64,000 nt of DNA, taken from Treponema sp. CETP13 (GTDB lineage Bacteria; Spirochaetota; Spirochaetia; Treponematales; Treponemataceae). The notes under the pieces are model-generated. The model had not been told where the DNA came from. It searched no databases and saw only the letters and a program-made list of their open reading frames with translations. Location: positions 62,001 through 126,000 of the forward strand of contig MLPZ01000007.1 of NCBI GenBank assembly GCA_001885315.1, read 5' to 3'. Positions 1 to 64,000 of this stretch are shown here, one piece after another; within the stretch, counting starts at the first letter, position 1; every line of letters begins with the position of its first letter. A program made the translations under genes and the position numbers.

Positions 1-479
1 AATTTTTCATAGCATTCTTTGATTATATCCAATGCAGAGGTATCTATTTTTTCTGGTTGTTTTCTTTCTAAAATAGACGCGAGCCTCGTAACGACGGCTT
101 CTGTTGCTTGGAAGGTACCACCACTCACTTGTTGGAGTGCACGTACAAGATTTTCGATCGGAATATCTTTGAGCAAATAGCCTTCTGCTCCAGCTTTTAA
201 AGATTTTACAATGTAATCTTGATCATCAAATGTTGTAAGCATTATTACACGGATATTATCTTGTTTTTCTTTTATCTTTTTGAGTGCTGTTATTCCGTCC
301 ATAACTGGCATTCGTATATCCATTAAAATTATATCAGGTTTTAATTCTAGAGAGGCTTTTATTGCACTAAGTCCGTTTTCTGCGGTTCCAACGACTTCGA
401 CTTCTTTTCTAAAGCTAAGTAAAGAGGAAAGTCCGTCTCTAATAAGTGTCTGATCGTCGACAATAAGTACTTTAATCAA
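1..479 (-). CDS. NarL/FixJ-family response regulator (3' part outside window)
   Basis: The protein begins with a receiver domain: an acidic pocket in LIVDDQ near the N-terminus, the phospho-acceptor Asp in LMDIRMP at about residue 53, and a conserved Lys in YLLKD near residue 105. The C-terminal half, where a LuxR-type HTH is expected, lies beyond the left edge, so DNA binding is inferred from the family. The start is a TTG whose codon overlaps the 3' end of the upstream kinase gene by 8 nt, preceded by GGAGAAG. This is the usual kinase-regulator coupling. The pair points away from the RND efflux operon and may control it; that is inference from position only. Confidence 0.9.
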   Translation of the reverse strand, partial: MIKVLIVDDQTLIRDGLSSLLSFRKEVEVVGTAENGLSAIKASLELKPDIILMDIRMPVMDGITALKKIKEKQDNIRVIMLTTFDDQDYIVKSLKAGAEGYLLKDIPIENLVRALQQVSGGTFQATEAVVTRLASILERKQPEKIDTSALDIIKECYEK

Positions 480-1785
480 GGCCAACTTCTTCTCCTATTA
501 ATTTAACAGGGTCTTTTGGTGCATGTGCTATAATTTTAGTTCCTTTATTTTGAAAGCTTTCAATTTTTATGTTCCCACGAATTAATTCAAAACGTTCGAT
601 TAAACCATGGAGTCCCATTCCATTTTTTACGTCATTTATTTGTTCTTTTGTGTTAAACCCTATTCCGTCATCTTCGATAATTAATTCTGCTTCGTTTTTT
701 AAATAAGATAATAAAATAGATACATGTTTTGCTTTTGCATGTTTTAGAATGTTAGTTGTTCCTTCTTGCACTAATCTATAGAGAGCGACAAGTGAGGCAT
801 AATTAAAATTTTCATCATCGTCTGCGATTTGTAATTTTACTATAATTCCAGATTGTGACAGAGTTGCAATAATAGGGGTGATTTTTTCTTTAAAAGAAAA
901 TTGTGTTTCATCTTGTCTAAAATCGCTTAATACATCGCGAATGTCTTGTAAACTTGATTCTGCTACTTCCAGCGCAGCATTAATTGATTGCTTTGTTTTG
1001 GTTATGTCTACGGGTATAAAGGCTAGTGCAGTTCTAAGTTGTATTTGAATAGTTGTAAGAGAATGTCCTATACTGTCATGCATATCACGAGCTATTCTTG
1101 TACGTTCTTCTAAAACTGAAGTTTTGGCAATTTCGCGTGCATATTTTCTAAGATTTTCTTCTGATTTGTTTAATTGTTCCAAAAGTTGTTCTTTTTCTTT
1201 TGATTTTTGGATGTCAGTTTGCCAAAAATGTCCAAACAAATAAAATATTATAATGATTATAATTCTTTGAAATACCAATAAAATAATATAATAAATTTCG
1301 AGATTTTTTTGGGCTAAATCGGTGATATCAAACCATACTGAGATAGTACTTATAGTGATTGTAAACAGTATGCTAAAACTTCTTGGTATCACAAAAAAAG
1401 AATAAAATGCAAGAAGTGGAATAAAATTAAAAAGAAATGGTTCTACATGCCCGTTGTTATAAAACCAAAGTAAAAAAGAGCCTAAAATTGAAAAAAGCCG
1501 GATTCCAAATAAAACTTTGACAAGTATTTTTTCCCCATTAGGATAGGCAAGACAGTATTCTATGAGTTCGAAAATAATAAAAATAGCAAAAATAATAAAT
1601 TTAATGACCAATTCCAGTTTTGTATTTTGTCTAAAGTTATGCATAAAACTAAATTGTATAGGGATTGATATTAATAGATAAAATAAAACAATGAGCAGGC
1701 GAATGTTTTTTTTCCCTGCATTTTTTTTTGCATTCATTAGTGTAGTTTTACACATATTATCGATTATTTCTATGACTTTAGTCAT
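472..1785 (-). CDS. DesK/LiaS-type sensor histidine kinase
   Basis: The 437-residue membrane kinase has about six hydrophobic segments between residues 28 and 186, then a short coiled coil. A HisKA_3 dimerisation region follows with the phospho-accepting His at about residue 236 in ARDMHDSIGH, then a HATPase domain with EDDGIGFN and GMGLHGL. No large extracellular sensor domain is visible, so the stimulus is probably sensed in or at the membrane. It is translationally coupled to the response regulator at its 3' end. The start has no Shine-Dalgarno sequence; a TAATTT hexamer lies 6 nt before the ATG. The gene is divergent from the RND efflux operon 84 bp away. Confidence 0.92.
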   Translation of the reverse strand: MTKVIEIIDNMCKTTLMNAKKNAGKKNIRLLIVLFYLLISIPIQFSFMHNFRQNTKLELVIKFIIFAIFIIFELIEYCLAYPNGEKILVKVLFGIRLFSILGSFLLWFYNNGHVEPFLFNFIPLLAFYSFFVIPRSFSILFTITISTISVWFDITDLAQKNLEIYYIILLVFQRIIIIIIFYLFGHFWQTDIQKSKEKEQLLEQLNKSEENLRKYAREIAKTSVLEERTRIARDMHDSIGHSLTTIQIQLRTALAFIPVDITKTKQSINAALEVAESSLQDIRDVLSDFRQDETQFSFKEKITPIIATLSQSGIIVKLQIADDDENFNYASLVALYRLVQEGTTNILKHAKAKHVSILLSYLKNEAELIIEDDGIGFNTKEQINDVKNGMGLHGLIERFELIRGNIKIESFQNKGTKIIAHAPKDPVKLIGEEVGLD

Positions 1786-1791
1786 TTCTAT

Positions 1792-1797
1792 AAATTA
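1792..1797 (-). promoter_or_regulatory. -10-like hexamer, leaderless start of the DesK-type kinase
   Basis: TAATTT on the minus strand ends 6 nt before the ATG at 1785. No Shine-Dalgarno sequence is present. This is the weakest hexamer of the leaderless set. Confidence 0.4.
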
Positions 1798-1869
1798 CTA
1801 TTCTCATTATTATTTATTTGTAACTCTATTAGTCTTACAATAACAAAATTAACATAAAGGAAAAGGTAA

Positions 1870-3171
1870 ATGAAGAAAATAGTATATCTGTTTCTAATAA
1901 TGGTAGGGATTGCGCAATTTGTAGTTGCAGAGCCGTTAGTGTTGACTGAAGATTTGTCGGTTCAGATGGCGCTTGAACAAAATAAAGCATTAAAAGTCTC
2001 TTTACTTGATTTAGAAAAAACTGAAGACCAAAACGATCATAGTTGGAACGTTTTGTTACCAGATTTTTCCTTGAACGGTTCGGTGTCAGGAGATGATTCT
2101 GTTCTTAACGGGAGCTCTTTAGACAGTGAGGATTTAACGATTTCTGGTTCTTTTGAGTCTAGTGTGAGTTTAAATCCATCTGCTCGCTATTATATGAATT
2201 TTGATAATTTATCGTATGAATCTCAGTCTATATTATATCAGATAGATGAAAAAGAATTAAAAGTAGCGGTAAAAAAAGCTTTCTATTATTTAATAGCCTA
2301 TAAAGAAAGTCTTGATCTCGAAGAAAAAAATCTTGATTTAGCAAATAAAAGATGGTTACAAACAAAGAATAATTTTCAAAATGGGTTGGCCTCAGAACTT
2401 GAAGTTTTAGAAGCTCAGAGTTCGTATGAAAATATGAAACCTTCTTATACAGAAATAAAAACCACTTATAAAACTAAACTAATGTCATTTAAATCTTTAT
2501 TAGGGCTCGATCTAGAACAAGAAATTAGCATTGATGGAGAATTAGCTCCTGAAATTATTGAACTTAATTCTACGGATCTTTTAAAAAACTTTTTATTAAA
2601 AAGGTTAGATGTACAAAGTGCATTAAAATCGATTCAAGCAGAAGAAGCTTTGCTTGCCATAGAAAAATTAGATGATAGAGCTCCTAAATTATCTTTGAGT
2701 CTTGATTGGAGTAATTCTGCATCTGACATGAATAATATCGATTGGACTGATGATGCTTCTGTATCAGCTTCTATCTCTATTCCTCTTAATGGATTTATAC
2801 CTGGATCCGAAGAATTGGTGGCAATTTCTGATGCAAAAAAAGCTGTTGAACAAGCTAACTTAAATTATGCAGATATTGTTGATAGTGCTGAACAAGAAAT
2901 TAGAACTCTTGTTATGGAGTTGGATGGCTATCGAGAAAAAATAGAGATTACAAAAGCTAACGTAGAAATTTCACAAAAAACATATGAAATGACAGAAGAT
3001 GCCTATAATAAAGGAACTAAAGAGTTGCTCGACTTAGATGATGCTCAAAATACATTGTTTTCTGCAAAACAAGATTTACTCCAAAGTAAGTATGACTATT
3101 TATCGGCTTTCCTAGATTTAGAATATGCACTAAATGCAACAACAGAAGAAATTAAAACAATAAATAATTAA
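1870..3171 (+). CDS. TolC-like outer membrane efflux protein
   Basis: The 433-residue exported protein starts with a signal peptide (MKKIVYLFLIMVGIAQFVVA). It then shows the two-fold repeated, coiled-coil-rich pattern of outer membrane efflux proteins: long Glu/Lys/Leu/Ala helices around residues 130-210 and 320-420. It should form the outer-membrane duct of the tripartite pump encoded by the next two genes. Translation starts after AAGGAAAAGG at good spacing. A TACAAT hexamer about 30 nt upstream is a possible -10. The next gene begins 13 nt downstream, so this is the first gene of a four-gene operon. Confidence 0.9.
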   Translation: MKKIVYLFLIMVGIAQFVVAEPLVLTEDLSVQMALEQNKALKVSLLDLEKTEDQNDHSWNVLLPDFSLNGSVSGDDSVLNGSSLDSEDLTISGSFESSVSLNPSARYYMNFDNLSYESQSILYQIDEKELKVAVKKAFYYLIAYKESLDLEEKNLDLANKRWLQTKNNFQNGLASELEVLEAQSSYENMKPSYTEIKTTYKTKLMSFKSLLGLDLEQEISIDGELAPEIIELNSTDLLKNFLLKRLDVQSALKSIQAEEALLAIEKLDDRAPKLSLSLDWSNSASDMNNIDWTDDASVSASISIPLNGFIPGSEELVAISDAKKAVEQANLNYADIVDSAEQEIRTLVMELDGYREKIEITKANVEISQKTYEMTEDAYNKGTKELLDLDDAQNTLFSAKQDLLQSKYDYLSAFLDLEYALNATTEEIKTINN

Positions 3172-3184
3172 GAAGGATATTGTA

Positions 3185-4186
3185 ATGAATAAAAATGTAA
3201 ACAATAAAGATGATTTGATTAAAGATCAAAATACACGTAAGAAAACTTCAAAACGAATGGGAATAGTTTTAACAGTTCTTATTATTTTAGTTGCTGGAGC
3301 AATCATTTTTTCTCTTGTTGCAAAAAATGATTCTCAAGGAGGTCCAAGAGGCCCAGGTATGGCTGGCCAATCTAATGAATCTATGACGTATTCAGTTTTA
3401 GCCGAAACAATTGAACCCATAGTAATGCAAAACTATTTAAAATTTAATGGCGATGTTATTGCTGAAACAAGTGTCGATATTTATCCAGATGTTTCAGGTA
3501 AATTAACAAAACTGTATGTGTCGCTTGGAGATTATGTTAGAAAAGGTGATACCATCGCAGAAGTGGATCCCTCTCTTCCAGGTCAAATATATTCAACAAA
3601 CCCTGTAAAATCGACAATAAATGGGACAATAACTGATTTGCCACACGATGTAGGAGATACTATTTCTTCTTCACAAGAGCTTATAGCAACGGTTGGCGAT
3701 TTAGGTGATTTGGAGTTAGACTGCTTTATTTCTGAAAAATATATGGCTGATATTGAGCTAGGTCAAACTGCAGAAATAACATTCGAACCGTATCCTAATC
3801 AAATTTTTACAGGAGTCGTTGTAGAAATAAGTCCTGTTCTTGATAGAAGTTCTAGGACTCTCGAAATTAAGATTTCATTAAATAATAAGAATGGAATGGT
3901 TAAGTCCGGTATGTTTGGTTCTATTAAACTTATTACCGAAGTAAAACAAAATGCACTTACAGTTCCAGAAGAGAGTTTGCTTTCTGGTAATGAAGGCTCG
4001 TTTGTATATACGGTTTTATCGTCTAATATTGCAAAAAAGACTTTAGTTGAAACTGGATTAGAATTAGATGGTAGGGTAGAGATTCTTGATGGGCTATCTA
4101 AGGGTGATAAAGTTATTTATCGTGGACAAAGTATGATACAAGACGGGTCTTCCGTTAAAATTACAAACGAAGGAACTGCTGAATGA
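3185..4186 (+). CDS. RND efflux periplasmic adaptor (HlyD/AcrA family)
   Basis: The 333-residue adaptor has one N-terminal membrane anchor at about residues 25-46, then a Gly/Pro-rich linker. A lipoyl-like hairpin follows (VDIYPDVSGKLTKLYVSLGDYVRKGD, and its partner half starting NGTITDLPHDVGD), then a beta-barrel domain with the typical segment GVVVEISPVLD. It should join the inner-membrane RND pump to the TolC-like duct. The coiled-coil hairpin is almost absent: only about 25 residues separate the lipoyl halves, so docking to the duct may differ from AcrA. An AAGGAT site precedes the ATG and the gene overlaps the RND gene by 4 nt. Confidence 0.92.
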   Translation: MNKNVNNKDDLIKDQNTRKKTSKRMGIVLTVLIILVAGAIIFSLVAKNDSQGGPRGPGMAGQSNESMTYSVLAETIEPIVMQNYLKFNGDVIAETSVDIYPDVSGKLTKLYVSLGDYVRKGDTIAEVDPSLPGQIYSTNPVKSTINGTITDLPHDVGDTISSSQELIATVGDLGDLELDCFISEKYMADIELGQTAEITFEPYPNQIFTGVVVEISPVLDRSSRTLEIKISLNNKNGMVKSGMFGSIKLITEVKQNALTVPEESLLSGNEGSFVYTVLSSNIAKKTLVETGLELDGRVEILDGLSKGDKVIYRGQSMIQDGSSVKITNEGTAE

Positions 4187-7100
4187 ATTTAACTAAAACA
4201 GTTGTAAATCGACCTGTTGCGGTCGTTGTTATATTTGCACTTTTTATAGGATTAGCTGCTTTTCTTGTGCCGTCAATTCCTGTAGAACTTTTTCCAGACA
4301 TGGATCGACCAACTATCATGGTAAGTACGACCTATACTGGGGCAAGCCCAGAAGATGTAGAACAAAACCTTACAGAGCTATTAGAAGAAGGGCTTTCTAA
4401 TGTAAGCGATTTGGAAAGTATTACTTCCTCTTCTTCGGAAGGGTCGTGCCTTATCAATCTCGAATTTGATTATTCTAAAGATCTTGATGATGCAACTAAT
4501 GATATTAGAGATAAATTAGATCAATTAACAGATAGTCTACCTGATGATGCGAGTACTCCTGTTGTTTATAAAATGAGTAGTGATGATATGCCAATAATGC
4601 ACCTTGGACTTGAAGGAGATCTTTCTCAAAATGAACTTCGCGAAATAGCAGATGATAAAGTGGAATCGTTGCTAGAAAGATTAGGTGGCGTTTCGTCAGT
4701 TAGTGTAGGAGGTGGGCAAGATCAAATTGTCAAGGTTGATGTATCACAAAATAGGCTCGAAGCATACAATTTAACATTAACAGATGTTGCAGCTGCTCTC
4801 GATAATCAAAATTATCAAATTGGTTCTGGCGATATGCAACAGGGGAAAACTAATTATATTATTCGTACCGATGAAGAATTTTCTGATGTAGAAGAAATTG
4901 CAAATGTTGTTATAAAAGATAATGTTCTCTTAAAAGATTTAGCAAATGTGCATCTTGGATATGAAGATGAAGAAACTCGGGTATATATAAATAGTAAAGC
5001 TGGAGTTAATATTTCTATAACAAAAGAGTCTGATGCAAATAGTATAGAAGTTTCGAATGAAGTTAATGCAGCACTTGATTCAATTAATGCACAATTACCT
5101 GATGGGGTTAATCTTGTTATTCTTTCAGACGATTCTGATCAAATTTCTGCTATTATGAATCAAACCTATTTAGCACTTGTCGAAGGAATATTACTTTCAA
5201 TAATTATTTTATTTCTTTTTTTACGAACATGGTCAAGTACTCTCATTATAGCGATGTCTATTCCTATTTCAATATTTATTACTATTTTATTTATGTATTT
5301 TATGGGGCTGACATTAAACTTAATGACGTTAACCGGGCTTATTCTTGGGCTTGGTATGGTTGTTGATTGTTCAATTGTTGTGCAAGAAAATATTTTTAAA
5401 TTTAGAGAGAGAGGCACTAAGTTAAAAGCATCTGCAATTTTAGGTACGCGAGAAATGATGATGTCTATTAGTGGTTCTACGCTTACCACTATTTGTGTTT
5501 TTATTCCAATTATTCTTTTTTCAGACCAACTTGAAGGTTTTGGAACTATGTTGGAAGCTCTTTCATATACTATTGTAATTGCTTTGATAGTTTCTTTGCT
5601 TGTAGCGTTAACGTTTGTTCCTACCATGTCGTCTAATTATCTTAAAGTATATACAAGAAAGCAAAAGCCTTTAAAAAATAAAAAACTTGCAAAAATAGAT
5701 ACTGTTTTTGAAAAAGGTTTTGCAAAACTTGATAAAAAGTACGAAAAAAATCTTAATCTTTTATTCGATTATCGCTGGCAAGTGTTATTGCTCGTTGCTT
5801 TAATTTTTGTGTTATCAATGATAAAATTTGGGAATATGGGTATGAATCTTGCCCCGACTATGAGTGATGATTCTTTAACAATTTCATTAGAACTTCCAAC
5901 TGGAACCCCGTTAGATGAGACTGAGCATGATACTATGCAACTAGTAAAAATATTTGAAGATATTGGTGGGTATACTAATATGCTGGTAACTGTCGGTGAA
6001 TCAAGTCATTTTTCGAGTAGTACATATACAAATAAATCTTCTATAGAAGTTGTTTTACCAGATGCTCAAGATCAGACAGTTACTGTTGCGCAAATGAAAA
6101 CTATCTTGCGAGAGCACTTTAATGACTTTGCTGGAGCGACTTTGGAATTTACTTCGCATGGTCCTGGAATGGGAAATGATGATCCTATAGATATTCTAAT
6201 AAAATCTGATGATCTTGATGCTGCAAATGATTTTGCAGAAGAATTAAAAGAATTAATAGAAGAAAAATTACCAGGAATAACCGAACCTACGACAGATATG
6301 GATGATGGACTTCCAGAGTTAGAGATTAGTATTGATCGTGATAGAGCGTATAATCTAGGGCTTGATATGTATACTGTGGCAACAGAAATCGCTGCAGGTT
6401 TTGATGGTACAACGGCAACCGAGTATCGTCAAAATGGTGATGAGATAGATGTCCAGGTTATATTACAAGAAAAAGACAGAAGTTCTACTCCCGATTTAAA
6501 TAAAATATTTGTTACAAATGATGACGGCACTAGAATTGCTGTTTCTAATGTGGCAAGTTTTGTAAAAACTACTGGGCCTACTTCAATTAGTCGAGAAGAT
6601 AAAACCAATGTTGTTCATGTTACCGGTGGACTTGTTGATGGCTATGCTTCTACAGAAGCTCAAGCCGATATACAAAATTTATTAGATAACGAAGTAGTTT
6701 TTCCAGATGGAATTACGTATTCTCTTAGTGGAGACGCAGAGGATATAGGTACAATGGGAGAAACTATTCTTATTATTGCAATTATTGCATTATTGTTGGT
6801 TTTTGGTATTATTGCAGCTCAGTTTGAGTCTTTAAAAGATCCTTTTATAATCTTTTTTACCATACCTCTAATGCTTATTGGTGTAGTATGGTTTTATACG
6901 CTTACCGGCTATACTTTTAGTATGATGTCGGCTGTTGGATTGGTTGTTCTTGTAGGACTTGTTGTTAATAGTGGTATTGTTTTGGTTGATTATACTAAAT
7001 TGCTATTAAAAAGAGGTTATAAGTTACGAGAGGCTTGTATCGAAGCAGCTGGTAGTAGATTACGGCCTATTTTAATGTCCGCATCTACAACTATTTTAGG

Positions 7101-7254
7101 TATGTTACCATTGGCATTTTTTGGTGGTGCAGGTACAGAACAAGTACAGCCAATAGCACAAACAATTATTGGAGGCCTTTTGGTTAGTACCTTGATGACT
7201 TTGTTTGTAACACCACTTCTTTTTGCAACATTAAATAAAAGGAAATATCAATGA
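4183..7254 (+). CDS. RND-family inner-membrane efflux transporter
   Basis: The 1023-residue protein has the AcrB/MexB architecture: TM1 at the N-terminus, a large periplasmic loop, a block of TM helices around residues 330-540, a second periplasmic loop, and TM8-12 at about 855-1015. The TM4 motif is GLGMVVDCSIVVQEN. The first Asp of the AcrB proton-relay pair is kept, and the second is Cys. The TM10 position that is Lys in AcrB lies in VVNSGIVLVDY and is Asn. Similar replacements occur in many non-proteobacterial HAE-type pumps, so proton coupling is still expected. The substrate cannot be told from sequence. The gene overlaps both neighbours by 4 nt (ATGA). Confidence 0.95.
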   Translation: MNLTKTVVNRPVAVVVIFALFIGLAAFLVPSIPVELFPDMDRPTIMVSTTYTGASPEDVEQNLTELLEEGLSNVSDLESITSSSSEGSCLINLEFDYSKDLDDATNDIRDKLDQLTDSLPDDASTPVVYKMSSDDMPIMHLGLEGDLSQNELREIADDKVESLLERLGGVSSVSVGGGQDQIVKVDVSQNRLEAYNLTLTDVAAALDNQNYQIGSGDMQQGKTNYIIRTDEEFSDVEEIANVVIKDNVLLKDLANVHLGYEDEETRVYINSKAGVNISITKESDANSIEVSNEVNAALDSINAQLPDGVNLVILSDDSDQISAIMNQTYLALVEGILLSIIILFLFLRTWSSTLIIAMSIPISIFITILFMYFMGLTLNLMTLTGLILGLGMVVDCSIVVQENIFKFRERGTKLKASAILGTREMMMSISGSTLTTICVFIPIILFSDQLEGFGTMLEALSYTIVIALIVSLLVALTFVPTMSSNYLKVYTRKQKPLKNKKLAKIDTVFEKGFAKLDKKYEKNLNLLFDYRWQVLLLVALIFVLSMIKFGNMGMNLAPTMSDDSLTISLELPTGTPLDETEHDTMQLVKIFEDIGGYTNMLVTVGESSHFSSSTYTNKSSIEVVLPDAQDQTVTVAQMKTILREHFNDFAGATLEFTSHGPGMGNDDPIDILIKSDDLDAANDFAEELKELIEEKLPGITEPTTDMDDGLPELEISIDRDRAYNLGLDMYTVATEIAAGFDGTTATEYRQNGDEIDVQVILQEKDRSSTPDLNKIFVTNDDGTRIAVSNVASFVKTTGPTSISREDKTNVVHVTGGLVDGYASTEAQADIQNLLDNEVVFPDGITYSLSGDAEDIGTMGETILIIAIIALLLVFGIIAAQFESLKDPFIIFFTIPLMLIGVVWFYTLTGYTFSMMSAVGLVVLVGLVVNSGIVLVDYTKLLLKRGYKLREACIEAAGSRLRPILMSASTTILGMLPLAFFGGAGTEQVQPIAQTIIGGLLVSTLMTLFVTPLLFATLNKRKYQ

Positions 7255-7547
7255 TTAGAATAGAAATAATTGCAAATAATACTGTAGAAGAAGATATTCA
7301 AGAAGCACTAAATAAAATTGAACCAGGCTTTTACTATACTAGATTTAATAATGTTCATGGACGGGGAAGTTCTTCTCCTCGTATGGGAGATGCAGTTTGG
7401 CCAGAAGAAAACTTTGTATATGTTATTTATACAGATAATGAAAAAGCAAAGTTGTTTATCGAAGCTATTCGGCAAATAAAGATGAAATTTACACAGGAAG
7501 GCATCAAAGTTTATGCTATTCCTTTTGAGGATTCTGTAGAATTGTAA
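7251..7547 (+). CDS. PII-like RND-transporter-associated protein (PG0541-like)
   Basis: This 98-residue soluble protein has no signal peptide. Its beta-alpha-beta pattern (MIRIEIIANNTVEEDIQEAL, then a Gly/Ser loop HGRGSSSPRMGDAVW, then NFVYVIYTD and a final helix and strand) resembles PII-type folds. From memory, a family of small proteins named after Porphyromonas PG0541 is encoded next to RND pumps; this gene fits in size and position, but the family assignment was not tested. The ATG overlaps the RND stop by 4 nt with AAAGGAAA upstream, so the two are made together. A cytoplasmic regulatory role on the pump is inference. Confidence 0.7.
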   Translation: MIRIEIIANNTVEEDIQEALNKIEPGFYYTRFNNVHGRGSSSPRMGDAVWPEENFVYVIYTDNEKAKLFIEAIRQIKMKFTQEGIKVYAIPFEDSVEL

Positions 7548-7567
7548 TCTATCGGGTTCCGACTTGT

Positions 7568-7601
7568 AGATGGGTGGGAGAATGCTTTTTCTCACCCATC
7601 T
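7568..7601. terminator. Hairpin between convergent RND operon and pepF
   Basis: AGATGGGTG (7568-7576) pairs with CACCCATCT (7593-7601) around a 16-nt loop. There is no good T-tract directly after the stem on either strand, so this is a plausible but imperfect terminator shared by the two convergent operons. Confidence 0.45.
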
Positions 7602-7649
7602 AATCTAAAGAAAAAAGAGCGTATTTTATTATGTTTTTTTTCATTAAAA

Positions 7650-9455
7650 TTATGTAAGAAGCCCTTGTTTTAGTTGGTTTACAAGATCTGAAAAGGTCTT
7701 ACATGCTTCTTGTACCGGTTCGGGTGAACTCATATCAACTCCAGCAATTTTAAGAGACTCAATTGGGTATCGAGATCCACCGGATTTTAGAAAGTTAAAA
7801 TAATCGTTCCTTTCTGTTTTTCCCCCCTCTGTTACTCGTTTAGCGAGTGCAAGAGAGGCTGAAATGCCTGTTGCATATTTATATACATAAAAAGCGTTAT
7901 AAAAATGAGGAATCCGAAGCCCTTCGAGATTACTCGTTGTTTCAAAATGCATCTGGGGACCAAAATATTGGGCAAGTAAATCTCCATAAATAGCGCGACA
8001 AGAGTCTGTTGTAAGTGGTTTGCCATTTTCGACACTTTGATGAGTTTTTAATTCGTATTCAGCAAACATAGTTTGACGGTAAAGAGTTGCTAAAATATCA
8101 CTTACTCTCATATTGATAAGATATATTTTTTCATCTTTGTTACTTGCATTTTTTAACATATACTGGAATAGAAGCTGTTCGTTAAACGTAGAGGCTACTT
8201 CTGCTTCAAAAATGGTGTAGTTGTAATGCATTATTGGATTATTATGTGCCGAATACCATGAATGCATAGAGTGGCCACCTTCATGAGCCAAGGTAAATAC
8301 ATCACGAATATTGTTTTCGTTATAATTTGTTAAAATATAAGGATATCCTTTAGAGCATCCACAAGAAAAAGCGCCACTTCTTTTACCCTTGTTCTCATAT
8401 TTATCTACCCATCCATTTTTTAAACCTTTACATAATATATCTGTGTATTCTGTTCCTAAAGGACTTAAAGCTTCTCTAATAATTTCTACAGCATCATCAA
8501 AAGAAGTGTGTTTTTGAATGTCTTTTACAAGAGGGGTATATACATCATAATGGCGTAAGTCTGGAACTTTTAGAGTCTCTTTCATTATTTTATAATAGTC
8601 ATGAAGAGGTGAGAAATTTGCATGAATTGTATTAACAAGATTTTCATATACATTTTCTGGTACATTATCTTTATAAAGAGCCCTTTCTAAGGCGTTTTTA
8701 TAGCCACGAGCTCGAGCTTTATAAACATCCTGATTTACTGAGCCGGCATACAAAGCAGCAATAGTATTTTTATGTTTATCATATGTATGATAAAATTTTG
8801 TATATGCCTCTTTTCTAATTTTTCTGTCTGGGTTTTGCATAAATAGCGACCAAGTAGAATTCGTAAGAGGTTTTTCTCCTTCAGGGGTAGTCACATTGTC
8901 AAAAGTAAAATCAACATTTGTAAGTTGCTCAAACGACTTTGATGGTGTTTCCATACTTTCTGTTTGAAGGGCAAAAAGGCGTTCTTCTTTTTCACTAAGG
9001 GTGTAAGGTTTCATATGCAACATTTTTTTTAAATAGATGCGATATTCTGTATAATCCTCACGTTCTAAGCGTTTTTCCATTTCTTTTGTATCAATTGTTA
9101 AAATTTCTGGTTCAAAAAAACTTATCTTAGCTTCTGCTTCTGATGCCGCCATCATAAAACGGCCCATTCCTTCTTGTGCTTTTGAATCACTTTGGTCCCC
9201 GGCAGTTTTTAAGAATGCGTAATTACCGGCTACATCAAAAATTTCTGTTAATTCTTTTATAAGGTTAAGGGCTTGCAACATTGTTTCTGCACTGGTGGCA
9301 AGTTTTCCTTTGTATGCGAGTACTTTTTCTGATAAAGGAATTATAGTAGCAAGTGCTTTTTCCCATTCAGCATCAGATGTATAAAGTGTTGTTAAATCCC
9401 ATTTATCTTTTGCAGGAACTTCGTCCCGTGTTCTTATAGTTTCTTGTTGTTTCAT
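7650..9455 (-). CDS. pepF: Oligoendopeptidase F (M3 metallopeptidase)
   Basis: The 601-residue cytoplasmic zinc peptidase cleaves short peptides. The M3 motif HEGGH is at residues 391-395 (TLAHEGGHSMHSWY), followed by the third-ligand region FEAEVASTFNE about 25 residues later. Length and domain order match PepF of about 600 residues. The start has no ribosome binding site; a TATACT hexamer with an upstream TGG (extended -10) ends 7 nt before the ATG. It is divergent from the lipoprotein gene, with only 76 bp between start codons. Confidence 0.95.
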   Translation of the reverse strand: MKQQETIRTRDEVPAKDKWDLTTLYTSDAEWEKALATIIPLSEKVLAYKGKLATSAETMLQALNLIKELTEIFDVAGNYAFLKTAGDQSDSKAQEGMGRFMMAASEAEAKISFFEPEILTIDTKEMEKRLEREDYTEYRIYLKKMLHMKPYTLSEKEERLFALQTESMETPSKSFEQLTNVDFTFDNVTTPEGEKPLTNSTWSLFMQNPDRKIRKEAYTKFYHTYDKHKNTIAALYAGSVNQDVYKARARGYKNALERALYKDNVPENVYENLVNTIHANFSPLHDYYKIMKETLKVPDLRHYDVYTPLVKDIQKHTSFDDAVEIIREALSPLGTEYTDILCKGLKNGWVDKYENKGKRSGAFSCGCSKGYPYILTNYNENNIRDVFTLAHEGGHSMHSWYSAHNNPIMHYNYTIFEAEVASTFNEQLLFQYMLKNASNKDEKIYLINMRVSDILATLYRQTMFAEYELKTHQSVENGKPLTTDSCRAIYGDLLAQYFGPQMHFETTSNLEGLRIPHFYNAFYVYKYATGISASLALAKRVTEGGKTERNDYFNFLKSGGSRYPIESLKIAGVDMSSPEPVQEACKTFSDLVNQLKQGLLT

Positions 9456-9462
9456 GATAGTA

Positions 9463-9468
9463 AGTATA
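9463..9468 (-). promoter_or_regulatory. Extended -10 element, leaderless start of pepF
   Basis: TATACT preceded by TGG on the minus strand ends 7 nt before the pepF ATG. No Shine-Dalgarno sequence is present, which predicts transcription starting at or next to the start codon. Confidence 0.6.
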
Positions 9469-9518
9469 CCAATCTTAGATAAGAATGAAAAGGAGTTTAA
9501 AAGTTCTTGTAAATGTGC

Positions 9519-9524
9519 TACTGT
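9519..9524 (+). promoter_or_regulatory. Extended -10 element, leaderless start of the SH3-like lipoprotein gene
   Basis: TACTGT preceded by TGC ends 7 nt before the ATG at 9532. No Shine-Dalgarno sequence is present. It is back to back with the pepF element. Confidence 0.45.
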
Positions 9525-9531
9525 TTTAGCT

Positions 9532-10893
9532 ATGAAACTTAAATTACGTTTATTCCTTGCAGTTTTTTTTGCTGGGATGTTATTGACTTCTTGTTCAAAT
9601 ATTATGGGGTATGGAGTTTTATTATGGTCTCTCCCAGAAAAAAATTTATCAGATGGTGCTATTGTACCTGTTTATATTCTTTCTAATATAAATAATGTGT
9701 ATGTTATTGGAATTCCTGGAACTGATGAGAAAATAGAGATTCCTTTATGGCAAATTACATCTCCCGAGTCTAAGAAAAAAGCTATACAAAAACAAGCTGT
9801 CTATGCAGAATATCAGCATAAATATGCAAAGGTTATGTATGATGGACTTCCAATACGTGAGGATGTTGTGAATACATCAAATCAAGTATATCGGTTGCGC
9901 CGTGATGAAATAATAAAAGTTCTTTATAAAGGAGAAGGGCAATCTCCTATGACTGGAGGGCAACCACTTCCTGGAGATTGGTTTAAAGTACTTGCTTCTG
10001 ATGGTACTTCTGGTTGGTGTTTTTCATATAATCTAAAGATTTTTGATGAGCGAGAACAGGATGTTGCAGTAGAGCAAGTTCAAAAAGAGGACGATACTGT
10101 TTTGCAATCTGTTCTTGCAAAACGGTGGTGGCCAGAAAACTATGCTCCACTTATAAAAGCTGACACAATCAATTTAGAAATCATTAAACAAGAATATGGG
10201 TTCATTACTGGAGCTGTATCTGGAATAACTCGATTGAATATGCCAGACCCTGCGTTAAACGTATCCGCACCATTTGTCGGTGTTACAAATGTAAATGCTA
10301 ACGTGTATAAATTTACAGATTCTCCTTTTACAATGACTATTCGAAATGAAAATGTAATTGTAATACAATATACAAATGAAAAGGGGATGCCAACTTCGTA
10401 TACCCTTGTTGCTTTTTCAGATAGTGTTGATAACATAATTGCAAAAGAACTAGCTCGCCGTCAGTCTGTGTATAACACTATTGTAGGCTTTGGTCCTGAA
10501 TTTAGAAGTAGTAATTATGGGATTCTTAATTTCTTAGATGATAATAAATTTACGTGGAATGGTTATTCTAAACTGGTAACATCAAAAATTATTCCTTCAG
10601 GAACAAATGGACAGGGGTCTATTGCTGTAAAATACTTTATTAGCAAAAATATAGGAGTTACATTTGATGGTGTTCTTACGTTTTCTTTTGATAAATCTAA
10701 TAAAGAAGTAAACTTTTTATATAAAATAGAAGCTGATGGATTGCGATTAGAATCTTTATCTTCATATCAGATAAAAACAGGGTTTGTTGAATCTCGTGAT
10801 ACAAATCCTTTGGTTATGTTTTTTGCAAAATCTGTAACAGATAATGTGAATACACAAAATTCTGCAAAATCAACCGATGAGGCTGGTAATTAA
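9532..10893 (+). CDS. Lipoprotein with bacterial SH3-like domain
   Basis: The 453-residue product starts MKLKLRLFLAVFFAGMLLTSC, a lipoprotein signal peptide with the lipobox Cys at residue 21. An SH3b-like stretch follows around residues 95-170 (YRLRRDEIIKVLYKGEG, then DWFKVLASDGTSGWCF), which in other proteins binds peptidoglycan or peptides. The C-terminal half (about 200-430) is beta-rich and not recognised. An in-frame ATG at 9454 would place 26 non-signal residues in front; the start at 9532 is preferred because it gives a clean signal peptide and follows an extended -10 hexamer. The stop overlaps the next ATG by 1 nt, so it is cotranscribed with the ABC-F gene. Function is unknown. Confidence 0.82.
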   Translation: MKLKLRLFLAVFFAGMLLTSCSNIMGYGVLLWSLPEKNLSDGAIVPVYILSNINNVYVIGIPGTDEKIEIPLWQITSPESKKKAIQKQAVYAEYQHKYAKVMYDGLPIREDVVNTSNQVYRLRRDEIIKVLYKGEGQSPMTGGQPLPGDWFKVLASDGTSGWCFSYNLKIFDEREQDVAVEQVQKEDDTVLQSVLAKRWWPENYAPLIKADTINLEIIKQEYGFITGAVSGITRLNMPDPALNVSAPFVGVTNVNANVYKFTDSPFTMTIRNENVIVIQYTNEKGMPTSYTLVAFSDSVDNIIAKELARRQSVYNTIVGFGPEFRSSNYGILNFLDDNKFTWNGYSKLVTSKIIPSGTNGQGSIAVKYFISKNIGVTFDGVLTFSFDKSNKEVNFLYKIEADGLRLESLSSYQIKTGFVESRDTNPLVMFFAKSVTDNVNTQNSAKSTDEAGN

Positions 10894-12887
10894 TGGGATT
10901 TGTTCAGTTTTCTAAAGTTTCTCTAGCTTTTGGTGACCGAGACATATTAAAAGACGTGTCTGTTAATTTAGCCCCAGGCTCTCGTGCAGCTCTCGCCGGT
11001 ATTAATGGGTGTGGCAAGTCAACTCTTATGAAAGTATTTGCTGGTATTCAAGAAGCCGATAGTGGAGATCTTGCTGTTGAAAAAGGAACTAGAATTGTTT
11101 ATTTACCTCAGTCAGGAATTGTTCATCATGGAAGAACGTTAAGAGAGGAAACAGATACTGCATTTGCTTACGGTTATAAGATGAATCAAAAAGCCGAAGA
11201 AATTGGAGATCGCCTAAAAGATACTACACTTGATGAAAAAACTCAGCAACATTTAATAGAGGAACATTCTGTTCTTTTGACTTTTTTGGAGGAATCAGGT
11301 TGGCATAGACGTTCGGTTCTTGCTGAACAAACTCTTATAGGGTTAGGTTTTACAAAAAAAGATTTAGATCGAAATTGTGAAGAATTTTCTGGTGGGTGGC
11401 AAATGCGTATTGCACTTGCAAAAGCACTATTGCAAAGTCCAGATATTCTTTTGCTTGATGAGCCTACAAACTATTTGGATATCGAAGCCCGCGGGTGGTT
11501 AGAACAGTTCCTAAATGACTTTCAAGGTGGTTTTTTGCTTGTAAGTCATGATCGATATTTTCTTGATGTTACTGTAAACGAAGTTTATGAACTTTTTAAT
11601 GGGGAATTGCATCGATATCCTGGAAATTATAGTCATTATGAACAAGTGAGAGAGCAAGAATTAGAATCTCTCATGCATCGCTACGAGTTACAACAAATAG
11701 AAATAAAAAAACTCGAAGATTTTGTAAATCGTTTTCGTTATAAAGCAACAAAGTCTGCCCAAGCGATGGAACGACAAAAGCAACTCGATAAAATTGAACG
11801 TATAGAGATTCCTGAATCACTTAAAAAAATCCATTTTTCTTTTCCTCCAGCTCCTCATTCTGGAAAGTTAGTGATGACAACGGTTGGGCTTGGAAAAACC
11901 TATATAGCAGAGGACGGTCGTCAAAACGAAGTTATTAAAGATTTAAATATTGTTGTAGAAAAAGGTGATAGAATGGTTGTTGCTGGTCGTAATGGGGCTG
12001 GTAAATCTACGTTATTGCGTATTTTAGCAGATATCGATCACGATTATACAGGCTCAATAAAACCGGGGGCAGGTGTTAAAATTGGCTATTTTAGTCAAGA
12101 TAATGCAGAAACAATGACCGGGGATATTTCTATTCTAGAAAAAATAGAACAAAATGCCCCTTTGGAACTTATTCCTCGGGTGCGTGATATGCTTGGAGCT
12201 TTTTTGTTTCGAGGCGATGATGTTCATAAATCACTGAATGTGCTTTCTGGTGGAGAGAAAAGTCGTGTGGCTTTATTACTACTTTTATTGCGACCTGTAA
12301 ACTTACTTATATTAGATGAACCTACAAATCATTTAGACATGCATTCAAAAGATGTGCTTTTAGAAGCTCTTGAAAGCTATGGTGGAACAGTTATTTTTGT
12401 ATCTCATGATCGTGATTTTATGGATAGTTTGGCGACTCGCGTACTCGAATTAAAACCAGGGCAAAGCCGAGAGTTTGTTGGTAATTATGAATATTATATG
12501 CAACGTCTCGAAGCCGAAGCTAATGGAGAAATTGCAGCCCCTGATATTGGTTCTTCAAATGGTGGTAATTTTACAAATTCTTCTGGGGTAAAGAAAAATT
12601 TGCAAGCGGTAGAGAGTGACAAATCAAAAGGGGCTCTTAGCTACGAAGAAGAAAAACGACAAAAGGCAGAACGTCAAAAACTAGAGAGAGAACAGAATCG
12701 TTTAATGGAAGCTATAGCACATGCAGAAGATAAAAAAGCTGAACAGGAAACGTTACTTGCAACTCCAGCTGTATATTCTGATGGTGCAAAATGTACAAAA
12801 GTACAAAAACTTATTGATGATTATGAAAAACAGATAAATGAGATGACAGAAAAATGGGAAGAAATAAGCGAAGAACTTGAAGTCTAA
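10893..12887 (+). CDS. ABC-F family ATPase
   Basis: The 664-residue soluble protein has two ABC domains: Walker A GINGCGKST near residue 36 with signature FSGGWQ and Walker B LLLDEPTNYLD, then Walker A GRNGAGKST near residue 370 with LSGGEK and LLILDEPTNHLD. A charged linker lies between them, and a C-terminal coiled coil spans about residues 585-660. There are no membrane segments. ABC-F proteins act on ribosomes (translation factors or antibiotic protection); domain order, the coiled-coil tail and length fit the Uup/YdiF-like group. It overlaps the lipoprotein gene by 1 nt (TAATG). Confidence 0.92.
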   Translation: MGFVQFSKVSLAFGDRDILKDVSVNLAPGSRAALAGINGCGKSTLMKVFAGIQEADSGDLAVEKGTRIVYLPQSGIVHHGRTLREETDTAFAYGYKMNQKAEEIGDRLKDTTLDEKTQQHLIEEHSVLLTFLEESGWHRRSVLAEQTLIGLGFTKKDLDRNCEEFSGGWQMRIALAKALLQSPDILLLDEPTNYLDIEARGWLEQFLNDFQGGFLLVSHDRYFLDVTVNEVYELFNGELHRYPGNYSHYEQVREQELESLMHRYELQQIEIKKLEDFVNRFRYKATKSAQAMERQKQLDKIERIEIPESLKKIHFSFPPAPHSGKLVMTTVGLGKTYIAEDGRQNEVIKDLNIVVEKGDRMVVAGRNGAGKSTLLRILADIDHDYTGSIKPGAGVKIGYFSQDNAETMTGDISILEKIEQNAPLELIPRVRDMLGAFLFRGDDVHKSLNVLSGGEKSRVALLLLLLRPVNLLILDEPTNHLDMHSKDVLLEALESYGGTVIFVSHDRDFMDSLATRVLELKPGQSREFVGNYEYYMQRLEAEANGEIAAPDIGSSNGGNFTNSSGVKKNLQAVESDKSKGALSYEEEKRQKAERQKLEREQNRLMEAIAHAEDKKAEQETLLATPAVYSDGAKCTKVQKLIDDYEKQINEMTEKWEEISEELEV

Positions 12888-12899
12888 TGTTTCTTAAGC

Positions 12900-12905
12900 T
12901 ATACT
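12900..12905 (+). promoter_or_regulatory. -10 element, leaderless start of the ACT-domain gene
   Basis: TATACT ends 7 nt before the ATG at 12913. No Shine-Dalgarno sequence is present. It lies just downstream of the ABC-F stop codon. Confidence 0.6.
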
Positions 12906-12912
12906 CTCATTC

Positions 12913-13182
12913 ATGAATGCTATAATGACTGTTGTCGGTTCCGATCAAGTTGGAATCATTGCTAATGTTAGCCAGGCTCTTTCTGGCTGCGAAATTAATA
13001 TTGTTGATATTAGTCAGACAATTTTGTCTGGTAATTTTGTTATGATGATGATGATAGATTTGTCTAAAGCGAATCTTCCGCTTGATCAATTACGTGAAAA
13101 AATGAACGAGCTTGGTGATGCTTTAAGTGTTGATATCAATATAATGAATGAGCGTGTTTTTTCTGCTATGCATCGTATTTAA
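12913..13182 (+). CDS. ACT domain-containing protein (UPF0237)
   Basis: This 89-residue protein consists of one ACT domain: MNAIMTVVGSDQVGIIANVS at the N-terminus, then CEINIVDISQTILSG, then a C-terminal strand. ACT domains bind small ligands such as amino acids. Length and sequence match the UPF0237 family. The next gene is a UPF0210 protein; the two families often occur as neighbours, which suggests a joint function that is not known. Confidence 0.93.
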   Translation: MNAIMTVVGSDQVGIIANVSQALSGCEINIVDISQTILSGNFVMMMMIDLSKANLPLDQLREKMNELGDALSVDINIMNERVFSAMHRI

Positions 13183-13236
13183 GTTACAAAATTATGTCTT
13201 TTTAGTTAAATTTATCACTTTGTTTGAGGTTAAAAA

Positions 13237-14598
13237 ATGTTATTTACTCCATTAGAAATTCAAGAAACAGTTAATATGTTTATGAAGCACAAACTTGATG
13301 TTCGTGCTATTACAATGGGAATTTCTTTACGTGATTGTGCCTGTGAATCAGGCAAAAAAAGTCGTCAAAAAATGTACGATAAGATTATGCGGTATGTAGA
13401 AAATCTTGTTCCGGTAGGACGGCAAATAGAAACTGAATTTGGAGTTCCTATCATAAACAAGCGAGTTGCAGTAACTCCTATTTCTATGGTTGCAGAAGCT
13501 AGTGGAGAAGAGAGCTATGTTGAATGGGCAATCACTCTTGATAAAATTGCAAAAGAGTTAGAAATAGATTTTATTGGTGGTTTTTCAGCTCTTGTTCAAA
13601 AAGGCATAACTCCAGGTGATAAAATTTTAATGGATTCAATCCCAGAAGCTATGGCAGTAACAGATCGTGTTTGTGCTTCTATAAATTGTGGAACGACAAA
13701 AAATGGTATTAACATGAACGCTGTTAAATATATGGGTGAGATTGTTAAAAAAACTGCAGAACGAACGGCTAATAAAGACGGTCTAGGTTGTGCAAAATTA
13801 GTTGCACTCTGTAACGCGCCAGAAGATAATCCCTTTATGGCTGGTGCTTTCCATGGACCTGGAGAAGGAGATGCTGTTTTAAGTGTTGGTGTCTCTGGTC
13901 CTGGGGTTGTAGCAGCTGCTTGTGAAGAATATAAAGGTAAATCTATAGATGAACTAGCCGATGGAATTAAAAAAACTGCTTTTAAAATTACTCGTGTTGG
14001 AGAATTGGTAGGCCGAGAAGCGGCAAAACGTCTTGGAGTCAATTTTGGTATTTTAGATCTTTCTCTTGCTCCAACTCCTGCTGTCGGTGATAGCGTTGCT
14101 GAAATTTTAGAAAATATGGGACTTGAAAGTGCTGGAGGCCCTGGTACAACGGCTTGTCTAGCTATGCTTACTGATATGGTAAAAAAAGGTGGCGTTATGG
14201 CAAGCACTTCTGTAGGAGGTCTTTCTGGTGCATTTATTCCAGTCTCTGAAGATGCGGGCTTTATAAATGCCGTAAAATGTGGTTCTATAAATCTCGAAAA
14301 ATTAGAAGCAATGACTTGTGTATGTTCTGTTGGACTTGATATGATTGCAATTCCTGGAGATACTCCTGCAACAAGCATTAGTGGGATTATGGCCGATGAG
14401 TTTGCTATTGGCATGGTAAATAATAAGACAACCGCTGTTCGCGTTATCCCTGTTCCTGGAAAAGCTGCCGGTGATTGGGTTGAATTTGGAGGCTTGTTAG
14501 GTGGTTGTCCCATAATGAATGTTAATCGTTTTTCATGTGCCGAGTTTATTAACCGTGGGGGGCGTATTCCTGCTCCTATTCATAGTTTTAGGAACTAA
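13237..14598 (+). CDS. UPF0210/PFL-like (DUF711) protein
   Basis: The 453-residue soluble protein matches the DUF711/UPF0210 family in length and in Gly/Ala-rich motifs such as [20 protein letters not shown] and [20 protein letters not shown]. The family is often labelled PFL family protein because of a distant resemblance to pyruvate formate-lyase, but no biochemical role is established to my knowledge. No Gly-radical motif is seen. A GAGG site lies 7 nt before the ATG. The stop overlaps the MATE gene by 1 nt. Confidence 0.92.
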
Positions 14599-15935
14599 TG
14601 GATAAAAAATTCTTAAAGACTCTTGCTATTATAGCAGTTCCTATTACATTACAAAATTTATTGCAAACGCTTGTTAATCTTGTTGATAATGTAATGATAG
14701 GGCAACTTGGTGCGGTTCAAATTGGTGCCGTTGGTCTTGGAAATCAAGTTTTCTTTGTTCTTAATTTAATTCTCTTTGGAATTTCTTCTGGTGGTGGAGT
14801 CTTTATTGCGCAGTTTTGGGGCAAAAAGGATTTAAAAGGTATACATAAAACAGTAGGCCTTATGCTTACTGGAGCAATTATTGTGGGTCTAGTTTTTGCT
14901 CTTTTGTCACTGTTTTTACCGGGATGGCTTTTGTCCTTATATACAAATGATCTGCAAGTTATTACTTCTGGTATTGGTTATCTTCGTATTTCATCTGTCG
15001 GATTTTTAATTTTTGCAATTTCGTTTCCTTTAGAAATGGTACTTCGTTCAAGTGAAGAAGTAAAAATACCATTATATGCAACAATTTTATCTCTTATAAC
15101 AAATATTGTTTTTGATTATGTGTTTATTTTTCTTTTTAGATGGGGTGTAAAAGGAGCTGCCTTTGCTACTGTTTTAGCCCGTCTTGTTGAAGGCCTTTAT
15201 GTATATGGTATTGCATATAAGAGAAAATTACCTCAAATAGCAAAATTGTCCGAATATTTAAGTTTTCAAAGAAGCTTTGTTGCAAGGTTTTTTAAAATTG
15301 CTTTTCCTGTTGTAATAAATGAATCATTATGGGGTTTGGGTATTACTATAGAAAACGGAATCTATGCTCATGTTGGTACAGATGCTCTTGCAGCCTTTAA
15401 TATTACTTCTACTGTGCAAATGCTTGTGTGGGTAATATTTATTGGTATTGGGAATGCTGCATCTGTAATTCTTGGCAATGTCATAGGTTCTGGAGACAAT
15501 AAAAAAGCTCATGAATATGCATTCAAACTAGTGCGAACTATGGTGTTACTGGCGCTTGCAACCGGTTGGCTCTTAATTCCAATCTCAAAATTATTGCCTC
15601 TCTTATATAATGTAGATCCGTATATTTTGGACCAAGCACGTCTTATGCTAATGGTTATTGTTTTTGTATATCCTTTTAGAGCTTTTAACATGTGCATGGT
15701 TGTTGGAGTCATGCGCTCTGGTGGCGACACCGTGTATGGTGGCATTGCTGATATAGGTGGACTTTGGGGATGTGGACTTGTTTGTGGTACATTGGCTGCT
15801 TTTGTTTTACATCTTGAACCATGGCTTATTTTTGCAGCTTTTAGCATGGAAGATTCTCTTAAATTTATTATGGGTGTTATTCGTCTTAAAAGTGGAAAAT
15901 GGTTGCACAATGTGGTTGATAACGAAGCAAGTTAA
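14598..15935 (+). CDS. MATE-family efflux transporter
   Basis: The 445-residue integral membrane protein has 12 predicted hydrophobic segments in two similar halves, each beginning with the MATE pattern (IAVPITLQNLLQTLVNLVDNVMIGQLG in the first half, FPVVINESLWGLG in the second). It would export cationic compounds using Na+ or H+; the substrate is unknown. It overlaps the UPF0210 gene by one base, so it belongs to the ACT-UPF0210 transcription unit. Confidence 0.93.
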   Translation: MDKKFLKTLAIIAVPITLQNLLQTLVNLVDNVMIGQLGAVQIGAVGLGNQVFFVLNLILFGISSGGGVFIAQFWGKKDLKGIHKTVGLMLTGAIIVGLVFALLSLFLPGWLLSLYTNDLQVITSGIGYLRISSVGFLIFAISFPLEMVLRSSEEVKIPLYATILSLITNIVFDYVFIFLFRWGVKGAAFATVLARLVEGLYVYGIAYKRKLPQIAKLSEYLSFQRSFVARFFKIAFPVVINESLWGLGITIENGIYAHVGTDALAAFNITSTVQMLVWVIFIGIGNAASVILGNVIGSGDNKKAHEYAFKLVRTMVLLALATGWLLIPISKLLPLLYNVDPYILDQARLMLMVIVFVYPFRAFNMCMVVGVMRSGGDTVYGGIADIGGLWGCGLVCGTLAAFVLHLEPWLIFAAFSMEDSLKFIMGVIRLKSGKWLHNVVDNEAS

Positions 15936-15968
15936 CAATAACCCTTTTTTTTCTTTGCTATAATCTGT

Positions 15969-15974
15969 TATAAT
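15969..15974 (+). promoter_or_regulatory. Extended -10 element, leaderless start of aroA
   Basis: TATAAT with a preceding TGT ends 6 nt before the aroA ATG. A second TATAAT lies 10 nt further upstream. No Shine-Dalgarno sequence is present. Confidence 0.65.
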
Positions 15975-15980
15975 CACAGT

Positions 15981-17297
15981 ATGAATATTACAACATCTTC
16001 ACACACTCTTTCTGGTTCTATTACTGTTCCAGGTTCTAAAAGTCACACAATTCGAGCTCTTATTTTAGCTGCAATGGCAGAGGGTACTTCAAAAATACAT
16101 AATCCGTTACCAAGTGCGGATTGTCAAAGTGCAGCAAATGCAATCCCTTTGATGGGTGCTCATGTTAATTTTGGTGACACTACTTGGACTGTGCGCGGAG
16201 CAGGCAAAAATATTCATTTACCTGAAAATGTTGTAAATGTAAATAATTCAGGATCAACCTTATATTTTTTGACACCTGTTGCAGCTTGTTTTAAAGGCTG
16301 GAGTGTGTTTACTGGTGATGACTCTATTTGCAAGCGTCCCGTAGCACATATGACAGATATGCTCGAGCAACTAGGAGCCCAGACACAGATAACACGTCCT
16401 GGTTGCAATGCTCCGCCTCTTTTAGTTCGTGGACCAATAAAAGCTGGGCATGTAACTACAGATGGACGTCTTTCGCAATATATAACAGGTATGATGATGG
16501 CAGCAACTCTTTTAGAGGGAACTACTAGTTTTACACTTACAGATCCAAAAGAAACTCCATATCTTACAATGACAAAAATGTGGCTCAATCGTGTTGGGGT
16601 ACCTGTTCAAATGAGTGAAGATTTTACAAAAATTAGTGTAACGGGGCCACAACAAATAAAAGCTTTTGATACAATAATTCCTTCTGATTGGGAAGCTGTA
16701 GCATTTCCGCTTATTGCAGCTTTAATAAGTAAAAATTCTAAGATTACCATAGAAAACATAGATGTTTCTGGTTCGCAAGGCGATGATGCAATTGTTGAAA
16801 TATTACAAGGCGTTGGGGCTGATATTAGACTTGATAAAGAAAAACAAACACTTACTGTTTTGGGCTCTAAAACGTTAAAGGGAGATTCAACTATTAAAAT
16901 GGGTGGATTTCCAGATGCTATTTGTGCGCTCTCTGTTATTGCCTGTTTTATTGATGGTACAACTACTTTTACTGATATTGCAATTTGTCGTAGCAAAGAA
17001 ACTGACCGTATAAAAGTAATGACAGAAGAACTTTCTAAATTAGGGGCTGACATACAAGATTGTGGAGAAACTCTTGTTGTGCGGGGCATTTACTCTGAAC
17101 ACGCTGACATGCCTCATGGCATTCATGGTGGAACTGTTCAATGTTATGGAGATCATCGAGTCGCAATGGCTTTAGCCTGTGCAGGGCTAGGTTTACCAAA
17201 AGGACAATCTATAACTGTTAATGGGGCAGAATGTTGCGCTGTTAGTTTTCCTCATTTTGTAGAAACAATGAACCAGCTTGGGGCGTGTATCAAATAA
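15981..17297 (+). CDS. aroA: 3-phosphoshikimate 1-carboxyvinyltransferase (EPSP synthase)
   Basis: The 438-residue enzyme transfers the enolpyruvyl group of PEP to shikimate-3-phosphate in aromatic amino acid synthesis. Visible family motifs are PGSKSHTIRALILAA at residues 8-22 (substrate-binding Lys), NNSGSTLYFL near residue 87, DGRLSQYITGMMMA near residue 160, and the C-terminal RSKETDRI and GDHRVAMALA. Length is normal. The start depends on a leaderless promoter. No other shikimate gene is nearby, so it stands alone after the MATE gene. Confidence 0.96.
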   Translation: MNITTSSHTLSGSITVPGSKSHTIRALILAAMAEGTSKIHNPLPSADCQSAANAIPLMGAHVNFGDTTWTVRGAGKNIHLPENVVNVNNSGSTLYFLTPVAACFKGWSVFTGDDSICKRPVAHMTDMLEQLGAQTQITRPGCNAPPLLVRGPIKAGHVTTDGRLSQYITGMMMAATLLEGTTSFTLTDPKETPYLTMTKMWLNRVGVPVQMSEDFTKISVTGPQQIKAFDTIIPSDWEAVAFPLIAALISKNSKITIENIDVSGSQGDDAIVEILQGVGADIRLDKEKQTLTVLGSKTLKGDSTIKMGGFPDAICALSVIACFIDGTTTFTDIAICRSKETDRIKVMTEELSKLGADIQDCGETLVVRGIYSEHADMPHGIHGGTVQCYGDHRVAMALACAGLGLPKGQSITVNGAECCAVSFPHFVETMNQLGACIK

Positions 17298-17329
17298 AGC
17301 TAAAAAGTTACTTCTAAATTAAAAGTGGG

Positions 17330-17385
17330 TTGACATAGTATGAATATTAGCATATTGTAATATATACCGTGCTCGAGCACGGTAT
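17330..17385 (+). promoter_or_regulatory. Sigma70-type promoter with palindromic operator for the isomerase cluster
   Basis: The -35 is TTGACA (17330-17335), the spacer is 17 nt and the -10 is TATTGT (17353-17358). A perfect 22-bp palindrome spans 17364-17385, with core CGTGCTCGAGCACG at 17368-17381, covering the expected transcription start. A central CpG in a palindrome is typical of LacI-family operators. The same 14-bp core lies at the same place relative to the xylB promoter at 41.7 kb. Confidence 0.85.
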
Positions 17386-17395
17386 GGAGGTTTCT

Positions 17396-18043
17396 ATGAC
17401 TATAAAATCTGTTTTTGATCAAGAGTTTGTTCGCTATGGTAAAGTAATAACAGGCTACAATGTTCAGCCTTTATTAGCAAAATTAATGGAGGTTTCTCCA
17501 CGTCCAAAAGAGGGTACTGTTTATAAACCGGGAGATACTCAGCTCGAGAATGTTCCTGTTGCAGCAGAAATTGCAAAGAATTTTTTTGGAGGACAAGAAG
17601 TTCAAATTGGATATTGTAATGGATACAATGTAATGTTGAACTGTTTAGAATATCATCGCAACTCCGAAATTAATATTACTGCAGATGATATAATTTTATT
17701 AGTGGCTCCATTACAAGAAGTGCATGAAGGGACATTAGATACATCAAAAGTAGAGGCTTTTCTTGCTCCTGCCGGTACAATGGTTCAGTTTTACGAAACA
17801 ACACTTCATTACGCACCTTGTTGTGCTGTAAAAGATGGGAATGCTTCTGATGGTTTTAGTGTGATAGTTATGTTACCTGCTAAAACAAATACTGCAAAAC
17901 CAGAAATAGAAATACATACTGCAGAAGATAAGCTTTTGTGGGCAAATAATAAATGGCTTATAGCACATCCAGACACTGCGGAAGCAAAAGCAGGAGCTTT
18001 TGTAGGTTTAACTGGTAAAAATATATCTGTTTTGGACAAATAG
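17396..18043 (+). CDS. DUF4867-like (cupin-like) protein of sugar cluster
   Basis: The 215-residue soluble protein is recalled as DUF4867-like: its central part (EVQIGYCNGYNVMLNCLEYH at about 79-98, then EVHEGTLDTSKVEAFLAPAGTMVQFYETTLHYAPC) looks like a cupin barrel with conserved Glu/His/Tyr. No reaction is known for the family. The start at 17396 is chosen because GGAGG lies 5 nt upstream; an in-frame ATG at 17369 falls inside the operator palindrome. It is followed after 44 nt by the isomerase-family gene under the same promoter. A role in sugar binding, epimerisation or mutarotation is possible but inferred from context only. Confidence 0.75.
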   Translation: MTIKSVFDQEFVRYGKVITGYNVQPLLAKLMEVSPRPKEGTVYKPGDTQLENVPVAAEIAKNFFGGQEVQIGYCNGYNVMLNCLEYHRNSEINITADDIILLVAPLQEVHEGTLDTSKVEAFLAPAGTMVQFYETTLHYAPCCAVKDGNASDGFSVIVMLPAKTNTAKPEIEIHTAEDKLLWANNKWLIAHPDTAEAKAGAFVGLTGKNISVLDK

Positions 18044-18087
18044 AATAGTATTAACTAACAAATTAAAACCATATAAGGAGATAAATT

Positions 18088-19575
18088 ATGGCAAATATTC
18101 CAGAAGTAAAACTTGGTATTATAGCAGTTTCTCGAGACTGTTTTATTATTTCATTATCTGAGAGACGACGAAAAGCTGTTGTAGAGGCCTTTAATGCAAA
18201 AGCAAAAAATCTATATGAAGCAAAAACAACTGTCGAAAACGAAAAGGACATGCTAAAAGCTCTCGAAGAAGTTAAAAATGCAGGTTGCAATGCACTATGT
18301 GTGTTCCTTGGGAACTTTGGTCCTGAAACACCAGAAACTCAGATTGCAGAGTATTTTGATGGACCAGTTATGTATGTGGCAGCTGCAGAAGAAACAGGAA
18401 AAGATTTAATTAATGGGCGAGGGGATGCATATTGTGGTATGCTCAATTGCTCATACAATTTAGGTCTACGTAATATTCCTGCCGTTATTCCTGAATATCC
18501 TGTTGGAACAGCTACGGAAGTTGCTGACATGATGTTAGACTTTGTTCCTGTTGCACGTACTCTCATTGGACTTTCATCTCTTAAAGTAATTTCATTTGGT
18601 CCTCGTCCTCAAGATTTTTTTGCCTGCAATGCACCTATAAAACCTTTGTATGATATTGGAGTTGAAGTTCAGGAAAACTCAGAACTTGATCTTCTTGTTT
18701 CGTATAGAGAACATAAAGATGACAAACGAATCCCTGCTGTTGTAGAAGATATGGCAAAAGAACTTGGAACTAAAGGTAATACATATCCAGATTTATTGCC
18801 TAGAATGGCACAATTTGAACTTACTTTACTTGATTGGGCAGAAAATAATAAAGGTTCACGAGATTATGTTGTATTTGCCGATAAATGTTGGCCTGCATTC
18901 CCAACAGAATTTGGATTTGAACCATGTTACGTAAATAGCCGTCTCTGTTCACGTGGAATTCCAGTTGCTTGTGAAGTTGATATTTACGGAGCTGTTTCTG
19001 AATATATTGGTTATTGTGTGACTGACCATCCCGTTGCAATTCTCGATATTAATAATTCTGTTCCTCAAGATTTATATAATGAAGATATTAAAGGTAAGTA
19101 TAATTATGATTTAAAAGATACCTTTATGGGCTTCCATTGTGGAAATACTCCAAAAAGTTGTATGGGGACTTGTTCTCTTAAATTTCAGCTTATTCAAAAT
19201 CGTTTACTCGAAGATAGTGGAACTCCAGATATTACTCGAGGAACTCTCGAAGGTGATATTAAACCTGGTGAAATTACATTTTATCGATTGCAATCAACTG
19301 CAGCAGGTGAATTAAAAGCTTACATAGCAGAAGGAGAAGTTCTTCCTGTTCCAACTCGTTCTTTTGGTAGTATTGGTATTTTTGCAATTCCAGAAATGGG
19401 ACGTTTTTATCGTCATGTACTTATCGAAAAACAGTATCCTCATCATGGAGCAGTTTCCTTTGCACATTCTGGTAAAGCATTGTATACTATATTTAAGTAT
19501 TTAGGAATTAAAGATATTGCCTTTAATCAGCCAAAGGGGATGATGTATCCAAGTGAGAATCCTTTTGTTAAATAA
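18088..19575 (+). CDS. L-fucose/L-arabinose isomerase-family protein
   Basis: This 495-residue cytoplasmic protein belongs to the fucose/arabinose isomerase superfamily. Candidate metal ligands are Glu in ACEVDIYGAVS (about residue 298), Asp in AILDINNS (about 320) and His in FHCGNTPKSC (about 350). It is shorter than classical FucI of about 590 residues. The likely reaction is conversion of an aldose to a ketose. Because the operator is shared with a xylulokinase-like gene, the product may be D-xylulose or a related pentulose; that is inference. AAGGAG precedes the ATG. Confidence 0.82.
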   Translation: MANIPEVKLGIIAVSRDCFIISLSERRRKAVVEAFNAKAKNLYEAKTTVENEKDMLKALEEVKNAGCNALCVFLGNFGPETPETQIAEYFDGPVMYVAAAEETGKDLINGRGDAYCGMLNCSYNLGLRNIPAVIPEYPVGTATEVADMMLDFVPVARTLIGLSSLKVISFGPRPQDFFACNAPIKPLYDIGVEVQENSELDLLVSYREHKDDKRIPAVVEDMAKELGTKGNTYPDLLPRMAQFELTLLDWAENNKGSRDYVVFADKCWPAFPTEFGFEPCYVNSRLCSRGIPVACEVDIYGAVSEYIGYCVTDHPVAILDINNSVPQDLYNEDIKGKYNYDLKDTFMGFHCGNTPKSCMGTCSLKFQLIQNRLLEDSGTPDITRGTLEGDIKPGEITFYRLQSTAAGELKAYIAEGEVLPVPTRSFGSIGIFAIPEMGRFYRHVLIEKQYPHHGAVSFAHSGKALYTIFKYLGIKDIAFNQPKGMMYPSENPFVK

Positions 19576-19627
19576 TTAAAGGTAATTTTATATAGCGACT
19601 AATGTTGTATTTTATTAGGAACAAACA

Positions 19628-20659
19628 ATGGCAACTATAAAAGAAATTGCAGAAAAAGCGGGTGTTTCAAGAGGGACTGTAGACAGAGTCCTTCATAATC
19701 GCCTTGGTGTGAGCGCGGAAGTTTCAGAAAAAGTTCGCGCTATTGCAAACGAGTTGGGTTTTGTTCCTAATAAAGCAGGAAAGATTTTAGCTGCATGCAA
19801 ACAGCCTATTACAATTGGCTGTTTGCTTCCTGATATCGGGAATAAATTTTTTTCTGATATCATAGATGGATTTAATTTTGCAGAAAAAGAGTTATCAGAT
19901 TTTGGTGTATCTGTAAAGGTTGAACATATAAAAGGATTTGATGATTCAGATCACATAGCAGCCATAAAAAAACTGGCATCAGAAAAACATGCAGCCCTGT
20001 GTTTAACAACCCTTGATTTACCAGAGGTTCAGTCTGTTGTACAAGATATAATTCAGAAAGGAACCCCTGTAATAAGTCTTAATACCGATATTCCTGATAC
20101 TGGTAGATTATGTTATGTAGGTTCAAATTACTATCAGGCTGGAGCAACGGCAGCAGGTATTTTGTCTCTTATAACAAAAGAGCCTCAAAAAGTGTTAATC
20201 ATAACAGGGTCGTATCATATACGAGGGCATAACGAGCGTATTCAAGGATTTACAGAACGATTAAAAGAAAAAAATATTCCTTTTGTTAAAATGCAAACAG
20301 TTGAATCTTTTGATGATGATACACAGGCTTATGAACAGACTCTAGAAACATTAAAGTGGAACTATACTATAAATTGTATTTTTATTGCAGGAGCCGGTGT
20401 AGCTGGTGTATGTAGGGCAGTTTCAGAGTGTGGCCTAGAAAAAAAAATACATATTATTGTTTTTGACGATATACCCATAAGCCGAAAACTTCTAAAAGAA
20501 AATGTTATCGATTTTATAATATGTCAACAACCTTTTATGCAAGGATACATGGCAATAAAACATTTATTTGACTATCTTATTGATGGCAAGAAAGTATCTC
20601 CTCAAAATTATATTACAGAAACAGTTATTAAGATTGCAGAAAACATAGATACTGTCTAA
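19628..20659 (+). CDS. LacI-family transcriptional regulator
   Basis: The 343-residue regulator has an N-terminal HTH (TIKEIAEKAGVSRGTVDRVLHNR, residues 3-25), a hinge helix region ending near residue 60, and a periplasmic-binding-protein-like ligand domain (TIGCLLPDIGNKFFSDIIDG onward). It lies 52 nt downstream of the isomerase-family gene in the same direction. It is the best candidate to bind the CpG-centred palindromes at 17.37 and 41.72 kb. TTAGGAAC precedes the ATG. It is convergent with the pyrophosphatase gene, with stops 2 bp apart. Confidence 0.93.
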   Translation: MATIKEIAEKAGVSRGTVDRVLHNRLGVSAEVSEKVRAIANELGFVPNKAGKILAACKQPITIGCLLPDIGNKFFSDIIDGFNFAEKELSDFGVSVKVEHIKGFDDSDHIAAIKKLASEKHAALCLTTLDLPEVQSVVQDIIQKGTPVISLNTDIPDTGRLCYVGSNYYQAGATAAGILSLITKEPQKVLIITGSYHIRGHNERIQGFTERLKEKNIPFVKMQTVESFDDDTQAYEQTLETLKWNYTINCIFIAGAGVAGVCRAVSECGLEKKIHIIVFDDIPISRKLLKENVIDFIICQQPFMQGYMAIKHLFDYLIDGKKVSPQNYITETVIKIAENIDTV

Positions 20660-20661
20660 TC

Positions 20662-22314
20662 TTATAAAGCAAATTTTTCAATTTGCTCTGATAAGAGAGG
20701 AATTAACTGTTTTTTGCGTGAAACAATATCTTTTACAGTGTAAATTGAATCTTCCCGTTTTGGAAATGTTATGTAAGGGATAAATGCCGGATCTGCTGAA
20801 ATAATAAGAATACTGGTAAGTTTTGTAATATTTGTTACCATTATTGCCGAGAAAAGAGCTTTGCGGCTTCTTCGCTCAATTTCAAGTTCTTTTACGAACT
20901 CTTCTCTTCGAGTTCTAATTTCGCTGGTAGAATCAACTTCAATTTGACTTACAGTGAATGTTTGGTTGTCTTCTGTGTATTCTTTCATATCTTGATGAAT
21001 AACTTCTGTTGCTGTTCTGTTACCAATATTACTTGCGGCTGACATGATATCTAATCCAAGCTGTTGAATGTCTAAATTTGTTATGTTAGACAAATATTCT
21101 GCCGTTTCTTTGTCAATGTTTGTAGTTGTTGTTGATTGTAAAATAAGTGTGTCTGCTAAGATACCACAGAGCAAAAGAGCAGCTATGTTATGAGGAATTG
21201 ACACACGATTTTCACGGTATAAATTTGTTATAAGGGTACAGGTTGCTCCAACGGGTTTATTAATGAATGTAATTGGATTCCTTGTAGATAAATTACCCAG
21301 TCTGTGGTGATCGATAACTTCGCGTATTACAAAATTCTCTGTCCCTTCTACTGCTTGAGTTATTTCATTATGATCAACGAGAATAAGTTCAATATTTGCT
21401 TCTTGTATAATGTTACTTTCAGAAATAATGCCTATTACTTTATTGTTATCATCTACTACTGGTAGGCAACGACTTGGTGAAGCTTTTAAAAGAGGTTTTA
21501 CCCGTCGAATAGTATCATGGCTTTTAACAGGTTTTAGTTCTGTGTCGGCCATTACGCTTACAGGGGTTGAATACACAATGAGCATTGAAGTGGCTGCTGT
21601 ATCATATGGACTAATAAGTACAGAAACGTTATTAGCGAGAGCCTTTGTTCTTAATTCTTTTTTTAGAATAGAACCTGAGGTAATTACAAGAGCTTTTACT
21701 TTATTGTCTATACAATATTCTTGAACATCTGGACGATCACCAGTAATGACGATAACATTTTCACTTTTTCTTACATCTAAAAAACTTTTAAAAGTATCAA
21801 ATTGTGCAGCTCCTACTAATATTGAACATTTAAAAAAATCTTGTTCGTTCGAGGTTACAATTGGTTGTGCTGATAATGTTTCTTTTACCAAATCAATGCT
21901 TGTTTCAATGGCTGTTTCTTTTTCTGGATTTAATATTTTTAGCATGTTTTGAGCGAATGCGTTGTAGTGAAGCAAGGCTTTATATGTTCCTTTTTCATCA
22001 ACAACAGGCAGAACTTTTAGATTTGTTTCTTCCATCTTTGAAATAGCACGCCATAACGATGTGTTTTGATTTACTGTATCAGGTTTTGTATCCATATAAT
22101 AAGCAATTTTTGGCTGTAAGTCTGGAATGTATTCCGGAACTGGAACTTTAAATCTGTCAAAAATATATTCAGTTTGAGGTGCAAGTTTACCAGCTCTTGC
22201 TGCTATGTGGTTGGTAAATCCCATTTTAATTTTTAAATGCGCATAAGTTGCTGCGGAAATTACGGAATCAGTGTCTGGATTTTTGTGTCCTATAACGTAT
22301 ACTGTCTTATTCAT
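20662..22314 (-). CDS. ppaC: Manganese-dependent inorganic pyrophosphatase with CBS/DRTGG insert
   Basis: This 550-residue DHH-family phosphatase has the catalytic Asp/His motifs at both ends of a regulatory insert: GHKNPDTDSVISA at residues 9-21, then LVDHNE and VIDHHRLGN near residues 317-347. The DHHA2 domain with RTRREEF and the basic ERRSRK lies at the C-terminus. The insert holds two CBS halves and a DRTGG-like domain, as in adenine-nucleotide-regulated family II pyrophosphatases. There is no ribosome binding site; TATACT lies 9 nt before the ATG. Confidence 0.93.
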   Translation of the reverse strand: MNKTVYVIGHKNPDTDSVISAATYAHLKIKMGFTNHIAARAGKLAPQTEYIFDRFKVPVPEYIPDLQPKIAYYMDTKPDTVNQNTSLWRAISKMEETNLKVLPVVDEKGTYKALLHYNAFAQNMLKILNPEKETAIETSIDLVKETLSAQPIVTSNEQDFFKCSILVGAAQFDTFKSFLDVRKSENVIVITGDRPDVQEYCIDNKVKALVITSGSILKKELRTKALANNVSVLISPYDTAATSMLIVYSTPVSVMADTELKPVKSHDTIRRVKPLLKASPSRCLPVVDDNNKVIGIISESNIIQEANIELILVDHNEITQAVEGTENFVIREVIDHHRLGNLSTRNPITFINKPVGATCTLITNLYRENRVSIPHNIAALLLCGILADTLILQSTTTTNIDKETAEYLSNITNLDIQQLGLDIMSAASNIGNRTATEVIHQDMKEYTEDNQTFTVSQIEVDSTSEIRTRREEFVKELEIERRSRKALFSAIMVTNITKLTSILIISADPAFIPYITFPKREDSIYTVKDIVSRKKQLIPLLSEQIEKFAL

Positions 22315-22323
22315 AGTAAAAAC

Positions 22324-22329
22324 AGTATA
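22324..22329 (-). promoter_or_regulatory. -10 element, near-leaderless start of ppaC
   Basis: TATACT on the minus strand ends 9 nt before the ATG at 22314, giving a predicted leader of only 2-3 nt. No Shine-Dalgarno sequence is present. The element lies just downstream of the mgl terminator. Confidence 0.5.
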
Positions 22330-22351
22330 CAGTATAAAAGTTTTTTTTTGT

Positions 22352-22384
22352 AAAAAAAAGCCAGAAAAAAATCATTTTTCTGGC
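22352..22384 (-). terminator. Intrinsic terminator of the mglBAC operon
   Basis: The stem GCCAGAAAAA/TTTTTCTGGC (22360-22369 with 22375-22384) has a 5-nt loop and a run of eight U on the minus-strand transcript. It lies 12 nt past the mglC stop. Confidence 0.9.
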
Positions 22385-22396
22385 ATGACAAATTTG

Positions 22397-24070
22397 TTAT
22401 TTTCTTTTTAAGTATTTGAAGCTATCTAATGATACTGCAGCAATGATAATTAAACCTTTAAATACAAATTGAAGATTACTATCGATTCCTAAGAAGGTTA
22501 AACAATATGTTAATCCGGTAAAGATTAATACACCTGCAACAGCTCCCTGTATTTTACCAATACCACCAAAGAATGAGATACCACCAACAACACAAGCAGC
22601 TATAGCATCAAGCTCATATCCTTGTCCTGTACCAGCACTAGCATTTGCACGGAACGCTTCAAAGAAAGCACCAAATCCATAAAAAACACCAGCCATGATA
22701 AAAACGCCAAGTGTTACTTTAAATACGCTAATACCACTAACACTAGCTGCTTCTGGATTTCCACCAACAGCAAAAATATTTTTACCAAATGTTGTTTTAT
22801 TCCAAATAAACCAAGCTACAAAAATTGCTATTATAGCAGGTACAATTAGTTTTGGGAAAGTTACTAGTTCTCCATTAACAAAACCAAGTATCCAACGTCC
22901 TCCCAACACATCTTTAATTCCACTGTCTATAGATCCAACAGGGGTACCACTTGTACCAAAGAATAATAGACCGTAGATGATTAATTGCGTGGCTAATGTA
23001 GAAATAAATGGATGAATTTTAAGTTTAGCAGAGAAAAATCCTGCAAATGCACTAAAAGCAACACACAAAGTAATAGATAACACTAGAGCTAGTATTACAC
23101 GTGCTGTCATAGGCATAGCTGTAAAATCCCAAGGTCCAAGACTAAACATAGTAACAATATTGACGCTTGGATGAAGTATAAGTCCAGTTGTAACAGATCC
23201 TAAAGCTACCATTCGTCCAACACTAAGGTCTGTACCGGCTAATAATATTAATCCTGCAACACCAAGAGCATAAAACATACGAGTAGAAGATTGCTCCAAA
23301 ATTGTAAAAATATTTGGAAGTGTTAGAAGATGTCCATTACCATGCATAGGAGCTATAATAATACAGACTATAAAGAAAATTAAAATTGCAATATACAATC
23401 CGTTTTGTAGAAAGAATTTTGAAGCAGCAAAGTTATACAAATAATTTTTTACTGCTAATTGGGCATTTTCGCTAAATTTAGTTTTATTATTGCGTAGACT
23501 AATATTAGTTTGAATGTGGTTTACAAATTCGGTGTGTTTAGTGTCTTTGCAGGCTCCTATTCTAGAAGTAAATTTATTTTTTGCATCAAAGAGGGTGGCA
23601 TTTAGTTCGACTTTATTTGCATGCAACTCAAATTCTAAATCTTTTCCTGAATATTTTTTTTGAAGTTGCTCTTTTTTTTCTATAGAAGCTTTTTTTATGT
23701 TTTGAATTTCAGCAACATAATCTTTTTTTGCTTTTGCAATTTTTTCATTTTCAATTGCATTTACTTTTTTTAGATACTCATTGCTAATAGTGTTTGAATA
23801 TTTGACGGCTTCTTTAGTAAGTTTTGCATCCTTAGCCTTATTTTTTAAGGCAATTTCTTTAGCTACAATTATTTGTTTTTGGTAATCGGCAATCAGTTTA
23901 GCTTTTTCATCTTGCTCAATCATTTTGCTTTTTTTGACTGCAACAATCTCTTGTTTTAATTCTAAAACTTTGTTAACACCCTCGCAACGTAAATTATCTA
24001 GCTGGTTAATGTAATCATTAAGTTTTTTATCATCGTCTAAAGCTACTAGTTCTGTTTTATTTTTATTCAT
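22397..24070 (-). CDS. mglC: Galactose/sugar ABC transporter permease MglC with N-terminal coiled-coil extension
   Basis: The 557-residue protein has a C-terminal permease domain (about residues 220-557) with the usual hydrophobic helices of the RbsC/MglC family, including GTDLSVGRMVALGS and the EAA-like region GGNPEAASVSGI. The first 215 residues are unusual: soluble, rich in Lys, Glu and Ala, and predicted coiled coil, with no counterpart in E. coli MglC of about 336 residues as I remember it. The whole reading frame is open and AGGAG precedes the ATG at 24070, so the extension is probably real. It is the last gene of mglBAC, 22 nt after mglA. Confidence 0.9.
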   Translation of the reverse strand: MNKNKTELVALDDDKKLNDYINQLDNLRCEGVNKVLELKQEIVAVKKSKMIEQDEKAKLIADYQKQIIVAKEIALKNKAKDAKLTKEAVKYSNTISNEYLKKVNAIENEKIAKAKKDYVAEIQNIKKASIEKKEQLQKKYSGKDLEFELHANKVELNATLFDAKNKFTSRIGACKDTKHTEFVNHIQTNISLRNNKTKFSENAQLAVKNYLYNFAASKFFLQNGLYIAILIFFIVCIIIAPMHGNGHLLTLPNIFTILEQSSTRMFYALGVAGLILLAGTDLSVGRMVALGSVTTGLILHPSVNIVTMFSLGPWDFTAMPMTARVILALVLSITLCVAFSAFAGFFSAKLKIHPFISTLATQLIIYGLLFFGTSGTPVGSIDSGIKDVLGGRWILGFVNGELVTFPKLIVPAIIAIFVAWFIWNKTTFGKNIFAVGGNPEAASVSGISVFKVTLGVFIMAGVFYGFGAFFEAFRANASAGTGQGYELDAIAACVVGGISFFGGIGKIQGAVAGVLIFTGLTYCLTFLGIDSNLQFVFKGLIIIAAVSLDSFKYLKRK

Positions 24071-24092
24071 AATTTTACACTCCTAAGGATTA

Positions 24093-25586
24093 TCATAAAT
24101 ATTTAGCAGAAAGTTTTAACAGTTCTTCCTGGTTAGTTTCTTTTGTATTTACTATTCCGGAAAGTCTGTGATTTGACATTACAGCAATACGGTTTGTTAT
24201 ACCCAAAATTTCTGGCATTTCACTTGAAACAACAATTATTGTTTTACCTTGTTTAGCCATGTTTATGATAAGTTGATAGATTTCACTTTTTGCTCCAACA
24301 TCAATACCTCGAGTTGGTTCATCCAAAAGAAATATATCCGGTTTTCTTTCAAGCCATTTACCAATAATAACTTTTTGTTGGTTTCCACCACTTAACGAAG
24401 TTATCAAATCTTCGACAGAAACACATTTTGTATTCATTGTCGCGGCTTCTTTTTTTGCAGCTTCTAACATTTTTCGCTCGGACAAAATGCCTCCACTTTT
24501 ATAGCTATCTAGATTGGTAATAGTTGTATTAAATTTTATAGTCGCAGTAGCAAACATTCCATTTAATTTTCTTTCTTCTGTTACGAGTGCAAAGTTATGA
24601 TCCATTGCATCTTTACTTGAATTAAAACGCAGTTTCTTTCCGCCAACCATCATGGATCCAGAAGAAATTGTTCTAATACCAAATAACGATTCTAAAAGTT
24701 CACTCCGTCCAGCTCCAACTAATCCATAAAGACCGAAAATTTCACCTTTTTTTACGGTAAAAGAAATATCTTTAAGGTGTGGTTCATATTTTGTTGACAG
24801 GTTTCTGACCTTAAAATAATCTTCACCCACTACATTATCAACATCAGGGAAGCGTTTATCTAATGAACGTCCAACCATTGCAGATATTAATTCATTCATA
24901 GTAGTTTCTTTAGTTGATTTTTCTAAAACCATTTGGCCATCACGTAGTACAGCAACATCGTCACATATATCAAAAATTTCATCCATTTTATGAGAAATAT
25001 AGATGAATGAAATTCCTTTTTTTCGTAAATCACTAACAATTGAAAACAGTTTTTTTACTTCTCGTTCTGTAAGAGAAGATGTAGGTTCATCTAAAACAAT
25101 AATTTTTGCATCATAGGAAACAGCCTTTGCAATTTCTACCATTTGTCTTTGCGATACGGACATGTTTTTCATTACTGTTTTAGGATTAACATTCATATTT
25201 AATGATTTGAACAGTTGCACACTTTCTTTGTAAATCTGTACTTCATCAATTATTCCCATTCTTGTTGGGTATCGACCGAGAAAAAGATTATCAGTAATTG
25301 TTCGCTCTAAGCACTGATTCAATTCTTGGTGAACCATAGCGACACCATTTTCTAGTGCTTCTTTAGGTGTTTTAAAATTAATAAGTTTATTTTCTAAAAA
25401 AAATTGACCTTCATCTTGTGCGTAAATGCCAAATAGGCATTTCATCATTGTAGATTTTCCAGCTCCATTTTCACCCATCAGGCCTAAAACTGACCCTTTT
25501 TTTACAGTTAAGGTAATATTATTAAGAACTTTATTTTTAGCAAATGATTTAGATAAACCTTTTATTTTAAGTACAATATTATCCAT
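24093..25586 (-). CDS. mglA: Galactose/sugar ABC transporter ATPase MglA
   Basis: This 497-residue ATPase has two ABC domains. The first has Walker A GENGAGKST, signature MSVSQRQM and Walker B IIVLDEPTSSL. The second has degenerate Walker A GLVGAGRSE, signature LSGGNQQK and DIFLLDEPTRGID. This asymmetry is standard for MglA/RbsA-type ATPases. It works with MglC in the inner membrane and MglB in the periplasm. AGAGGG precedes the ATG. The separation from mglB by a terminator-like hairpin would lower its expression relative to the binding protein. Confidence 0.95.
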   Translation of the reverse strand: MDNIVLKIKGLSKSFAKNKVLNNITLTVKKGSVLGLMGENGAGKSTMMKCLFGIYAQDEGQFFLENKLINFKTPKEALENGVAMVHQELNQCLERTITDNLFLGRYPTRMGIIDEVQIYKESVQLFKSLNMNVNPKTVMKNMSVSQRQMVEIAKAVSYDAKIIVLDEPTSSLTEREVKKLFSIVSDLRKKGISFIYISHKMDEIFDICDDVAVLRDGQMVLEKSTKETTMNELISAMVGRSLDKRFPDVDNVVGEDYFKVRNLSTKYEPHLKDISFTVKKGEIFGLYGLVGAGRSELLESLFGIRTISSGSMMVGGKKLRFNSSKDAMDHNFALVTEERKLNGMFATATIKFNTTITNLDSYKSGGILSERKMLEAAKKEAATMNTKCVSVEDLITSLSGGNQQKVIIGKWLERKPDIFLLDEPTRGIDVGAKSEIYQLIINMAKQGKTIIVVSSEMPEILGITNRIAVMSNHRLSGIVNTKETNQEELLKLSAKYL

Positions 25587-25657
25587 AAGCCCTCTATGAA
25601 CAAATAATGTTCATTAATTATAATTATAAAATCAAAATTTTGACTTTTTACTATTGA

Positions 25658-25690
25658 AAAAGAGGACATGCAACAAACATGTCCTCTTTT
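25658..25690 (-). terminator. Partial terminator between mglB and mglA
   Basis: A 13-bp perfect stem AAAAGAGGACATG/CATGTCCTCTTTT (25658-25670 with 25678-25690), with a 7-nt loop, is followed on the minus-strand transcript by a U-run. It lies inside the operon and probably lets most transcripts end after mglB, as in other binding-protein operons. Confidence 0.8.
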
Positions 25691-25705
25691 ATTTCTTATA
25701 CAAGC

Positions 25706-26923
<1,218 letters not shown>

Positions 26924-26970
26924 TTAACATAATTAGATTATGTTTTTAATACTGTTTGTTTAAGCTTTAT

Positions 26971-27008
26971 AAAAAAAGTTGGCCACGGCCTAGGATTTTG
27001 CGCCAACT
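26971..27008 (-). terminator. Terminator-like hairpin (possible attenuator) in the mglB leader
   Basis: AGTTGGC/GCCAACT (27002-27008 with 26977-26983) forms a 7-bp stem, followed by seven U on the mglB transcript and about 65 nt before the mglB ATG. It lies between the promoter and mglB, so it could attenuate the operon. A weaker T-run on the other strand could make it bidirectional. Confidence 0.55.
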
Positions 27009-27059
27009 ACTTTTTAAGTAACTAAAAGTAGTATAGAGTCCAAAATATGTGGTCGTCAA
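27006..27059 (-). promoter_or_regulatory. mglBAC promoter with inverted repeat
   Basis: Minus-strand promoter: TTGACG (27054-27059), 18-nt spacer, TATACT (27030-27035). An inverted repeat ACTACTTTT/AAAAGTAGT (27006-27014 with 27024-27032) covers the -10 edge and the expected start site near 27023, as an operator would. The rest of 26906-27244 is AT-rich, with a weak hairpin (27177-27202) and no gene. Confidence 0.75.
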
Positions 27060-27219
27060 AATAAAAAAAAACTTTTTTGCATAAAATTTCTAAATCTAAA
27101 AAAATTTCTATATAACCTAAAAATATTTATATAAATAAAAAATATGTTTGTTTTTAATACTATTTTTTTTAGTTTTCAAAAGATAGAACACTGTATCTTT
27201 TTTTTATGAGTGAAAAAGC

Positions 27220-27225
27220 TATACT
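27220..27225 (+). promoter_or_regulatory. -10 element of the methyltransferase gene (leadered)
   Basis: TATACT ends 19 nt before the ATG at 27245, leaving room for the AAAGGAAGG ribosome binding site. It contrasts with the leaderless starts. Confidence 0.5.
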
Positions 27226-27244
27226 TTTCTAAAAGGAAGGTATG

Positions 27245-27997
27245 ATGTCAGAAAAACTTTGGTTCGAAAATGAAAAATTTTGGGAAGTCTATGCCCCTAT
27301 TATGTTTGATTCTCAGCGTTGGTCAGAAGCTCCCGATGTTGCAGAAAGTATAATCAAAATTGCAGGGTTACCTAAAGGGGCAAGAATTCTAGATGCTGGA
27401 TGCGGGCTTGGAAGAATTTCTGTTGAGTTAGCTGCTCTTGGTATGGATGTTACAGGTGTCGATATGATACAGCCTTATTTGGATGCAGCAAAAGAATCTG
27501 CTCAAAATGAAAATGTTGAATTAAATCTTGTAAAAGCTGATTTACGTGAGTATAAAGCAGAAAAACCTTTTGAGTGTGTTATCAATTTATATACGTCGTT
27601 TGGATATTGCGAAACTATGGCAGAAGATTTACTTATCCTAAAAAATATTGCTGCTTCTGTAAAAAAAGATGGTTGGTTTATTATGGAATGCATAAGCAGA
27701 GAGCGTGCGGTGCGTGATTTTACTGAAGGTGAGTGGTTTGAACGTGCAGGGAAAACTGTTTTAACAGAATTTTCGGTCGAAGGAGCCTGGGAAGGGCTAC
27801 GTTCTCGATGGATCCTTATAGATAATGCAACAGGGGAACGTATTGATCATACACACATTCAAAGGCTATATTCAGCAATTGAATTAAAGCGTCTTCTAAT
27901 AGGTGCTGGATTTTCGAGTTGCGAAATATATGGTGATTTTGACTTTTCTTTATATAACGAGAAAGCACGAACAATGGTTCTTGTTTGTCGAAAATAA
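27245..27997 (+). CDS. Class I SAM-dependent methyltransferase
   Basis: This 250-residue soluble protein has the Rossmann methyltransferase motifs: motif I ILDAGCGLGRISVELA at about residues 43-58, acidic motif II VTGVDMIQPYL, and motif III LVKADLREY. The substrate is unknown. Two ATGs are in tandem (27242 and 27245); the second is better spaced from GGAAGG. It is divergent from mglB and convergent with the sensor operon, with no clear partner. Confidence 0.88.
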   Translation: MSEKLWFENEKFWEVYAPIMFDSQRWSEAPDVAESIIKIAGLPKGARILDAGCGLGRISVELAALGMDVTGVDMIQPYLDAAKESAQNENVELNLVKADLREYKAEKPFECVINLYTSFGYCETMAEDLLILKNIAASVKKDGWFIMECISRERAVRDFTEGEWFERAGKTVLTEFSVEGAWEGLRSRWILIDNATGERIDHTHIQRLYSAIELKRLLIGAGFSSCEIYGDFDFSLYNEKARTMVLVCRK

Positions 27998-28013
27998 TTT
28001 GCAACAATGTTTA

Positions 28014-29009
28014 TTATATTAGAGGAAATAGCTTTCTTTGTATCTTAGGATTGAACATATTTTCTTTTGTTACAATTGCATAATCAATAGGGGCATTGGT
28101 AATTGGAACATTATTAAGTAAGTCGATGGCAGCATAAATTGCTTGGTAGCCCATTGCAAAAGAATTTACAACTAAAATTTTATCAACAATACCAGTTTCA
28201 AGACTTTCTATGTTTGTAAGAGAATGAGAATAAGCAATAAATTGTATGTCATGATTTTTATTTGTTTGTTTAAGAATGTTCAAAATTGCTTCTGATGTAT
28301 CGTTATTAAGAGCTATTATCATATTTGTATGTTTGTTCTTCTGTAAATAGAGTTTAACTTTTTCTTTTATTTTTATAGAATCATATCCAACATACATGCT
28401 ATCAGTAGTGATAGAAGACTCTTTAGATAAAGTTTCTCTGATACCTTCTTCCATTTGTTTTTCTGATGATATATATTCTGAACTGCCAACTATGACGACA
28501 TTTAGATTTTGAGATCTGTTTTCGGTAAGTAAAGATTGCGCTAGAGATATGCCAACAATCTTTGCATTTGTCATGTAGCTGTGAATAATAGTATTTGTAA
28601 AGGTATTGTCTTTTCTGGTTGTTTCGTTTAGAAGCTGAATTACTTTTATGTTTGCTTTGGCTGCTTTTTTTAATGGTTCTTCCATTAATACTGAATTACA
28701 AGGAGTTATAATGATACAGTCCACAGAATTTTTAATAGCTTCCTCTACAAACTCACATTGGCTTGAAACATCCGAAGCCATTACTCCAGAATAAAAATCA
28801 ACGATACAACCTGTTTCTGTTCGAGCTGTTCTTGCCCCATTTCTCATTGTACTCCAAAATTGGCCTCCTTCTTTTAATCGAATAAAAGCAATATGGTAAG
28901 GATCGTTATTTGTATTATTATAAAAATTATAGGTTAGAGGTACAAAAATAACTAGAAAAGTAAGAACTAAAAGGATAATAACAGATAAGTTTTTTATATG
29001 TATTTTCAT
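28014..29009 (-). CDS. Membrane-anchored periplasmic sugar-binding protein of a sensor system
   Basis: The 331-residue protein has one N-terminal hydrophobic anchor (residues 9-30) without a clear cleavage site, then a type I sugar-binding domain (DPYHIAFIRLKEGGQFWSTMRNGA at about 36-59, then VDCIIITPCNSVLMEEPLKKA). It overlaps the upstream histidine kinase by 4 nt and has no transporter genes attached. This fits a ligand-sensing partner of the kinase, comparable to XylFII with LytS in Clostridium. The sugar is unknown. Confidence 0.85.
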   Translation of the reverse strand: MKIHIKNLSVIILLVLTFLVIFVPLTYNFYNNTNNDPYHIAFIRLKEGGQFWSTMRNGARTARTETGCIVDFYSGVMASDVSSQCEFVEEAIKNSVDCIIITPCNSVLMEEPLKKAAKANIKVIQLLNETTRKDNTFTNTIIHSYMTNAKIVGISLAQSLLTENRSQNLNVVIVGSSEYISSEKQMEEGIRETLSKESSITTDSMYVGYDSIKIKEKVKLYLQKNKHTNMIIALNNDTSEAILNILKQTNKNHDIQFIAYSHSLTNIESLETGIVDKILVVNSFAMGYQAIYAAIDLLNNVPITNAPIDYAIVTKENMFNPKIQRKLFPLI

Positions 29010-30766
29010 TTTTTTGCCACCTTTATTGGTTCTATATCGTCTTGAATAGGGAGTCTTAAGGTTACTGTTGTGCCTTCATCAAGTTCTGATAGTATACTAA
29101 TACCATATTTGTCTCCGTATGCAAGTTTTAAACGTCTGTTTACATTATAAACGCCAATGCCTGTTCCTGATTTATCATGTTCTGCTTTTTTTGTAATTAG
29201 CAAGTTATTACATGTTTTTTCATCTATTCCGACACCATCATCACTAACTGTAATTTCTAAATCGCCTTCTACAGTTATTTTTGCAGATATGGTAATATGT
29301 CCGGGATCCATTAAATATTTTATACCATGATAAATAGAATTTTCTACGATTGGTTGTAGAATTAATTTAATGACAGGTTTGTATCGTAATTCTTGGGGTA
29401 GCGAAAACTCATAGTCAAATTTGCCTACATATCGTTTTTGTTGAATTATAAGATAATTTTTTGCATGTTCAAATTCTTCTTCTAAGGTTATAATCTCATG
29501 ATCTTTAGAAATTGAAATTCTAAATAATTTTGCAAGAGCTGTTACTAATTCTATAACTTCTCGATAGTTACCTTCTTCGGCAAACCATATAACAGAATCA
29601 AGTGTGTTATATAAAAAATGTGGATTAATTTTTGCCTGTAAAGCATCTAATTCGCTTTTTCTTTTTTCTTCTTGTTTTATAACAATATCTTGCATTAGGG
29701 ATTGTATTCTTTTTGCCATTGTTGTATACGATTTTGCTAAAGATCGTACCTCTAAGCTTGCATGACCTAATTTTTCTGCAGAAAAATTGCTGTTTTCGAT
29801 ATGCTCCATTTCCTTTTCAAGTTTTCGGATAGGAGAAGTAAGATAACTTGCCAGAACATTAGCCAAAAGAATAATAGTAATAAAGCTTACAAGAAGAATA
29901 GGCAAAAGAATATATAAAAAGGATTTAATTGCATTTGTGATTGTTTCGTTGGTAAAAACTATTCCTACTATGCGCCATCGAGAGAATTCAACGGTTTCTA
30001 TCACTGTCCATCGCTTTTCTCCTTTATATGTTGAATAATAAGAACCAAAAAGATGTTTTGTATTACTTTCTAGATCTTCTGAAAATTGTTCTAGGTTTAT
30101 AAGCGTTTGTTTTGGATGATATACAATTTGTCCTGTGTTATCAATTAAATATACATATCCTGTATTTCCAATTGTGGCAGATTTTAAGATATTCCCGATA
30201 GTGCTGTAATTAATATCTATTAGCAGAATCCCTTTAATTTCATTACCGTCGGAATCAGTAAATACTATAGCTTTTGAGTAACTGATTACCCAAGGATAAT
30301 GAAATTTTTCTAGTTGTTGGACATGAGGCATTGAAAAATAATAGCCTTCTTTATTATAAAAAGCTTTATGAAACCAATCTTGACCAATAATTTCAGTTTG
30401 TGTACGTAAACGCGAGCTACTAGTTCCATATAAAAGCGAGCCGTTTTCAGAAAAAATATCTATTGTAACAATATCTTTTCTAGAACTTTTCATAACAGAA
30501 AGACCGTATTGAATTTGATTACTTGCATTTGTTTTAAATAATAAATCTTCAGTTGTTTCTGCAATTTGCATAATATCGGAGATATATGAAACTAGATGTT
30601 TATTTGTTTGTGTAACAGTTTGTCTAGTCGAGATTTCTGTATTAGAGCGGATAATGGCAATATATTGAAATGTAAAAGTCATAAAAATAACAAGTACAAT
30701 TGCAATTGTCATTAAAACCATTACTTTAAAAAATATCGAATTTATACTTTTGTCTTGTTTATTCAT
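29006..30766 (-). CDS. YesM/LytS-type sensor histidine kinase
   Basis: This 586-residue membrane kinase has TM1 at about residues 12-31, a long extracytoplasmic Cache-like domain (with GNTGYVYLIDNTGQIVYHP), TM2 at about 280-304, a HAMP-like segment, the His_kinase motif NPHFLYNTLDSVIWF near residue 385, and an HATPase domain with SDDGVGID and GTGIGVYNV. Its 5' end overlaps the response regulator stop by 8 nt, and its stop overlaps the binding protein by 4 nt. The periplasmic domain probably contacts the anchored binding protein. Confidence 0.93.
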   Translation of the reverse strand: MNKQDKSINSIFFKVMVLMTIAIVLVIFMTFTFQYIAIIRSNTEISTRQTVTQTNKHLVSYISDIMQIAETTEDLLFKTNASNQIQYGLSVMKSSRKDIVTIDIFSENGSLLYGTSSSRLRTQTEIIGQDWFHKAFYNKEGYYFSMPHVQQLEKFHYPWVISYSKAIVFTDSDGNEIKGILLIDINYSTIGNILKSATIGNTGYVYLIDNTGQIVYHPKQTLINLEQFSEDLESNTKHLFGSYYSTYKGEKRWTVIETVEFSRWRIVGIVFTNETITNAIKSFLYILLPILLVSFITIILLANVLASYLTSPIRKLEKEMEHIENSNFSAEKLGHASLEVRSLAKSYTTMAKRIQSLMQDIVIKQEEKRKSELDALQAKINPHFLYNTLDSVIWFAEEGNYREVIELVTALAKLFRISISKDHEIITLEEEFEHAKNYLIIQQKRYVGKFDYEFSLPQELRYKPVIKLILQPIVENSIYHGIKYLMDPGHITISAKITVEGDLEITVSDDGVGIDEKTCNNLLITKKAEHDKSGTGIGVYNVNRRLKLAYGDKYGISILSELDEGTTVTLRLPIQDDIEPIKVAKK

Positions 30767-32354
30767 TCTGTTCTAAACTTTTTCGATACATTTTAGGGGA
30801 AATCCCAGTTATTTTTTTAAAACAAAAAGAAAAATAATTTGAATCTGTAAATCCTACTAAGTTTGCTATTTCATAAGTTTTTAAGTCTTTGTTTGCCAAC
30901 AGTTTTTTTGCATGCTTAATACGAGTTTCTGTTAAGGCTTTTACAAAAGCGGTTCCGGTCTCTTTTTTAAAGGTTGAACTAAAATAAGCATTACTCAGAT
31001 GTAATTTATCACATATTGTATCTAATCCAAATCTAGGGCTCTTATAGTTTGCTTCTATAAGGTTTTGAGCTTGTTCAATAAAGGCAATCCCACTTTGTTT
31101 ACGTTTGTTTTTTAATTCTAAGTTTAGTTTATGTAAAGTATCTTTTAAGTAAATTCTAATTTTTTGAATTGTATTTGCTTCTGAGGCAGAAGCAAAGTTT
31201 TCTAAAATTGTGTTTTCATTTTCTGCTATTTTAAGTTCTGATGAAATCGTAATTATTGTAGTTAATATCTTAAAAAAGTATGATTTCAGCTCGAGTGGAT
31301 GTAGGCTCCGTTCTTTAGAAAAAAGCGAATCGACAGCGGCATCAATAGTGTTTGAATTGCCTGTAGTAACAATTGTTATCAAGTTTTGTACTGCTTCATC
31401 TACATTTTTTGTTGTTAATGAAATAAACGTATCGTCCTCAAAATCTCCAATATAGAGTACATTTTGTTCTGGATAATATGTTTTATAATTAAGAGCATTT
31501 ATTGCTTGTTTCGAGGCTATATTTAAATCTGCAAAGTTATATATAGGTTTACTTACTCCAATATTGCAATTTATTTTTGTGTAAAAATAAATAGACTGAT
31601 ATAAATCTTCTATTTTTTTTAGAGTATTTTTTATAAATAAAGGTTCTTCTTGCTCCTTATCCATTTTAACTTTGTAAAAAAAGGTGATAGTTGCTTGATC
31701 CTTAAAGCAAGAAGTAATTGCTGTTTTGTCTTCTTTAAAATAATTATCAACTATATTTCGTACTGCTAAAGTATCTAATTTATCTGTGTGATCTTCTATT
31801 TCAACAATCGAAGTTATGTATATATCTTTGTCTATTGGTAAGTTATATTCTACTGCTTTTGCAATGATTTCTTTAAACTTTCCTGCATAAATTTCATTCA
31901 TTAATTGCTCTTGCATGTCAGGAATCATATTATCATAAAGTTGTTTTAATTTTTGGCGATCTGTAGCTTCTTGTATTTTTTTATCAAGATTTACTTTTAT
32001 TTTTTTTAGTAATTCTATGATATCTTCTTTGTTTACGGGTTTTAGGACATAGTATGATATTCCCAATTCGATTGCATTTTGCGCATAAGTAAACTCATCG
32101 TATCCGGATAAAATAATGACAGTTTTTTCAGGGTAAATTTTTCTTATTTCTTTTACTAGTGTAAGTCCATCCATATATGGCATTTTAATATCAGTTATAA
32201 TTACATCAGGGTTTTGTTCTTGAATAATTTCAAGAGCTTCGAGACCATTTTCTGCTTCATCACTGATTACAAACCCGTATTCTTCCCATGGTATTTTTGA
32301 TTGAATTACACGGCGAACCATTGTTTCATCGTCTACTAGTAATATTGAATACAT
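30759..32354 (-). CDS. YesN-type response regulator with AraC HTH
   Basis: The 531-residue regulator has a receiver domain (MYSILLVDDETMVRRVI at the N-terminus, phospho-acceptor Asp in DVIITDIKMPYMDG), a long middle region, and a C-terminal AraC-type HTH (TICDKLHLSNAYFSSTFKKETG, then YEIANLVGFTDSNYFSFCFKK). An in-frame ATG 36 nt upstream would add 12 residues before the receiver; the start at 32354 is chosen because the receiver begins there and TATAAT lies 7 nt upstream. Likely targets are the mgl operon and the divergent binding-protein gene; this is inference. Confidence 0.92.
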   Translation of the reverse strand: MYSILLVDDETMVRRVIQSKIPWEEYGFVISDEAENGLEALEIIQEQNPDVIITDIKMPYMDGLTLVKEIRKIYPEKTVIILSGYDEFTYAQNAIELGISYYVLKPVNKEDIIELLKKIKVNLDKKIQEATDRQKLKQLYDNMIPDMQEQLMNEIYAGKFKEIIAKAVEYNLPIDKDIYITSIVEIEDHTDKLDTLAVRNIVDNYFKEDKTAITSCFKDQATITFFYKVKMDKEQEEPLFIKNTLKKIEDLYQSIYFYTKINCNIGVSKPIYNFADLNIASKQAINALNYKTYYPEQNVLYIGDFEDDTFISLTTKNVDEAVQNLITIVTTGNSNTIDAAVDSLFSKERSLHPLELKSYFFKILTTIITISSELKIAENENTILENFASASEANTIQKIRIYLKDTLHKLNLELKNKRKQSGIAFIEQAQNLIEANYKSPRFGLDTICDKLHLSNAYFSSTFKKETGTAFVKALTETRIKHAKKLLANKDLKTYEIANLVGFTDSNYFSFCFKKITGISPKMYRKSLEQNE

Positions 32355-32361
32355 ATCTAGT

Positions 32362-32367
32362 ATTATA
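32362..32367 (-). promoter_or_regulatory. -10 element, leaderless start of the AraC-type regulator
   Basis: TATAAT on the minus strand ends 7 nt before the ATG at 32354. A second overlapping TATAAT lies 5 nt further upstream. No Shine-Dalgarno sequence is present. Confidence 0.65.
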
Positions 32368-32421
32368 TTATATAAATTACGAGAGAACAATGGAAAAACC
32401 GATTGTTGGAGGATGTTCTTT

Positions 32422-33435
32422 ATGAAAAAAACTATACTGATTTTTATTTGTAGTGTGTTTTTTATGGTTGAACTAGTTGCTATGGGGGCTCAAGAAGATG
32501 AGGCCTTACCTGTTATTGGATGTACTATATATAAGTATGATGATACCTTTATGACAGGCATACGTAATGAATTGGTTAATTTTGGACAAGGGAAAGCAAA
32601 CTTAAAAATTGTTGATTCTTTGAATAACCAAGATACTCAAAATGCTCAAGTTGATACTTTTATAAAACAAAATGTTTCTGTTCTTGCAATAAACCCAGTT
32701 GATCGGGCTTCGGCTGGTATTGAAATAGATAAAGCAAAAGCTGCCAACATTCCTATAATGTTTTTTAATAGAGAACCTTTTGTCGAAGATATGGCAAAAT
32801 CGGACAAAGTGTACTATGTGGGAACTCAGGCAAGCGATGAAGGAAAACTAGAGGGTGAAATTATTTCTGATTATTGGAATACTCATCCAGAAGCAGACAA
32901 GAATAAAGATGGAATCTTACAGTATGTTTTGCTAAAAGGAGAACCTGGGCATCAAGACACAAAATTGCGTTCAAAAAGTTCTATCCAAAGCATTAAAGAT
33001 AGAGGTATTTTAGTTGAAAAACTAGCAGAAGATACTGGTATGTGGGATTGGGTAAATGGGCAGCAGAAAATGTCAGAATTTATTGCTTCTTATGGGGATA
33101 GAATCGAAGCTGTAATATCGAATAATGATGATATGGCTTTGGGTGCTATCGAAGTTTTAAAAGCTTCGGGATACTTTGTTGATAATAAATACATGCCTGT
33201 CGTTGGGGTTGATGCAACAGCACCTGCTCTTCAGGCAATAGAAGAAGGTTCTTTACTTGGTTCGGTCCATAACGATTCTAAGAGCCAAGCCCGAGCTATT
33301 TTTAATATTGCATATCAATTAGCAATTGGGGGAGATATTACAGAAGAAACAATTGGATACCCGATTACAAATCATCACTATGTTTGGATTTTTGGGGAAA
33401 AGGTTACTCAGGAAAATTATAAAGAATTTATGTAA
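32422..33435 (+). CDS. Periplasmic sugar-binding protein (MglB/RbsB type)
   Basis: This 337-residue exported protein has a signal peptide (MKKTILIFICSVFFMVELVA) and a mature start MGAQED. The fold is that of galactose/ribose-type binding proteins, with VLAINPVDRASAGIEIDKAKA, NIPIMFFNREP, and the ligand-domain segment AVISNNDDMALGAIEVLKASG. GGAGG sits 9 nt before the ATG at 32422; an ATG at 32413 lies too close to it. It is divergent from the AraC-type regulator and has no transporter genes of its own, so it may feed MglA/MglC or act in sensing. Confidence 0.9.
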   Translation: MKKTILIFICSVFFMVELVAMGAQEDEALPVIGCTIYKYDDTFMTGIRNELVNFGQGKANLKIVDSLNNQDTQNAQVDTFIKQNVSVLAINPVDRASAGIEIDKAKAANIPIMFFNREPFVEDMAKSDKVYYVGTQASDEGKLEGEIISDYWNTHPEADKNKDGILQYVLLKGEPGHQDTKLRSKSSIQSIKDRGILVEKLAEDTGMWDWVNGQQKMSEFIASYGDRIEAVISNNDDMALGAIEVLKASGYFVDNKYMPVVGVDATAPALQAIEEGSLLGSVHNDSKSQARAIFNIAYQLAIGGDITEETIGYPITNHHYVWIFGEKVTQENYKEFM

Positions 33436-33438
33436 AAA

Positions 33439-33510
33439 TAGGCAATAACAGATTTGAACTGTTGACTTCTTCCATGTGAAGGAAGCACTCTACCACTGAG
33501 TTAATTGCCC
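33439..33510 (-). tRNA. tRNA-Val(CAC)
   Basis: The 72-nt cloverleaf is complete. The acceptor GGGCAAT pairs with ATTGCCT (one G-U), the D arm has AGTGGTA, the anticodon stem CTTCC/GGAAG encloses loop TTCACAT with anticodon CAC, and the T arm is AACAG/CTGTT with loop TTCAAAT. CCA is not encoded. It lies just after the binding-protein stop, on the opposite strand. Confidence 0.95.
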
Positions 33511-33521
33511 TTACAAAGAGC

Positions 33522-33662
33522 GACGGAAGCTTTTCTGCTTCCGTCATGGACGTCCTAACTTACGAGTGGAAGTTTACAGCGTTAGCTAATCTCACTTCCA
33601 CAAGTCCCTCTATCGTCTGCTAATATGCGACAGAAGCAGAGCTTCTGTCATGGACGTCCTAA
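33522..33662. repeat. Pair of hairpin repeats between groL and tRNA-Val
   Basis: Two copies of the unit hairpin plus ATGGACGTCCTAA lie at 33522-33558 and 33629-33662. Stems are GACGGAAGC/GCTTCCGTC in one copy and GACAGAAGC/GCTTCTGTC in the other; the stem difference is compensated on both arms. A third inverted repeat GTGGAAGT/ACTTCCAC (33566-33573 with 33594-33601) lies between them. No open reading frame explains the region. It is downstream of groL on the groL strand and may also end its transcript. Confidence 0.85.
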
Positions 33663-33690
33663 TCCACTTTAGCAGTTCTTACGTCCATAC

Positions 33691-35337
33691 TTAGTACATG
33701 CCGCCCATACCGCCCATGCCACCAGCAGGTGCTGCAGGTGCAGAAGGTGCTTCTGGTTCAGGGATGTCAGTAATTGCACATTCAGTTGTAAGTAGAAGAC
33801 CTGCAACTGATGCAGCATTCTGTAATGCAGAGCGTGTTACTTTAGCAGGATCTATAATACCTGCTTCAATAAGATCTTTCCATTCCATTTTATAAGCATC
33901 AAAGCCAGTGCCTTTTTTAGCATTTTTAGCTTTATCTGCTACAACACTACCATCAATTCCTGCGTTTTCAGCAATTTGTCGGATAGGTTCTTCAAGAGCT
34001 CGTTTAACAATTTTAAATCCAACTTGTTCGTCATCAGTTAAGTTCTGCATATCTGCTTTTTCAAGAGCTTGAGCAGCCTGAATAAGAGCAAGTCCACCCC
34101 CAGCAACGATACCTTCTTCAAGGGCAGCTCGAGTAGCGGCTAAAGTGTCTTCAACTCTGTGTTTTTTCTCTTTCATTTCGGTTTCGGTAACAGCGCCAAT
34201 GTTTACTACTGCAACACCACCTGAAAGTTTTGCGAGACGTTCTTTAAGTTTTTCTTTATCGTAATCTGAAGTTGCGTTTTCAATTTGTGATTTAATCTGA
34301 GCAACACGATCTTTAATTGCTTTTTCATCTCCAGCGCCATTTACAATAATTGTGTTGTCTTTGTCTATTTTTACAGATTTTGCAGTACCAAGTTGATCTA
34401 TTTCAGTTGTTTCAAGTTTTAGACCTAAATCTTCTGTTATAACTTGAGCTCCAGTAAGAATTGCAATGTCTTCTAACATAGCTTTTCGACGGTCACCAAA
34501 GCCAGGCGCTTTTACAACACAAGTTTTTAGAGTTCCACGAAGGTTGTTTACAATAAGTGTTGCAAGTGCTTCACCATCCATATCCTCACAAATTATAAGC
34601 AATTCTTTTCCTGTTTGAGAAACTTTTTCTAATAAAGGAAGTAAATCTTTCATGTTCGAGATTTTTTTATCATGTATTAGGATATAAGGATCATTAAAAG
34701 AGGTATCCATGCGTTCTCTATCAGTTGCAAAATAAGCGGAAATATAACCACGATCAAATTGCATTCCTTCTACGAAATCTGTTGTTGTCTCCATTGTTTT
34801 TGATTCTTCAACAGTAATAACACCATCTTTTCCAACTTTTTCAATTGCATCAGCTAAAATATTACCTATCTCAGAATCATTGTTTGCAGAAATAGTAGCT
34901 ACTTGAGAAACATCTTCTGGTCCTTTTACTGCTTTGGAATTTTTTTTGATTTCTTCAACTGACAAAGCAACAGCTTTGTTCATTCCACGTTGTAATTCAA
35001 TAGGAGTCATTCCTGCAGCAACAGCTTTAAGTCCTTCACGAACCATTGAATATGCAAGAACTGTAGCGGTTGTTGTTCCGTCACCTGCAACATCATTTGT
35101 TTTTGAAGCAACTTCTTTAAGTAATTGTGCTCCCATATTTTCAAAAGGGTCGTCTAATTCTATTTCTTTTGCAACAGAAACTCCATCTTTAGTAATAGTT
35201 GGGGCTCCAAATTTTTTATCGAGCATTACCAATCGACCTTTAGGTCCTAATGTTACTTTTACAGCTTGTGAAATTTGTTCAACACCTGAAAGCATTTTTT
35301 TTCGAGCTTCATCATTGAAAATTAGTTGTTTTGCCAT
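33691..35337 (-). CDS. groL: Chaperonin GroEL (60 kDa)
   Basis: The 548-residue chaperonin is full length: [19 protein letters not shown] at the N-terminus, the ATP-binding segment [11 protein letters not shown] near residue 87, the catalytic Asp region GGGLALIQA, and the Gly/Met tail [10 protein letters not shown]. It folds proteins with GroES, but no groS gene lies in this window; separate groS and groL loci also occur in Treponema pallidum as I remember. GGAG lies 9 nt before the ATG. No CIRCE (HrcA) element is visible upstream. Confidence 0.98.
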
Positions 35338-35364
35338 TTTTTCAAAATCTCCTTATCAATTTGC

Positions 35365-35398
35365 CTCAATATTTTATTTTGTATTATGTGATATTGAG
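35365..35398. promoter_or_regulatory. Inverted repeat in the groL upstream region
   Basis: CTCAATAT (35365-35372) and ATATTGAG (35391-35398) form an 8-bp inverted repeat with an 18-bp gap, about 30-60 bp upstream of groL. It does not match CIRCE. It may be an operator or leader stem; the evidence is weak. Confidence 0.35.
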
Positions 35399-35565
35399 TG
35401 TTTTTATTAGAAAATAACCAGCAAATGCTTATTTGCTTAATACAAAATATACTAATATTGAAAATAAACGGCAACCTTTTTTTCTGTTAAAAAAGCATTT
35501 CTGTGATAGAATGATTATAGACAATTATGTATTGAATTTAGATATTTTCAGATAGAGAGGTACAC

Positions 35566-37287
35566 ATGAAAACTGTGCGATGGGGAATTATTGGAGCTGG
35601 AAACATTGCTGCTAGTTTTGCAAAGGCTTTAAATGGTATACAAAGCAATGATATTGAGTTAGTAGCTGTTGCGTCTAGAGATGAAGAACGTAGTAAAGCA
35701 TTTGCACATAAATGGAATTCTAAACGATATTATAGTGCTGAAAGTGCAACAAAAGCTGGTTTTGAATCTGCATACAAACAGCTTTTTGCAGATAGCGAGA
35801 TTGATGTTGTATACATTGCAATTCCACATCGTTTCCACGCAGAAATTGCTATTCAAGCTTTAGAAGCTGGTAAACATGTTCTGTGTGAAAAACCTGCAAC
35901 TGTTAATGCTCAAGAATTACAAGAAGTACTTGCTTGTGCAAAAAAACAAAATAAGTTTTTTATGGAAGCATTATGGACTAAATTTAACCCATCTGTTCAA
36001 AAAGTCTTGCAGTGGATTCAAGACGGTAAGATAGGCGATGTTTTGCATATAAAAGCAGATTTTTGTTTTGCAACTCCGATGTATGGAGAAAATGTATTGG
36101 GAATTACACCGACTCAATATGATAAGACAAGTCGTTTGCTCAATCCTTCGTTGGCAGGAGGTGCTTTTTTAGATGTAGGTGTTTATACAGCTTTTATTGC
36201 AATGATGGTTGCAGGAAGTGCTCCTAATATTCTAAAACAAAAAACAAATAGTGTTTTACAAAATAGTTCAGAACCATGTCGTCTTCCGGATGCAATCCAT
36301 GCCGTAGCACGAAAAAATAAAGATGGAATTGATTTATGGAATGGTGTTACGATGCAGTTTAATACTTGTTCAGATTCTAGTATAACGGCACAACTTTCCT
36401 CTGCAATAGATTTTGGTGGAGAAAAAGGTTCTCAAGATGCATGGATTTTTGGGACAAAAGGTAAAATTAAAATTCCATTATTTTGGATGGCACAATCAAT
36501 TGAACTTTATGCTACAGAGTATAATACAGACACTTTGGTTGAAAAAATTGAGATGCCGTTTAAAGTAAATGGATATGAGTATGAAATTCTGCATGTTGTA
36601 GATTGTATTAATAAAATTTCAAAAAGTTCTATTTCTTTGACAACAAAGGAATCTTTAATAGAAAGCCCAATTCATACATTTGACGATATGGTAAATATAA
36701 GCAAAGTTTTAGATGAATGTCGTCGACAGACAGGGATACTGTATCCTTTTGAAAACATACAGAATAATAAAATGAAAGATAATTCTGCTGAAATTGCACA
36801 AAAGACAGGAGATGAGGCTGTTTCTCAGAAAAGTACCGGTGGAGAAATAATTATGTATACCGATGGGGCTTGTTCTGGCAATCCAGGCCCGGGAGGTTGG
36901 GGCTGTGTTATAATTGCTAGTGGTCGTGAAATTCCTCTTTCTGGTGGTGAGAAACTTACAACAAACAACCGGATGGAACTAATGGCAGCTATACAAGGGT
37001 TTGAACGTATTCAATCTGTTCCAGAATGGCGAGTTAGACCAATTAAAGTATTTATAGATAGCCAATATGTAAAAAATGGTATTACCAAATGGATAGATAA
37101 TTGGAAGATAAATGGGTGGAATACTGCTGCCAAAAAGCCTGTAAAAAATCGAGATTTATGGATACAGCTTGATAGATTAAATGGAGAACTTGATGTAAAT
37201 TGGCACTGGGTAAAAGGGCATGCTGGGAACAAATATAACGAGCAATGCGATCAATTAGCAGTAAAAGCGGGAAATAAAGCAAGGTAA
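35566..37287 (+). CDS. Gfo/Idh/MocA oxidoreductase fused to ribonuclease HI
   Basis: One open frame of 573 residues holds two domains. Residues 1-340 are a Gfo/Idh/MocA-type NAD(P)-dependent sugar oxidoreductase: Rossmann motif GIIGAGNIAASFAKAL at 8-23, DVVYIAIPHRFHAEIAIQAL, and EKPATVN with the family Lys. Residues 430-573 are a complete RNase HI with catalytic Asp433 (YTDGACSGNPGPGGWG), Glu471, Asp498 and Asp562. About 90 residues of linker join them. An in-frame ATG at 36853, with GGAG 8 nt upstream, could also start a free 144-residue RNase HI. The gene starts after AGAGAGG; an extended -10 TGA-TAGAAT lies about 60 nt upstream. Confidence 0.88.
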   Translation: MKTVRWGIIGAGNIAASFAKALNGIQSNDIELVAVASRDEERSKAFAHKWNSKRYYSAESATKAGFESAYKQLFADSEIDVVYIAIPHRFHAEIAIQALEAGKHVLCEKPATVNAQELQEVLACAKKQNKFFMEALWTKFNPSVQKVLQWIQDGKIGDVLHIKADFCFATPMYGENVLGITPTQYDKTSRLLNPSLAGGAFLDVGVYTAFIAMMVAGSAPNILKQKTNSVLQNSSEPCRLPDAIHAVARKNKDGIDLWNGVTMQFNTCSDSSITAQLSSAIDFGGEKGSQDAWIFGTKGKIKIPLFWMAQSIELYATEYNTDTLVEKIEMPFKVNGYEYEILHVVDCINKISKSSISLTTKESLIESPIHTFDDMVNISKVLDECRRQTGILYPFENIQNNKMKDNSAEIAQKTGDEAVSQKSTGGEIIMYTDGACSGNPGPGGWGCVIIASGREIPLSGGEKLTTNNRMELMAAIQGFERIQSVPEWRVRPIKVFIDSQYVKNGITKWIDNWKINGWNTAAKKPVKNRDLWIQLDRLNGELDVNWHWVKGHAGNKYNEQCDQLAVKAGNKAR

Positions 37288-37344
37288 ATCTAACAAAATT
37301 TATAAGCTGTAATAACTTATAGATAATTAAACTAAATAAGAGGG

Positions 37345-37350
37345 TATACT
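37345..37350 (+). promoter_or_regulatory. -10 element, leaderless start of the hybrid histidine kinase
   Basis: TATACT ends 6 nt before the ATG at 37357. No Shine-Dalgarno sequence is present. Confidence 0.6.
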
Positions 37351-37356
37351 ATAGAT

Positions 37357-39138
37357 ATGATAAATATTAAGAATTGTATACTTTACTATGGGTTTTCAAA
37401 AGAAGAATATCATAGTGTTGAACAAGTAATTGATAAAGGTAATTTTCGCAGTGGTCGAAGTCTTGCTTTCCTTATGACACTTCTTTTGGTTTTTCATAGT
37501 CTTTCCACGTTTTTTATACATCATTATGATATTTATCATTTTTATACTTTTACTGGTTTTTTGATAGGCAGTATTCTAATTGTATTTTTTTTATATCATC
37601 CTCATATAAAAAGGTACGTTCTTGCTACAAAAATAATGCTTATAGTTATGTATGCGTATGGAATTTTTATAGGTACTGTCAATACTTCACAGTCCAATGC
37701 CGTAACCATAGTTGTTTTTTTGGTCTTACTTCCGTGCATGAATAATAATCGATTTATAGAGACTTTTTTACTTGAAATAGTTGCTTCTGTGATATTTTTA
37801 CTGCTTTGCGCTTATTACAAAACAGGTATTTATTTTCGTAATGATGTTGTAAATGTATTGTCGTTTATTTTTGTAGGTATCTTATTTCATTATATGCTTT
37901 CACGTAATGTAATAAAAGGGAAATTGTTTCAATTAGAAAACGAAAAAGTTCTAAAAGAACTTAGACTCGCAAAAGATTTAGCCGAAGCTGCAGCCGATGC
38001 AAAAGAGAGTTTTCTGGCTAATATGAGTCATGACATACGAACTCCTCTTAATGCAATTCTAGGATTAACTCAGCTTGCATTAACAAAAGTTAATAATCCT
38101 GAAGGAGTAGATTATTTTAAAAGAATACAAAATTCGGGTAATTATCTTTTAGGTGTGCTTAATGATATTCTGGATATGTCAAAAATACAAAGTGGAAAAG
38201 TCAACATTTTGCTAGATACTGTTAATTTTAAGGAAATGATCGATGGAATTTTAGAAATTATAGAACCAAAAGCTGAGAAAAAAAATATTCACATACGTGT
38301 AAAAGTTAGTGGAAATGTAAGTAAGTATCAAAAAATAGATAAAGTTCATGTTATGCAAATCTTGGTAAATCTATTAAGTAATTCAGTAAAATATACACAG
38401 CCATCAGGAATAGTAATTTTTTCGATTGAACAAGTTATACATGATACTGGAGATTCTTTTGTCAGATACACGATAGAAGATAATGGTATCGGGATGAGTA
38501 TTGATTTTATGTCTCATCTCTATGAGGTATTTAAACGTGAAAAAAATGAATTTGCTTCTTCTGAGGAAGGGACAGGATTAGGACTTTCGATTGCAAAAAA
38601 GTTAGTCGATTATATGGGTGGTACAATATACTGTACTAGTGAACTTGAAATAGGCACAACTTTTGTAGTCGAATTACCCCTTAACAAAATATCAACGACT
38701 TCTTTTAGAAAAGGGACTTTTGCAGAAGAAAGTAAAAACAATTTGGATCGATTGCAAGGAGGAAATTTAAAAATACTTCTTGTTGAGGATAATCCAATAA
38801 ATTCTGAAATTGTAATTCAGTTATTAAAAACGAGAGGCTTTGAGGTTGTCCATTGTGAAGATGGTCAGCAAGCTGTTGACTACATAGCTAATAATGATAA
38901 CTCAGAAATGTTTCTTATTTTGATGGATACACAAATGCCAATCTTAAATGGACTTGAAGCGACAAAAGCTATTCGAAATCTTCCGTCTTTGTATGCAAAA
39001 AAAATTCCAATTGTTGGGTTGTCTGCAAATGCTTTTACAGAGGACAGACAAAAAGCTGTAGCTGTAGGCATGAATGATTATTTAACTAAACCCATAGTTG
39101 CTAAGGATTTATTCGAAACAATTTCAAAGTTTATTTAA
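37357..39138 (+). CDS. Hybrid histidine kinase with receiver domain
   Basis: This 593-residue membrane protein has about six hydrophobic segments between residues 33 and 190, then the HisKA box with phospho-accepting His in NMSHDIRTPLNAILGLT (about residue 228). The HATPase domain (EDNGIGMS, GTGLGLSIAKKLVDYMGG) follows, and a C-terminal receiver domain (ILLVEDNPINSEIVIQLL, phospho-acceptor Asp in LILMDTQMPILNGLEATKAI, Lys in YLTKP). No Hpt domain is in this protein. There is no output domain, so it signals to a partner not in this window. Only 20 nt separate this gene from the convergent phosphoesterase stop. Confidence 0.93.
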   Translation: MINIKNCILYYGFSKEEYHSVEQVIDKGNFRSGRSLAFLMTLLLVFHSLSTFFIHHYDIYHFYTFTGFLIGSILIVFFLYHPHIKRYVLATKIMLIVMYAYGIFIGTVNTSQSNAVTIVVFLVLLPCMNNNRFIETFLLEIVASVIFLLLCAYYKTGIYFRNDVVNVLSFIFVGILFHYMLSRNVIKGKLFQLENEKVLKELRLAKDLAEAAADAKESFLANMSHDIRTPLNAILGLTQLALTKVNNPEGVDYFKRIQNSGNYLLGVLNDILDMSKIQSGKVNILLDTVNFKEMIDGILEIIEPKAEKKNIHIRVKVSGNVSKYQKIDKVHVMQILVNLLSNSVKYTQPSGIVIFSIEQVIHDTGDSFVRYTIEDNGIGMSIDFMSHLYEVFKREKNEFASSEEGTGLGLSIAKKLVDYMGGTIYCTSELEIGTTFVVELPLNKISTTSFRKGTFAEESKNNLDRLQGGNLKILLVEDNPINSEIVIQLLKTRGFEVVHCEDGQQAVDYIANNDNSEMFLILMDTQMPILNGLEATKAIRNLPSLYAKKIPIVGLSANAFTEDRQKAVAVGMNDYLTKPIVAKDLFETISKFI

Positions 39139-39164
39139 AATAATTACTTATTCAGTTGTTATTA

Positions 39165-40091
39165 TTAACGTATATCAGCTACACTTCCATAGGTACATTG
39201 GAATCCTTTTGGAGTAACATTTACTCGGCAAAATGTTCCCGTGTCTCTAAAATCATCTAAGTTAATATAGGGAACATTTTTTGCGACGTGACTGTACAAT
39301 CTATGACTGTGACCGGTGAATACTGCTTGTACTTTATTGGCACAAATATTTATAAATTTTGAACGCTCTGTCAGATTCGAAAATTGTTGAGCAATTGTTT
39401 CACGAGGAATAAAAAAATTACAATGACTAAATACAAAAACATGTTTATTAGGGGTTTCTAATTGTTGTTCTAGCCATTCAAGTTGGTGTGAACCCAATAT
39501 CCCATTTGCAGAATCGAGCATTAAAAGTGTTGTTGATCCTGAATCGATTCTATAAACACTTTGTCCCATATATTTAAACCATGTTTTCCAATTGTTGTGA
39601 TAAATATCATGATTTCCAATAACTGGATATACAGGAATAGGCATTTTTTGAATGTATAAATTAAAAATAGCTAGTTGTTCTTCTGTTCCTTTTGTGGTGG
39701 CGTCACCTGTAAAAACAACAAATGCATCCGAATCTAGACAGGCATTAGGTAATTTTTCTAGGTTTCGATGATTCGTAGATTTTATATGAGGGTCTGTAAT
39801 TATCAAAAAACTATAGTTTTCTAAAAGAGGTTCTTCATTTAGATCTTGATGTATTGGATGAGGTAGTTTCTTTAACTGGTAGAAATTTACACAAGAGCGG
39901 GTGTTTTCTTCTGCTGTTCGATTTTTAAAGTCTGAAAGTAGAAAAGAAAGTCTTCCTCCTATTCTAGATTTTTTACCTCTTGCATTGCTAAATCCTAATT
40001 TGAAACGTACACCATAAATTTTCTTAACCTTAGAAATTCTTTCTTTTTCAAATGGGATTCGTGCATATTTTCTGCGTTGGTTTTTTCTCAT
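39165..40091 (-). CDS. Calcineurin-like metallophosphoesterase
   Basis: This 308-residue protein has no signal peptide. The metallophosphoesterase motifs are in order: FLIITDPHI (about residue 96), FVVFTGDATT (about 133), YPVIGNHDIYHN (about 160), VFVFSHCNF (about 219) and AVFTGHSH (about 255). The first 75 residues are basic and not conserved with the family. The substrate could be a cyclic nucleotide or another phosphate ester; it cannot be told from sequence. The start lacks a ribosome binding site but has TATATT 6 nt upstream. Confidence 0.88.
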   Translation of the reverse strand: MRKNQRRKYARIPFEKERISKVKKIYGVRFKLGFSNARGKKSRIGGRLSFLLSDFKNRTAEENTRSCVNFYQLKKLPHPIHQDLNEEPLLENYSFLIITDPHIKSTNHRNLEKLPNACLDSDAFVVFTGDATTKGTEEQLAIFNLYIQKMPIPVYPVIGNHDIYHNNWKTWFKYMGQSVYRIDSGSTTLLMLDSANGILGSHQLEWLEQQLETPNKHVFVFSHCNFFIPRETIAQQFSNLTERSKFINICANKVQAVFTGHSHRLYSHVAKNVPYINLDDFRDTGTFCRVNVTPKGFQCTYGSVADIR

Positions 40092-40097
40092 AGTACT

Positions 40098-40103
40098 AAT
40101 ATA
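40098..40103 (-). promoter_or_regulatory. -10 element, leaderless start of the metallophosphoesterase
   Basis: TATATT on the minus strand ends 6 nt before the ATG at 40091. No Shine-Dalgarno sequence is present. Confidence 0.55.
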
Positions 40104-40145
40104 ATACTTGAAACAAACATAAAATAGTTGTTTTTTGTGTTTTTT

Positions 40146-40175
40146 ACAAAAAATGGCTTCATTTCTGAAGCCATT
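40146..40175 (-). terminator. Intrinsic terminator after xylB
   Basis: The 9-bp stem AATGGCTTC/GAAGCCATT (40152-40160 with 40167-40175), with a 6-nt loop, is followed by a U-run on the minus-strand transcript, just past the xylB stop. Confidence 0.88.
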
Positions 40176-40184
40176 AAGAAAAAT

Positions 40185-41693
40185 TTATTTATATAAAGGA
40201 GTGAGTTGTTGTACAAGATTATTATATTGGGTATACGCTTCATTATATTTTTTGACGTTTTGTAGAACAGGATCTGTGTTTTTTGTTTCATCTAATGAAA
40301 TATGAGTTTTACAAAGTGTCTGTATACTCTCACTTGCTTCTTTTGTTGTAATAGTAGGATTCTCTTTACAATTTAAACACCATAGAGCCTGAACTGCAGC
40401 TCCTAAAGCAGCAGCTTCTGCTTTTTGTGGAATACGAATAGGTAAATTTAAAACATCTGCAGCAATTTGTCGCCAAAGTGGACTTTTGGCTCCTCCGCCT
40501 ATAAGACGTATTTCTTTAGGTTGGAATCCTAATTTTCTAAAAGAATCTAACCCTCCACGCATTGCATAAATTGCAGATTCCATAGCAGCTCTACAAATAT
40601 TATTTCTGCTAGAGTTAGCTGTAGTAAGCCCTGTAATACTTGCTCGTCCGTTAGGAAGATTTGGACTTCTTTCTCCGTTAAAATACGGTAATACCGTAAC
40701 TCCATTTGCTCCAGGAACACTTTGTTCTGCTAGTGCGTCAAATTCTTTTACTCCAAGCTCAAATAGAGTCCTAATTTGTTCAGTAGCAACGGTACAATTC
40801 ATGGTGCATAAAAGTGGTAGCCATCCCCCAGTCGAAGAACAAAAGCCTGATAACCCTTCTTGTGGATCGGAGATAGGGGTATCTGAATAGCCATATAGTG
40901 TACCTGAAGTTCCAAGACTCATTGTTAAGAATCCGTCAGCGACACTTCCGGTCCCAATCGCTCCCATCATGTTATCCCCACCACCTGATGAAACAGGAAT
41001 TCCTTCTGGAATACCGTATTCTTCTGCTGCTGATTTTTGCACAGTTCCACATTCAGTATGAGATTCTATAATAGGAGGAAGCATGCTATAGAGTGTTTCA
41101 TCAATTGCATCACAGGTGCTCTTTGACCATTGTTTTGTTTTTGAATCGAACAATGCTGTTCCTGAGGCATCACCAGCCTCCATAACATATTGATTGGTTA
41201 GTAAAAAATTTATGTAATCATGAGGTAATAGTATATAATGCAATTTTGCAAAAGCTTCTGGATGATTTTCTTTGAGCCATAAAATTTTAGGGGCTGTAAA
41301 ACCTGGGAGCATAAGATTCCCTAGTTCCTTGATAACTTCTTGCTCTCCACCCAGAATAGTTGTTATTTTAGAACACTGTGCCGCTGTAGAAGTATCATTC
41401 CATAATTTTATATTATATAAAGCATTACCTTCTTTATCGAGAGGAACAAAACCGTGTTGCTGACCTGAAACTCCTATTGCTTTGATTGTTTGTAAATCAG
41501 AAGATTTAAAAGCCGAAAAACATGTTTTTAAGGCTTCTTTGTACCATTCAGTTTTTTGTTCTCGAGTGCCGTCATTTTCTGCAATAATAGAAAGAGAGCA
41601 TGACTCGTTGGCAATAATAATTTTATTATTAAAATCATACAGAACAACCTTTATACTTTGTGTCCCTAAATCAATTCCTGCAACTGTTTCCAT
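40185..41693 (-). CDS. xylB: Xylulokinase-like FGGY-family sugar kinase
   Basis: This 502-residue cytoplasmic kinase has FGGY features: GIDLGTQSIKVVLYD at residues 6-20, the xylulokinase-like motif SGQQHGFVPLD near residue 76, GGGDNMMGAIGTG near 235 (catalytic Asp), and the C-terminal ATP motif RLIGGGAKSPLWRQIAADVL. The likely reaction is phosphorylation of D-xylulose with ATP. The start at 41693 follows GGAG by 8 nt; the open frame extends upstream into the operator but has no ribosome binding site there. Its operator matches that of the isomerase cluster at 17.4 kb. FGGY kinases differ in substrate, so L-fuculose- or ribulose-type activity is possible. Confidence 0.88.
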   Translation of the reverse strand: METVAGIDLGTQSIKVVLYDFNNKIIIANESCSLSIIAENDGTREQKTEWYKEALKTCFSAFKSSDLQTIKAIGVSGQQHGFVPLDKEGNALYNIKLWNDTSTAAQCSKITTILGGEQEVIKELGNLMLPGFTAPKILWLKENHPEAFAKLHYILLPHDYINFLLTNQYVMEAGDASGTALFDSKTKQWSKSTCDAIDETLYSMLPPIIESHTECGTVQKSAAEEYGIPEGIPVSSGGGDNMMGAIGTGSVADGFLTMSLGTSGTLYGYSDTPISDPQEGLSGFCSSTGGWLPLLCTMNCTVATEQIRTLFELGVKEFDALAEQSVPGANGVTVLPYFNGERSPNLPNGRASITGLTTANSSRNNICRAAMESAIYAMRGGLDSFRKLGFQPKEIRLIGGGAKSPLWRQIAADVLNLPIRIPQKAEAAALGAAVQALWCLNCKENPTITTKEASESIQTLCKTHISLDETKNTDPVLQNVKKYNEAYTQYNNLVQQLTPLYK

Positions 41694-41712
41694 TCTAAAT
41701 ACTCCTTTATTG

Positions 41713-41763
41713 CGTGCTCGAGCACGATACAATAATCATAAGCTTCTGTTTTCAATTTGTCAA
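41713..41763 (-). promoter_or_regulatory. xylB promoter with palindromic operator
   Basis: Minus-strand promoter: TTGACA (41758-41763), 17-nt spacer, TATGAT (41735-41740), with the 14-bp palindrome CGTGCTCGAGCACG at 41713-41726 immediately downstream at the expected start site. The same architecture and core occur before the isomerase cluster. Confidence 0.85.
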
Positions 41764-41783
41764 GGTCAGTTACTGTTGTTAAA

Positions 41784-43784
41784 TTATTGTTTATTGTTTT
41801 TTTCAGCAACATCAATTATATCTTCTTTTGAAGCAAGTTCTGCTAATTGTGCTGTATATGATTTTGTTGTCGAAGTTGCTGAAACAGACTTAGCTGAAGG
41901 TACCTTATCTGATTTATTATTTTTGTTTTTTAGTGTTCCGGTTTTGCGCTCAAAGATCGTTTTGTTTCGCTCTTTTTTCACTATTTGTGCCGCTGCTAAA
42001 ATATCATCTGCGTGTGAAATTGGTATGGTTAGTACGTCTGCTATTTCTTGAGGGGTTGCTAGTAGTAATTTATTAAGTGAAATATAAGTGTCAATTAAAA
42101 TAGCAGTACGTTTTTTTCCGACGTGTGGCAATTGTTCAAAAACGCTAACCACATTCTCTTTTGTACGTAGCCTCTGATTTCGTGTTGTTGCAAATCTATG
42201 TGTTTCGTCACGTACTCTTTGCATAAGACGAAGAGCATCGCTTCTTCTTTCAAGGTGAATTGGCGTTGAGTTTCTTGGTAAGTATATTTCTTCATCTTGT
42301 TTAGCCAGTCCTGCTATAGGAATATTTAACTCTAAGCTATCTAGAACTTCTTGGACAGCATTAACTTGTCCAATGCCACCGTCTATAACAATAAGATCTG
42401 GCATTTCTGCCTGTTCATTTAAAAGTCTTGTGTATCGTCGTGCTGTTGCTTCTTTCATACTTGCAAAATCGTCAACAATTCCGTCTGTAGTTTTTAGTCG
42501 AAAGTAACGATATTGTTTTTTATCAGGATTCCCATTTTTAAAACTAACAAGGCTTGCAATTGGGAACCTTCCTCCAATATGTGCGATATCGAAACCTTCA
42601 ATATGAACAGGAAGAGAGTCTAAATGTAAAACTTTTTGTAATTCTTTCATTGCAGGAATATCTCCCCGTTCTCGAATGCGACGAAGGACATCTTCTTTTG
42701 CATTAAATATAGCCATTTTTTGTGATGCTTCATGGTGAACATATCCTTTTAAGCGTGAAGAAACTTTCATAATATGTGTTTTAATACCAAATTCTTGTTC
42801 AAGCCATTTTTCACAAAATGTATGTTCTGTGGTGTTTTGTACAAAAATACGAGGGGGAATTAGTTCTTTTGATGTGTAATAAGCACACACAAATTCGCTT
42901 AATAATTCATCATCTGATCTGATCGTTTTTGTGCGATATAAATCACGCATAACCATTTTGCCACTTCGCATTTTTATAATTGCAAAGCTTGTAAGCATTC
43001 CACTGCGATAATAGCCTATGTAGTCGCGGCTTTCGGGATTAAAGTCGACTACCGCGTTTTGCATTCTTAGTTCTTTTAGTGCATTCATACCATCTCGTAA
43101 GCGTGCAGCTTTCTCGAATTTTAATTCTTTTGCTGCTTCTTTCATTTTTAATGCAAGTTTTTTTGTTCCTTTTTCTGGATTGTCCTCAAGAAAAGATCGA
43201 ATCTCACCGATAAAAGAAGCATAGTCTTCTTCACTGATTTTATTACAGCAAGGAGCACTACATTTTCCTATATGATAATACATACAGGGCGTCGTTCTTT
43301 TATGCATGTTTTTGCATCGAACTAATGGATAGATGCTATTAAGAGCTTCTATAAATAAGAACAGTGCTGTTCCGTTTGGGAATGGTCCGTAGTAGTTAGA
43401 ACCATCATGAATAATTCGTCTGGTTCTAAAAATACGAGGGAACTTTTCTTTTGTAATTCTTAGAACAGCATAGGATTTGTCGTCTTTTAGTGCAATATTG
43501 TATTTGGGTCTATGTTGTTTTATTAAGGTGTTCTCAAGATTAAATGCTTCATATTCATTTGCAGTAGTAATATATTCAATTGAGTATGCTTTTGAAATTA
43601 AAGTACGCGTTTTTATATCTTTTTGACCTGAAAAATAGGAGGATAGCCGGTTTTTCAAATGCTTAGCTTTCCCCACGTATAAAATGGTGTTTTCTTTATC
43701 TTTCCAAAGATAAACTCCACTTGATGTTGGGGCTTTTATAGCTGTGTCATGTAACTTTTGATATGTCGAAGTATTTGTATTCAT
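41784..43784 (-). CDS. uvrC: UvrABC system protein C (excinuclease subunit)
   Basis: This 666-residue nucleotide excision repair nuclease makes both incisions with UvrA/UvrB. The GIY-YIG domain is at the N-terminus (GVYLWKDKENTILYVGKAKHL), then the Cys cluster CMYYHIGKCSAPC, the UVR motif at about residues 205-240, the RNase H-like C-terminal nuclease (FDIAHIGGRF, VIDGGIGQVNAV) and a HhH region near the end. A basic, non-conserved tail of about 65 residues follows. The start lies 9 bp from the divergent gene's start, with no clear ribosome binding site or -10. Confidence 0.96.
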   Translation of the reverse strand: MNTNTSTYQKLHDTAIKAPTSSGVYLWKDKENTILYVGKAKHLKNRLSSYFSGQKDIKTRTLISKAYSIEYITTANEYEAFNLENTLIKQHRPKYNIALKDDKSYAVLRITKEKFPRIFRTRRIIHDGSNYYGPFPNGTALFLFIEALNSIYPLVRCKNMHKRTTPCMYYHIGKCSAPCCNKISEEDYASFIGEIRSFLEDNPEKGTKKLALKMKEAAKELKFEKAARLRDGMNALKELRMQNAVVDFNPESRDYIGYYRSGMLTSFAIIKMRSGKMVMRDLYRTKTIRSDDELLSEFVCAYYTSKELIPPRIFVQNTTEHTFCEKWLEQEFGIKTHIMKVSSRLKGYVHHEASQKMAIFNAKEDVLRRIRERGDIPAMKELQKVLHLDSLPVHIEGFDIAHIGGRFPIASLVSFKNGNPDKKQYRYFRLKTTDGIVDDFASMKEATARRYTRLLNEQAEMPDLIVIDGGIGQVNAVQEVLDSLELNIPIAGLAKQDEEIYLPRNSTPIHLERRSDALRLMQRVRDETHRFATTRNQRLRTKENVVSVFEQLPHVGKKRTAILIDTYISLNKLLLATPQEIADVLTIPISHADDILAAAQIVKKERNKTIFERKTGTLKNKNNKSDKVPSAKSVSATSTTKSYTAQLAELASKEDIIDVAEKNNKQ

Positions 43785-43793
43785 GGTAATTAA

Positions 43794-45293
43794 ATGAGAA
43801 AAAAAGATCTATGCTTTTTTATAACAGTTTTGCTACTCCTTATAAACGTAACCTCTCTTTCAGCCGAGGAACATGCAATAGAACTCGGCGGAGAAGATGG
43901 GTGGGATAATTTTTCTACAGAAAAAAATATCCAAAAATGTTTAGGCCGTTATGGATATGAATCAATATGCATTGCTAGTGCAAGTTTAACTCCATCCAAA
44001 ACTACTGATATGTTTCTTTCTTTTGAGAATGGAACTATATCAGATATTACTGATAACTATAATGTAGTTTTTTCTTCCCTTACCGTCAACAAATCTTCGA
44101 TAATGGGGGGGTATTCTGCATTGAGCCGAGGGACACAAAAAGGTCTAAAACTGAAAGGTAATGAAAACTCTATATTTGGGAAAAAAGGAGTTGTTGGTTC
44201 TTTTAGTATTGCATTTTGGCTTAATCCTTCATTGGCAGAAAATGGAGAAACAGTCCTTTCTTGGCAATCTTCTCGTAATATCAATTATGAGCCTTTATAT
44301 CAGATGATTGCAGGTGCTTTTTATAATAACAAATTTGAATGGACTTTTACAAATGTTTTTTCAAGTCCAGAAGGTTGTGAGTCAGATATTACTTTGACTA
44401 GTTCAAATATGGTAGTGCCATCTTCATGGTCGTATCATGTCTTAAATTTTGATGAAGAAACCGGTCTTCTTGAATATTATATAAATGGTCGACTAGAAAA
44501 TCTTACTTATGTGACTTCTTCTGGAACGCAAGAGGGAGTTGTTTATCAGGCAGTTCTTGGAGTTCCTGCAACGATAGAAATTTGCCCTCAATTTACGGGA
44601 TATATTGACGATTTTAGTATCCAAAAAACACTTATAGAACCGAAAGTTCATCAGCCAATGTATTATCCAGATGGTGGAAGTTTTGAGACAAATATACTAG
44701 GCCCTTTTACAACTAATTCTGAAATTACAAATGTTCAGAGTATTTCAACAATACCTGAACAAACAGACATTCAGTTGTTTGTACGTGGAGCTGAAAATTG
44801 TTTTGGTTGGACAGATGAGACTCCTGAGTGGATTCCTGTAAATGATGGTGTTTTATCAAAAAGTGTTGTCGGAACCTATTTCCAACTGGGAGCTAGATTT
44901 TATACAGATGGGCAGAGTAAAAAAACTCCATTGTTAACAAGTGTTACTATTTTATATAATGAAAAAGATCCTCCGTTGCCTCCGTTTAGTGTATTCGGCG
45001 AGAGTGGCAACGGAAGTGCTAAGATAAGTTGGCTTTCATCTGTAGATGAAAGCACAGATGGATATTTACTTTACTATGGTACATCTCCTGGCGAATATTT
45101 AGGACGATCTGCCATAGAAGGAAATTCTCCTGTAGATGTTGAAGATGCAATAGAATATGTTCTTACTGGATTAACAAATGGTAAAATATATTATTTTGCG
45201 ATTTCTTCGTATACAATAACCGATTCAAACAGTCGTATAGAAGGTGTTCTTTCCAAAGAAATTTGGGTTAGACCACAGAGGAATAAGCCATGA
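43794..45293 (+). CDS. Exported protein with LamG-like and fibronectin type III-like domains
   Basis: This 499-residue protein has a signal peptide (MRKKDLCFFITVLLLLINVTSLSA). A concanavalin A-like/LamG region lies at about residues 125-275 (GSFSIAFWLNPSL, ILNFDEETG-like strand, GYIDDFSIQ) and a fibronectin type III-like domain at about 395-495 (GSAKISWLSSVDESTDGYLLYYG, LTNGKIYYFAISSY). It is probably periplasmic or surface-exposed and binds carbohydrate or protein. The stop overlaps the TPR gene by 4 nt. The ligand is unknown. Confidence 0.85.
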   Translation: MRKKDLCFFITVLLLLINVTSLSAEEHAIELGGEDGWDNFSTEKNIQKCLGRYGYESICIASASLTPSKTTDMFLSFENGTISDITDNYNVVFSSLTVNKSSIMGGYSALSRGTQKGLKLKGNENSIFGKKGVVGSFSIAFWLNPSLAENGETVLSWQSSRNINYEPLYQMIAGAFYNNKFEWTFTNVFSSPEGCESDITLTSSNMVVPSSWSYHVLNFDEETGLLEYYINGRLENLTYVTSSGTQEGVVYQAVLGVPATIEICPQFTGYIDDFSIQKTLIEPKVHQPMYYPDGGSFETNILGPFTTNSEITNVQSISTIPEQTDIQLFVRGAENCFGWTDETPEWIPVNDGVLSKSVVGTYFQLGARFYTDGQSKKTPLLTSVTILYNEKDPPLPPFSVFGESGNGSAKISWLSSVDESTDGYLLYYGTSPGEYLGRSAIEGNSPVDVEDAIEYVLTGLTNGKIYYFAISSYTITDSNSRIEGVLSKEIWVRPQRNKP

Positions 45294-48208
45294 GTGAACA
45301 AAATAATGTAACCCTAAGACGGGCTAATAATGCTGTGATGTCAAGAGATTTTAATCTTGCAAGTAGACTGTATAGAAATGTACTTCGAACTGATTCTAAA
45401 AATTTAGAAATTTTGCTAAAACTAGCAGATTGTTATGTTAAAGGTAATAATGATAGGAAGGCTCTAGAAACGTATCTTAAGGTTATTGAAATAGAACCTA
45501 AGAATTTTAAGGCCTTAAATAGTTTAGGTGGCATTTATCGTCGTCTTGGGCAATATGATAATTCAATAAAAGTTTTGCATACAGCACTTGAATCTGGTGG
45601 AGATGTAAATACTATTAATTATAATCTGGGGCATACCTACAAGATGAGTGGCGATTATGATAACGCTTCTGATTGTTTTATGGCAGTTATTGATGAAAAT
45701 CCCAATGATGTACTTGCATACAATCATTTAGGGTCAATTAATGCAGCACAGGGTAAACATGAAAAAGCTTTGCTTGATTATCGGCGGGGTTTGCAAATAG
45801 ACCCAAATCATCCAATTTTACATTATAATGCTGCATTAAGTTTTGTAGCACTTAAAAAGTATGAGCAAGCAAAAAAAAGTTTTGAAAATGTGTTACGTTC
45901 AAAACCGGGTTGGGTAGAAGCAATGAGTAGTTATTCTAATCTGCTTTTGACCATGAATGAAAAAAAAGAGGCTAAAGCTCTATTAAAACAAGCCGTTTTA
46001 CTTAACCCTCAAAATATAAAAATAAAGAATTCTCTAGGAGAAATTTATACTAGTGAAGGGAAATATCATGAAGCAGCAGTTATTTTTAAAGAAAATTTGA
46101 ATGCAGAAAAAAATAATATAAATGCCTTGGAGGGCCTTGAATCTGTATACGAAAGTCAAAAAAAATATCTTGATGCAGCACGAATATTAAATAAACTCGA
46201 AAAAATTCATCCAGAAGATAATGAAATTGCATTACGCTTTGCCCGTGTACTAATGAATTTAGGAAGAATGCATAATGCTGGTGTACATTTAAAAGAAGTT
46301 TTAAGTCGAGATTCTGAAAATACAGATGCATTAAACTTACTTGCACAATATTACATTGCTAAAGGGAAAATGAAAAAAGTAGGCAGCTGTTATAAACGGA
46401 TTTCTGAAATAGATCCGTATAATGTTACTTATTTGCGAGATAGTGCTATTCAGCTTACAAAAGTTGGCAAATATGAAAGTGCCGAAAAACAACTTAAAAA
46501 ATATCTAGAAAAAAAACCAGATGACAGTGATGGATGGGTTGCTTTAGGTCAAAATTATGAAGGTATGCATAATTGGAAAAAAGCTTTAGAAGCATATAAA
46601 AAAAGCATTGAGCTTAATAATCAAAATGAAATTGTTTTCCAATATGTTGCGAATCTTTCAAAAATGTTAGCTGAAGATAAACAGTCTTTAGATACAATTA
46701 CTAAACTACTTGATGGTACGGGGATTGATATTGCAAGTGGAGATTTAGATTTACTTCAGAATTCTATCCAACGTCGTGAAAGAGTTCTTGATTCTCAAAG
46801 TGACAGTTATAGTTCTTTAGGGGAAGATGCAGAAGATGTCGAAGAAGTTGACGAACCAAAGGATATCTTAGAACTAGAATTGAGTAAAGATTATGAAGAT
46901 GTTGACGAAGATTTTGATGAATTTCTTAATGTAGAAATATCTCCAGGAGAGGATGATTCTTTTGTCGACGACTTTGCCAATCTAGAATTAGAAGACTCAG
47001 ATATGGTTCCTGAGGATATATTTGAAGGTGGAGATGAAGAAAATTATCATCAACTTGATGGTCTTGTTTCTACCAATGAACAACCAATAGACACAGATTT
47101 AAGTGATTTTGAAGCCGATCAAATTGATCCATTTGCAGATCGTGGACTGGGCCAGAGTGGGCCGAAAGAAGCTGATGCAATACTCGATGTTGATGATGAT
47201 GGAGATTTAGATTTCTTTAATGATTTAGAAGAAGAACCGGAGGACGAAGACAATTCTTTAGAAGAAAAAGAAATAGAAAAAATTAAAGAACCAGTAAATG
47301 AGGAAAGCCTTGATAAAAAAGGTTGTTCTGAAAATCCTGAGATGACTCCTCAAGGGCAAAATTTTCAAATGCCGCAACCACAATGGAATCCGCAATATAT
47401 TCCTAACTTTCCATTGCAAAATTCACCTCAGCAAGCTGTAGAAGAAGACTCTCTATCAAAAAAAGATGCAATGTGCAAAGCTGCGAAAGAAAAAGATTTT
47501 GAACTACCAATAGATGATGAACCAGAAGAAGAACAAGCAAAGCAAGCAATAGAAGAGCCAGAAATAGATGATGAACAGGAACTAGAAGAGGAGCCAGAAA
47601 TAGATGATGAACTGGTTTTAGAAGAAGAGCCAGAAATAGAAAATTGTGACTTAAAAATGGATGATGAAATTTCAGAAAATAAACAAGACTTCGATTCAGA
47701 TCAACTTTTGGAACCTTCAGATGCTATTATAGATGACATAGAAGATGAAGACCTTATTAGTGATGAAGAGCTTGCTATTCCTAAGGAAGAGCTTTTAGAT
47801 GAAGACGAGATTATGATGGATAAAGTACGAATAGTTTTACACGAAGTTTGGGAAAACCCACCTGTAAAATCGTTTAACACTGTTTCTGCCATGTTTTCTG
47901 ATTTACGTGATTTATGTGAATATTTACCAGAACCAAAATACAATGAGTTTTTGGAGGGGTTAACTGATATGAAATTAGATTATGTAATTTCACGGCTTTC
48001 CGGAAAACCCGGTTTGTTATCAGTAGCTAATCTCCTTAGAGATCGAGGGGCTGTCAAAATAGATACTCTAAAAAATAAAAAAAATAAAAGTATCCGTGAA
48101 ACAGTTTCCTACATGCAAACTTTAGTAGAAGAATTGCCACCTAAAAAAGGAAATCAACAACTCAACACTAAAGTTTCGGGTTTGTTAAATAGACTTAGTC
48201 AATCTTAA
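45290..48208 (+). CDS. TPR protein with acidic region
   Basis: The 972-residue protein has no signal peptide. Residues 1-500 hold about a dozen TPR units (for example ALETYLKVIEIEPKNFKALN and HEKALLDYRRGLQIDPNHPI). Residues 500-830 are very acidic, with three copies of a PEIDDE-type unit, and residues 830-972 form a separate basic C-terminal region. It is probably a cytoplasmic scaffold; the acidic stretch may be unfolded. It overlaps the LamG/FN3 gene by 4 nt, so the two are coupled, and its 3' end overlaps the convergent M24 peptidase by 14 nt. No catalytic motif is seen. Confidence 0.85.
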   Translation: MSEQNNVTLRRANNAVMSRDFNLASRLYRNVLRTDSKNLEILLKLADCYVKGNNDRKALETYLKVIEIEPKNFKALNSLGGIYRRLGQYDNSIKVLHTALESGGDVNTINYNLGHTYKMSGDYDNASDCFMAVIDENPNDVLAYNHLGSINAAQGKHEKALLDYRRGLQIDPNHPILHYNAALSFVALKKYEQAKKSFENVLRSKPGWVEAMSSYSNLLLTMNEKKEAKALLKQAVLLNPQNIKIKNSLGEIYTSEGKYHEAAVIFKENLNAEKNNINALEGLESVYESQKKYLDAARILNKLEKIHPEDNEIALRFARVLMNLGRMHNAGVHLKEVLSRDSENTDALNLLAQYYIAKGKMKKVGSCYKRISEIDPYNVTYLRDSAIQLTKVGKYESAEKQLKKYLEKKPDDSDGWVALGQNYEGMHNWKKALEAYKKSIELNNQNEIVFQYVANLSKMLAEDKQSLDTITKLLDGTGIDIASGDLDLLQNSIQRRERVLDSQSDSYSSLGEDAEDVEEVDEPKDILELELSKDYEDVDEDFDEFLNVEISPGEDDSFVDDFANLELEDSDMVPEDIFEGGDEENYHQLDGLVSTNEQPIDTDLSDFEADQIDPFADRGLGQSGPKEADAILDVDDDGDLDFFNDLEEEPEDEDNSLEEKEIEKIKEPVNEESLDKKGCSENPEMTPQGQNFQMPQPQWNPQYIPNFPLQNSPQQAVEEDSLSKKDAMCKAAKEKDFELPIDDEPEEEQAKQAIEEPEIDDEQELEEEPEIDDELVLEEEPEIENCDLKMDDEISENKQDFDSDQLLEPSDAIIDDIEDEDLISDEELAIPKEELLDEDEIMMDKVRIVLHEVWENPPVKSFNTVSAMFSDLRDLCEYLPEPKYNEFLEGLTDMKLDYVISRLSGKPGLLSVANLLRDRGAVKIDTLKNKKNKSIRETVSYMQTLVEELPPKKGNQQLNTKVSGLLNRLSQS
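47555..47640 (+). repeat. 36-bp tandem repeat in the TPR gene
   Basis: Two full copies (starting at 47555 and 47591) and one partial copy (47627-47640) of a 36-bp unit encode the 12-residue EPEIDDEXXLEE repeat. The exact period suggests recent slippage, and copy number may vary between strains. Confidence 0.8.
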
Positions 48209-49334
48209 TAATTCGTGAATGAGTGAGGATTTCGTGCCCATCATCTGTGATGAGTACGTCATTTTCTAATCGACATCCGCCTATTTTTGGATCATATAAA
48301 CCAGGTTCACATGTTTCAACTACTCCGGGAAGTAAAATAGTCGTGTTATCACCAATAGAACGCATTACCGGAAATTCGTGGCATTCTAAGCCATAACTAT
48401 GTCCTAGACTATGCGGCATTATACGTTTTTTTGAGGCAAAAACTTCATCAGCTTTTATCGCGGCTTCACTTACTTTACATCCTGGTTTATAAAATTTTAA
48501 GGATTCTTTATACGCTTTTTCTACAAGTTCGAGCTGTTCTTTTTGTTCTTGTGTGAGAGGTCCTTTTGCAACTGTTAAGGTTGTATCACTTGTATATCCT
48601 TCCCAAACGACTCCAAAATCGAGGATTGATAAACCTTGTGTTCCCCATGGCCCGTCAGTATATCCAGGAAAACAATGGATTCCCCAACTGCGAGAAGGAC
48701 CTGCAGCTAGTGTGTCAAAACCTGTTCTTTCACAACCTGCTTTGCGTAATTCTTTTTCTATAAGAAGTGCTACATCTGTTTCTGTTTTTATGCTGCCATT
48801 ACGGATATCTTTTTCTATAATGTCAATAATTTTATCACCAATTGCAGCAGCCTTTTTAATACAATAAATTTCATAATCGTCTTTTACAGTTCTCATTGAA
48901 TCAACAACTGTCATAGATCCTTTTTCACGGCAAATAATCTGCATATCTGCTAGTTCGTCAACATAATGTAAAAATTGTGGGTAGGGTGTATTACTCGGGA
49001 TTTCTATTTTAGAATTTTGGGGAACTTTAAGAATTTTCAATAGTCCTTTGAGTGCTTGAATTGGAGTTCGTCCAAAATCGGTGTATGGTATGATTTTATC
49101 AACGTGGGCTTTTATATTAGCTAAATTTATATCCCAAGGGCATAAAATACTAGACCCATTAACAGTTAGAACAAACATAGCATCCATTGGATGTCCTGTA
49201 AAATAACGAACATTGGGTGTTCTCATTCCTTCTGTATCTTGAAACATTAAGGCACCAATTCCTTCTTGTGCCATCCAAGTTGCCAAACTTGCACGTCGCA
49301 GAGCATAAATGGCATTTAAATCAAATTTTTTCAT
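48195..49334 (-). CDS. M24-family Xaa-Pro peptidase
   Basis: This 379-residue protein has an N-terminal creatinase-like domain (residues 1-150) and a C-terminal pita-bread domain with metal ligands in LDFGVVWEGYTSDTTLTV (two Asp), LGHSYGLECHEF (His), ETCEPGLY (Glu) and CRLENDVLI (Glu). It cleaves Xaa-Pro dipeptides or peptides. The start at 49334 follows GGGAG by 7 nt, and TATACT lies 20 nt upstream. The longer frame (to 49424) begins with 30 residues that have no signal or match. It is convergent with the TPR gene. Confidence 0.92.
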   Translation of the reverse strand: MKKFDLNAIYALRRASLATWMAQEGIGALMFQDTEGMRTPNVRYFTGHPMDAMFVLTVNGSSILCPWDINLANIKAHVDKIIPYTDFGRTPIQALKGLLKILKVPQNSKIEIPSNTPYPQFLHYVDELADMQIICREKGSMTVVDSMRTVKDDYEIYCIKKAAAIGDKIIDIIEKDIRNGSIKTETDVALLIEKELRKAGCERTGFDTLAAGPSRSWGIHCFPGYTDGPWGTQGLSILDFGVVWEGYTSDTTLTVAKGPLTQEQKEQLELVEKAYKESLKFYKPGCKVSEAAIKADEVFASKKRIMPHSLGHSYGLECHEFPVMRSIGDNTTILLPGVVETCEPGLYDPKIGGCRLENDVLITDDGHEILTHSRIIKID

Positions 49335-49355
49335 TCTATAACTCCCATTCTGCAA

Positions 49356-49361
49356 AGTATA
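49356..49361 (-). promoter_or_regulatory. -10 element of the M24 peptidase gene (leadered)
   Basis: TATACT on the minus strand ends 21 nt before the ATG at 49334, leaving room for the GGGAG ribosome binding site. Confidence 0.5.
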
Positions 49362-49488
49362 CACTATTGATAATAAAAAGTGAAATAAAAATCGCCTAAT
49401 ACATATCTGGAAATCTTGTAACATATTACTAGGTAATCATTTTGATCTTTCCATTGATAATGCAATGCCAAACACTTGACACGTTTGC

Positions 49489-49494
49489 TATACT
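49489..49494 (+). promoter_or_regulatory. Extended -10 element, leaderless start of the metal-binding lipoprotein gene
   Basis: TATACT preceded by TGC ends 6 nt before the ATG at 49501. No Shine-Dalgarno sequence is present. No -35 at normal spacing was found. Confidence 0.6.
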
Positions 49495-49500
49495 ACAAAT

Positions 49501-50415
49501 ATGAAAAACAAATATTTACATCATTTTAATTTTATGGTCGCGATTGCTTTGATTGCATCATTGGTGTTGGTTTCCTGCTCGGAAAAGAAAAATTCATCTC
49601 AGGTACAGTCTGAACAACAAGTAACAACCCAAAAAGAGACAGCTGAAAAACCTATTATTGCAGTTTCGATTGTACCAGAGCAGACTTTTGTACAAAAAGT
49701 GTGTGGTGATGATTATGAAGTGGTAACAATCATTCCGCCAGGATATAGTCCAGAGTCCTATGATCCGACTCCTCTTGAGGCCGAAAAGTTTAATAAGGCA
49801 AAAATTTATTTTACCATTGGGGTTCCAGCCGAAGAAAATATTCTAAAACGAATTTCTTCTGATACTAAAATAGTGCATCTAGAAGATATAGTTTCTAAAG
49901 CATATGAGGATCGTCATTTTGGTGATACTCGTGATCCCCATATTTGGTTGTCACCTAAAAGAGTTAAAGTTATGGTGAACACGATTGCTGAAAATTTAGT
50001 TATATTAAAAGAAGGCTCGGCAGACTACATGGAAAATGCAAATCAGTACATTGAAGAATTGTCACAGTTAGAAGTTGATATTACACAATTACTTCTTCCA
50101 GTAAAAAGTATGTCTTTTGTTGTTTTCCATCCCGCGTTTGGTTATTTTGCTGATGAGTTTGGTTTAAAAATGTATGCATTAGAAGAAGAAGGTCATGATG
50201 CTACGCCTAAAAATCTTATGAATTTAGTAGATTTTGCAAAAGAAAATGGAATTAAAACTATTTTTTATCAAGATGAAATTGATAGTGCACAGTCGAAATC
50301 TTTTGCAGAAGAGATTGGTGGAATATCTGTACCACTTTCTCCATTATCTGCAGATTATACAGCTAATCTTCTAAAAATGGCAAAGACGATAAAAGATAGC
50401 CAAGTTACTAATTAA
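49501..50415 (+). CDS. znuA: Zinc/manganese ABC transporter substrate-binding lipoprotein
   Basis: This 304-residue lipoprotein (lipobox VLVSC, Cys at about residue 26) belongs to the ZnuA/TroA metal-binding family. Ligand motifs are DPHIWLSP (about 140), FHPAFGYFADEFGL (about 204) and the Asp/Glu region FYQDEIDSA near residue 260. The first loop reads GYSPESYDPTP; most family members have His in place of this Glu, so metal coordination may differ. The linker before residue 50 is Gln/Lys/Ser-rich. The start depends on a leaderless promoter. Confidence 0.9.
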   Translation: MKNKYLHHFNFMVAIALIASLVLVSCSEKKNSSQVQSEQQVTTQKETAEKPIIAVSIVPEQTFVQKVCGDDYEVVTIIPPGYSPESYDPTPLEAEKFNKAKIYFTIGVPAEENILKRISSDTKIVHLEDIVSKAYEDRHFGDTRDPHIWLSPKRVKVMVNTIAENLVILKEGSADYMENANQYIEELSQLEVDITQLLLPVKSMSFVVFHPAFGYFADEFGLKMYALEEEGHDATPKNLMNLVDFAKENGIKTIFYQDEIDSAQSKSFAEEIGGISVPLSPLSADYTANLLKMAKTIKDSQVTN

Positions 50416-50435
50416 AATAAGGATAGTAAATAGGA

Positions 50436-51308
50436 ATGGGAATAAAAAAAATTGGTGAAACGTCTAAACTTGCAACTAGTGTTGATTTGACTAAACCTGC
50501 AATAAAGATAAAAGACATTTCTGTATCATATGGGAAGACTCAAGCTTTACAGCATATTTCTCTTTCGGTAAACGAAAAAGATTATTTGGGGATTATGGGT
50601 CCTAATGGGGGAGGAAAATCGACCCTGTTACGTACTATTTTAGGATTTATAAAACCAGATAATGGAATAGCAGAAGTTTTTGGGTGTTCTTGTGCAAAAA
50701 ACAGAGAAATATTAGGGTATGTTCCTCAGTTTTCTTCTGTAGATAAGAATTTTCCAATTTCTGTGCAAAAAGTAGTAGAAACAGGGCTTTTAAAAGGGAG
50801 GGCTCATCCTTTCCATACATATTCTAATGAGCAAAAAGAACAGGCTATGCAACAACTTGAGCGATTGGGAATTGCTGATTTGGCAAATCGGCAAATTTCG
50901 GAATTATCAGGAGGGGAGTTTCAGCGATTACTTATTGCGCGCTCTCTTGCTGCAAATCCTAAGATTTTACTTCTTGATGAACCAACTGCAAGTGTAGATC
51001 CTTCTTCACGAGAGAAGATTTATAGTCTTTTGGCCGAGTTAAATAAAGAAATGACTATTGTTTTGGTAACACATGATTTAACGGCTATTTCTTCGAGTAT
51101 AAAAAAACTTGCTTGTTTAAATCAAACCCTTGTATATCATGGGGAGCCTGTTCTTACAGATGAAGTTGTAGAGGCTATGTATGGTTGTCCGGTCGATTTG
51201 ATAGCACATGGTGTTCCTCATCGTGTTTTAGCTGATTCGGCGCATCAATGTGTGCATGGAATTGGCGATAATTGTCCTGTTTGTAATGGAGATTCTAAAC
51301 ATGTTTAA
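50436..51308 (+). CDS. znuC: Zinc/manganese ABC transporter ATPase
   Basis: This 290-residue ATPase has Walker A GPNGGGKST near residue 55, signature LSGGEFQRLL, Walker B ILLLDEPTASVD and switch His in LVTHDLTAI. The C-terminal tail carries several Cys and His (AHQCVHGIGDNCPVCNGDSKH), a possible metal-binding segment. About 30 extra residues precede the usual N-terminal strand. It energises the permease encoded next; the two genes overlap by 8 nt. Confidence 0.93.
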   Translation: MGIKKIGETSKLATSVDLTKPAIKIKDISVSYGKTQALQHISLSVNEKDYLGIMGPNGGGKSTLLRTILGFIKPDNGIAEVFGCSCAKNREILGYVPQFSSVDKNFPISVQKVVETGLLKGRAHPFHTYSNEQKEQAMQQLERLGIADLANRQISELSGGEFQRLLIARSLAANPKILLLDEPTASVDPSSREKIYSLLAELNKEMTIVLVTHDLTAISSSIKKLACLNQTLVYHGEPVLTDEVVEAMYGCPVDLIAHGVPHRVLADSAHQCVHGIGDNCPVCNGDSKHV

Positions 51309-52134
51309 TGCGCTTTTACAATATAAGTTTTTACAAAATGCTGTTGTAGCAAGTTTACTTGCTAGTATTGTGTGTGGCATTATTGGTGTAATTATAGTAG
51401 AAAAGAAAATGCTTATGATGAGTGGTGGGATTGCTCATACTGCTTTAGGTGGAGTCGGATTGGGATATCTTCTCGGGTTTGCTCCTATTTTAGGGGCAGT
51501 TGGCTTTTCTGTTGCTGCTGCTTTTGGTATAGGAACTGTACGTAAAAAAGGTGGAAAATATGCTGATGTGGCCATTGCTTTATTTTGGTCTCTAGGAATG
51601 GCTTTGGGGATTATTTTTATAGGAATGACGCCTGGGTATCCTCCAGATGTTAACTCCTATTTATTTGGCAGCATTCTTTCGGTAGCTCGTTCTGATTTGC
51701 TGTTAATACTCGTTATGACGGTAATTGTTTTAGCCGTTATTATCTTGTTTTTTAATGATTGGGAAGCATGGCTTTTTGATGAAGAATTTTCTGCCGTATC
51801 TGGGTTAGCTGTAACTTTTTTAGAATATACAATGTTAGTTCTTGTTGCTCTTACCGTTGTAGCTCTTATTAGAGTTGCCGGAATTATAATGGTTATAGCA
51901 TTACTAGCAGCTCCGGCTGCAACTGCAGGACTATTTGCAAAAAAACTTAAAAGTCGAATGGGTTTAGCTATTGTATTTGGTATTATAAGTTGCCTTGGCG
52001 GGTTGTGGTTATCATATACTTGGAATATAGCTTCTGGGGCAGTAATAATTCTTTGTAGCGTTGCGCTTTATGTTTTATGTAGTCTTGTGATTACTATACA
52101 ACACTATATGGCAAAAAAAAGATTAGCAAAATAA
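51301..52134 (+). CDS. znuB: Zinc/manganese ABC transporter permease
   Basis: This 277-residue ABC-3 family permease has about eight or nine hydrophobic segments and starts MFNALLQYKFLQNAVVASLLASI, as in ZnuB/TroC proteins. The conserved GGIAHTALGGVGLGYLLG segment is present at about residue 40. The start at 51301 follows GGAG and overlaps the ATPase gene by 8 nt. A longer frame from 51250 lies fully inside the ATPase coding sequence and is less likely. Confidence 0.93.
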   Translation: MFNALLQYKFLQNAVVASLLASIVCGIIGVIIVEKKMLMMSGGIAHTALGGVGLGYLLGFAPILGAVGFSVAAAFGIGTVRKKGGKYADVAIALFWSLGMALGIIFIGMTPGYPPDVNSYLFGSILSVARSDLLLILVMTVIVLAVIILFFNDWEAWLFDEEFSAVSGLAVTFLEYTMLVLVALTVVALIRVAGIIMVIALLAAPAATAGLFAKKLKSRMGLAIVFGIISCLGGLWLSYTWNIASGAVIILCSVALYVLCSLVITIQHYMAKKRLAK

Positions 52135-52139
52135 AATAG

Positions 52140-52169
52140 ACATGACTTAAGGGACGCCTTAAGTCATGT
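52140..52169. terminator. Bidirectional terminator between the metal transporter and suf genes
   Basis: The 13-bp perfect stem ACATGACTTAAGG/CCTTAAGTCATGT (52140-52152 with 52157-52169) has a 4-nt loop. The minus-strand side has a better T-rich tail. It separates two convergent operons. Confidence 0.85.
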
Positions 52170-52176
52170 TAAAAAA

Positions 52177-53169
52177 TTATGATAAAAATCCGTTAATAAT
52201 TTCTTGTTCTGCTTCTTTTTCTGTAAGACCTAAAGTCATAAGTTTTGTAAGCTGAGCTCCCGCAATTTTGCCGATTGCTGCTTCATGAACAAGTCTTGCA
52301 TCTACATTGTTTGCAGTAATTTCTGGAATTGCCGTAACTCGGCCTTGATCCATAATTATCCCGTCACATTCTACGTGTCCATAGCATTTTGTGTTTCCAT
52401 TTATTTTAGAAACAAACTTTTGATAACTTTTATCTGATGCAATAGAACGCGAAACAACTTGCACGCTTGATCCTTCACCGTTTAAATCAACATCAAATTG
52501 AGTTTCTGCATATTGTTCTTTATGTGTATGTATTTTTTCTATAACTGATAAATTTGCGCCTTCCCCAAGTTCTGCTTTTGTTTGTCGAACAGTATAATCA
52601 ATTCCTTTAATTTGTTGACTTTCCATTTGCATACTAGAATTTTTGCCCATGTGAATTTCAACTCGCGGATTCATTTTTACAACGCCTGCGTCAGAATGCC
52701 TGTTAGCATGAGTTTCACCATAATGTTTTTCTAAATAGGTTACTCGAGCTCCTTCTTCTATAAAAAAGCTATGCTGGCCTCTATGTTCGGTTTCTTTGGT
52801 GTTTCCGTTGTGAATAGCGCAGCCTGCTACAATTGTTACATTTGCATTCTTGCCAATATAGAAGTCATTATTAGCAATATCTGTCATACCACTTTGTGTA
52901 ACTATTGCGGGGATATAGACAAATTCCATTGGAGTATTAGGTTTTACTTTTATAGTTAGAGCTCCTGTTTCTTCATTTGTGGTAATAGAAACATTTTTTG
53001 TAATTATGCGCTCTGCAACTTTCCCATTTTCTCGAATATTGCAGGCTACAGTAGGAGAGGCTCCTTTTACGCCATTATTTTCAAAGTCTCCATTTTTTAC
53101 ATCGGTAACTCTCTCTAACAATTCTTTTACAGTCGTATCTAAAGGATGTTGTGTAACTTTTTGTGCCAT
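52177..53169 (-). CDS. sufB: SufB/SufD-family Fe-S cluster assembly scaffold
   Basis: This 330-residue protein has the right-handed parallel beta-helix pattern of SufB/SufD (HSFFIEEGARVTYLEKHYGE, RVEIHMGKNSSMQME, then CYGHVECDGIIMDQGRVTAIPEI), followed by the C-terminal segment with LVHEAAIGKIAGAQL. It is shorter than E. coli SufB (about 495). With SufC alone it resembles the two-gene minimal system (SMS, a SUF-like sufC-sufB pair) described in anaerobes. No sufS, sufU or sufE is nearby. Its stop is 8 nt before a terminator hairpin. Confidence 0.85.
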   Translation of the reverse strand: MAQKVTQHPLDTTVKELLERVTDVKNGDFENNGVKGASPTVACNIRENGKVAERIITKNVSITTNEETGALTIKVKPNTPMEFVYIPAIVTQSGMTDIANNDFYIGKNANVTIVAGCAIHNGNTKETEHRGQHSFFIEEGARVTYLEKHYGETHANRHSDAGVVKMNPRVEIHMGKNSSMQMESQQIKGIDYTVRQTKAELGEGANLSVIEKIHTHKEQYAETQFDVDLNGEGSSVQVVSRSIASDKSYQKFVSKINGNTKCYGHVECDGIIMDQGRVTAIPEITANNVDARLVHEAAIGKIAGAQLTKLMTLGLTEKEAEQEIINGFLS

Positions 53170-53972
53170 TATTTTCCCCCTCTTGTTGAAACAGTTTTCG
53201 ATGCTGTGTAATTTTTAGCTGCAAATTCTTTTAAATCAGGTGTGTCACCGGTCATACATTCTTTTAAGTGTCCATCTAGTGAACATTTACGAGGATCTCT
53301 TGCTGTGATATCAATACGGTCACCTTTTGTAGAAATTGACTGAACTTTTCCTTCGTTAAGCATAACTATTTTATCTGCAATATTCAGAATTTTTTCCTGA
53401 TGTGAAATAATGAGGATAGATCCTTTTCTGGTGCTTTTTATGTCGTTAAAAACTTCGATAAGATTTTGAAAACTCCACAAATCAATGCCTGCTTCTGGCT
53501 CATCAAATAATGAGAGTTGAGGGTTTCTTGCAAGAACTGTAGCTATTTCGATTCGTTTAATTTCACCACCACTTAAGGTAGGGTTAACTTCCCTTTCTAC
53601 GTATCCTTTTGCACAAAGCCCCACGGTTGATAAATAGTCACAACATTCACTTGTTTTTAATTTTTTGCCTGCTGCAAGATTAAGAAGAGTATGAACTTTT
53701 ATACCTTTAAAGGTGCATGGTTGCTGAAAACTAAATCCAATTCCCATTCGAGCTCTCTCATCTATTGTTTTATTTGTTATGTCTTCCCCGTTAAAGATGA
53801 CTTTTCCACTATCTGGTTTTTCAATACCCATAATAACTTTAACCAAGGTAGATTTTCCCGACCCATTAGGCCCAGTAATTGCCATGCATGTGAGGTTATC
53901 AATTTGTAAATTAATACCATTTAAAATATGTCTTTCACCTCTAGTGAGGTAAATGTTTTCAAGTTCTAACAT
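53169..53972 (-). CDS. sufC: Fe-S cluster assembly ATPase SufC
   Basis: The 267-residue ABC-type ATPase has Walker A GPNGSGKST near residue 36, signature LSGGEIKRIEIA near 135, Walker B LSLFDEPEAGIDLWSF near 155 (the SufC-type EAGID), and switch His in LIISHQEKIL. It energises cluster assembly on the SufB-like scaffold. The C-terminal 45 residues form a charged tail. Its stop overlaps the next ATG by 1 nt. AAGGAT precedes the ATG. A Crp/Fnr-type regulator starts the upstream gene, 123 bp away. Confidence 0.92.
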   Translation of the reverse strand: MLELENIYLTRGERHILNGINLQIDNLTCMAITGPNGSGKSTLVKVIMGIEKPDSGKVIFNGEDITNKTIDERARMGIGFSFQQPCTFKGIKVHTLLNLAAGKKLKTSECCDYLSTVGLCAKGYVEREVNPTLSGGEIKRIEIATVLARNPQLSLFDEPEAGIDLWSFQNLIEVFNDIKSTRKGSILIISHQEKILNIADKIVMLNEGKVQSISTKGDRIDITARDPRKCSLDGHLKECMTGDTPDLKEFAAKNYTASKTVSTRGGK

Positions 53973-54095
53973 TTTATATCCTTTTTGCTACATATAAGTC
54001 TTAGCTATATGTGTATGAATTTACCGATTTTGTAACCTATAGTCAATAAAATATAAGTAATGGGAAAATAATACTGTTGGAAAAACAACAAAATG

Positions 54096-54797
54096 TCATT
54101 CTGTTAGGGGGGTATGAACTCTCTCTTCTAGAAGACTACGATCTTTTATCGTTATAATACCTCTGCTTAGAGATATAGCATTTTCGTCCTGCAAGTATTT
54201 TAATAAGCGAGTGATTACTTCTCGAGCAGTGCCTAAATGATGAGCAATTTGTTCATGAGTAATTTTAAGTATTTCATTGTCTTCTCGATTAGTTTCATCG
54301 AGTAAAAACTCTGAAAGACGTTCATCCATACTTTTAAATAAAACTTGCTGCATAACCCACATTACATCAGAGAAACGAGCACTCATAAGTTCGTTTGTAT
54401 ACGTACAAAGGGGCAGTGATTGTGCCATAAGTGTTTTATATGTTGTAGAAGGAATAATCCAAAAATTTGAATTTTTTTCTGTTTCGACAATAACTTCAAA
54501 TTGAATACTACTCAATATACAAGAGGCAGATAATAAACACATATCGCCGGAAAAAAGACGGTATAAAGTTATTTCTTTACCTTCATCAGACATCATATAG
54601 ACGCGAAGTTGTCCAGAATTTACTAGTACAAGTCCTATACAATGGTTTTCATCACTTTGCAAAATAGTTCCTTTTTTTGCAGAGTGAAAGCTTGCTTGAC
54701 TGTGAAGGATTTTTTGTACATTGGGTTCAAGTTTATTCCAACGTGGAAAAAGGTTATCAAATTCAGATTTATCTGATATGGCTGATCTAAAACTCAT
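54096..54797 (-). CDS. Crp/Fnr-family transcriptional regulator
   Basis: This 233-residue regulator has an N-terminal cyclic-nucleotide-binding-like domain (residues 20-125), a dimer helix around 125-165 and a C-terminal HTH (ITHEQIAHHLGTAREVITRLLKYLQD, residues 179-204). Four Cys occur at 53, 87, 93 and 131, two in the motif GDMCLLSASCIL; they could bind a metal or Fe-S cluster, which is not shown. The start at 54797 is chosen over the upstream frame (to 54941) because TATTCT lies 6 nt before it and the upstream 48 residues look like non-coding sequence. It faces the suf genes. Confidence 0.9.
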   Translation of the reverse strand: MSFRSAISDKSEFDNLFPRWNKLEPNVQKILHSQASFHSAKKGTILQSDENHCIGLVLVNSGQLRVYMMSDEGKEITLYRLFSGDMCLLSASCILSSIQFEVIVETEKNSNFWIIPSTTYKTLMAQSLPLCTYTNELMSARFSDVMWVMQQVLFKSMDERLSEFLLDETNREDNEILKITHEQIAHHLGTAREVITRLLKYLQDENAISLSRGIITIKDRSLLEERVHTPLTE

Positions 54798-54803
54798 AGT
54801 TCT

Positions 54804-54809
54804 AGAATA
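54804..54809 (-). promoter_or_regulatory. -10 element, leaderless start of the Crp/Fnr regulator
   Basis: TATTCT on the minus strand ends 6 nt before the ATG at 54797. No Shine-Dalgarno sequence is present. Confidence 0.5.
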
Positions 54810-54852
54810 GTACAATATGAAAAAAAAAACAAATAAATCAAGGGGTTTTGAA

Positions 54853-55767
54853 TCAATGTTTAAATTTTTTTTGTAGATAATTTGTAATCTTTTCTCCGTT
54901 TTCTGCAAGAACAATTGCAGAAAAAATAATAATGCATCCAATTGTCATTTTTACTGTTAGTTGCTCATTTAGAAAAATAACACTGAATATCATTCCAAAG
55001 GTTGATTCTAAAGACAAAAAAAGGGTTGCAAGTGATGATGAAAGGTATTTTAAGCTAAAATTTTGTAGAAGATAAGCAATTAACGTACTAAATACTCCAA
55101 TATATAGCATGGAACCAATTACAGATGGATTTTTAAGAGCTTCAAAAGGAATAGGGCCTTCCATTAAAGGAGCAGCAATCCATGAAAAAATTGCTGAAAA
55201 AAACATCATTACTATAGTAAGTGCTATGGTATCGTTTTTTTTACTAAATTCTCCGGTAAAAATTATCCCAATCGCAAATCCAACACCGCAAAGAAGACTC
55301 ATCACATCTCCTTTGTTCATAGTTAGAATGGTTTCTATTCCTCCTGATAAAGAAAGTAGAGCAATCCCTGTTATAGATAAAAAAGCTGCAATAAACACAT
55401 ACCAGCCTGGTTTGTGTTTTGTGAGGGGCCAAGCAATAAGAGGAACGAGCACAACATATATTGTTGTCAAAAAAGCATTTTTCCCAGCCGTTGTATATTG
55501 ACAACCTATTGTTTGTAATGCAAATGCAAGAAAATTGAAGAAACTAATAATAATGGCATATTTTATGTATTCTTTGTTTATTAATTTTAGTTTTTTGTGA
55601 AAAAAGATAACAAGTCCAATTGATGCTATTGTAAACCGGAATGCAAGTATGTAAATAGGGGAAACATAATCTAAGCTGTCTTTTACTACGACAAATGCAA
55701 ATCCCCAAATGCAAGCTACCATAATTGCACTAAAGCTTGCAATAAGCGCCATATTCTTATTATTCAA
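54853..55767 (-). CDS. EamA/DMT-family transporter
   Basis: This 304-residue membrane protein has ten predicted TM helices in two EamA repeats, with the motif ACIWGFAFVVVKDSLDYVSPIYILAFRF near the N-terminus. It probably exports metabolites or amino acids; the substrate is unknown. The start is TTG, with GGAG 8 nt upstream; an ATG five codons later lacks such a site. It lies 19 nt downstream of the murJ stop, on the same strand, so the two may be cotranscribed. Confidence 0.9.
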   Translation of the reverse strand: MNNKNMALIASFSAIMVACIWGFAFVVVKDSLDYVSPIYILAFRFTIASIGLVIFFHKKLKLINKEYIKYAIIISFFNFLAFALQTIGCQYTTAGKNAFLTTIYVVLVPLIAWPLTKHKPGWYVFIAAFLSITGIALLSLSGGIETILTMNKGDVMSLLCGVGFAIGIIFTGEFSKKNDTIALTIVMMFFSAIFSWIAAPLMEGPIPFEALKNPSVIGSMLYIGVFSTLIAYLLQNFSLKYLSSSLATLFLSLESTFGMIFSVIFLNEQLTVKMTIGCIIIFSAIVLAENGEKITNYLQKKFKH

Positions 55768-55786
55768 TTAATATACTCCAAAAAAA

Positions 55787-57370
55787 TTATTGTTTGCGTA
55801 TTTTTTTTATTGTTGTTTTTAACATAGGATCATGGGTTATCACAAGTAAAACAATACCTATGGATGCAAAAATCAATGCACTTATAATCAAAGGAATCCC
55901 TTGATCAAAGATTATATTTCCACTCGAAAATAAACTAAAAAGTTTATCATGTAAAAGAAACGTAGGAGCAGCAGCTATAATTGAAAATAGTAGCATTTTT
56001 AAACTGTATTTGACTGTTTTACCTACGATAAGAGAAACGTCAACTGTTTTTGTTTTGCCAAGCATCATAATGAGTATAATTGTATTAACAAAACTAGCAA
56101 TGCTTAATGCAAATGCAATTCCATTACCTTGCATTGGGATAACTAAAATACACGCTAATATAAGGTTTACTATAACCCCACAGATACCAGCGATAGTTGG
56201 TAATTTTGTGTTCCCCTGTGCATAAAATGCTGGGGCGAGGATTCTATTAAGTGCAATGAATACTAATCCTATAATATGAAAATAAAAAATAGGTGTTGTC
56301 ATTGCTACTGAATCTTCGCCAAAATTGTGTCTTTGAAAAATTAAACGTATTATATTTTCACCAGTGATAAGTGAAAAGAAAGTAACAGGAATACATATTA
56401 ATGTAACAATTTTTAGAGAAGTAGAAAGCAAATCATTAAATTTATACCAATCTTTTTTTTGAGCTAGTCCCGAGAGATCGGGTAAAATTACAGTTCCAAT
56501 AGATACTACAAAAATCCCTAAGATAAGTTCTTGTAAGCGTAATGAATAATCCAAACTTGATGTGTATCCAATTCCTGCATGACCAGCTAGAGCTGTCGAA
56601 ACAAGATCGTTTACTTGATATGCTGCCATGCCAATAATTGTTGGTCCAATAAGGTGCAAGACAGTTTTTGTTCCTTCATTTGAAAATGCTTTTTTTATAC
56701 TTGTAAAATGTATTGCCCATCCATTTTTTATTACAAAAGGTAGTTGGAAACCCGCTTGTATAATTCCTCCAACTAAGACTCCAATTGACATAGCTCGTGC
56801 TGGATTTTTCACAAAGGGTGTGAGAGCAAATGTTCCTCCAATAACACAGATATTAAATAAAATTGGTGTAAAGCCAGATGGTGAAAAAATTTTTATTCCG
56901 TTTAATATGCCCTGTAAAAAAGCAGCAATAGAAATAACAAATAAATAGGGAAACATAATTCGAGTGAGTAAAGTCATTTCGTTTAAAACAGCTGCGTGTT
57001 CTTTTCCTGCAAAAATGCGTACGAGTAAGGGTGAAAATATCATGCCAAGGGTAACAATAATGGCAACAACAAATGTTACGAGTGTAAGTGTTGCATTAAC
57101 AAATTCTTTTGTTTCTTGTTTTGATTTTGTTTTTAGATATTTTTGAAAAGTTGGAATAAAGGCAACTGAAACAGAGTTTTCAGCAAAAAGTCGTCTAAAT
57201 AAATTAGGAATTTTAAATGCAATACCAAAAGCATCTCCGAGCGCACTCGTCCCTAAAAAAGCCGCTTTTACTATTTCACGAATAAGTCCAAGAAAACGGG
57301 AGATGAGAGTTAATAGGGTAAGACTTATTCCAGATCGTATGAGAGATGATTTTTCTGTTTCTTCTGACAT
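55787..57370 (-). CDS. murJ: Lipid II flippase MurJ
   Basis: This 527-residue integral membrane protein has about 14 TM helices and matches MurJ/MviN, with the N-terminal SLTLLTLISRFLGLIREIVKAAFLG, the FAENSVSVAFIPTF segment and the GYTSSLDYSLRLQELILGIFVVSIGTVILPDLS region. It moves lipid II across the inner membrane for cell-wall synthesis. The start at 57370 is chosen because TATGCT lies 7 nt upstream. The longer frame (to 57424) would add 18 residues that overlap this -10. Confidence 0.95.
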   Translation of the reverse strand: MSEETEKSSLIRSGISLTLLTLISRFLGLIREIVKAAFLGTSALGDAFGIAFKIPNLFRRLFAENSVSVAFIPTFQKYLKTKSKQETKEFVNATLTLVTFVVAIIVTLGMIFSPLLVRIFAGKEHAAVLNEMTLLTRIMFPYLFVISIAAFLQGILNGIKIFSPSGFTPILFNICVIGGTFALTPFVKNPARAMSIGVLVGGIIQAGFQLPFVIKNGWAIHFTSIKKAFSNEGTKTVLHLIGPTIIGMAAYQVNDLVSTALAGHAGIGYTSSLDYSLRLQELILGIFVVSIGTVILPDLSGLAQKKDWYKFNDLLSTSLKIVTLICIPVTFFSLITGENIIRLIFQRHNFGEDSVAMTTPIFYFHIIGLVFIALNRILAPAFYAQGNTKLPTIAGICGVIVNLILACILVIPMQGNGIAFALSIASFVNTIILIMMLGKTKTVDVSLIVGKTVKYSLKMLLFSIIAAAPTFLLHDKLFSLFSSGNIIFDQGIPLIISALIFASIGIVLLVITHDPMLKTTIKKIRKQ

Positions 57371-57377
57371 AAAATTG

Positions 57378-57383
57378 AGCATA
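57378..57383 (-). promoter_or_regulatory. Extended -10 element, leaderless start of murJ
   Basis: TATGCT with a preceding TGC on the minus strand ends 7 nt before the ATG at 57370. No Shine-Dalgarno sequence is present. Confidence 0.55.
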
Positions 57384-57436
57384 GCAGGTAATTTGATTTC
57401 GAGCAAGACAAAGTAAGGTTTCATGATAAAACTGCC

Positions 57437-57442
57437 GATAAT
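57437..57442 (+). promoter_or_regulatory. -10-like element, leaderless start of the exported protein gene
   Basis: GATAAT ends 6 nt before the ATG at 57449. No Shine-Dalgarno sequence is present. It lies 54 bp from the opposite murJ element. Confidence 0.5.
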
Positions 57443-57448
57443 GAATTA

Positions 57449-58801
57449 ATGAAATTTAATAGTAATAAAATACATTTTTTATTTTTTTTTGTTCTCTTTT
57501 TAGCGTGCCCTGTTTTACTTTTTGCATTGCCTTTTTCGGATATTCCAGAAAGTGCTGATTGCCGTTTGCAATTAGTAAGTGATTGGTTTCAAAAAGATAT
57601 TACTGAGGTTTTAAATAAACCCTCTGAATTTATAGAAAATGAATGTGGCCAAAAATTCCTTGTACGTGTTGAGGATATTTCAACAGATACTCTACTAAAA
57701 GCAAAAATAATTATTGCTCCGTGTGTGCAAATGGAAGGGAAAATTATTGAAGAGGACGATACACAATCTGTTTCGTTTGAAACCTGGCCTGAAAAAGGTG
57801 CGGGATCATGGGTTTTATATCGTGGCGAAGATTCCAATCAAGATACTATACGAATATATTTTCAAAATAATGAACAAGTATATTTGCAAATAAAACCCTT
57901 TGGAACAAGGACGCATGCTGAATTAGTAATATTTGGTACTAAGGTTGTTACGAATGTGACTGTCGGGTTGCCATTTGAAAATATGTATACATTATCGCTC
58001 CATCAAATATATGAAATTACGAAGAAATTAATACCTTGGCAGTATGTTTTTATCCCCGATGGTAGATATGAGGGAAATGAACAGATGATTAGTATTATTC
58101 GAAAAGATCTTCCGTCTATTATATATACAAAAGATGCAGCTTATGATGAAAAAGGTAATCCTGTATTTGCCTCAACTGGTAAAGTTCGAGAAGTTACTGA
58201 TAATGAAAAAGTTCTTACACTAGGATCTTTAGGCTTTGTAAAATGGATTGCCGACGGGTTGATTGAGCCAATTATTGGATCGGGGTGTTTAATAGAACCG
58301 TTGCATACTCCAACAGTTATTCCTAATAATGGAAGTTTAGCTGCAACAGTTTTACAAGATTTTAACATATATGAAAGTTTAGATTGGATACGAAATCTTG
58401 CAGCAGCAACTGTTTCTGCCCGGTATAATAATACAAGCCTACGATACGACAATTCTGGGGTTGGAGTTAATAAATTGGAAATGCCAAATTGCCCCTATAT
58501 ATCAAAAACTGGATATAAAACAGATTGTATCACGGCTCTTTTATATGTACTCGCTACAACAGAACCCGATCTGTTCTATTTTGGGGCTATAGCAGAAAAA
58601 ATGCCTGGCAATAAAGATTTACATATTTATAAAAAGGCCGTTGCTATATTTCCTTATTTTACAGTTGATGGTAAATTTAATGTGGTTGTATTTGAAAACG
58701 GAATGGAATATACTTTAGTTCAATTTATAAAAGATAATCCAAGTACGTATATTGATTTAGTGCGTGTAAAATCGAGTCTTAAATTTATCCCGAGGTTATA
58801 A
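57449..58801 (+). CDS. Exported protein of unknown function, first gene of envelope operon
   Basis: The 450-residue protein has a signal peptide (MKFNSNKIHFLFFFVLFLACPVLLFALPFSD) and no TM helix after it. It has no domain that I recognise. The middle part (residues 60-170) is beta-rich, and the C-terminal part has a conserved-looking segment NCPYISKTGYKTDCITALLYVLATTEPDLFY that recalls lipid- or peptidoglycan-associated proteins. It overlaps the TPR gene by 1 nt and is the first gene of a likely four-gene operon with a TolQ-like channel. Confidence 0.7.
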   Translation: MKFNSNKIHFLFFFVLFLACPVLLFALPFSDIPESADCRLQLVSDWFQKDITEVLNKPSEFIENECGQKFLVRVEDISTDTLLKAKIIIAPCVQMEGKIIEEDDTQSVSFETWPEKGAGSWVLYRGEDSNQDTIRIYFQNNEQVYLQIKPFGTRTHAELVIFGTKVVTNVTVGLPFENMYTLSLHQIYEITKKLIPWQYVFIPDGRYEGNEQMISIIRKDLPSIIYTKDAAYDEKGNPVFASTGKVREVTDNEKVLTLGSLGFVKWIADGLIEPIIGSGCLIEPLHTPTVIPNNGSLAATVLQDFNIYESLDWIRNLAAATVSARYNNTSLRYDNSGVGVNKLEMPNCPYISKTGYKTDCITALLYVLATTEPDLFYFGAIAEKMPGNKDLHIYKKAVAIFPYFTVDGKFNVVVFENGMEYTLVQFIKDNPSTYIDLVRVKSSLKFIPRL

Positions 58802-61716
58802 TGCTAAAATGCAAAAGATTACTAATTTTTGTTATTGTTGCTGTACTTATTGTTCCCACACATGTTTTTGCTAGTAAAACTCAAACAGAAGGCTATTTGT
58901 ATGCCGAAATCCAATCAGAGCTAGTTTCTAAAGCTTATCCTGCTGTTCTTGCAACGTCAAAAATATTTATAGAAAAATATTCTCAGTCTGTTTATCTTGA
59001 TGATATTCAACTTTGTTATGGGGAAGCTCTATTTTTTACCGGGAGTGCAACGAAGGCTCGGGATGTTTTATTAAAATCAGAAAAGTCACAAGATCCCAAG
59101 ATACAAAGTGCTTCTCAGTATTGGCTAGGTCGTATTGCATTTGCAAAAAATGATTTTAACACAGCGGTAAAATATTTTTATTTAGCTCTAGATGTATTGC
59201 AAGACTCAAATAATATGTTATTAAAAAAAAGTTCGTGGTTTTATACTGGCAAGTCATTATATGAACTCAACGATTTTGAACAAGTAGAGAAAGTTTTACG
59301 TTATTATTTAGCTACCTTTCCTCCAGATGATAATTATCAAGAAATTTCACGATTGTTGTGTGCAACATATTTTAAAAGCGAAGAGTATGAAAATCTGATT
59401 GATTTTTATAATGCAATTCCTTTAGAAAGTTTTTCGAAAGATTCACAAGAAATATGTAAAATTTATGCTGCAGGTGCATATGCAGCAATAGAAAAATACC
59501 AAGATGCATATGCATTATATACTGAAATTTTATCATCTTCAAACAAACAACGTAGTCTTGCTGCTTTGCAACGTGCGTATAGTATAGTGAATAAAAATGA
59601 TGTTGAGAGTGAACAAGAGTTACTTGACCTTGCTACTTCGTATTTGGGAAATGAGTCAGATACGTTGCAAAATTTATGGGTTCGTTCTGGGATAACAACT
59701 TTTCAAGAAGGTGATTTTGATACAGCCTTACAATATTTTGAACGTTCCGAAAAAATAGGAGCAACGACTGGTGAATTATGGGATTTATGTACACTCTATC
59801 AAGCAAAGATTTACGCATACCAAAATGATGCATCAAAAGCCTTAGCTTTTTTACAAGAACGATATAATGATGCTAGTTCATTTGCTCCATGGTTTTTGAC
59901 TGCACAAGCTGCATTAAGTGCACAAATTGGTGATTGGTTGACTTGTGAAGCGCAAGCGACAGATGCTATAAAAAAATTAGAAACTTCTAGTCTTAATAAC
60001 AAAGCCTTATATGATGAAGCTTTGTATTGGCGAGGAGGGGCTCTTTATGCTCAAAGTAAAATACCTGATGCTGTAACAACTTTATCTAAAGCTTCAAATA
60101 GCGAAACAGGTGGGGCGACAACCTTTTTATATGCACAAGCTCTTTTTAGTGCAGGAAATCGCAAAAAGGCATTAGAGCTTTTTACGACTTTTTTCCCAAA
60201 CAATAAAGATACTGCAATAGCTCAATTAAAAACTGGTGATTATTTAAGTTCTTGGAAAACAGCCATAAATGCTGATGACCAATATATAAGTGGATTAGAT
60301 GCATATTGTTTTTCAGATTGGGAGAGAGCTTCATATGCTTTTCAACAAGCATTATTAAAAGAAAAAGTGCCTACAAACAAACTTTCTTGGGCAAATTACT
60401 ATTATGCCGATTCTTTATATCATCAAGGAGAATATGCAAAATCGCTTGAGCGTTTTGAGCTATTTTTAAAATCTTGGGCTACTCATATAAAAGCTTGGGA
60501 TGCAAAAATGAATGTAGCAAAATGTGCAATTCAAATTGGTGGAGATAAAATGGGGAATGTAGCAATGACTTCTGTTGCAGAAGCCTCTACAATCGCGACT
60601 ACCAATGAACAAAAGATAGAAAGTGCAATTTTAGCAGCTAGTTTATATACAGACGCTCATCGATATGGTGATGCAGAACAGGTTTTACTCCCTCTTGCAA
60701 AATCCTATTCACCAGATTCTGTTCCTGTTCGATTTCAGCTAGCAAACATTTATGCTGCAGAGGGAAAATTAAATGCTGCCGATGCTGAGTTAGAAAAAAT
60801 ATCCGAGGTATTTAAGACGAGTGATTTTGCTCGAGAAGCTGCGTATAGACGAGGAGAAATCTTTTATCGAGCTGGCGAGTATGAAGTTGCTGCCCAAAAG
60901 TTTGCTGATTTTAGACAAAACTGGCAGAGTGGGAACTTTTCAGATGCGGCTTTATTTTTCGGTGCTGAAAGTTTAGCAAAAAGCGGTAGTACTGGAAGGG
61001 CTATCCTTTTATATAATGATGAAATAGAACGCTATCCTAATGGGACATACACTTTTGCTTCTATGAGTGCACTTATAAAATTATATCGTGAAAATGAAGA
61101 ATATCAAGAAGCTCTGCACATGGCTAATAGAATGTTGGAGGAATTTGATGACCAAGCCCGAAATGCAGGAGTAGTGGCAGAAGTTTCGGAGCTACAACTG
61201 TTAGTAAATGGTGGGGATGAGCAATCGGCACAATTATATGCAACGTGGACAAAAAATAAAAAAAATCAAACATCCACAGGTCGTGAAGCTGGATTCAATT
61301 TAGCAATAAAATATATTTCAATGCCAGAAAAAAAAGCTGAGGGTATTCAAATGCTCAAAAGCTTAGCTGCAAGTTTAGAATCGTTAGGGGCAGCAGATAC
61401 TGTAGAATCTAGTTTATCAACACAGCAAAAAGCTGATATAAACTTATATGCTCGGGTACTCGAAGAACAAGCCAAACTAGAAAGAGATACTGGTTCTGCT
61501 ATAAATGCTGCAAATATATATATGAAAGTAGCAGAACGCTATTCTGTGACAGAGTATGTAGATTCTCGCGAAAAAGCAGCACGGGCTATGTACGGGGCAG
61601 TAGAAGCTTTTGATATAGGACGTAAATATGCTGACTCTAGAGCAGTATATAATACAATGCAAGATTCTTTTGCAGATTCCGAATGGACTGCAAAAGCTAA
61701 GAAGATAATTGAGTAA
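58801..61716 (+). CDS. Exported TPR-repeat protein
   Basis: This 971-residue protein has a signal peptide (MLKCKRLLIFVIVAVLIVPTHVFA) and a long array of TPR-like helical repeats over nearly the whole chain, for example LGRIAFAKNDFNTAVKYFYLA and RGEIFYRAGEYEVAAQKFADFR. The pattern resembles YbgF/BamD-like outer membrane lipoprotein scaffolds, but no lipobox Cys is seen. It should be periplasmic and bind partners in the same operon. An AGG site lies next to the 1-nt overlap with the preceding gene. Confidence 0.85.
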   Translation: MLKCKRLLIFVIVAVLIVPTHVFASKTQTEGYLYAEIQSELVSKAYPAVLATSKIFIEKYSQSVYLDDIQLCYGEALFFTGSATKARDVLLKSEKSQDPKIQSASQYWLGRIAFAKNDFNTAVKYFYLALDVLQDSNNMLLKKSSWFYTGKSLYELNDFEQVEKVLRYYLATFPPDDNYQEISRLLCATYFKSEEYENLIDFYNAIPLESFSKDSQEICKIYAAGAYAAIEKYQDAYALYTEILSSSNKQRSLAALQRAYSIVNKNDVESEQELLDLATSYLGNESDTLQNLWVRSGITTFQEGDFDTALQYFERSEKIGATTGELWDLCTLYQAKIYAYQNDASKALAFLQERYNDASSFAPWFLTAQAALSAQIGDWLTCEAQATDAIKKLETSSLNNKALYDEALYWRGGALYAQSKIPDAVTTLSKASNSETGGATTFLYAQALFSAGNRKKALELFTTFFPNNKDTAIAQLKTGDYLSSWKTAINADDQYISGLDAYCFSDWERASYAFQQALLKEKVPTNKLSWANYYYADSLYHQGEYAKSLERFELFLKSWATHIKAWDAKMNVAKCAIQIGGDKMGNVAMTSVAEASTIATTNEQKIESAILAASLYTDAHRYGDAEQVLLPLAKSYSPDSVPVRFQLANIYAAEGKLNAADAELEKISEVFKTSDFAREAAYRRGEIFYRAGEYEVAAQKFADFRQNWQSGNFSDAALFFGAESLAKSGSTGRAILLYNDEIERYPNGTYTFASMSALIKLYRENEEYQEALHMANRMLEEFDDQARNAGVVAEVSELQLLVNGGDEQSAQLYATWTKNKKNQTSTGREAGFNLAIKYISMPEKKAEGIQMLKSLAASLESLGAADTVESSLSTQQKADINLYARVLEEQAKLERDTGSAINAANIYMKVAERYSVTEYVDSREKAARAMYGAVEAFDIGRKYADSRAVYNTMQDSFADSEWTAKAKKIIE

Positions 61717-61737
61717 CCTCCAAATAGGAAAGGATTT

Positions 61738-63411
61738 ATGAAAAAAATAAAACAACATTTATATAAGATAAGTTTTACATTTTTAGTTTTTTGTTTGATG
61801 TCAAATGCATATGTAGCAGGAGAAGACAGTGTTGCTATTTCCGATGATACTTTAGACTCAGCCATAACAGATGATCAAATTGCTTTGCCAGATGTAAGTA
61901 CAGAATTAAAATTAGATAGACAAAACATTGAAGATGCAGCAATTCCAGATTTTACCCAGTTTTTACCTCAAACAGATACTGCTTTTTCCGGTTTGCCAGT
62001 TCTTAGCGATGGAACAGATGAAAAAATAGCACTTGAAGCGATAGTCCAAGAATCTAATAATAATGACAATTCTCCTATCTACCTAGAAGGCATAATAGGA
62101 GGTGGATATCCTGGAATATTTATTGGCAATTTTAATGTATCGCAAACTATCGGTGATAATCCTTTCTCTTTGAGCTTTTTACATGAAGCAATTAATGGGT
62201 ATGGAAGTCATAATGCTTCTGAAGGGTATAACAATTCAGAAACTTCCCTTTCTGGTGTAAAAACTTTTACACTGTCAGATAAACTTGCAATAAACGGGAC
62301 TGCATTGTATAACACTTCAACTTGGGGGCTACAAAGTAAAAGCTCCTACTTTTATAATATGTCCCGCCAATATATAGGTGGGACAGGTACTATGTCATAC
62401 CAGATAAATGATGTAGTTCAGCTTCAAACAACTCTCGATGCTTCTTATGATAATCGTTTTGCAGGTTTTACTGTTGAAGTCCCAGATACCGTCCTCACAG
62501 GACCCAATTTATTTACAGTAGCTCCTAAGCTTAATGCTAGTATAGAAAAGGGTAATTTTTTAATTGATTTTTCTGGCTCTTATAAGTTTGCATCGATGGA
62601 CTCTAGTGTAGATAGCAACGATGATATTATGCATCATGCAGATATAAATGCAGATGTGTCGTATTTATTTAATGATCTATTTACTTTAGTCGGTGGTGTT
62701 GGAGGTTCCTTTACAGACCCTGCTATCTCATCTGTTGTTGTTCCTTTTTATATTGGAGGAATAATAGAAAAACCTTTTTTAACACTTACAGCAAAAGGTG
62801 GATTACATAGTACTCAAACTGATATTGCTGCATTGCAAGAATTATATCCTTATGTTCAGTTTGAAAAAGTTCCAACAGAAGAGTCTAAATGGTTTGGCCT
62901 ACTAGATGCACAAATCCCATTTATGCAAAAATATGTTACAATCATTAATGTAGAATTTAATAAAACTGCATTTGGAAATGAAACATTATGGCCTGATTAT
63001 ACAACACAAAATGCTAGTGGTTTATATGATAGCGCTTATTATGATGTTACTGAATTAATAACAAAGATGGCGTTTTCTGCACAGTTTAACAAAATAGGGA
63101 GTACTATTGGCTGGGAAGGCAATTGGTTAGATAAAATTGAAGGAACTAATACCCATGAAGTATATACAGATATTTCTTATACTACAGCAGATAAAAAAGG
63201 ATCGTTACAGTTAGAGTTAGTACAATCTATAATTTCTTTTGAGGTTCCTCAAATAAGTTTTTCTTCATTTTACCAGTTTGCAAAACCTTTTCAGTTAGAG
63301 TTATCTCTCGAAGATATTGTTTACCTTTTTACTGGGGATGATCGACTCATTGCAGGTGAGTATTGTGATCAAGGTGGTTCTGTTAGTCTAAAAATGAAGC
63401 TTTTTTTCTAA
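61738..63411 (+). CDS. Probable outer membrane beta-barrel protein
   Basis: This 557-residue protein has a signal peptide (MKKIKQHLYKISFTFLVFCLMSNAYVAG). The C-terminal 450 residues show alternating aromatic and polar strands, as expected for a beta-barrel, and the chain ends SVSLKMKLFF, a C-terminal Phe typical of outer-membrane insertion signals. No family is recognised. AAAGG precedes the ATG, and the gene is 21 nt after the TPR gene. Confidence 0.75.
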   Translation: MKKIKQHLYKISFTFLVFCLMSNAYVAGEDSVAISDDTLDSAITDDQIALPDVSTELKLDRQNIEDAAIPDFTQFLPQTDTAFSGLPVLSDGTDEKIALEAIVQESNNNDNSPIYLEGIIGGGYPGIFIGNFNVSQTIGDNPFSLSFLHEAINGYGSHNASEGYNNSETSLSGVKTFTLSDKLAINGTALYNTSTWGLQSKSSYFYNMSRQYIGGTGTMSYQINDVVQLQTTLDASYDNRFAGFTVEVPDTVLTGPNLFTVAPKLNASIEKGNFLIDFSGSYKFASMDSSVDSNDDIMHHADINADVSYLFNDLFTLVGGVGGSFTDPAISSVVVPFYIGGIIEKPFLTLTAKGGLHSTQTDIAALQELYPYVQFEKVPTEESKWFGLLDAQIPFMQKYVTIINVEFNKTAFGNETLWPDYTTQNASGLYDSAYYDVTELITKMAFSAQFNKIGSTIGWEGNWLDKIEGTNTHEVYTDISYTTADKKGSLQLELVQSIISFEVPQISFSSFYQFAKPFQLELSLEDIVYLFTGDDRLIAGEYCDQGGSVSLKMKLFF

Positions 63412-63498
63412 TTATTCAAAACTGTACTAGATGAGTCGTTACTTTTATTTGCGATATTTGTTATTTTTAGTATAGCTATTTAAAATAAAGGAGTTTTT

Positions 63499-64000
63499 AT
63501 GTTTAATTTATTGTCAATTGGTGGACTTATTATGCTTGTAATAATAGCTTGTGCACTTATTGCTACATTTATTATTTTTGAAAGAAGTTTATATTACTCA
63601 AACCTAAAAAAGAAAGATATACTTATTTTTCAACATGCCAGAGCTTATGCAAAAGTAAAGCAATATGATAAAGCAGCTATGTACTGCGAAGCACAAAATA
63701 CACCAACTGGAAGTGTCTTGGCAAAAGTTTTTAAGACTCGATTTATGGAATCAGAAGATGCAAAAGAAGCGGTATTAGCTGAAAGCAGTCGTCAACTTCC
63801 TAAGTTGGAGCATTTATTAACTTCTTTAGGAACAATTGCAAATATTTCCACGTTATTAGGGCTTTTAGGTACCGTAACTGGTAATATAGAAGCTTTTGGA
63901 GTTCTTGGTTCTGCTGGCTCTACTGGAGATCCATCTATGCTAGCTGGAGCAATCGCACAAGCGTTAATTACAACAGCTGCAGGGCTTGTAATTTCAATAC
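63499..64000 (+). CDS. TolQ/ExbB/MotA-family proton channel (5' part only)
   Basis: The visible 167 residues start MFNLLSIGGLIMLVIIACALIATF with a first TM helix. A cytoplasmic helical region follows, then TM helices two and three with the conserved LLGLLGTVTGNIEAF and LAGAIAQALITTAAGLVI, as in ExbB/TolQ. These use proton flow to drive an outer-membrane partner; the preceding genes encode candidates. AAGGAG lies 5 nt before the ATG. The gene is cut by the window edge. Confidence 0.92.
   Translation, partial: MFNLLSIGGLIMLVIIACALIATFIIFERSLYYSNLKKKDILIFQHARAYAKVKQYDKAAMYCEAQNTPTGSVLAKVFKTRFMESEDAKEAVLAESSRQLPKLEHLLTSLGTIANISTLLGLLGTVTGNIEAFGVLGSAGSTGDPSMLAGAIAQALITTAAGLVISI

Follow-up and report, generated by a model that had tools for sequence, protein, structure and literature searches.

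An N-terminal extension of a treponemal MglC sugar permease, predicted to be a helical rod, is conserved and encoded together with a circularly permuted MglB

What are some 215 residues doing in front of the permease domain of a sugar importer? We analyzed a 64,000-nucleotide stretch of a Treponema sp. CETP13 contig (here referred to as the window), in which mglC, on the minus strand at positions 22397 to 24070, encodes a 557-residue permease of the glucose/galactose type of ABC importer. To our knowledge, regulatory or structural domains at the permease N terminus are rare among ABC sugar importers, and with a rod that can be removed, the control of these importers could be tested directly. 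Treponema pallidum presumably obtains its glucose through TpMglB-2 and the cognate transporter, and the permutation of this binding protein has puzzled the field since 2016. A full-text search of open-licence papers returned no account of MglC, or of any sugar permease, with a coiled-coil extension. The paper on the TpMglB-2 structure discusses permease distribution, and the terms “MglC” and “coiled” were not found in its text (PMC4990184).

The window operon runs entirely on the minus strand, to which all coordinates below refer unless stated otherwise. mglB (25706 to 26905) is followed by mglA (24093 to 25586), which encodes a 497-residue ATPase with two nucleotide-binding halves (two Pfam ABC_tran matches), and, after a gap of 22 bp, by mglC, whose ATG at 24070 lies 9 nt behind an AGGAG Shine-Dalgarno site (24080 to 24084). 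MglC belongs to BPD_transp_2, with PF02653 matching residues 253 to 545 over profile positions 1 to 268 of 269 (111.2 bits against a gathering cut-off of 26.8; E value of 6e-32). The NCBIfam MglC equivalog model (NF007014) spans residues 216 to 557 at 284.8 bits, and because this is under its cut-off of 386, we assign the protein by score to a putative related subfamily rather than to the MglC equivalog. MglA likewise reaches 658.6 bits against an NCBIfam cut-off of 828, and window MglA, MglB, and MglC all score under curated equivalog cut-offs. Close to the operon, in the opposite orientation, are genes for a fucose/arabinose-isomerase-like protein and a LacI-type regulator (18088 to 20659, plus strand).

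The sequence-only reading of this locus had proposed an extension of about 215 residues ahead of a normal permease, and its coordinates proved exact, 23426 to 24070 encoding residues 1 to 215; the NCBIfam MglC match begins at residue 216. Residues 1 to 215 lie beyond all family models, and residues 216 to 557 (22400 to 23425) form the permease domain by Pfam and NCBIfam matches and by hydrophobicity. Models for RbsC, AraH, and other BPD_transp_2 permeases, which share the permease domain and a presumed N-in topology, match MglC only from about residue 207 to 225 and leave the extension uncovered. The E. coli MglBAC system has the same B-A-C gene order, a two-domain MglA, a BPD_transp_2 permease, and a sugar-binding protein of the same superfamily, but its MglB is not permuted and its MglC is unextended, with the permease starting from about residue 9. 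The reading had also held that E. coli-type MglC lacks the extension, and indeed only about 8 residues precede the same point. The corresponding stretch is 8 to 11 residues long in E. coli, Aeromonas, Fusobacterium, and Cetobacterium, and 11 to 49 in other unextended homologues (from Oscillospiraceae, Subdoligranulum, and the treponeme family).

One rival explanation is a wrongly chosen start codon, with translation from near residue 200 and an incidental upstream frame; in its favor, an internal ATG accompanied by a weak Shine-Dalgarno-like stretch is present in three relatives. We give this explanation almost no credence and reject it, given the Shine-Dalgarno site at the upstream ATG here, the similar sites ahead of the same start in the mglC genes of relatives, and the selection acting on the extension. 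In window mglC, ATG is absent between codon 51 and codon 241. Across 24 close pairs, the median dN/dS is 0.09 for the extension and 0.024 for the permease, and length differences among relatives preserve the reading frame. The extension is under purifying selection. An alignment with relatives had been suggested as a check, with absence from all of them as the outcome that would count against the extension; it is present in all 49 aligned relatives at a similar length (187 to 242 amino acids), with a mean pairwise identity of 46% compared to 84% for the permease. A search for related loci returned 34, nearly all from Treponema; among those that are complete, L047 alone lacks the extension.

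The same reading had described the extension as a charged, Lys/Glu-rich, heptad-like coiled coil, and this description survives in part. The extension is Lys-rich, but its net charge is only moderately positive (+12 here, with a mean of +7 in relatives); the charge is positive in 32 of 33 sequences and −2 in one. A Fourier search found no significant 3.5-residue hydrophobic periodicity (shuffle p of 0.12 to 0.63), so that the heptad claim lacks statistical support. Long helices are predicted, but the heptads of a canonical coiled coil are not detectable. AlphaFold2, given 26 sequences and run on the extension alone and on the full-length protein, places helices at residues 15 to 29, 32 to 47, 53 to 139, 142 to 192, and 199 to 213, followed by TM1 (pLDDT of 91.4 and pTM of 0.73 for the extension alone). 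The full-length run returned the same extension helices; its permease part was poorly modelled and was not used. Because AlphaFold2 models the extension confidently, we take it to be a folded helical domain, as predicted.

The confident long antiparallel helices of this prediction suggest a three-helix antiparallel rod plus a juxtamembrane helix, with the packing read from the turns rather than from coordinates. Helix A (residues 15 to 47, with a kink near 30; 23930 to 24028; pLDDT of 87 to 96) holds an LR(K/C)(D/E)G motif at residues 27 to 31, and L24, L27, and R28 are invariant in our alignment A2. Helix B (residues 53 to 139; 23654 to 23914; pLDDT of 93 to 98) would be the 87-residue backbone of the rod, with A88, V89, and N93 highly conserved at its middle. 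Helix C (residues 142 to 192; 23495 to 23647), predicted antiparallel to helix B, holds an LFDAK motif at residues 160 to 164; L160, D162, and N189 are invariant in A2, as is R193 just beyond its end, and L192 at the end of the helix is highly conserved. The juxtamembrane helix (residues 199 to 213; 23432 to 23476) is predicted to lead into TM1, and E201, Y210, and F214 are invariant in A2. In such a rod, helix B would be covered by helix A along its first half and by helix C along its second; by residue counting, the middle of helix B and the C-terminal end of helix C would come together close to the membrane. Two natural shortenings fit a hairpin rod of this kind, although their symmetry is approximate: the T. 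bryantii group (L036 to L046) has a clean in-frame deletion of ∼44 residues (about 32 to 75), nearly symmetric about the A/B turn, and the B/C tip is shortened in G031, a genome of T. pallidum size.

Searches for known domains or folds returned nothing that would identify the rod. The extension has no match among PDB sequences at an E value of 1, no Pfam family is common to more than 3 of 30 members, and we dismissed single-member Pfam matches (TINF2_N, Mitofilin, DUF7286, and others) that look like low-complexity helix noise. The predicted fold has no significant match in the PDB (best E value of at least 0.25), and a viral set gave one weak match, to a phage tail protein (E value of 0.0099; TM score of 0.29). 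The extension profile has a single match in the window genome, with no paralogue elsewhere in it. The extended MglC importer is a variant of a classic sugar transporter, and our searches turned up neither a published account of it nor a Pfam domain or solved structure for its extension.

The second unusual feature of the operon is its binding protein. Window MglB matches 5jx2 over residues 31 to 399 (phmmer; E value of 1e-178) and carries Peripla_BP_7 (PF18610) at its C terminus (residues 321 to 390 of 399). These matches mark it as a circularly permuted protein of the TpMglB-2 (“Type Ic”) kind, with putative roles in glucose binding and transport, and it is encoded next to the ATPase and permease genes, as in a Type Ic importer. 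Permuted binding proteins and related permeases are reported to occur in treponemes and Gram-positive bacteria, and glucose biochemistry is known only for TpMglB-2 (PMC4990184). The T. pallidum system Tp0684-Tp0686 likewise combines permuted TpMglB-2 (5jx2) with a cognate ATPase and permease, and we see no difference in kind: G031 (1,139,633 bp) has the same operon with an extended MglC of 531 amino acids, in which the extension is shorter (about 189 amino acids) and diverged.

The two features travel together. In fully read loci, extended MglC has MglA and permuted MglB as neighbors, the exception being the third, decayed copy of G116 (L141), and unextended MglC adjoins canonical MglB (L137 to L140 and L047). 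In L137, it is the N terminus of the canonical MglB that matches the Pfam model of the permuted C-terminal part, which is what a circular permutation predicts. MglC of the extended class occurs in 101 of 274 genomes of the window's family, a count that takes in contig-end fragments in which the extension itself is unseen. Both features occur in 95 of these genomes, extended-class MglC only in 6, permuted MglB only in 12, and neither in 161 (Fisher test, 6e-52, treating genomes as independent of phylogeny). Two of the 12 genomes with permuted MglB only (G041 and G271) were read directly, and each has an orphan permuted MglB gene with no MglA or MglC nearby (L132, 1143 to 2354; L133, 5252 to 6490). 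In unrooted trees of the MglC permease domain and of MglA alike, a single branch with 100/100 support sets all 19 extended systems apart from the rest. Extended MglC, permuted MglB, and MglA thus form a distinct subclass of Mgl importer; with a cytoplasmic oddity that travels with permuted MglB, it is the whole importer that stands apart.

The extension is also found outside the window's family. Its profile matches 17 genomes of another family of the same class (f13) and one genome, G423, from another family of the same order, and high-scoring matches sit in open frames of permease length (466 to 652 amino acids). A plasmid collection gave two near-full-length matches, in T. saccharophilum and in Agathobacter rectalis, the latter being the one plasmid locus that represents Bacillota here. 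The Agathobacter MglC is 549 amino acids long; hhalign aligns its extension with an E value of 2e-15, and BLASTP gives 44% over the full length. A helix-rich control, CfpA, gave no alignment to the extension (hhalign E value of 0.15). The CfpA query was picked from G031 by its length (678 amino acids) and position. We rejected a kinship between CfpA and the extension on this score; moreover, a search of the window genome found no CfpA. The whole extended operon lies on plasmids of 251,725 bp in A. rectalis and 381,873 bp in T. saccharophilum (L145 and L146) and is therefore potentially transferable.

No hydrophobic stretch of 19 residues precedes residue 216, and TM1 is flanked by three Lys/Arg residues on its N side and none on its C side, in line with the cytoplasmic placement first proposed from the positive-inside pattern. 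RbsC-type permeases have a cytoplasmic N terminus. The pattern and this analogy together support a cytoplasmic extension, on the face to which MglA, too, must bind.

We looked for partners by covariation of divergence (evolutionary rate) in 29 genomes, using partial correlations from which the permease, MglB, and RecA (the species control) had been removed. The extension covaries with MglA (partial r of 0.30 to 0.38; Mantel p of 0.001 to 0.01, in three subsets) and not significantly with MglB (−0.04 to 0.23). The method recovers the known contacts of the permease with MglA (0.49 to 0.71) and MglB (0.38 to 0.46) and is null for the noncontact pair MglA-MglB. An earlier run without the species control, on another genome set, gave an extension-MglA partial r of 0.74. 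However, the signal is only suggestive because RecA, which is no possible partner, also correlates with the extension (partial r of 0.24 to 0.46; p of 0 to 0.06), and covariation thus weakly favors contact with the ATPase, one of the partners first proposed. In MglA of the extended systems, we found no extra domain or obvious insertion, only 29 clade-specific residues.

Our best explanation, to which we give a probability of about 45%, is that the extension would be a cytoplasmic rod intrinsic to the transporter, probably acting on MglA. The permease presumably works as a dimer, and there would then be two rods per transporter beside the nucleotide-binding halves of MglA. The conserved membrane-proximal waist of each rod would pack on MglA (and on MglC) and would hold the ATPase in place or modulate its coupling, and the two arms would differ in length between species.

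The rod might instead dock some soluble regulator of the cytoplasm, distinct from MglA, a reading we consider unlikely, for example one in which HPr/HPr-kinase carbon control throttles uptake; a tether to a regulator was also among the first proposals. That control is common to spirochaetes and Firmicutes, the arms show the exposure and divergence that docking surfaces can have, and HPr kinase occurs in 20 of 21 extension-bearing genomes examined, including those of the flagella-less family f13. However, such presence says little because HPr kinase is common anyway; it is not found in the extension-bearing G753 (94% complete), and we identified neither a conserved phospho-site nor a docking motif. 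Carbon-control docking is therefore possible but unsupported.

Somewhat less probable still is a rod that lies flat on the inner leaflet, its Lys-rich side against the lipids, and acts as a BAR-like element or scaffold by which transporters are clustered or positioned. The positive mean charge is consistent with this, as are the conserved juxtamembrane helix ahead of TM1 and the 87-residue length of the longest helix, which exceeds the arm leading to the membrane and so precludes a rod that simply points away from the membrane. The PDB fold matches include F-BAR rods, but at E values of 0.35 and above they are as insignificant as all the others, and the charge is modest and even negative in one sequence.

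A tether to the spirochaete cytoskeleton, or to the periplasmic flagella or cell-shape machinery, had been among the roles first proposed; most members are treponemes, many of them with cytoplasmic filaments, and helical rods are frequent in cytoskeletal linkers. We now think this very improbable. In the 17 extension-bearing genomes of f13, flagellin, the MCP signalling domain, and CfpA (encoded by cfpA, tp0748; PMC2217670) were each found in none, and G247 and the window genome likewise gave no CfpA match. The family thus appears to consist of spirochaetes without flagella and chemoreceptors, and the extension also occurs in a Firmicute, which contradicts a tether to CfpA as a general role. 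The window genome itself is flagellated and belongs to the family of Treponema, yet CfpA was not detected in it. A link between glucose transport and chemotaxis signalling, in line with the proposal that TpMglB-2 serves chemoreceptors as a ligand-binding protein (PMC4990184), is scarcely credible as a general role given the 17 of 17 f13 genomes that lack the MCP signalling domain, although a lineage could use the rod in this way. CfpA filaments, motility, and chemotaxis are therefore not general partners, and because the extension persists where flagellin, chemoreceptors, or CfpA are missing, and also in a Firmicute, a function within the transporter itself is favored.

We also advance, tentatively and with somewhat less assurance than the rod acting on MglA, a new transporter module in which paired cytoplasmic rods would grip or gate the importer ATPase (or would lie on the membrane as a scaffold) and would have coevolved with the permuted binding protein, the importer being rebuilt on both faces of the membrane, in a form common to spirochaetes and gut Firmicutes.

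Some genomes carry additional copies of importer components. G057 has a second permuted MglB gene ∼1.5 kb upstream of the mgl operon (L136, 9072 to 10271), and G226 has two permuted MglB matches; a second permuted MglB could possibly make a two-receptor importer. The system is present three times in G116; in the decayed copy (L141, 4265 to 6771), MglA runs into a truncated extension and the permease is broken over two frames.
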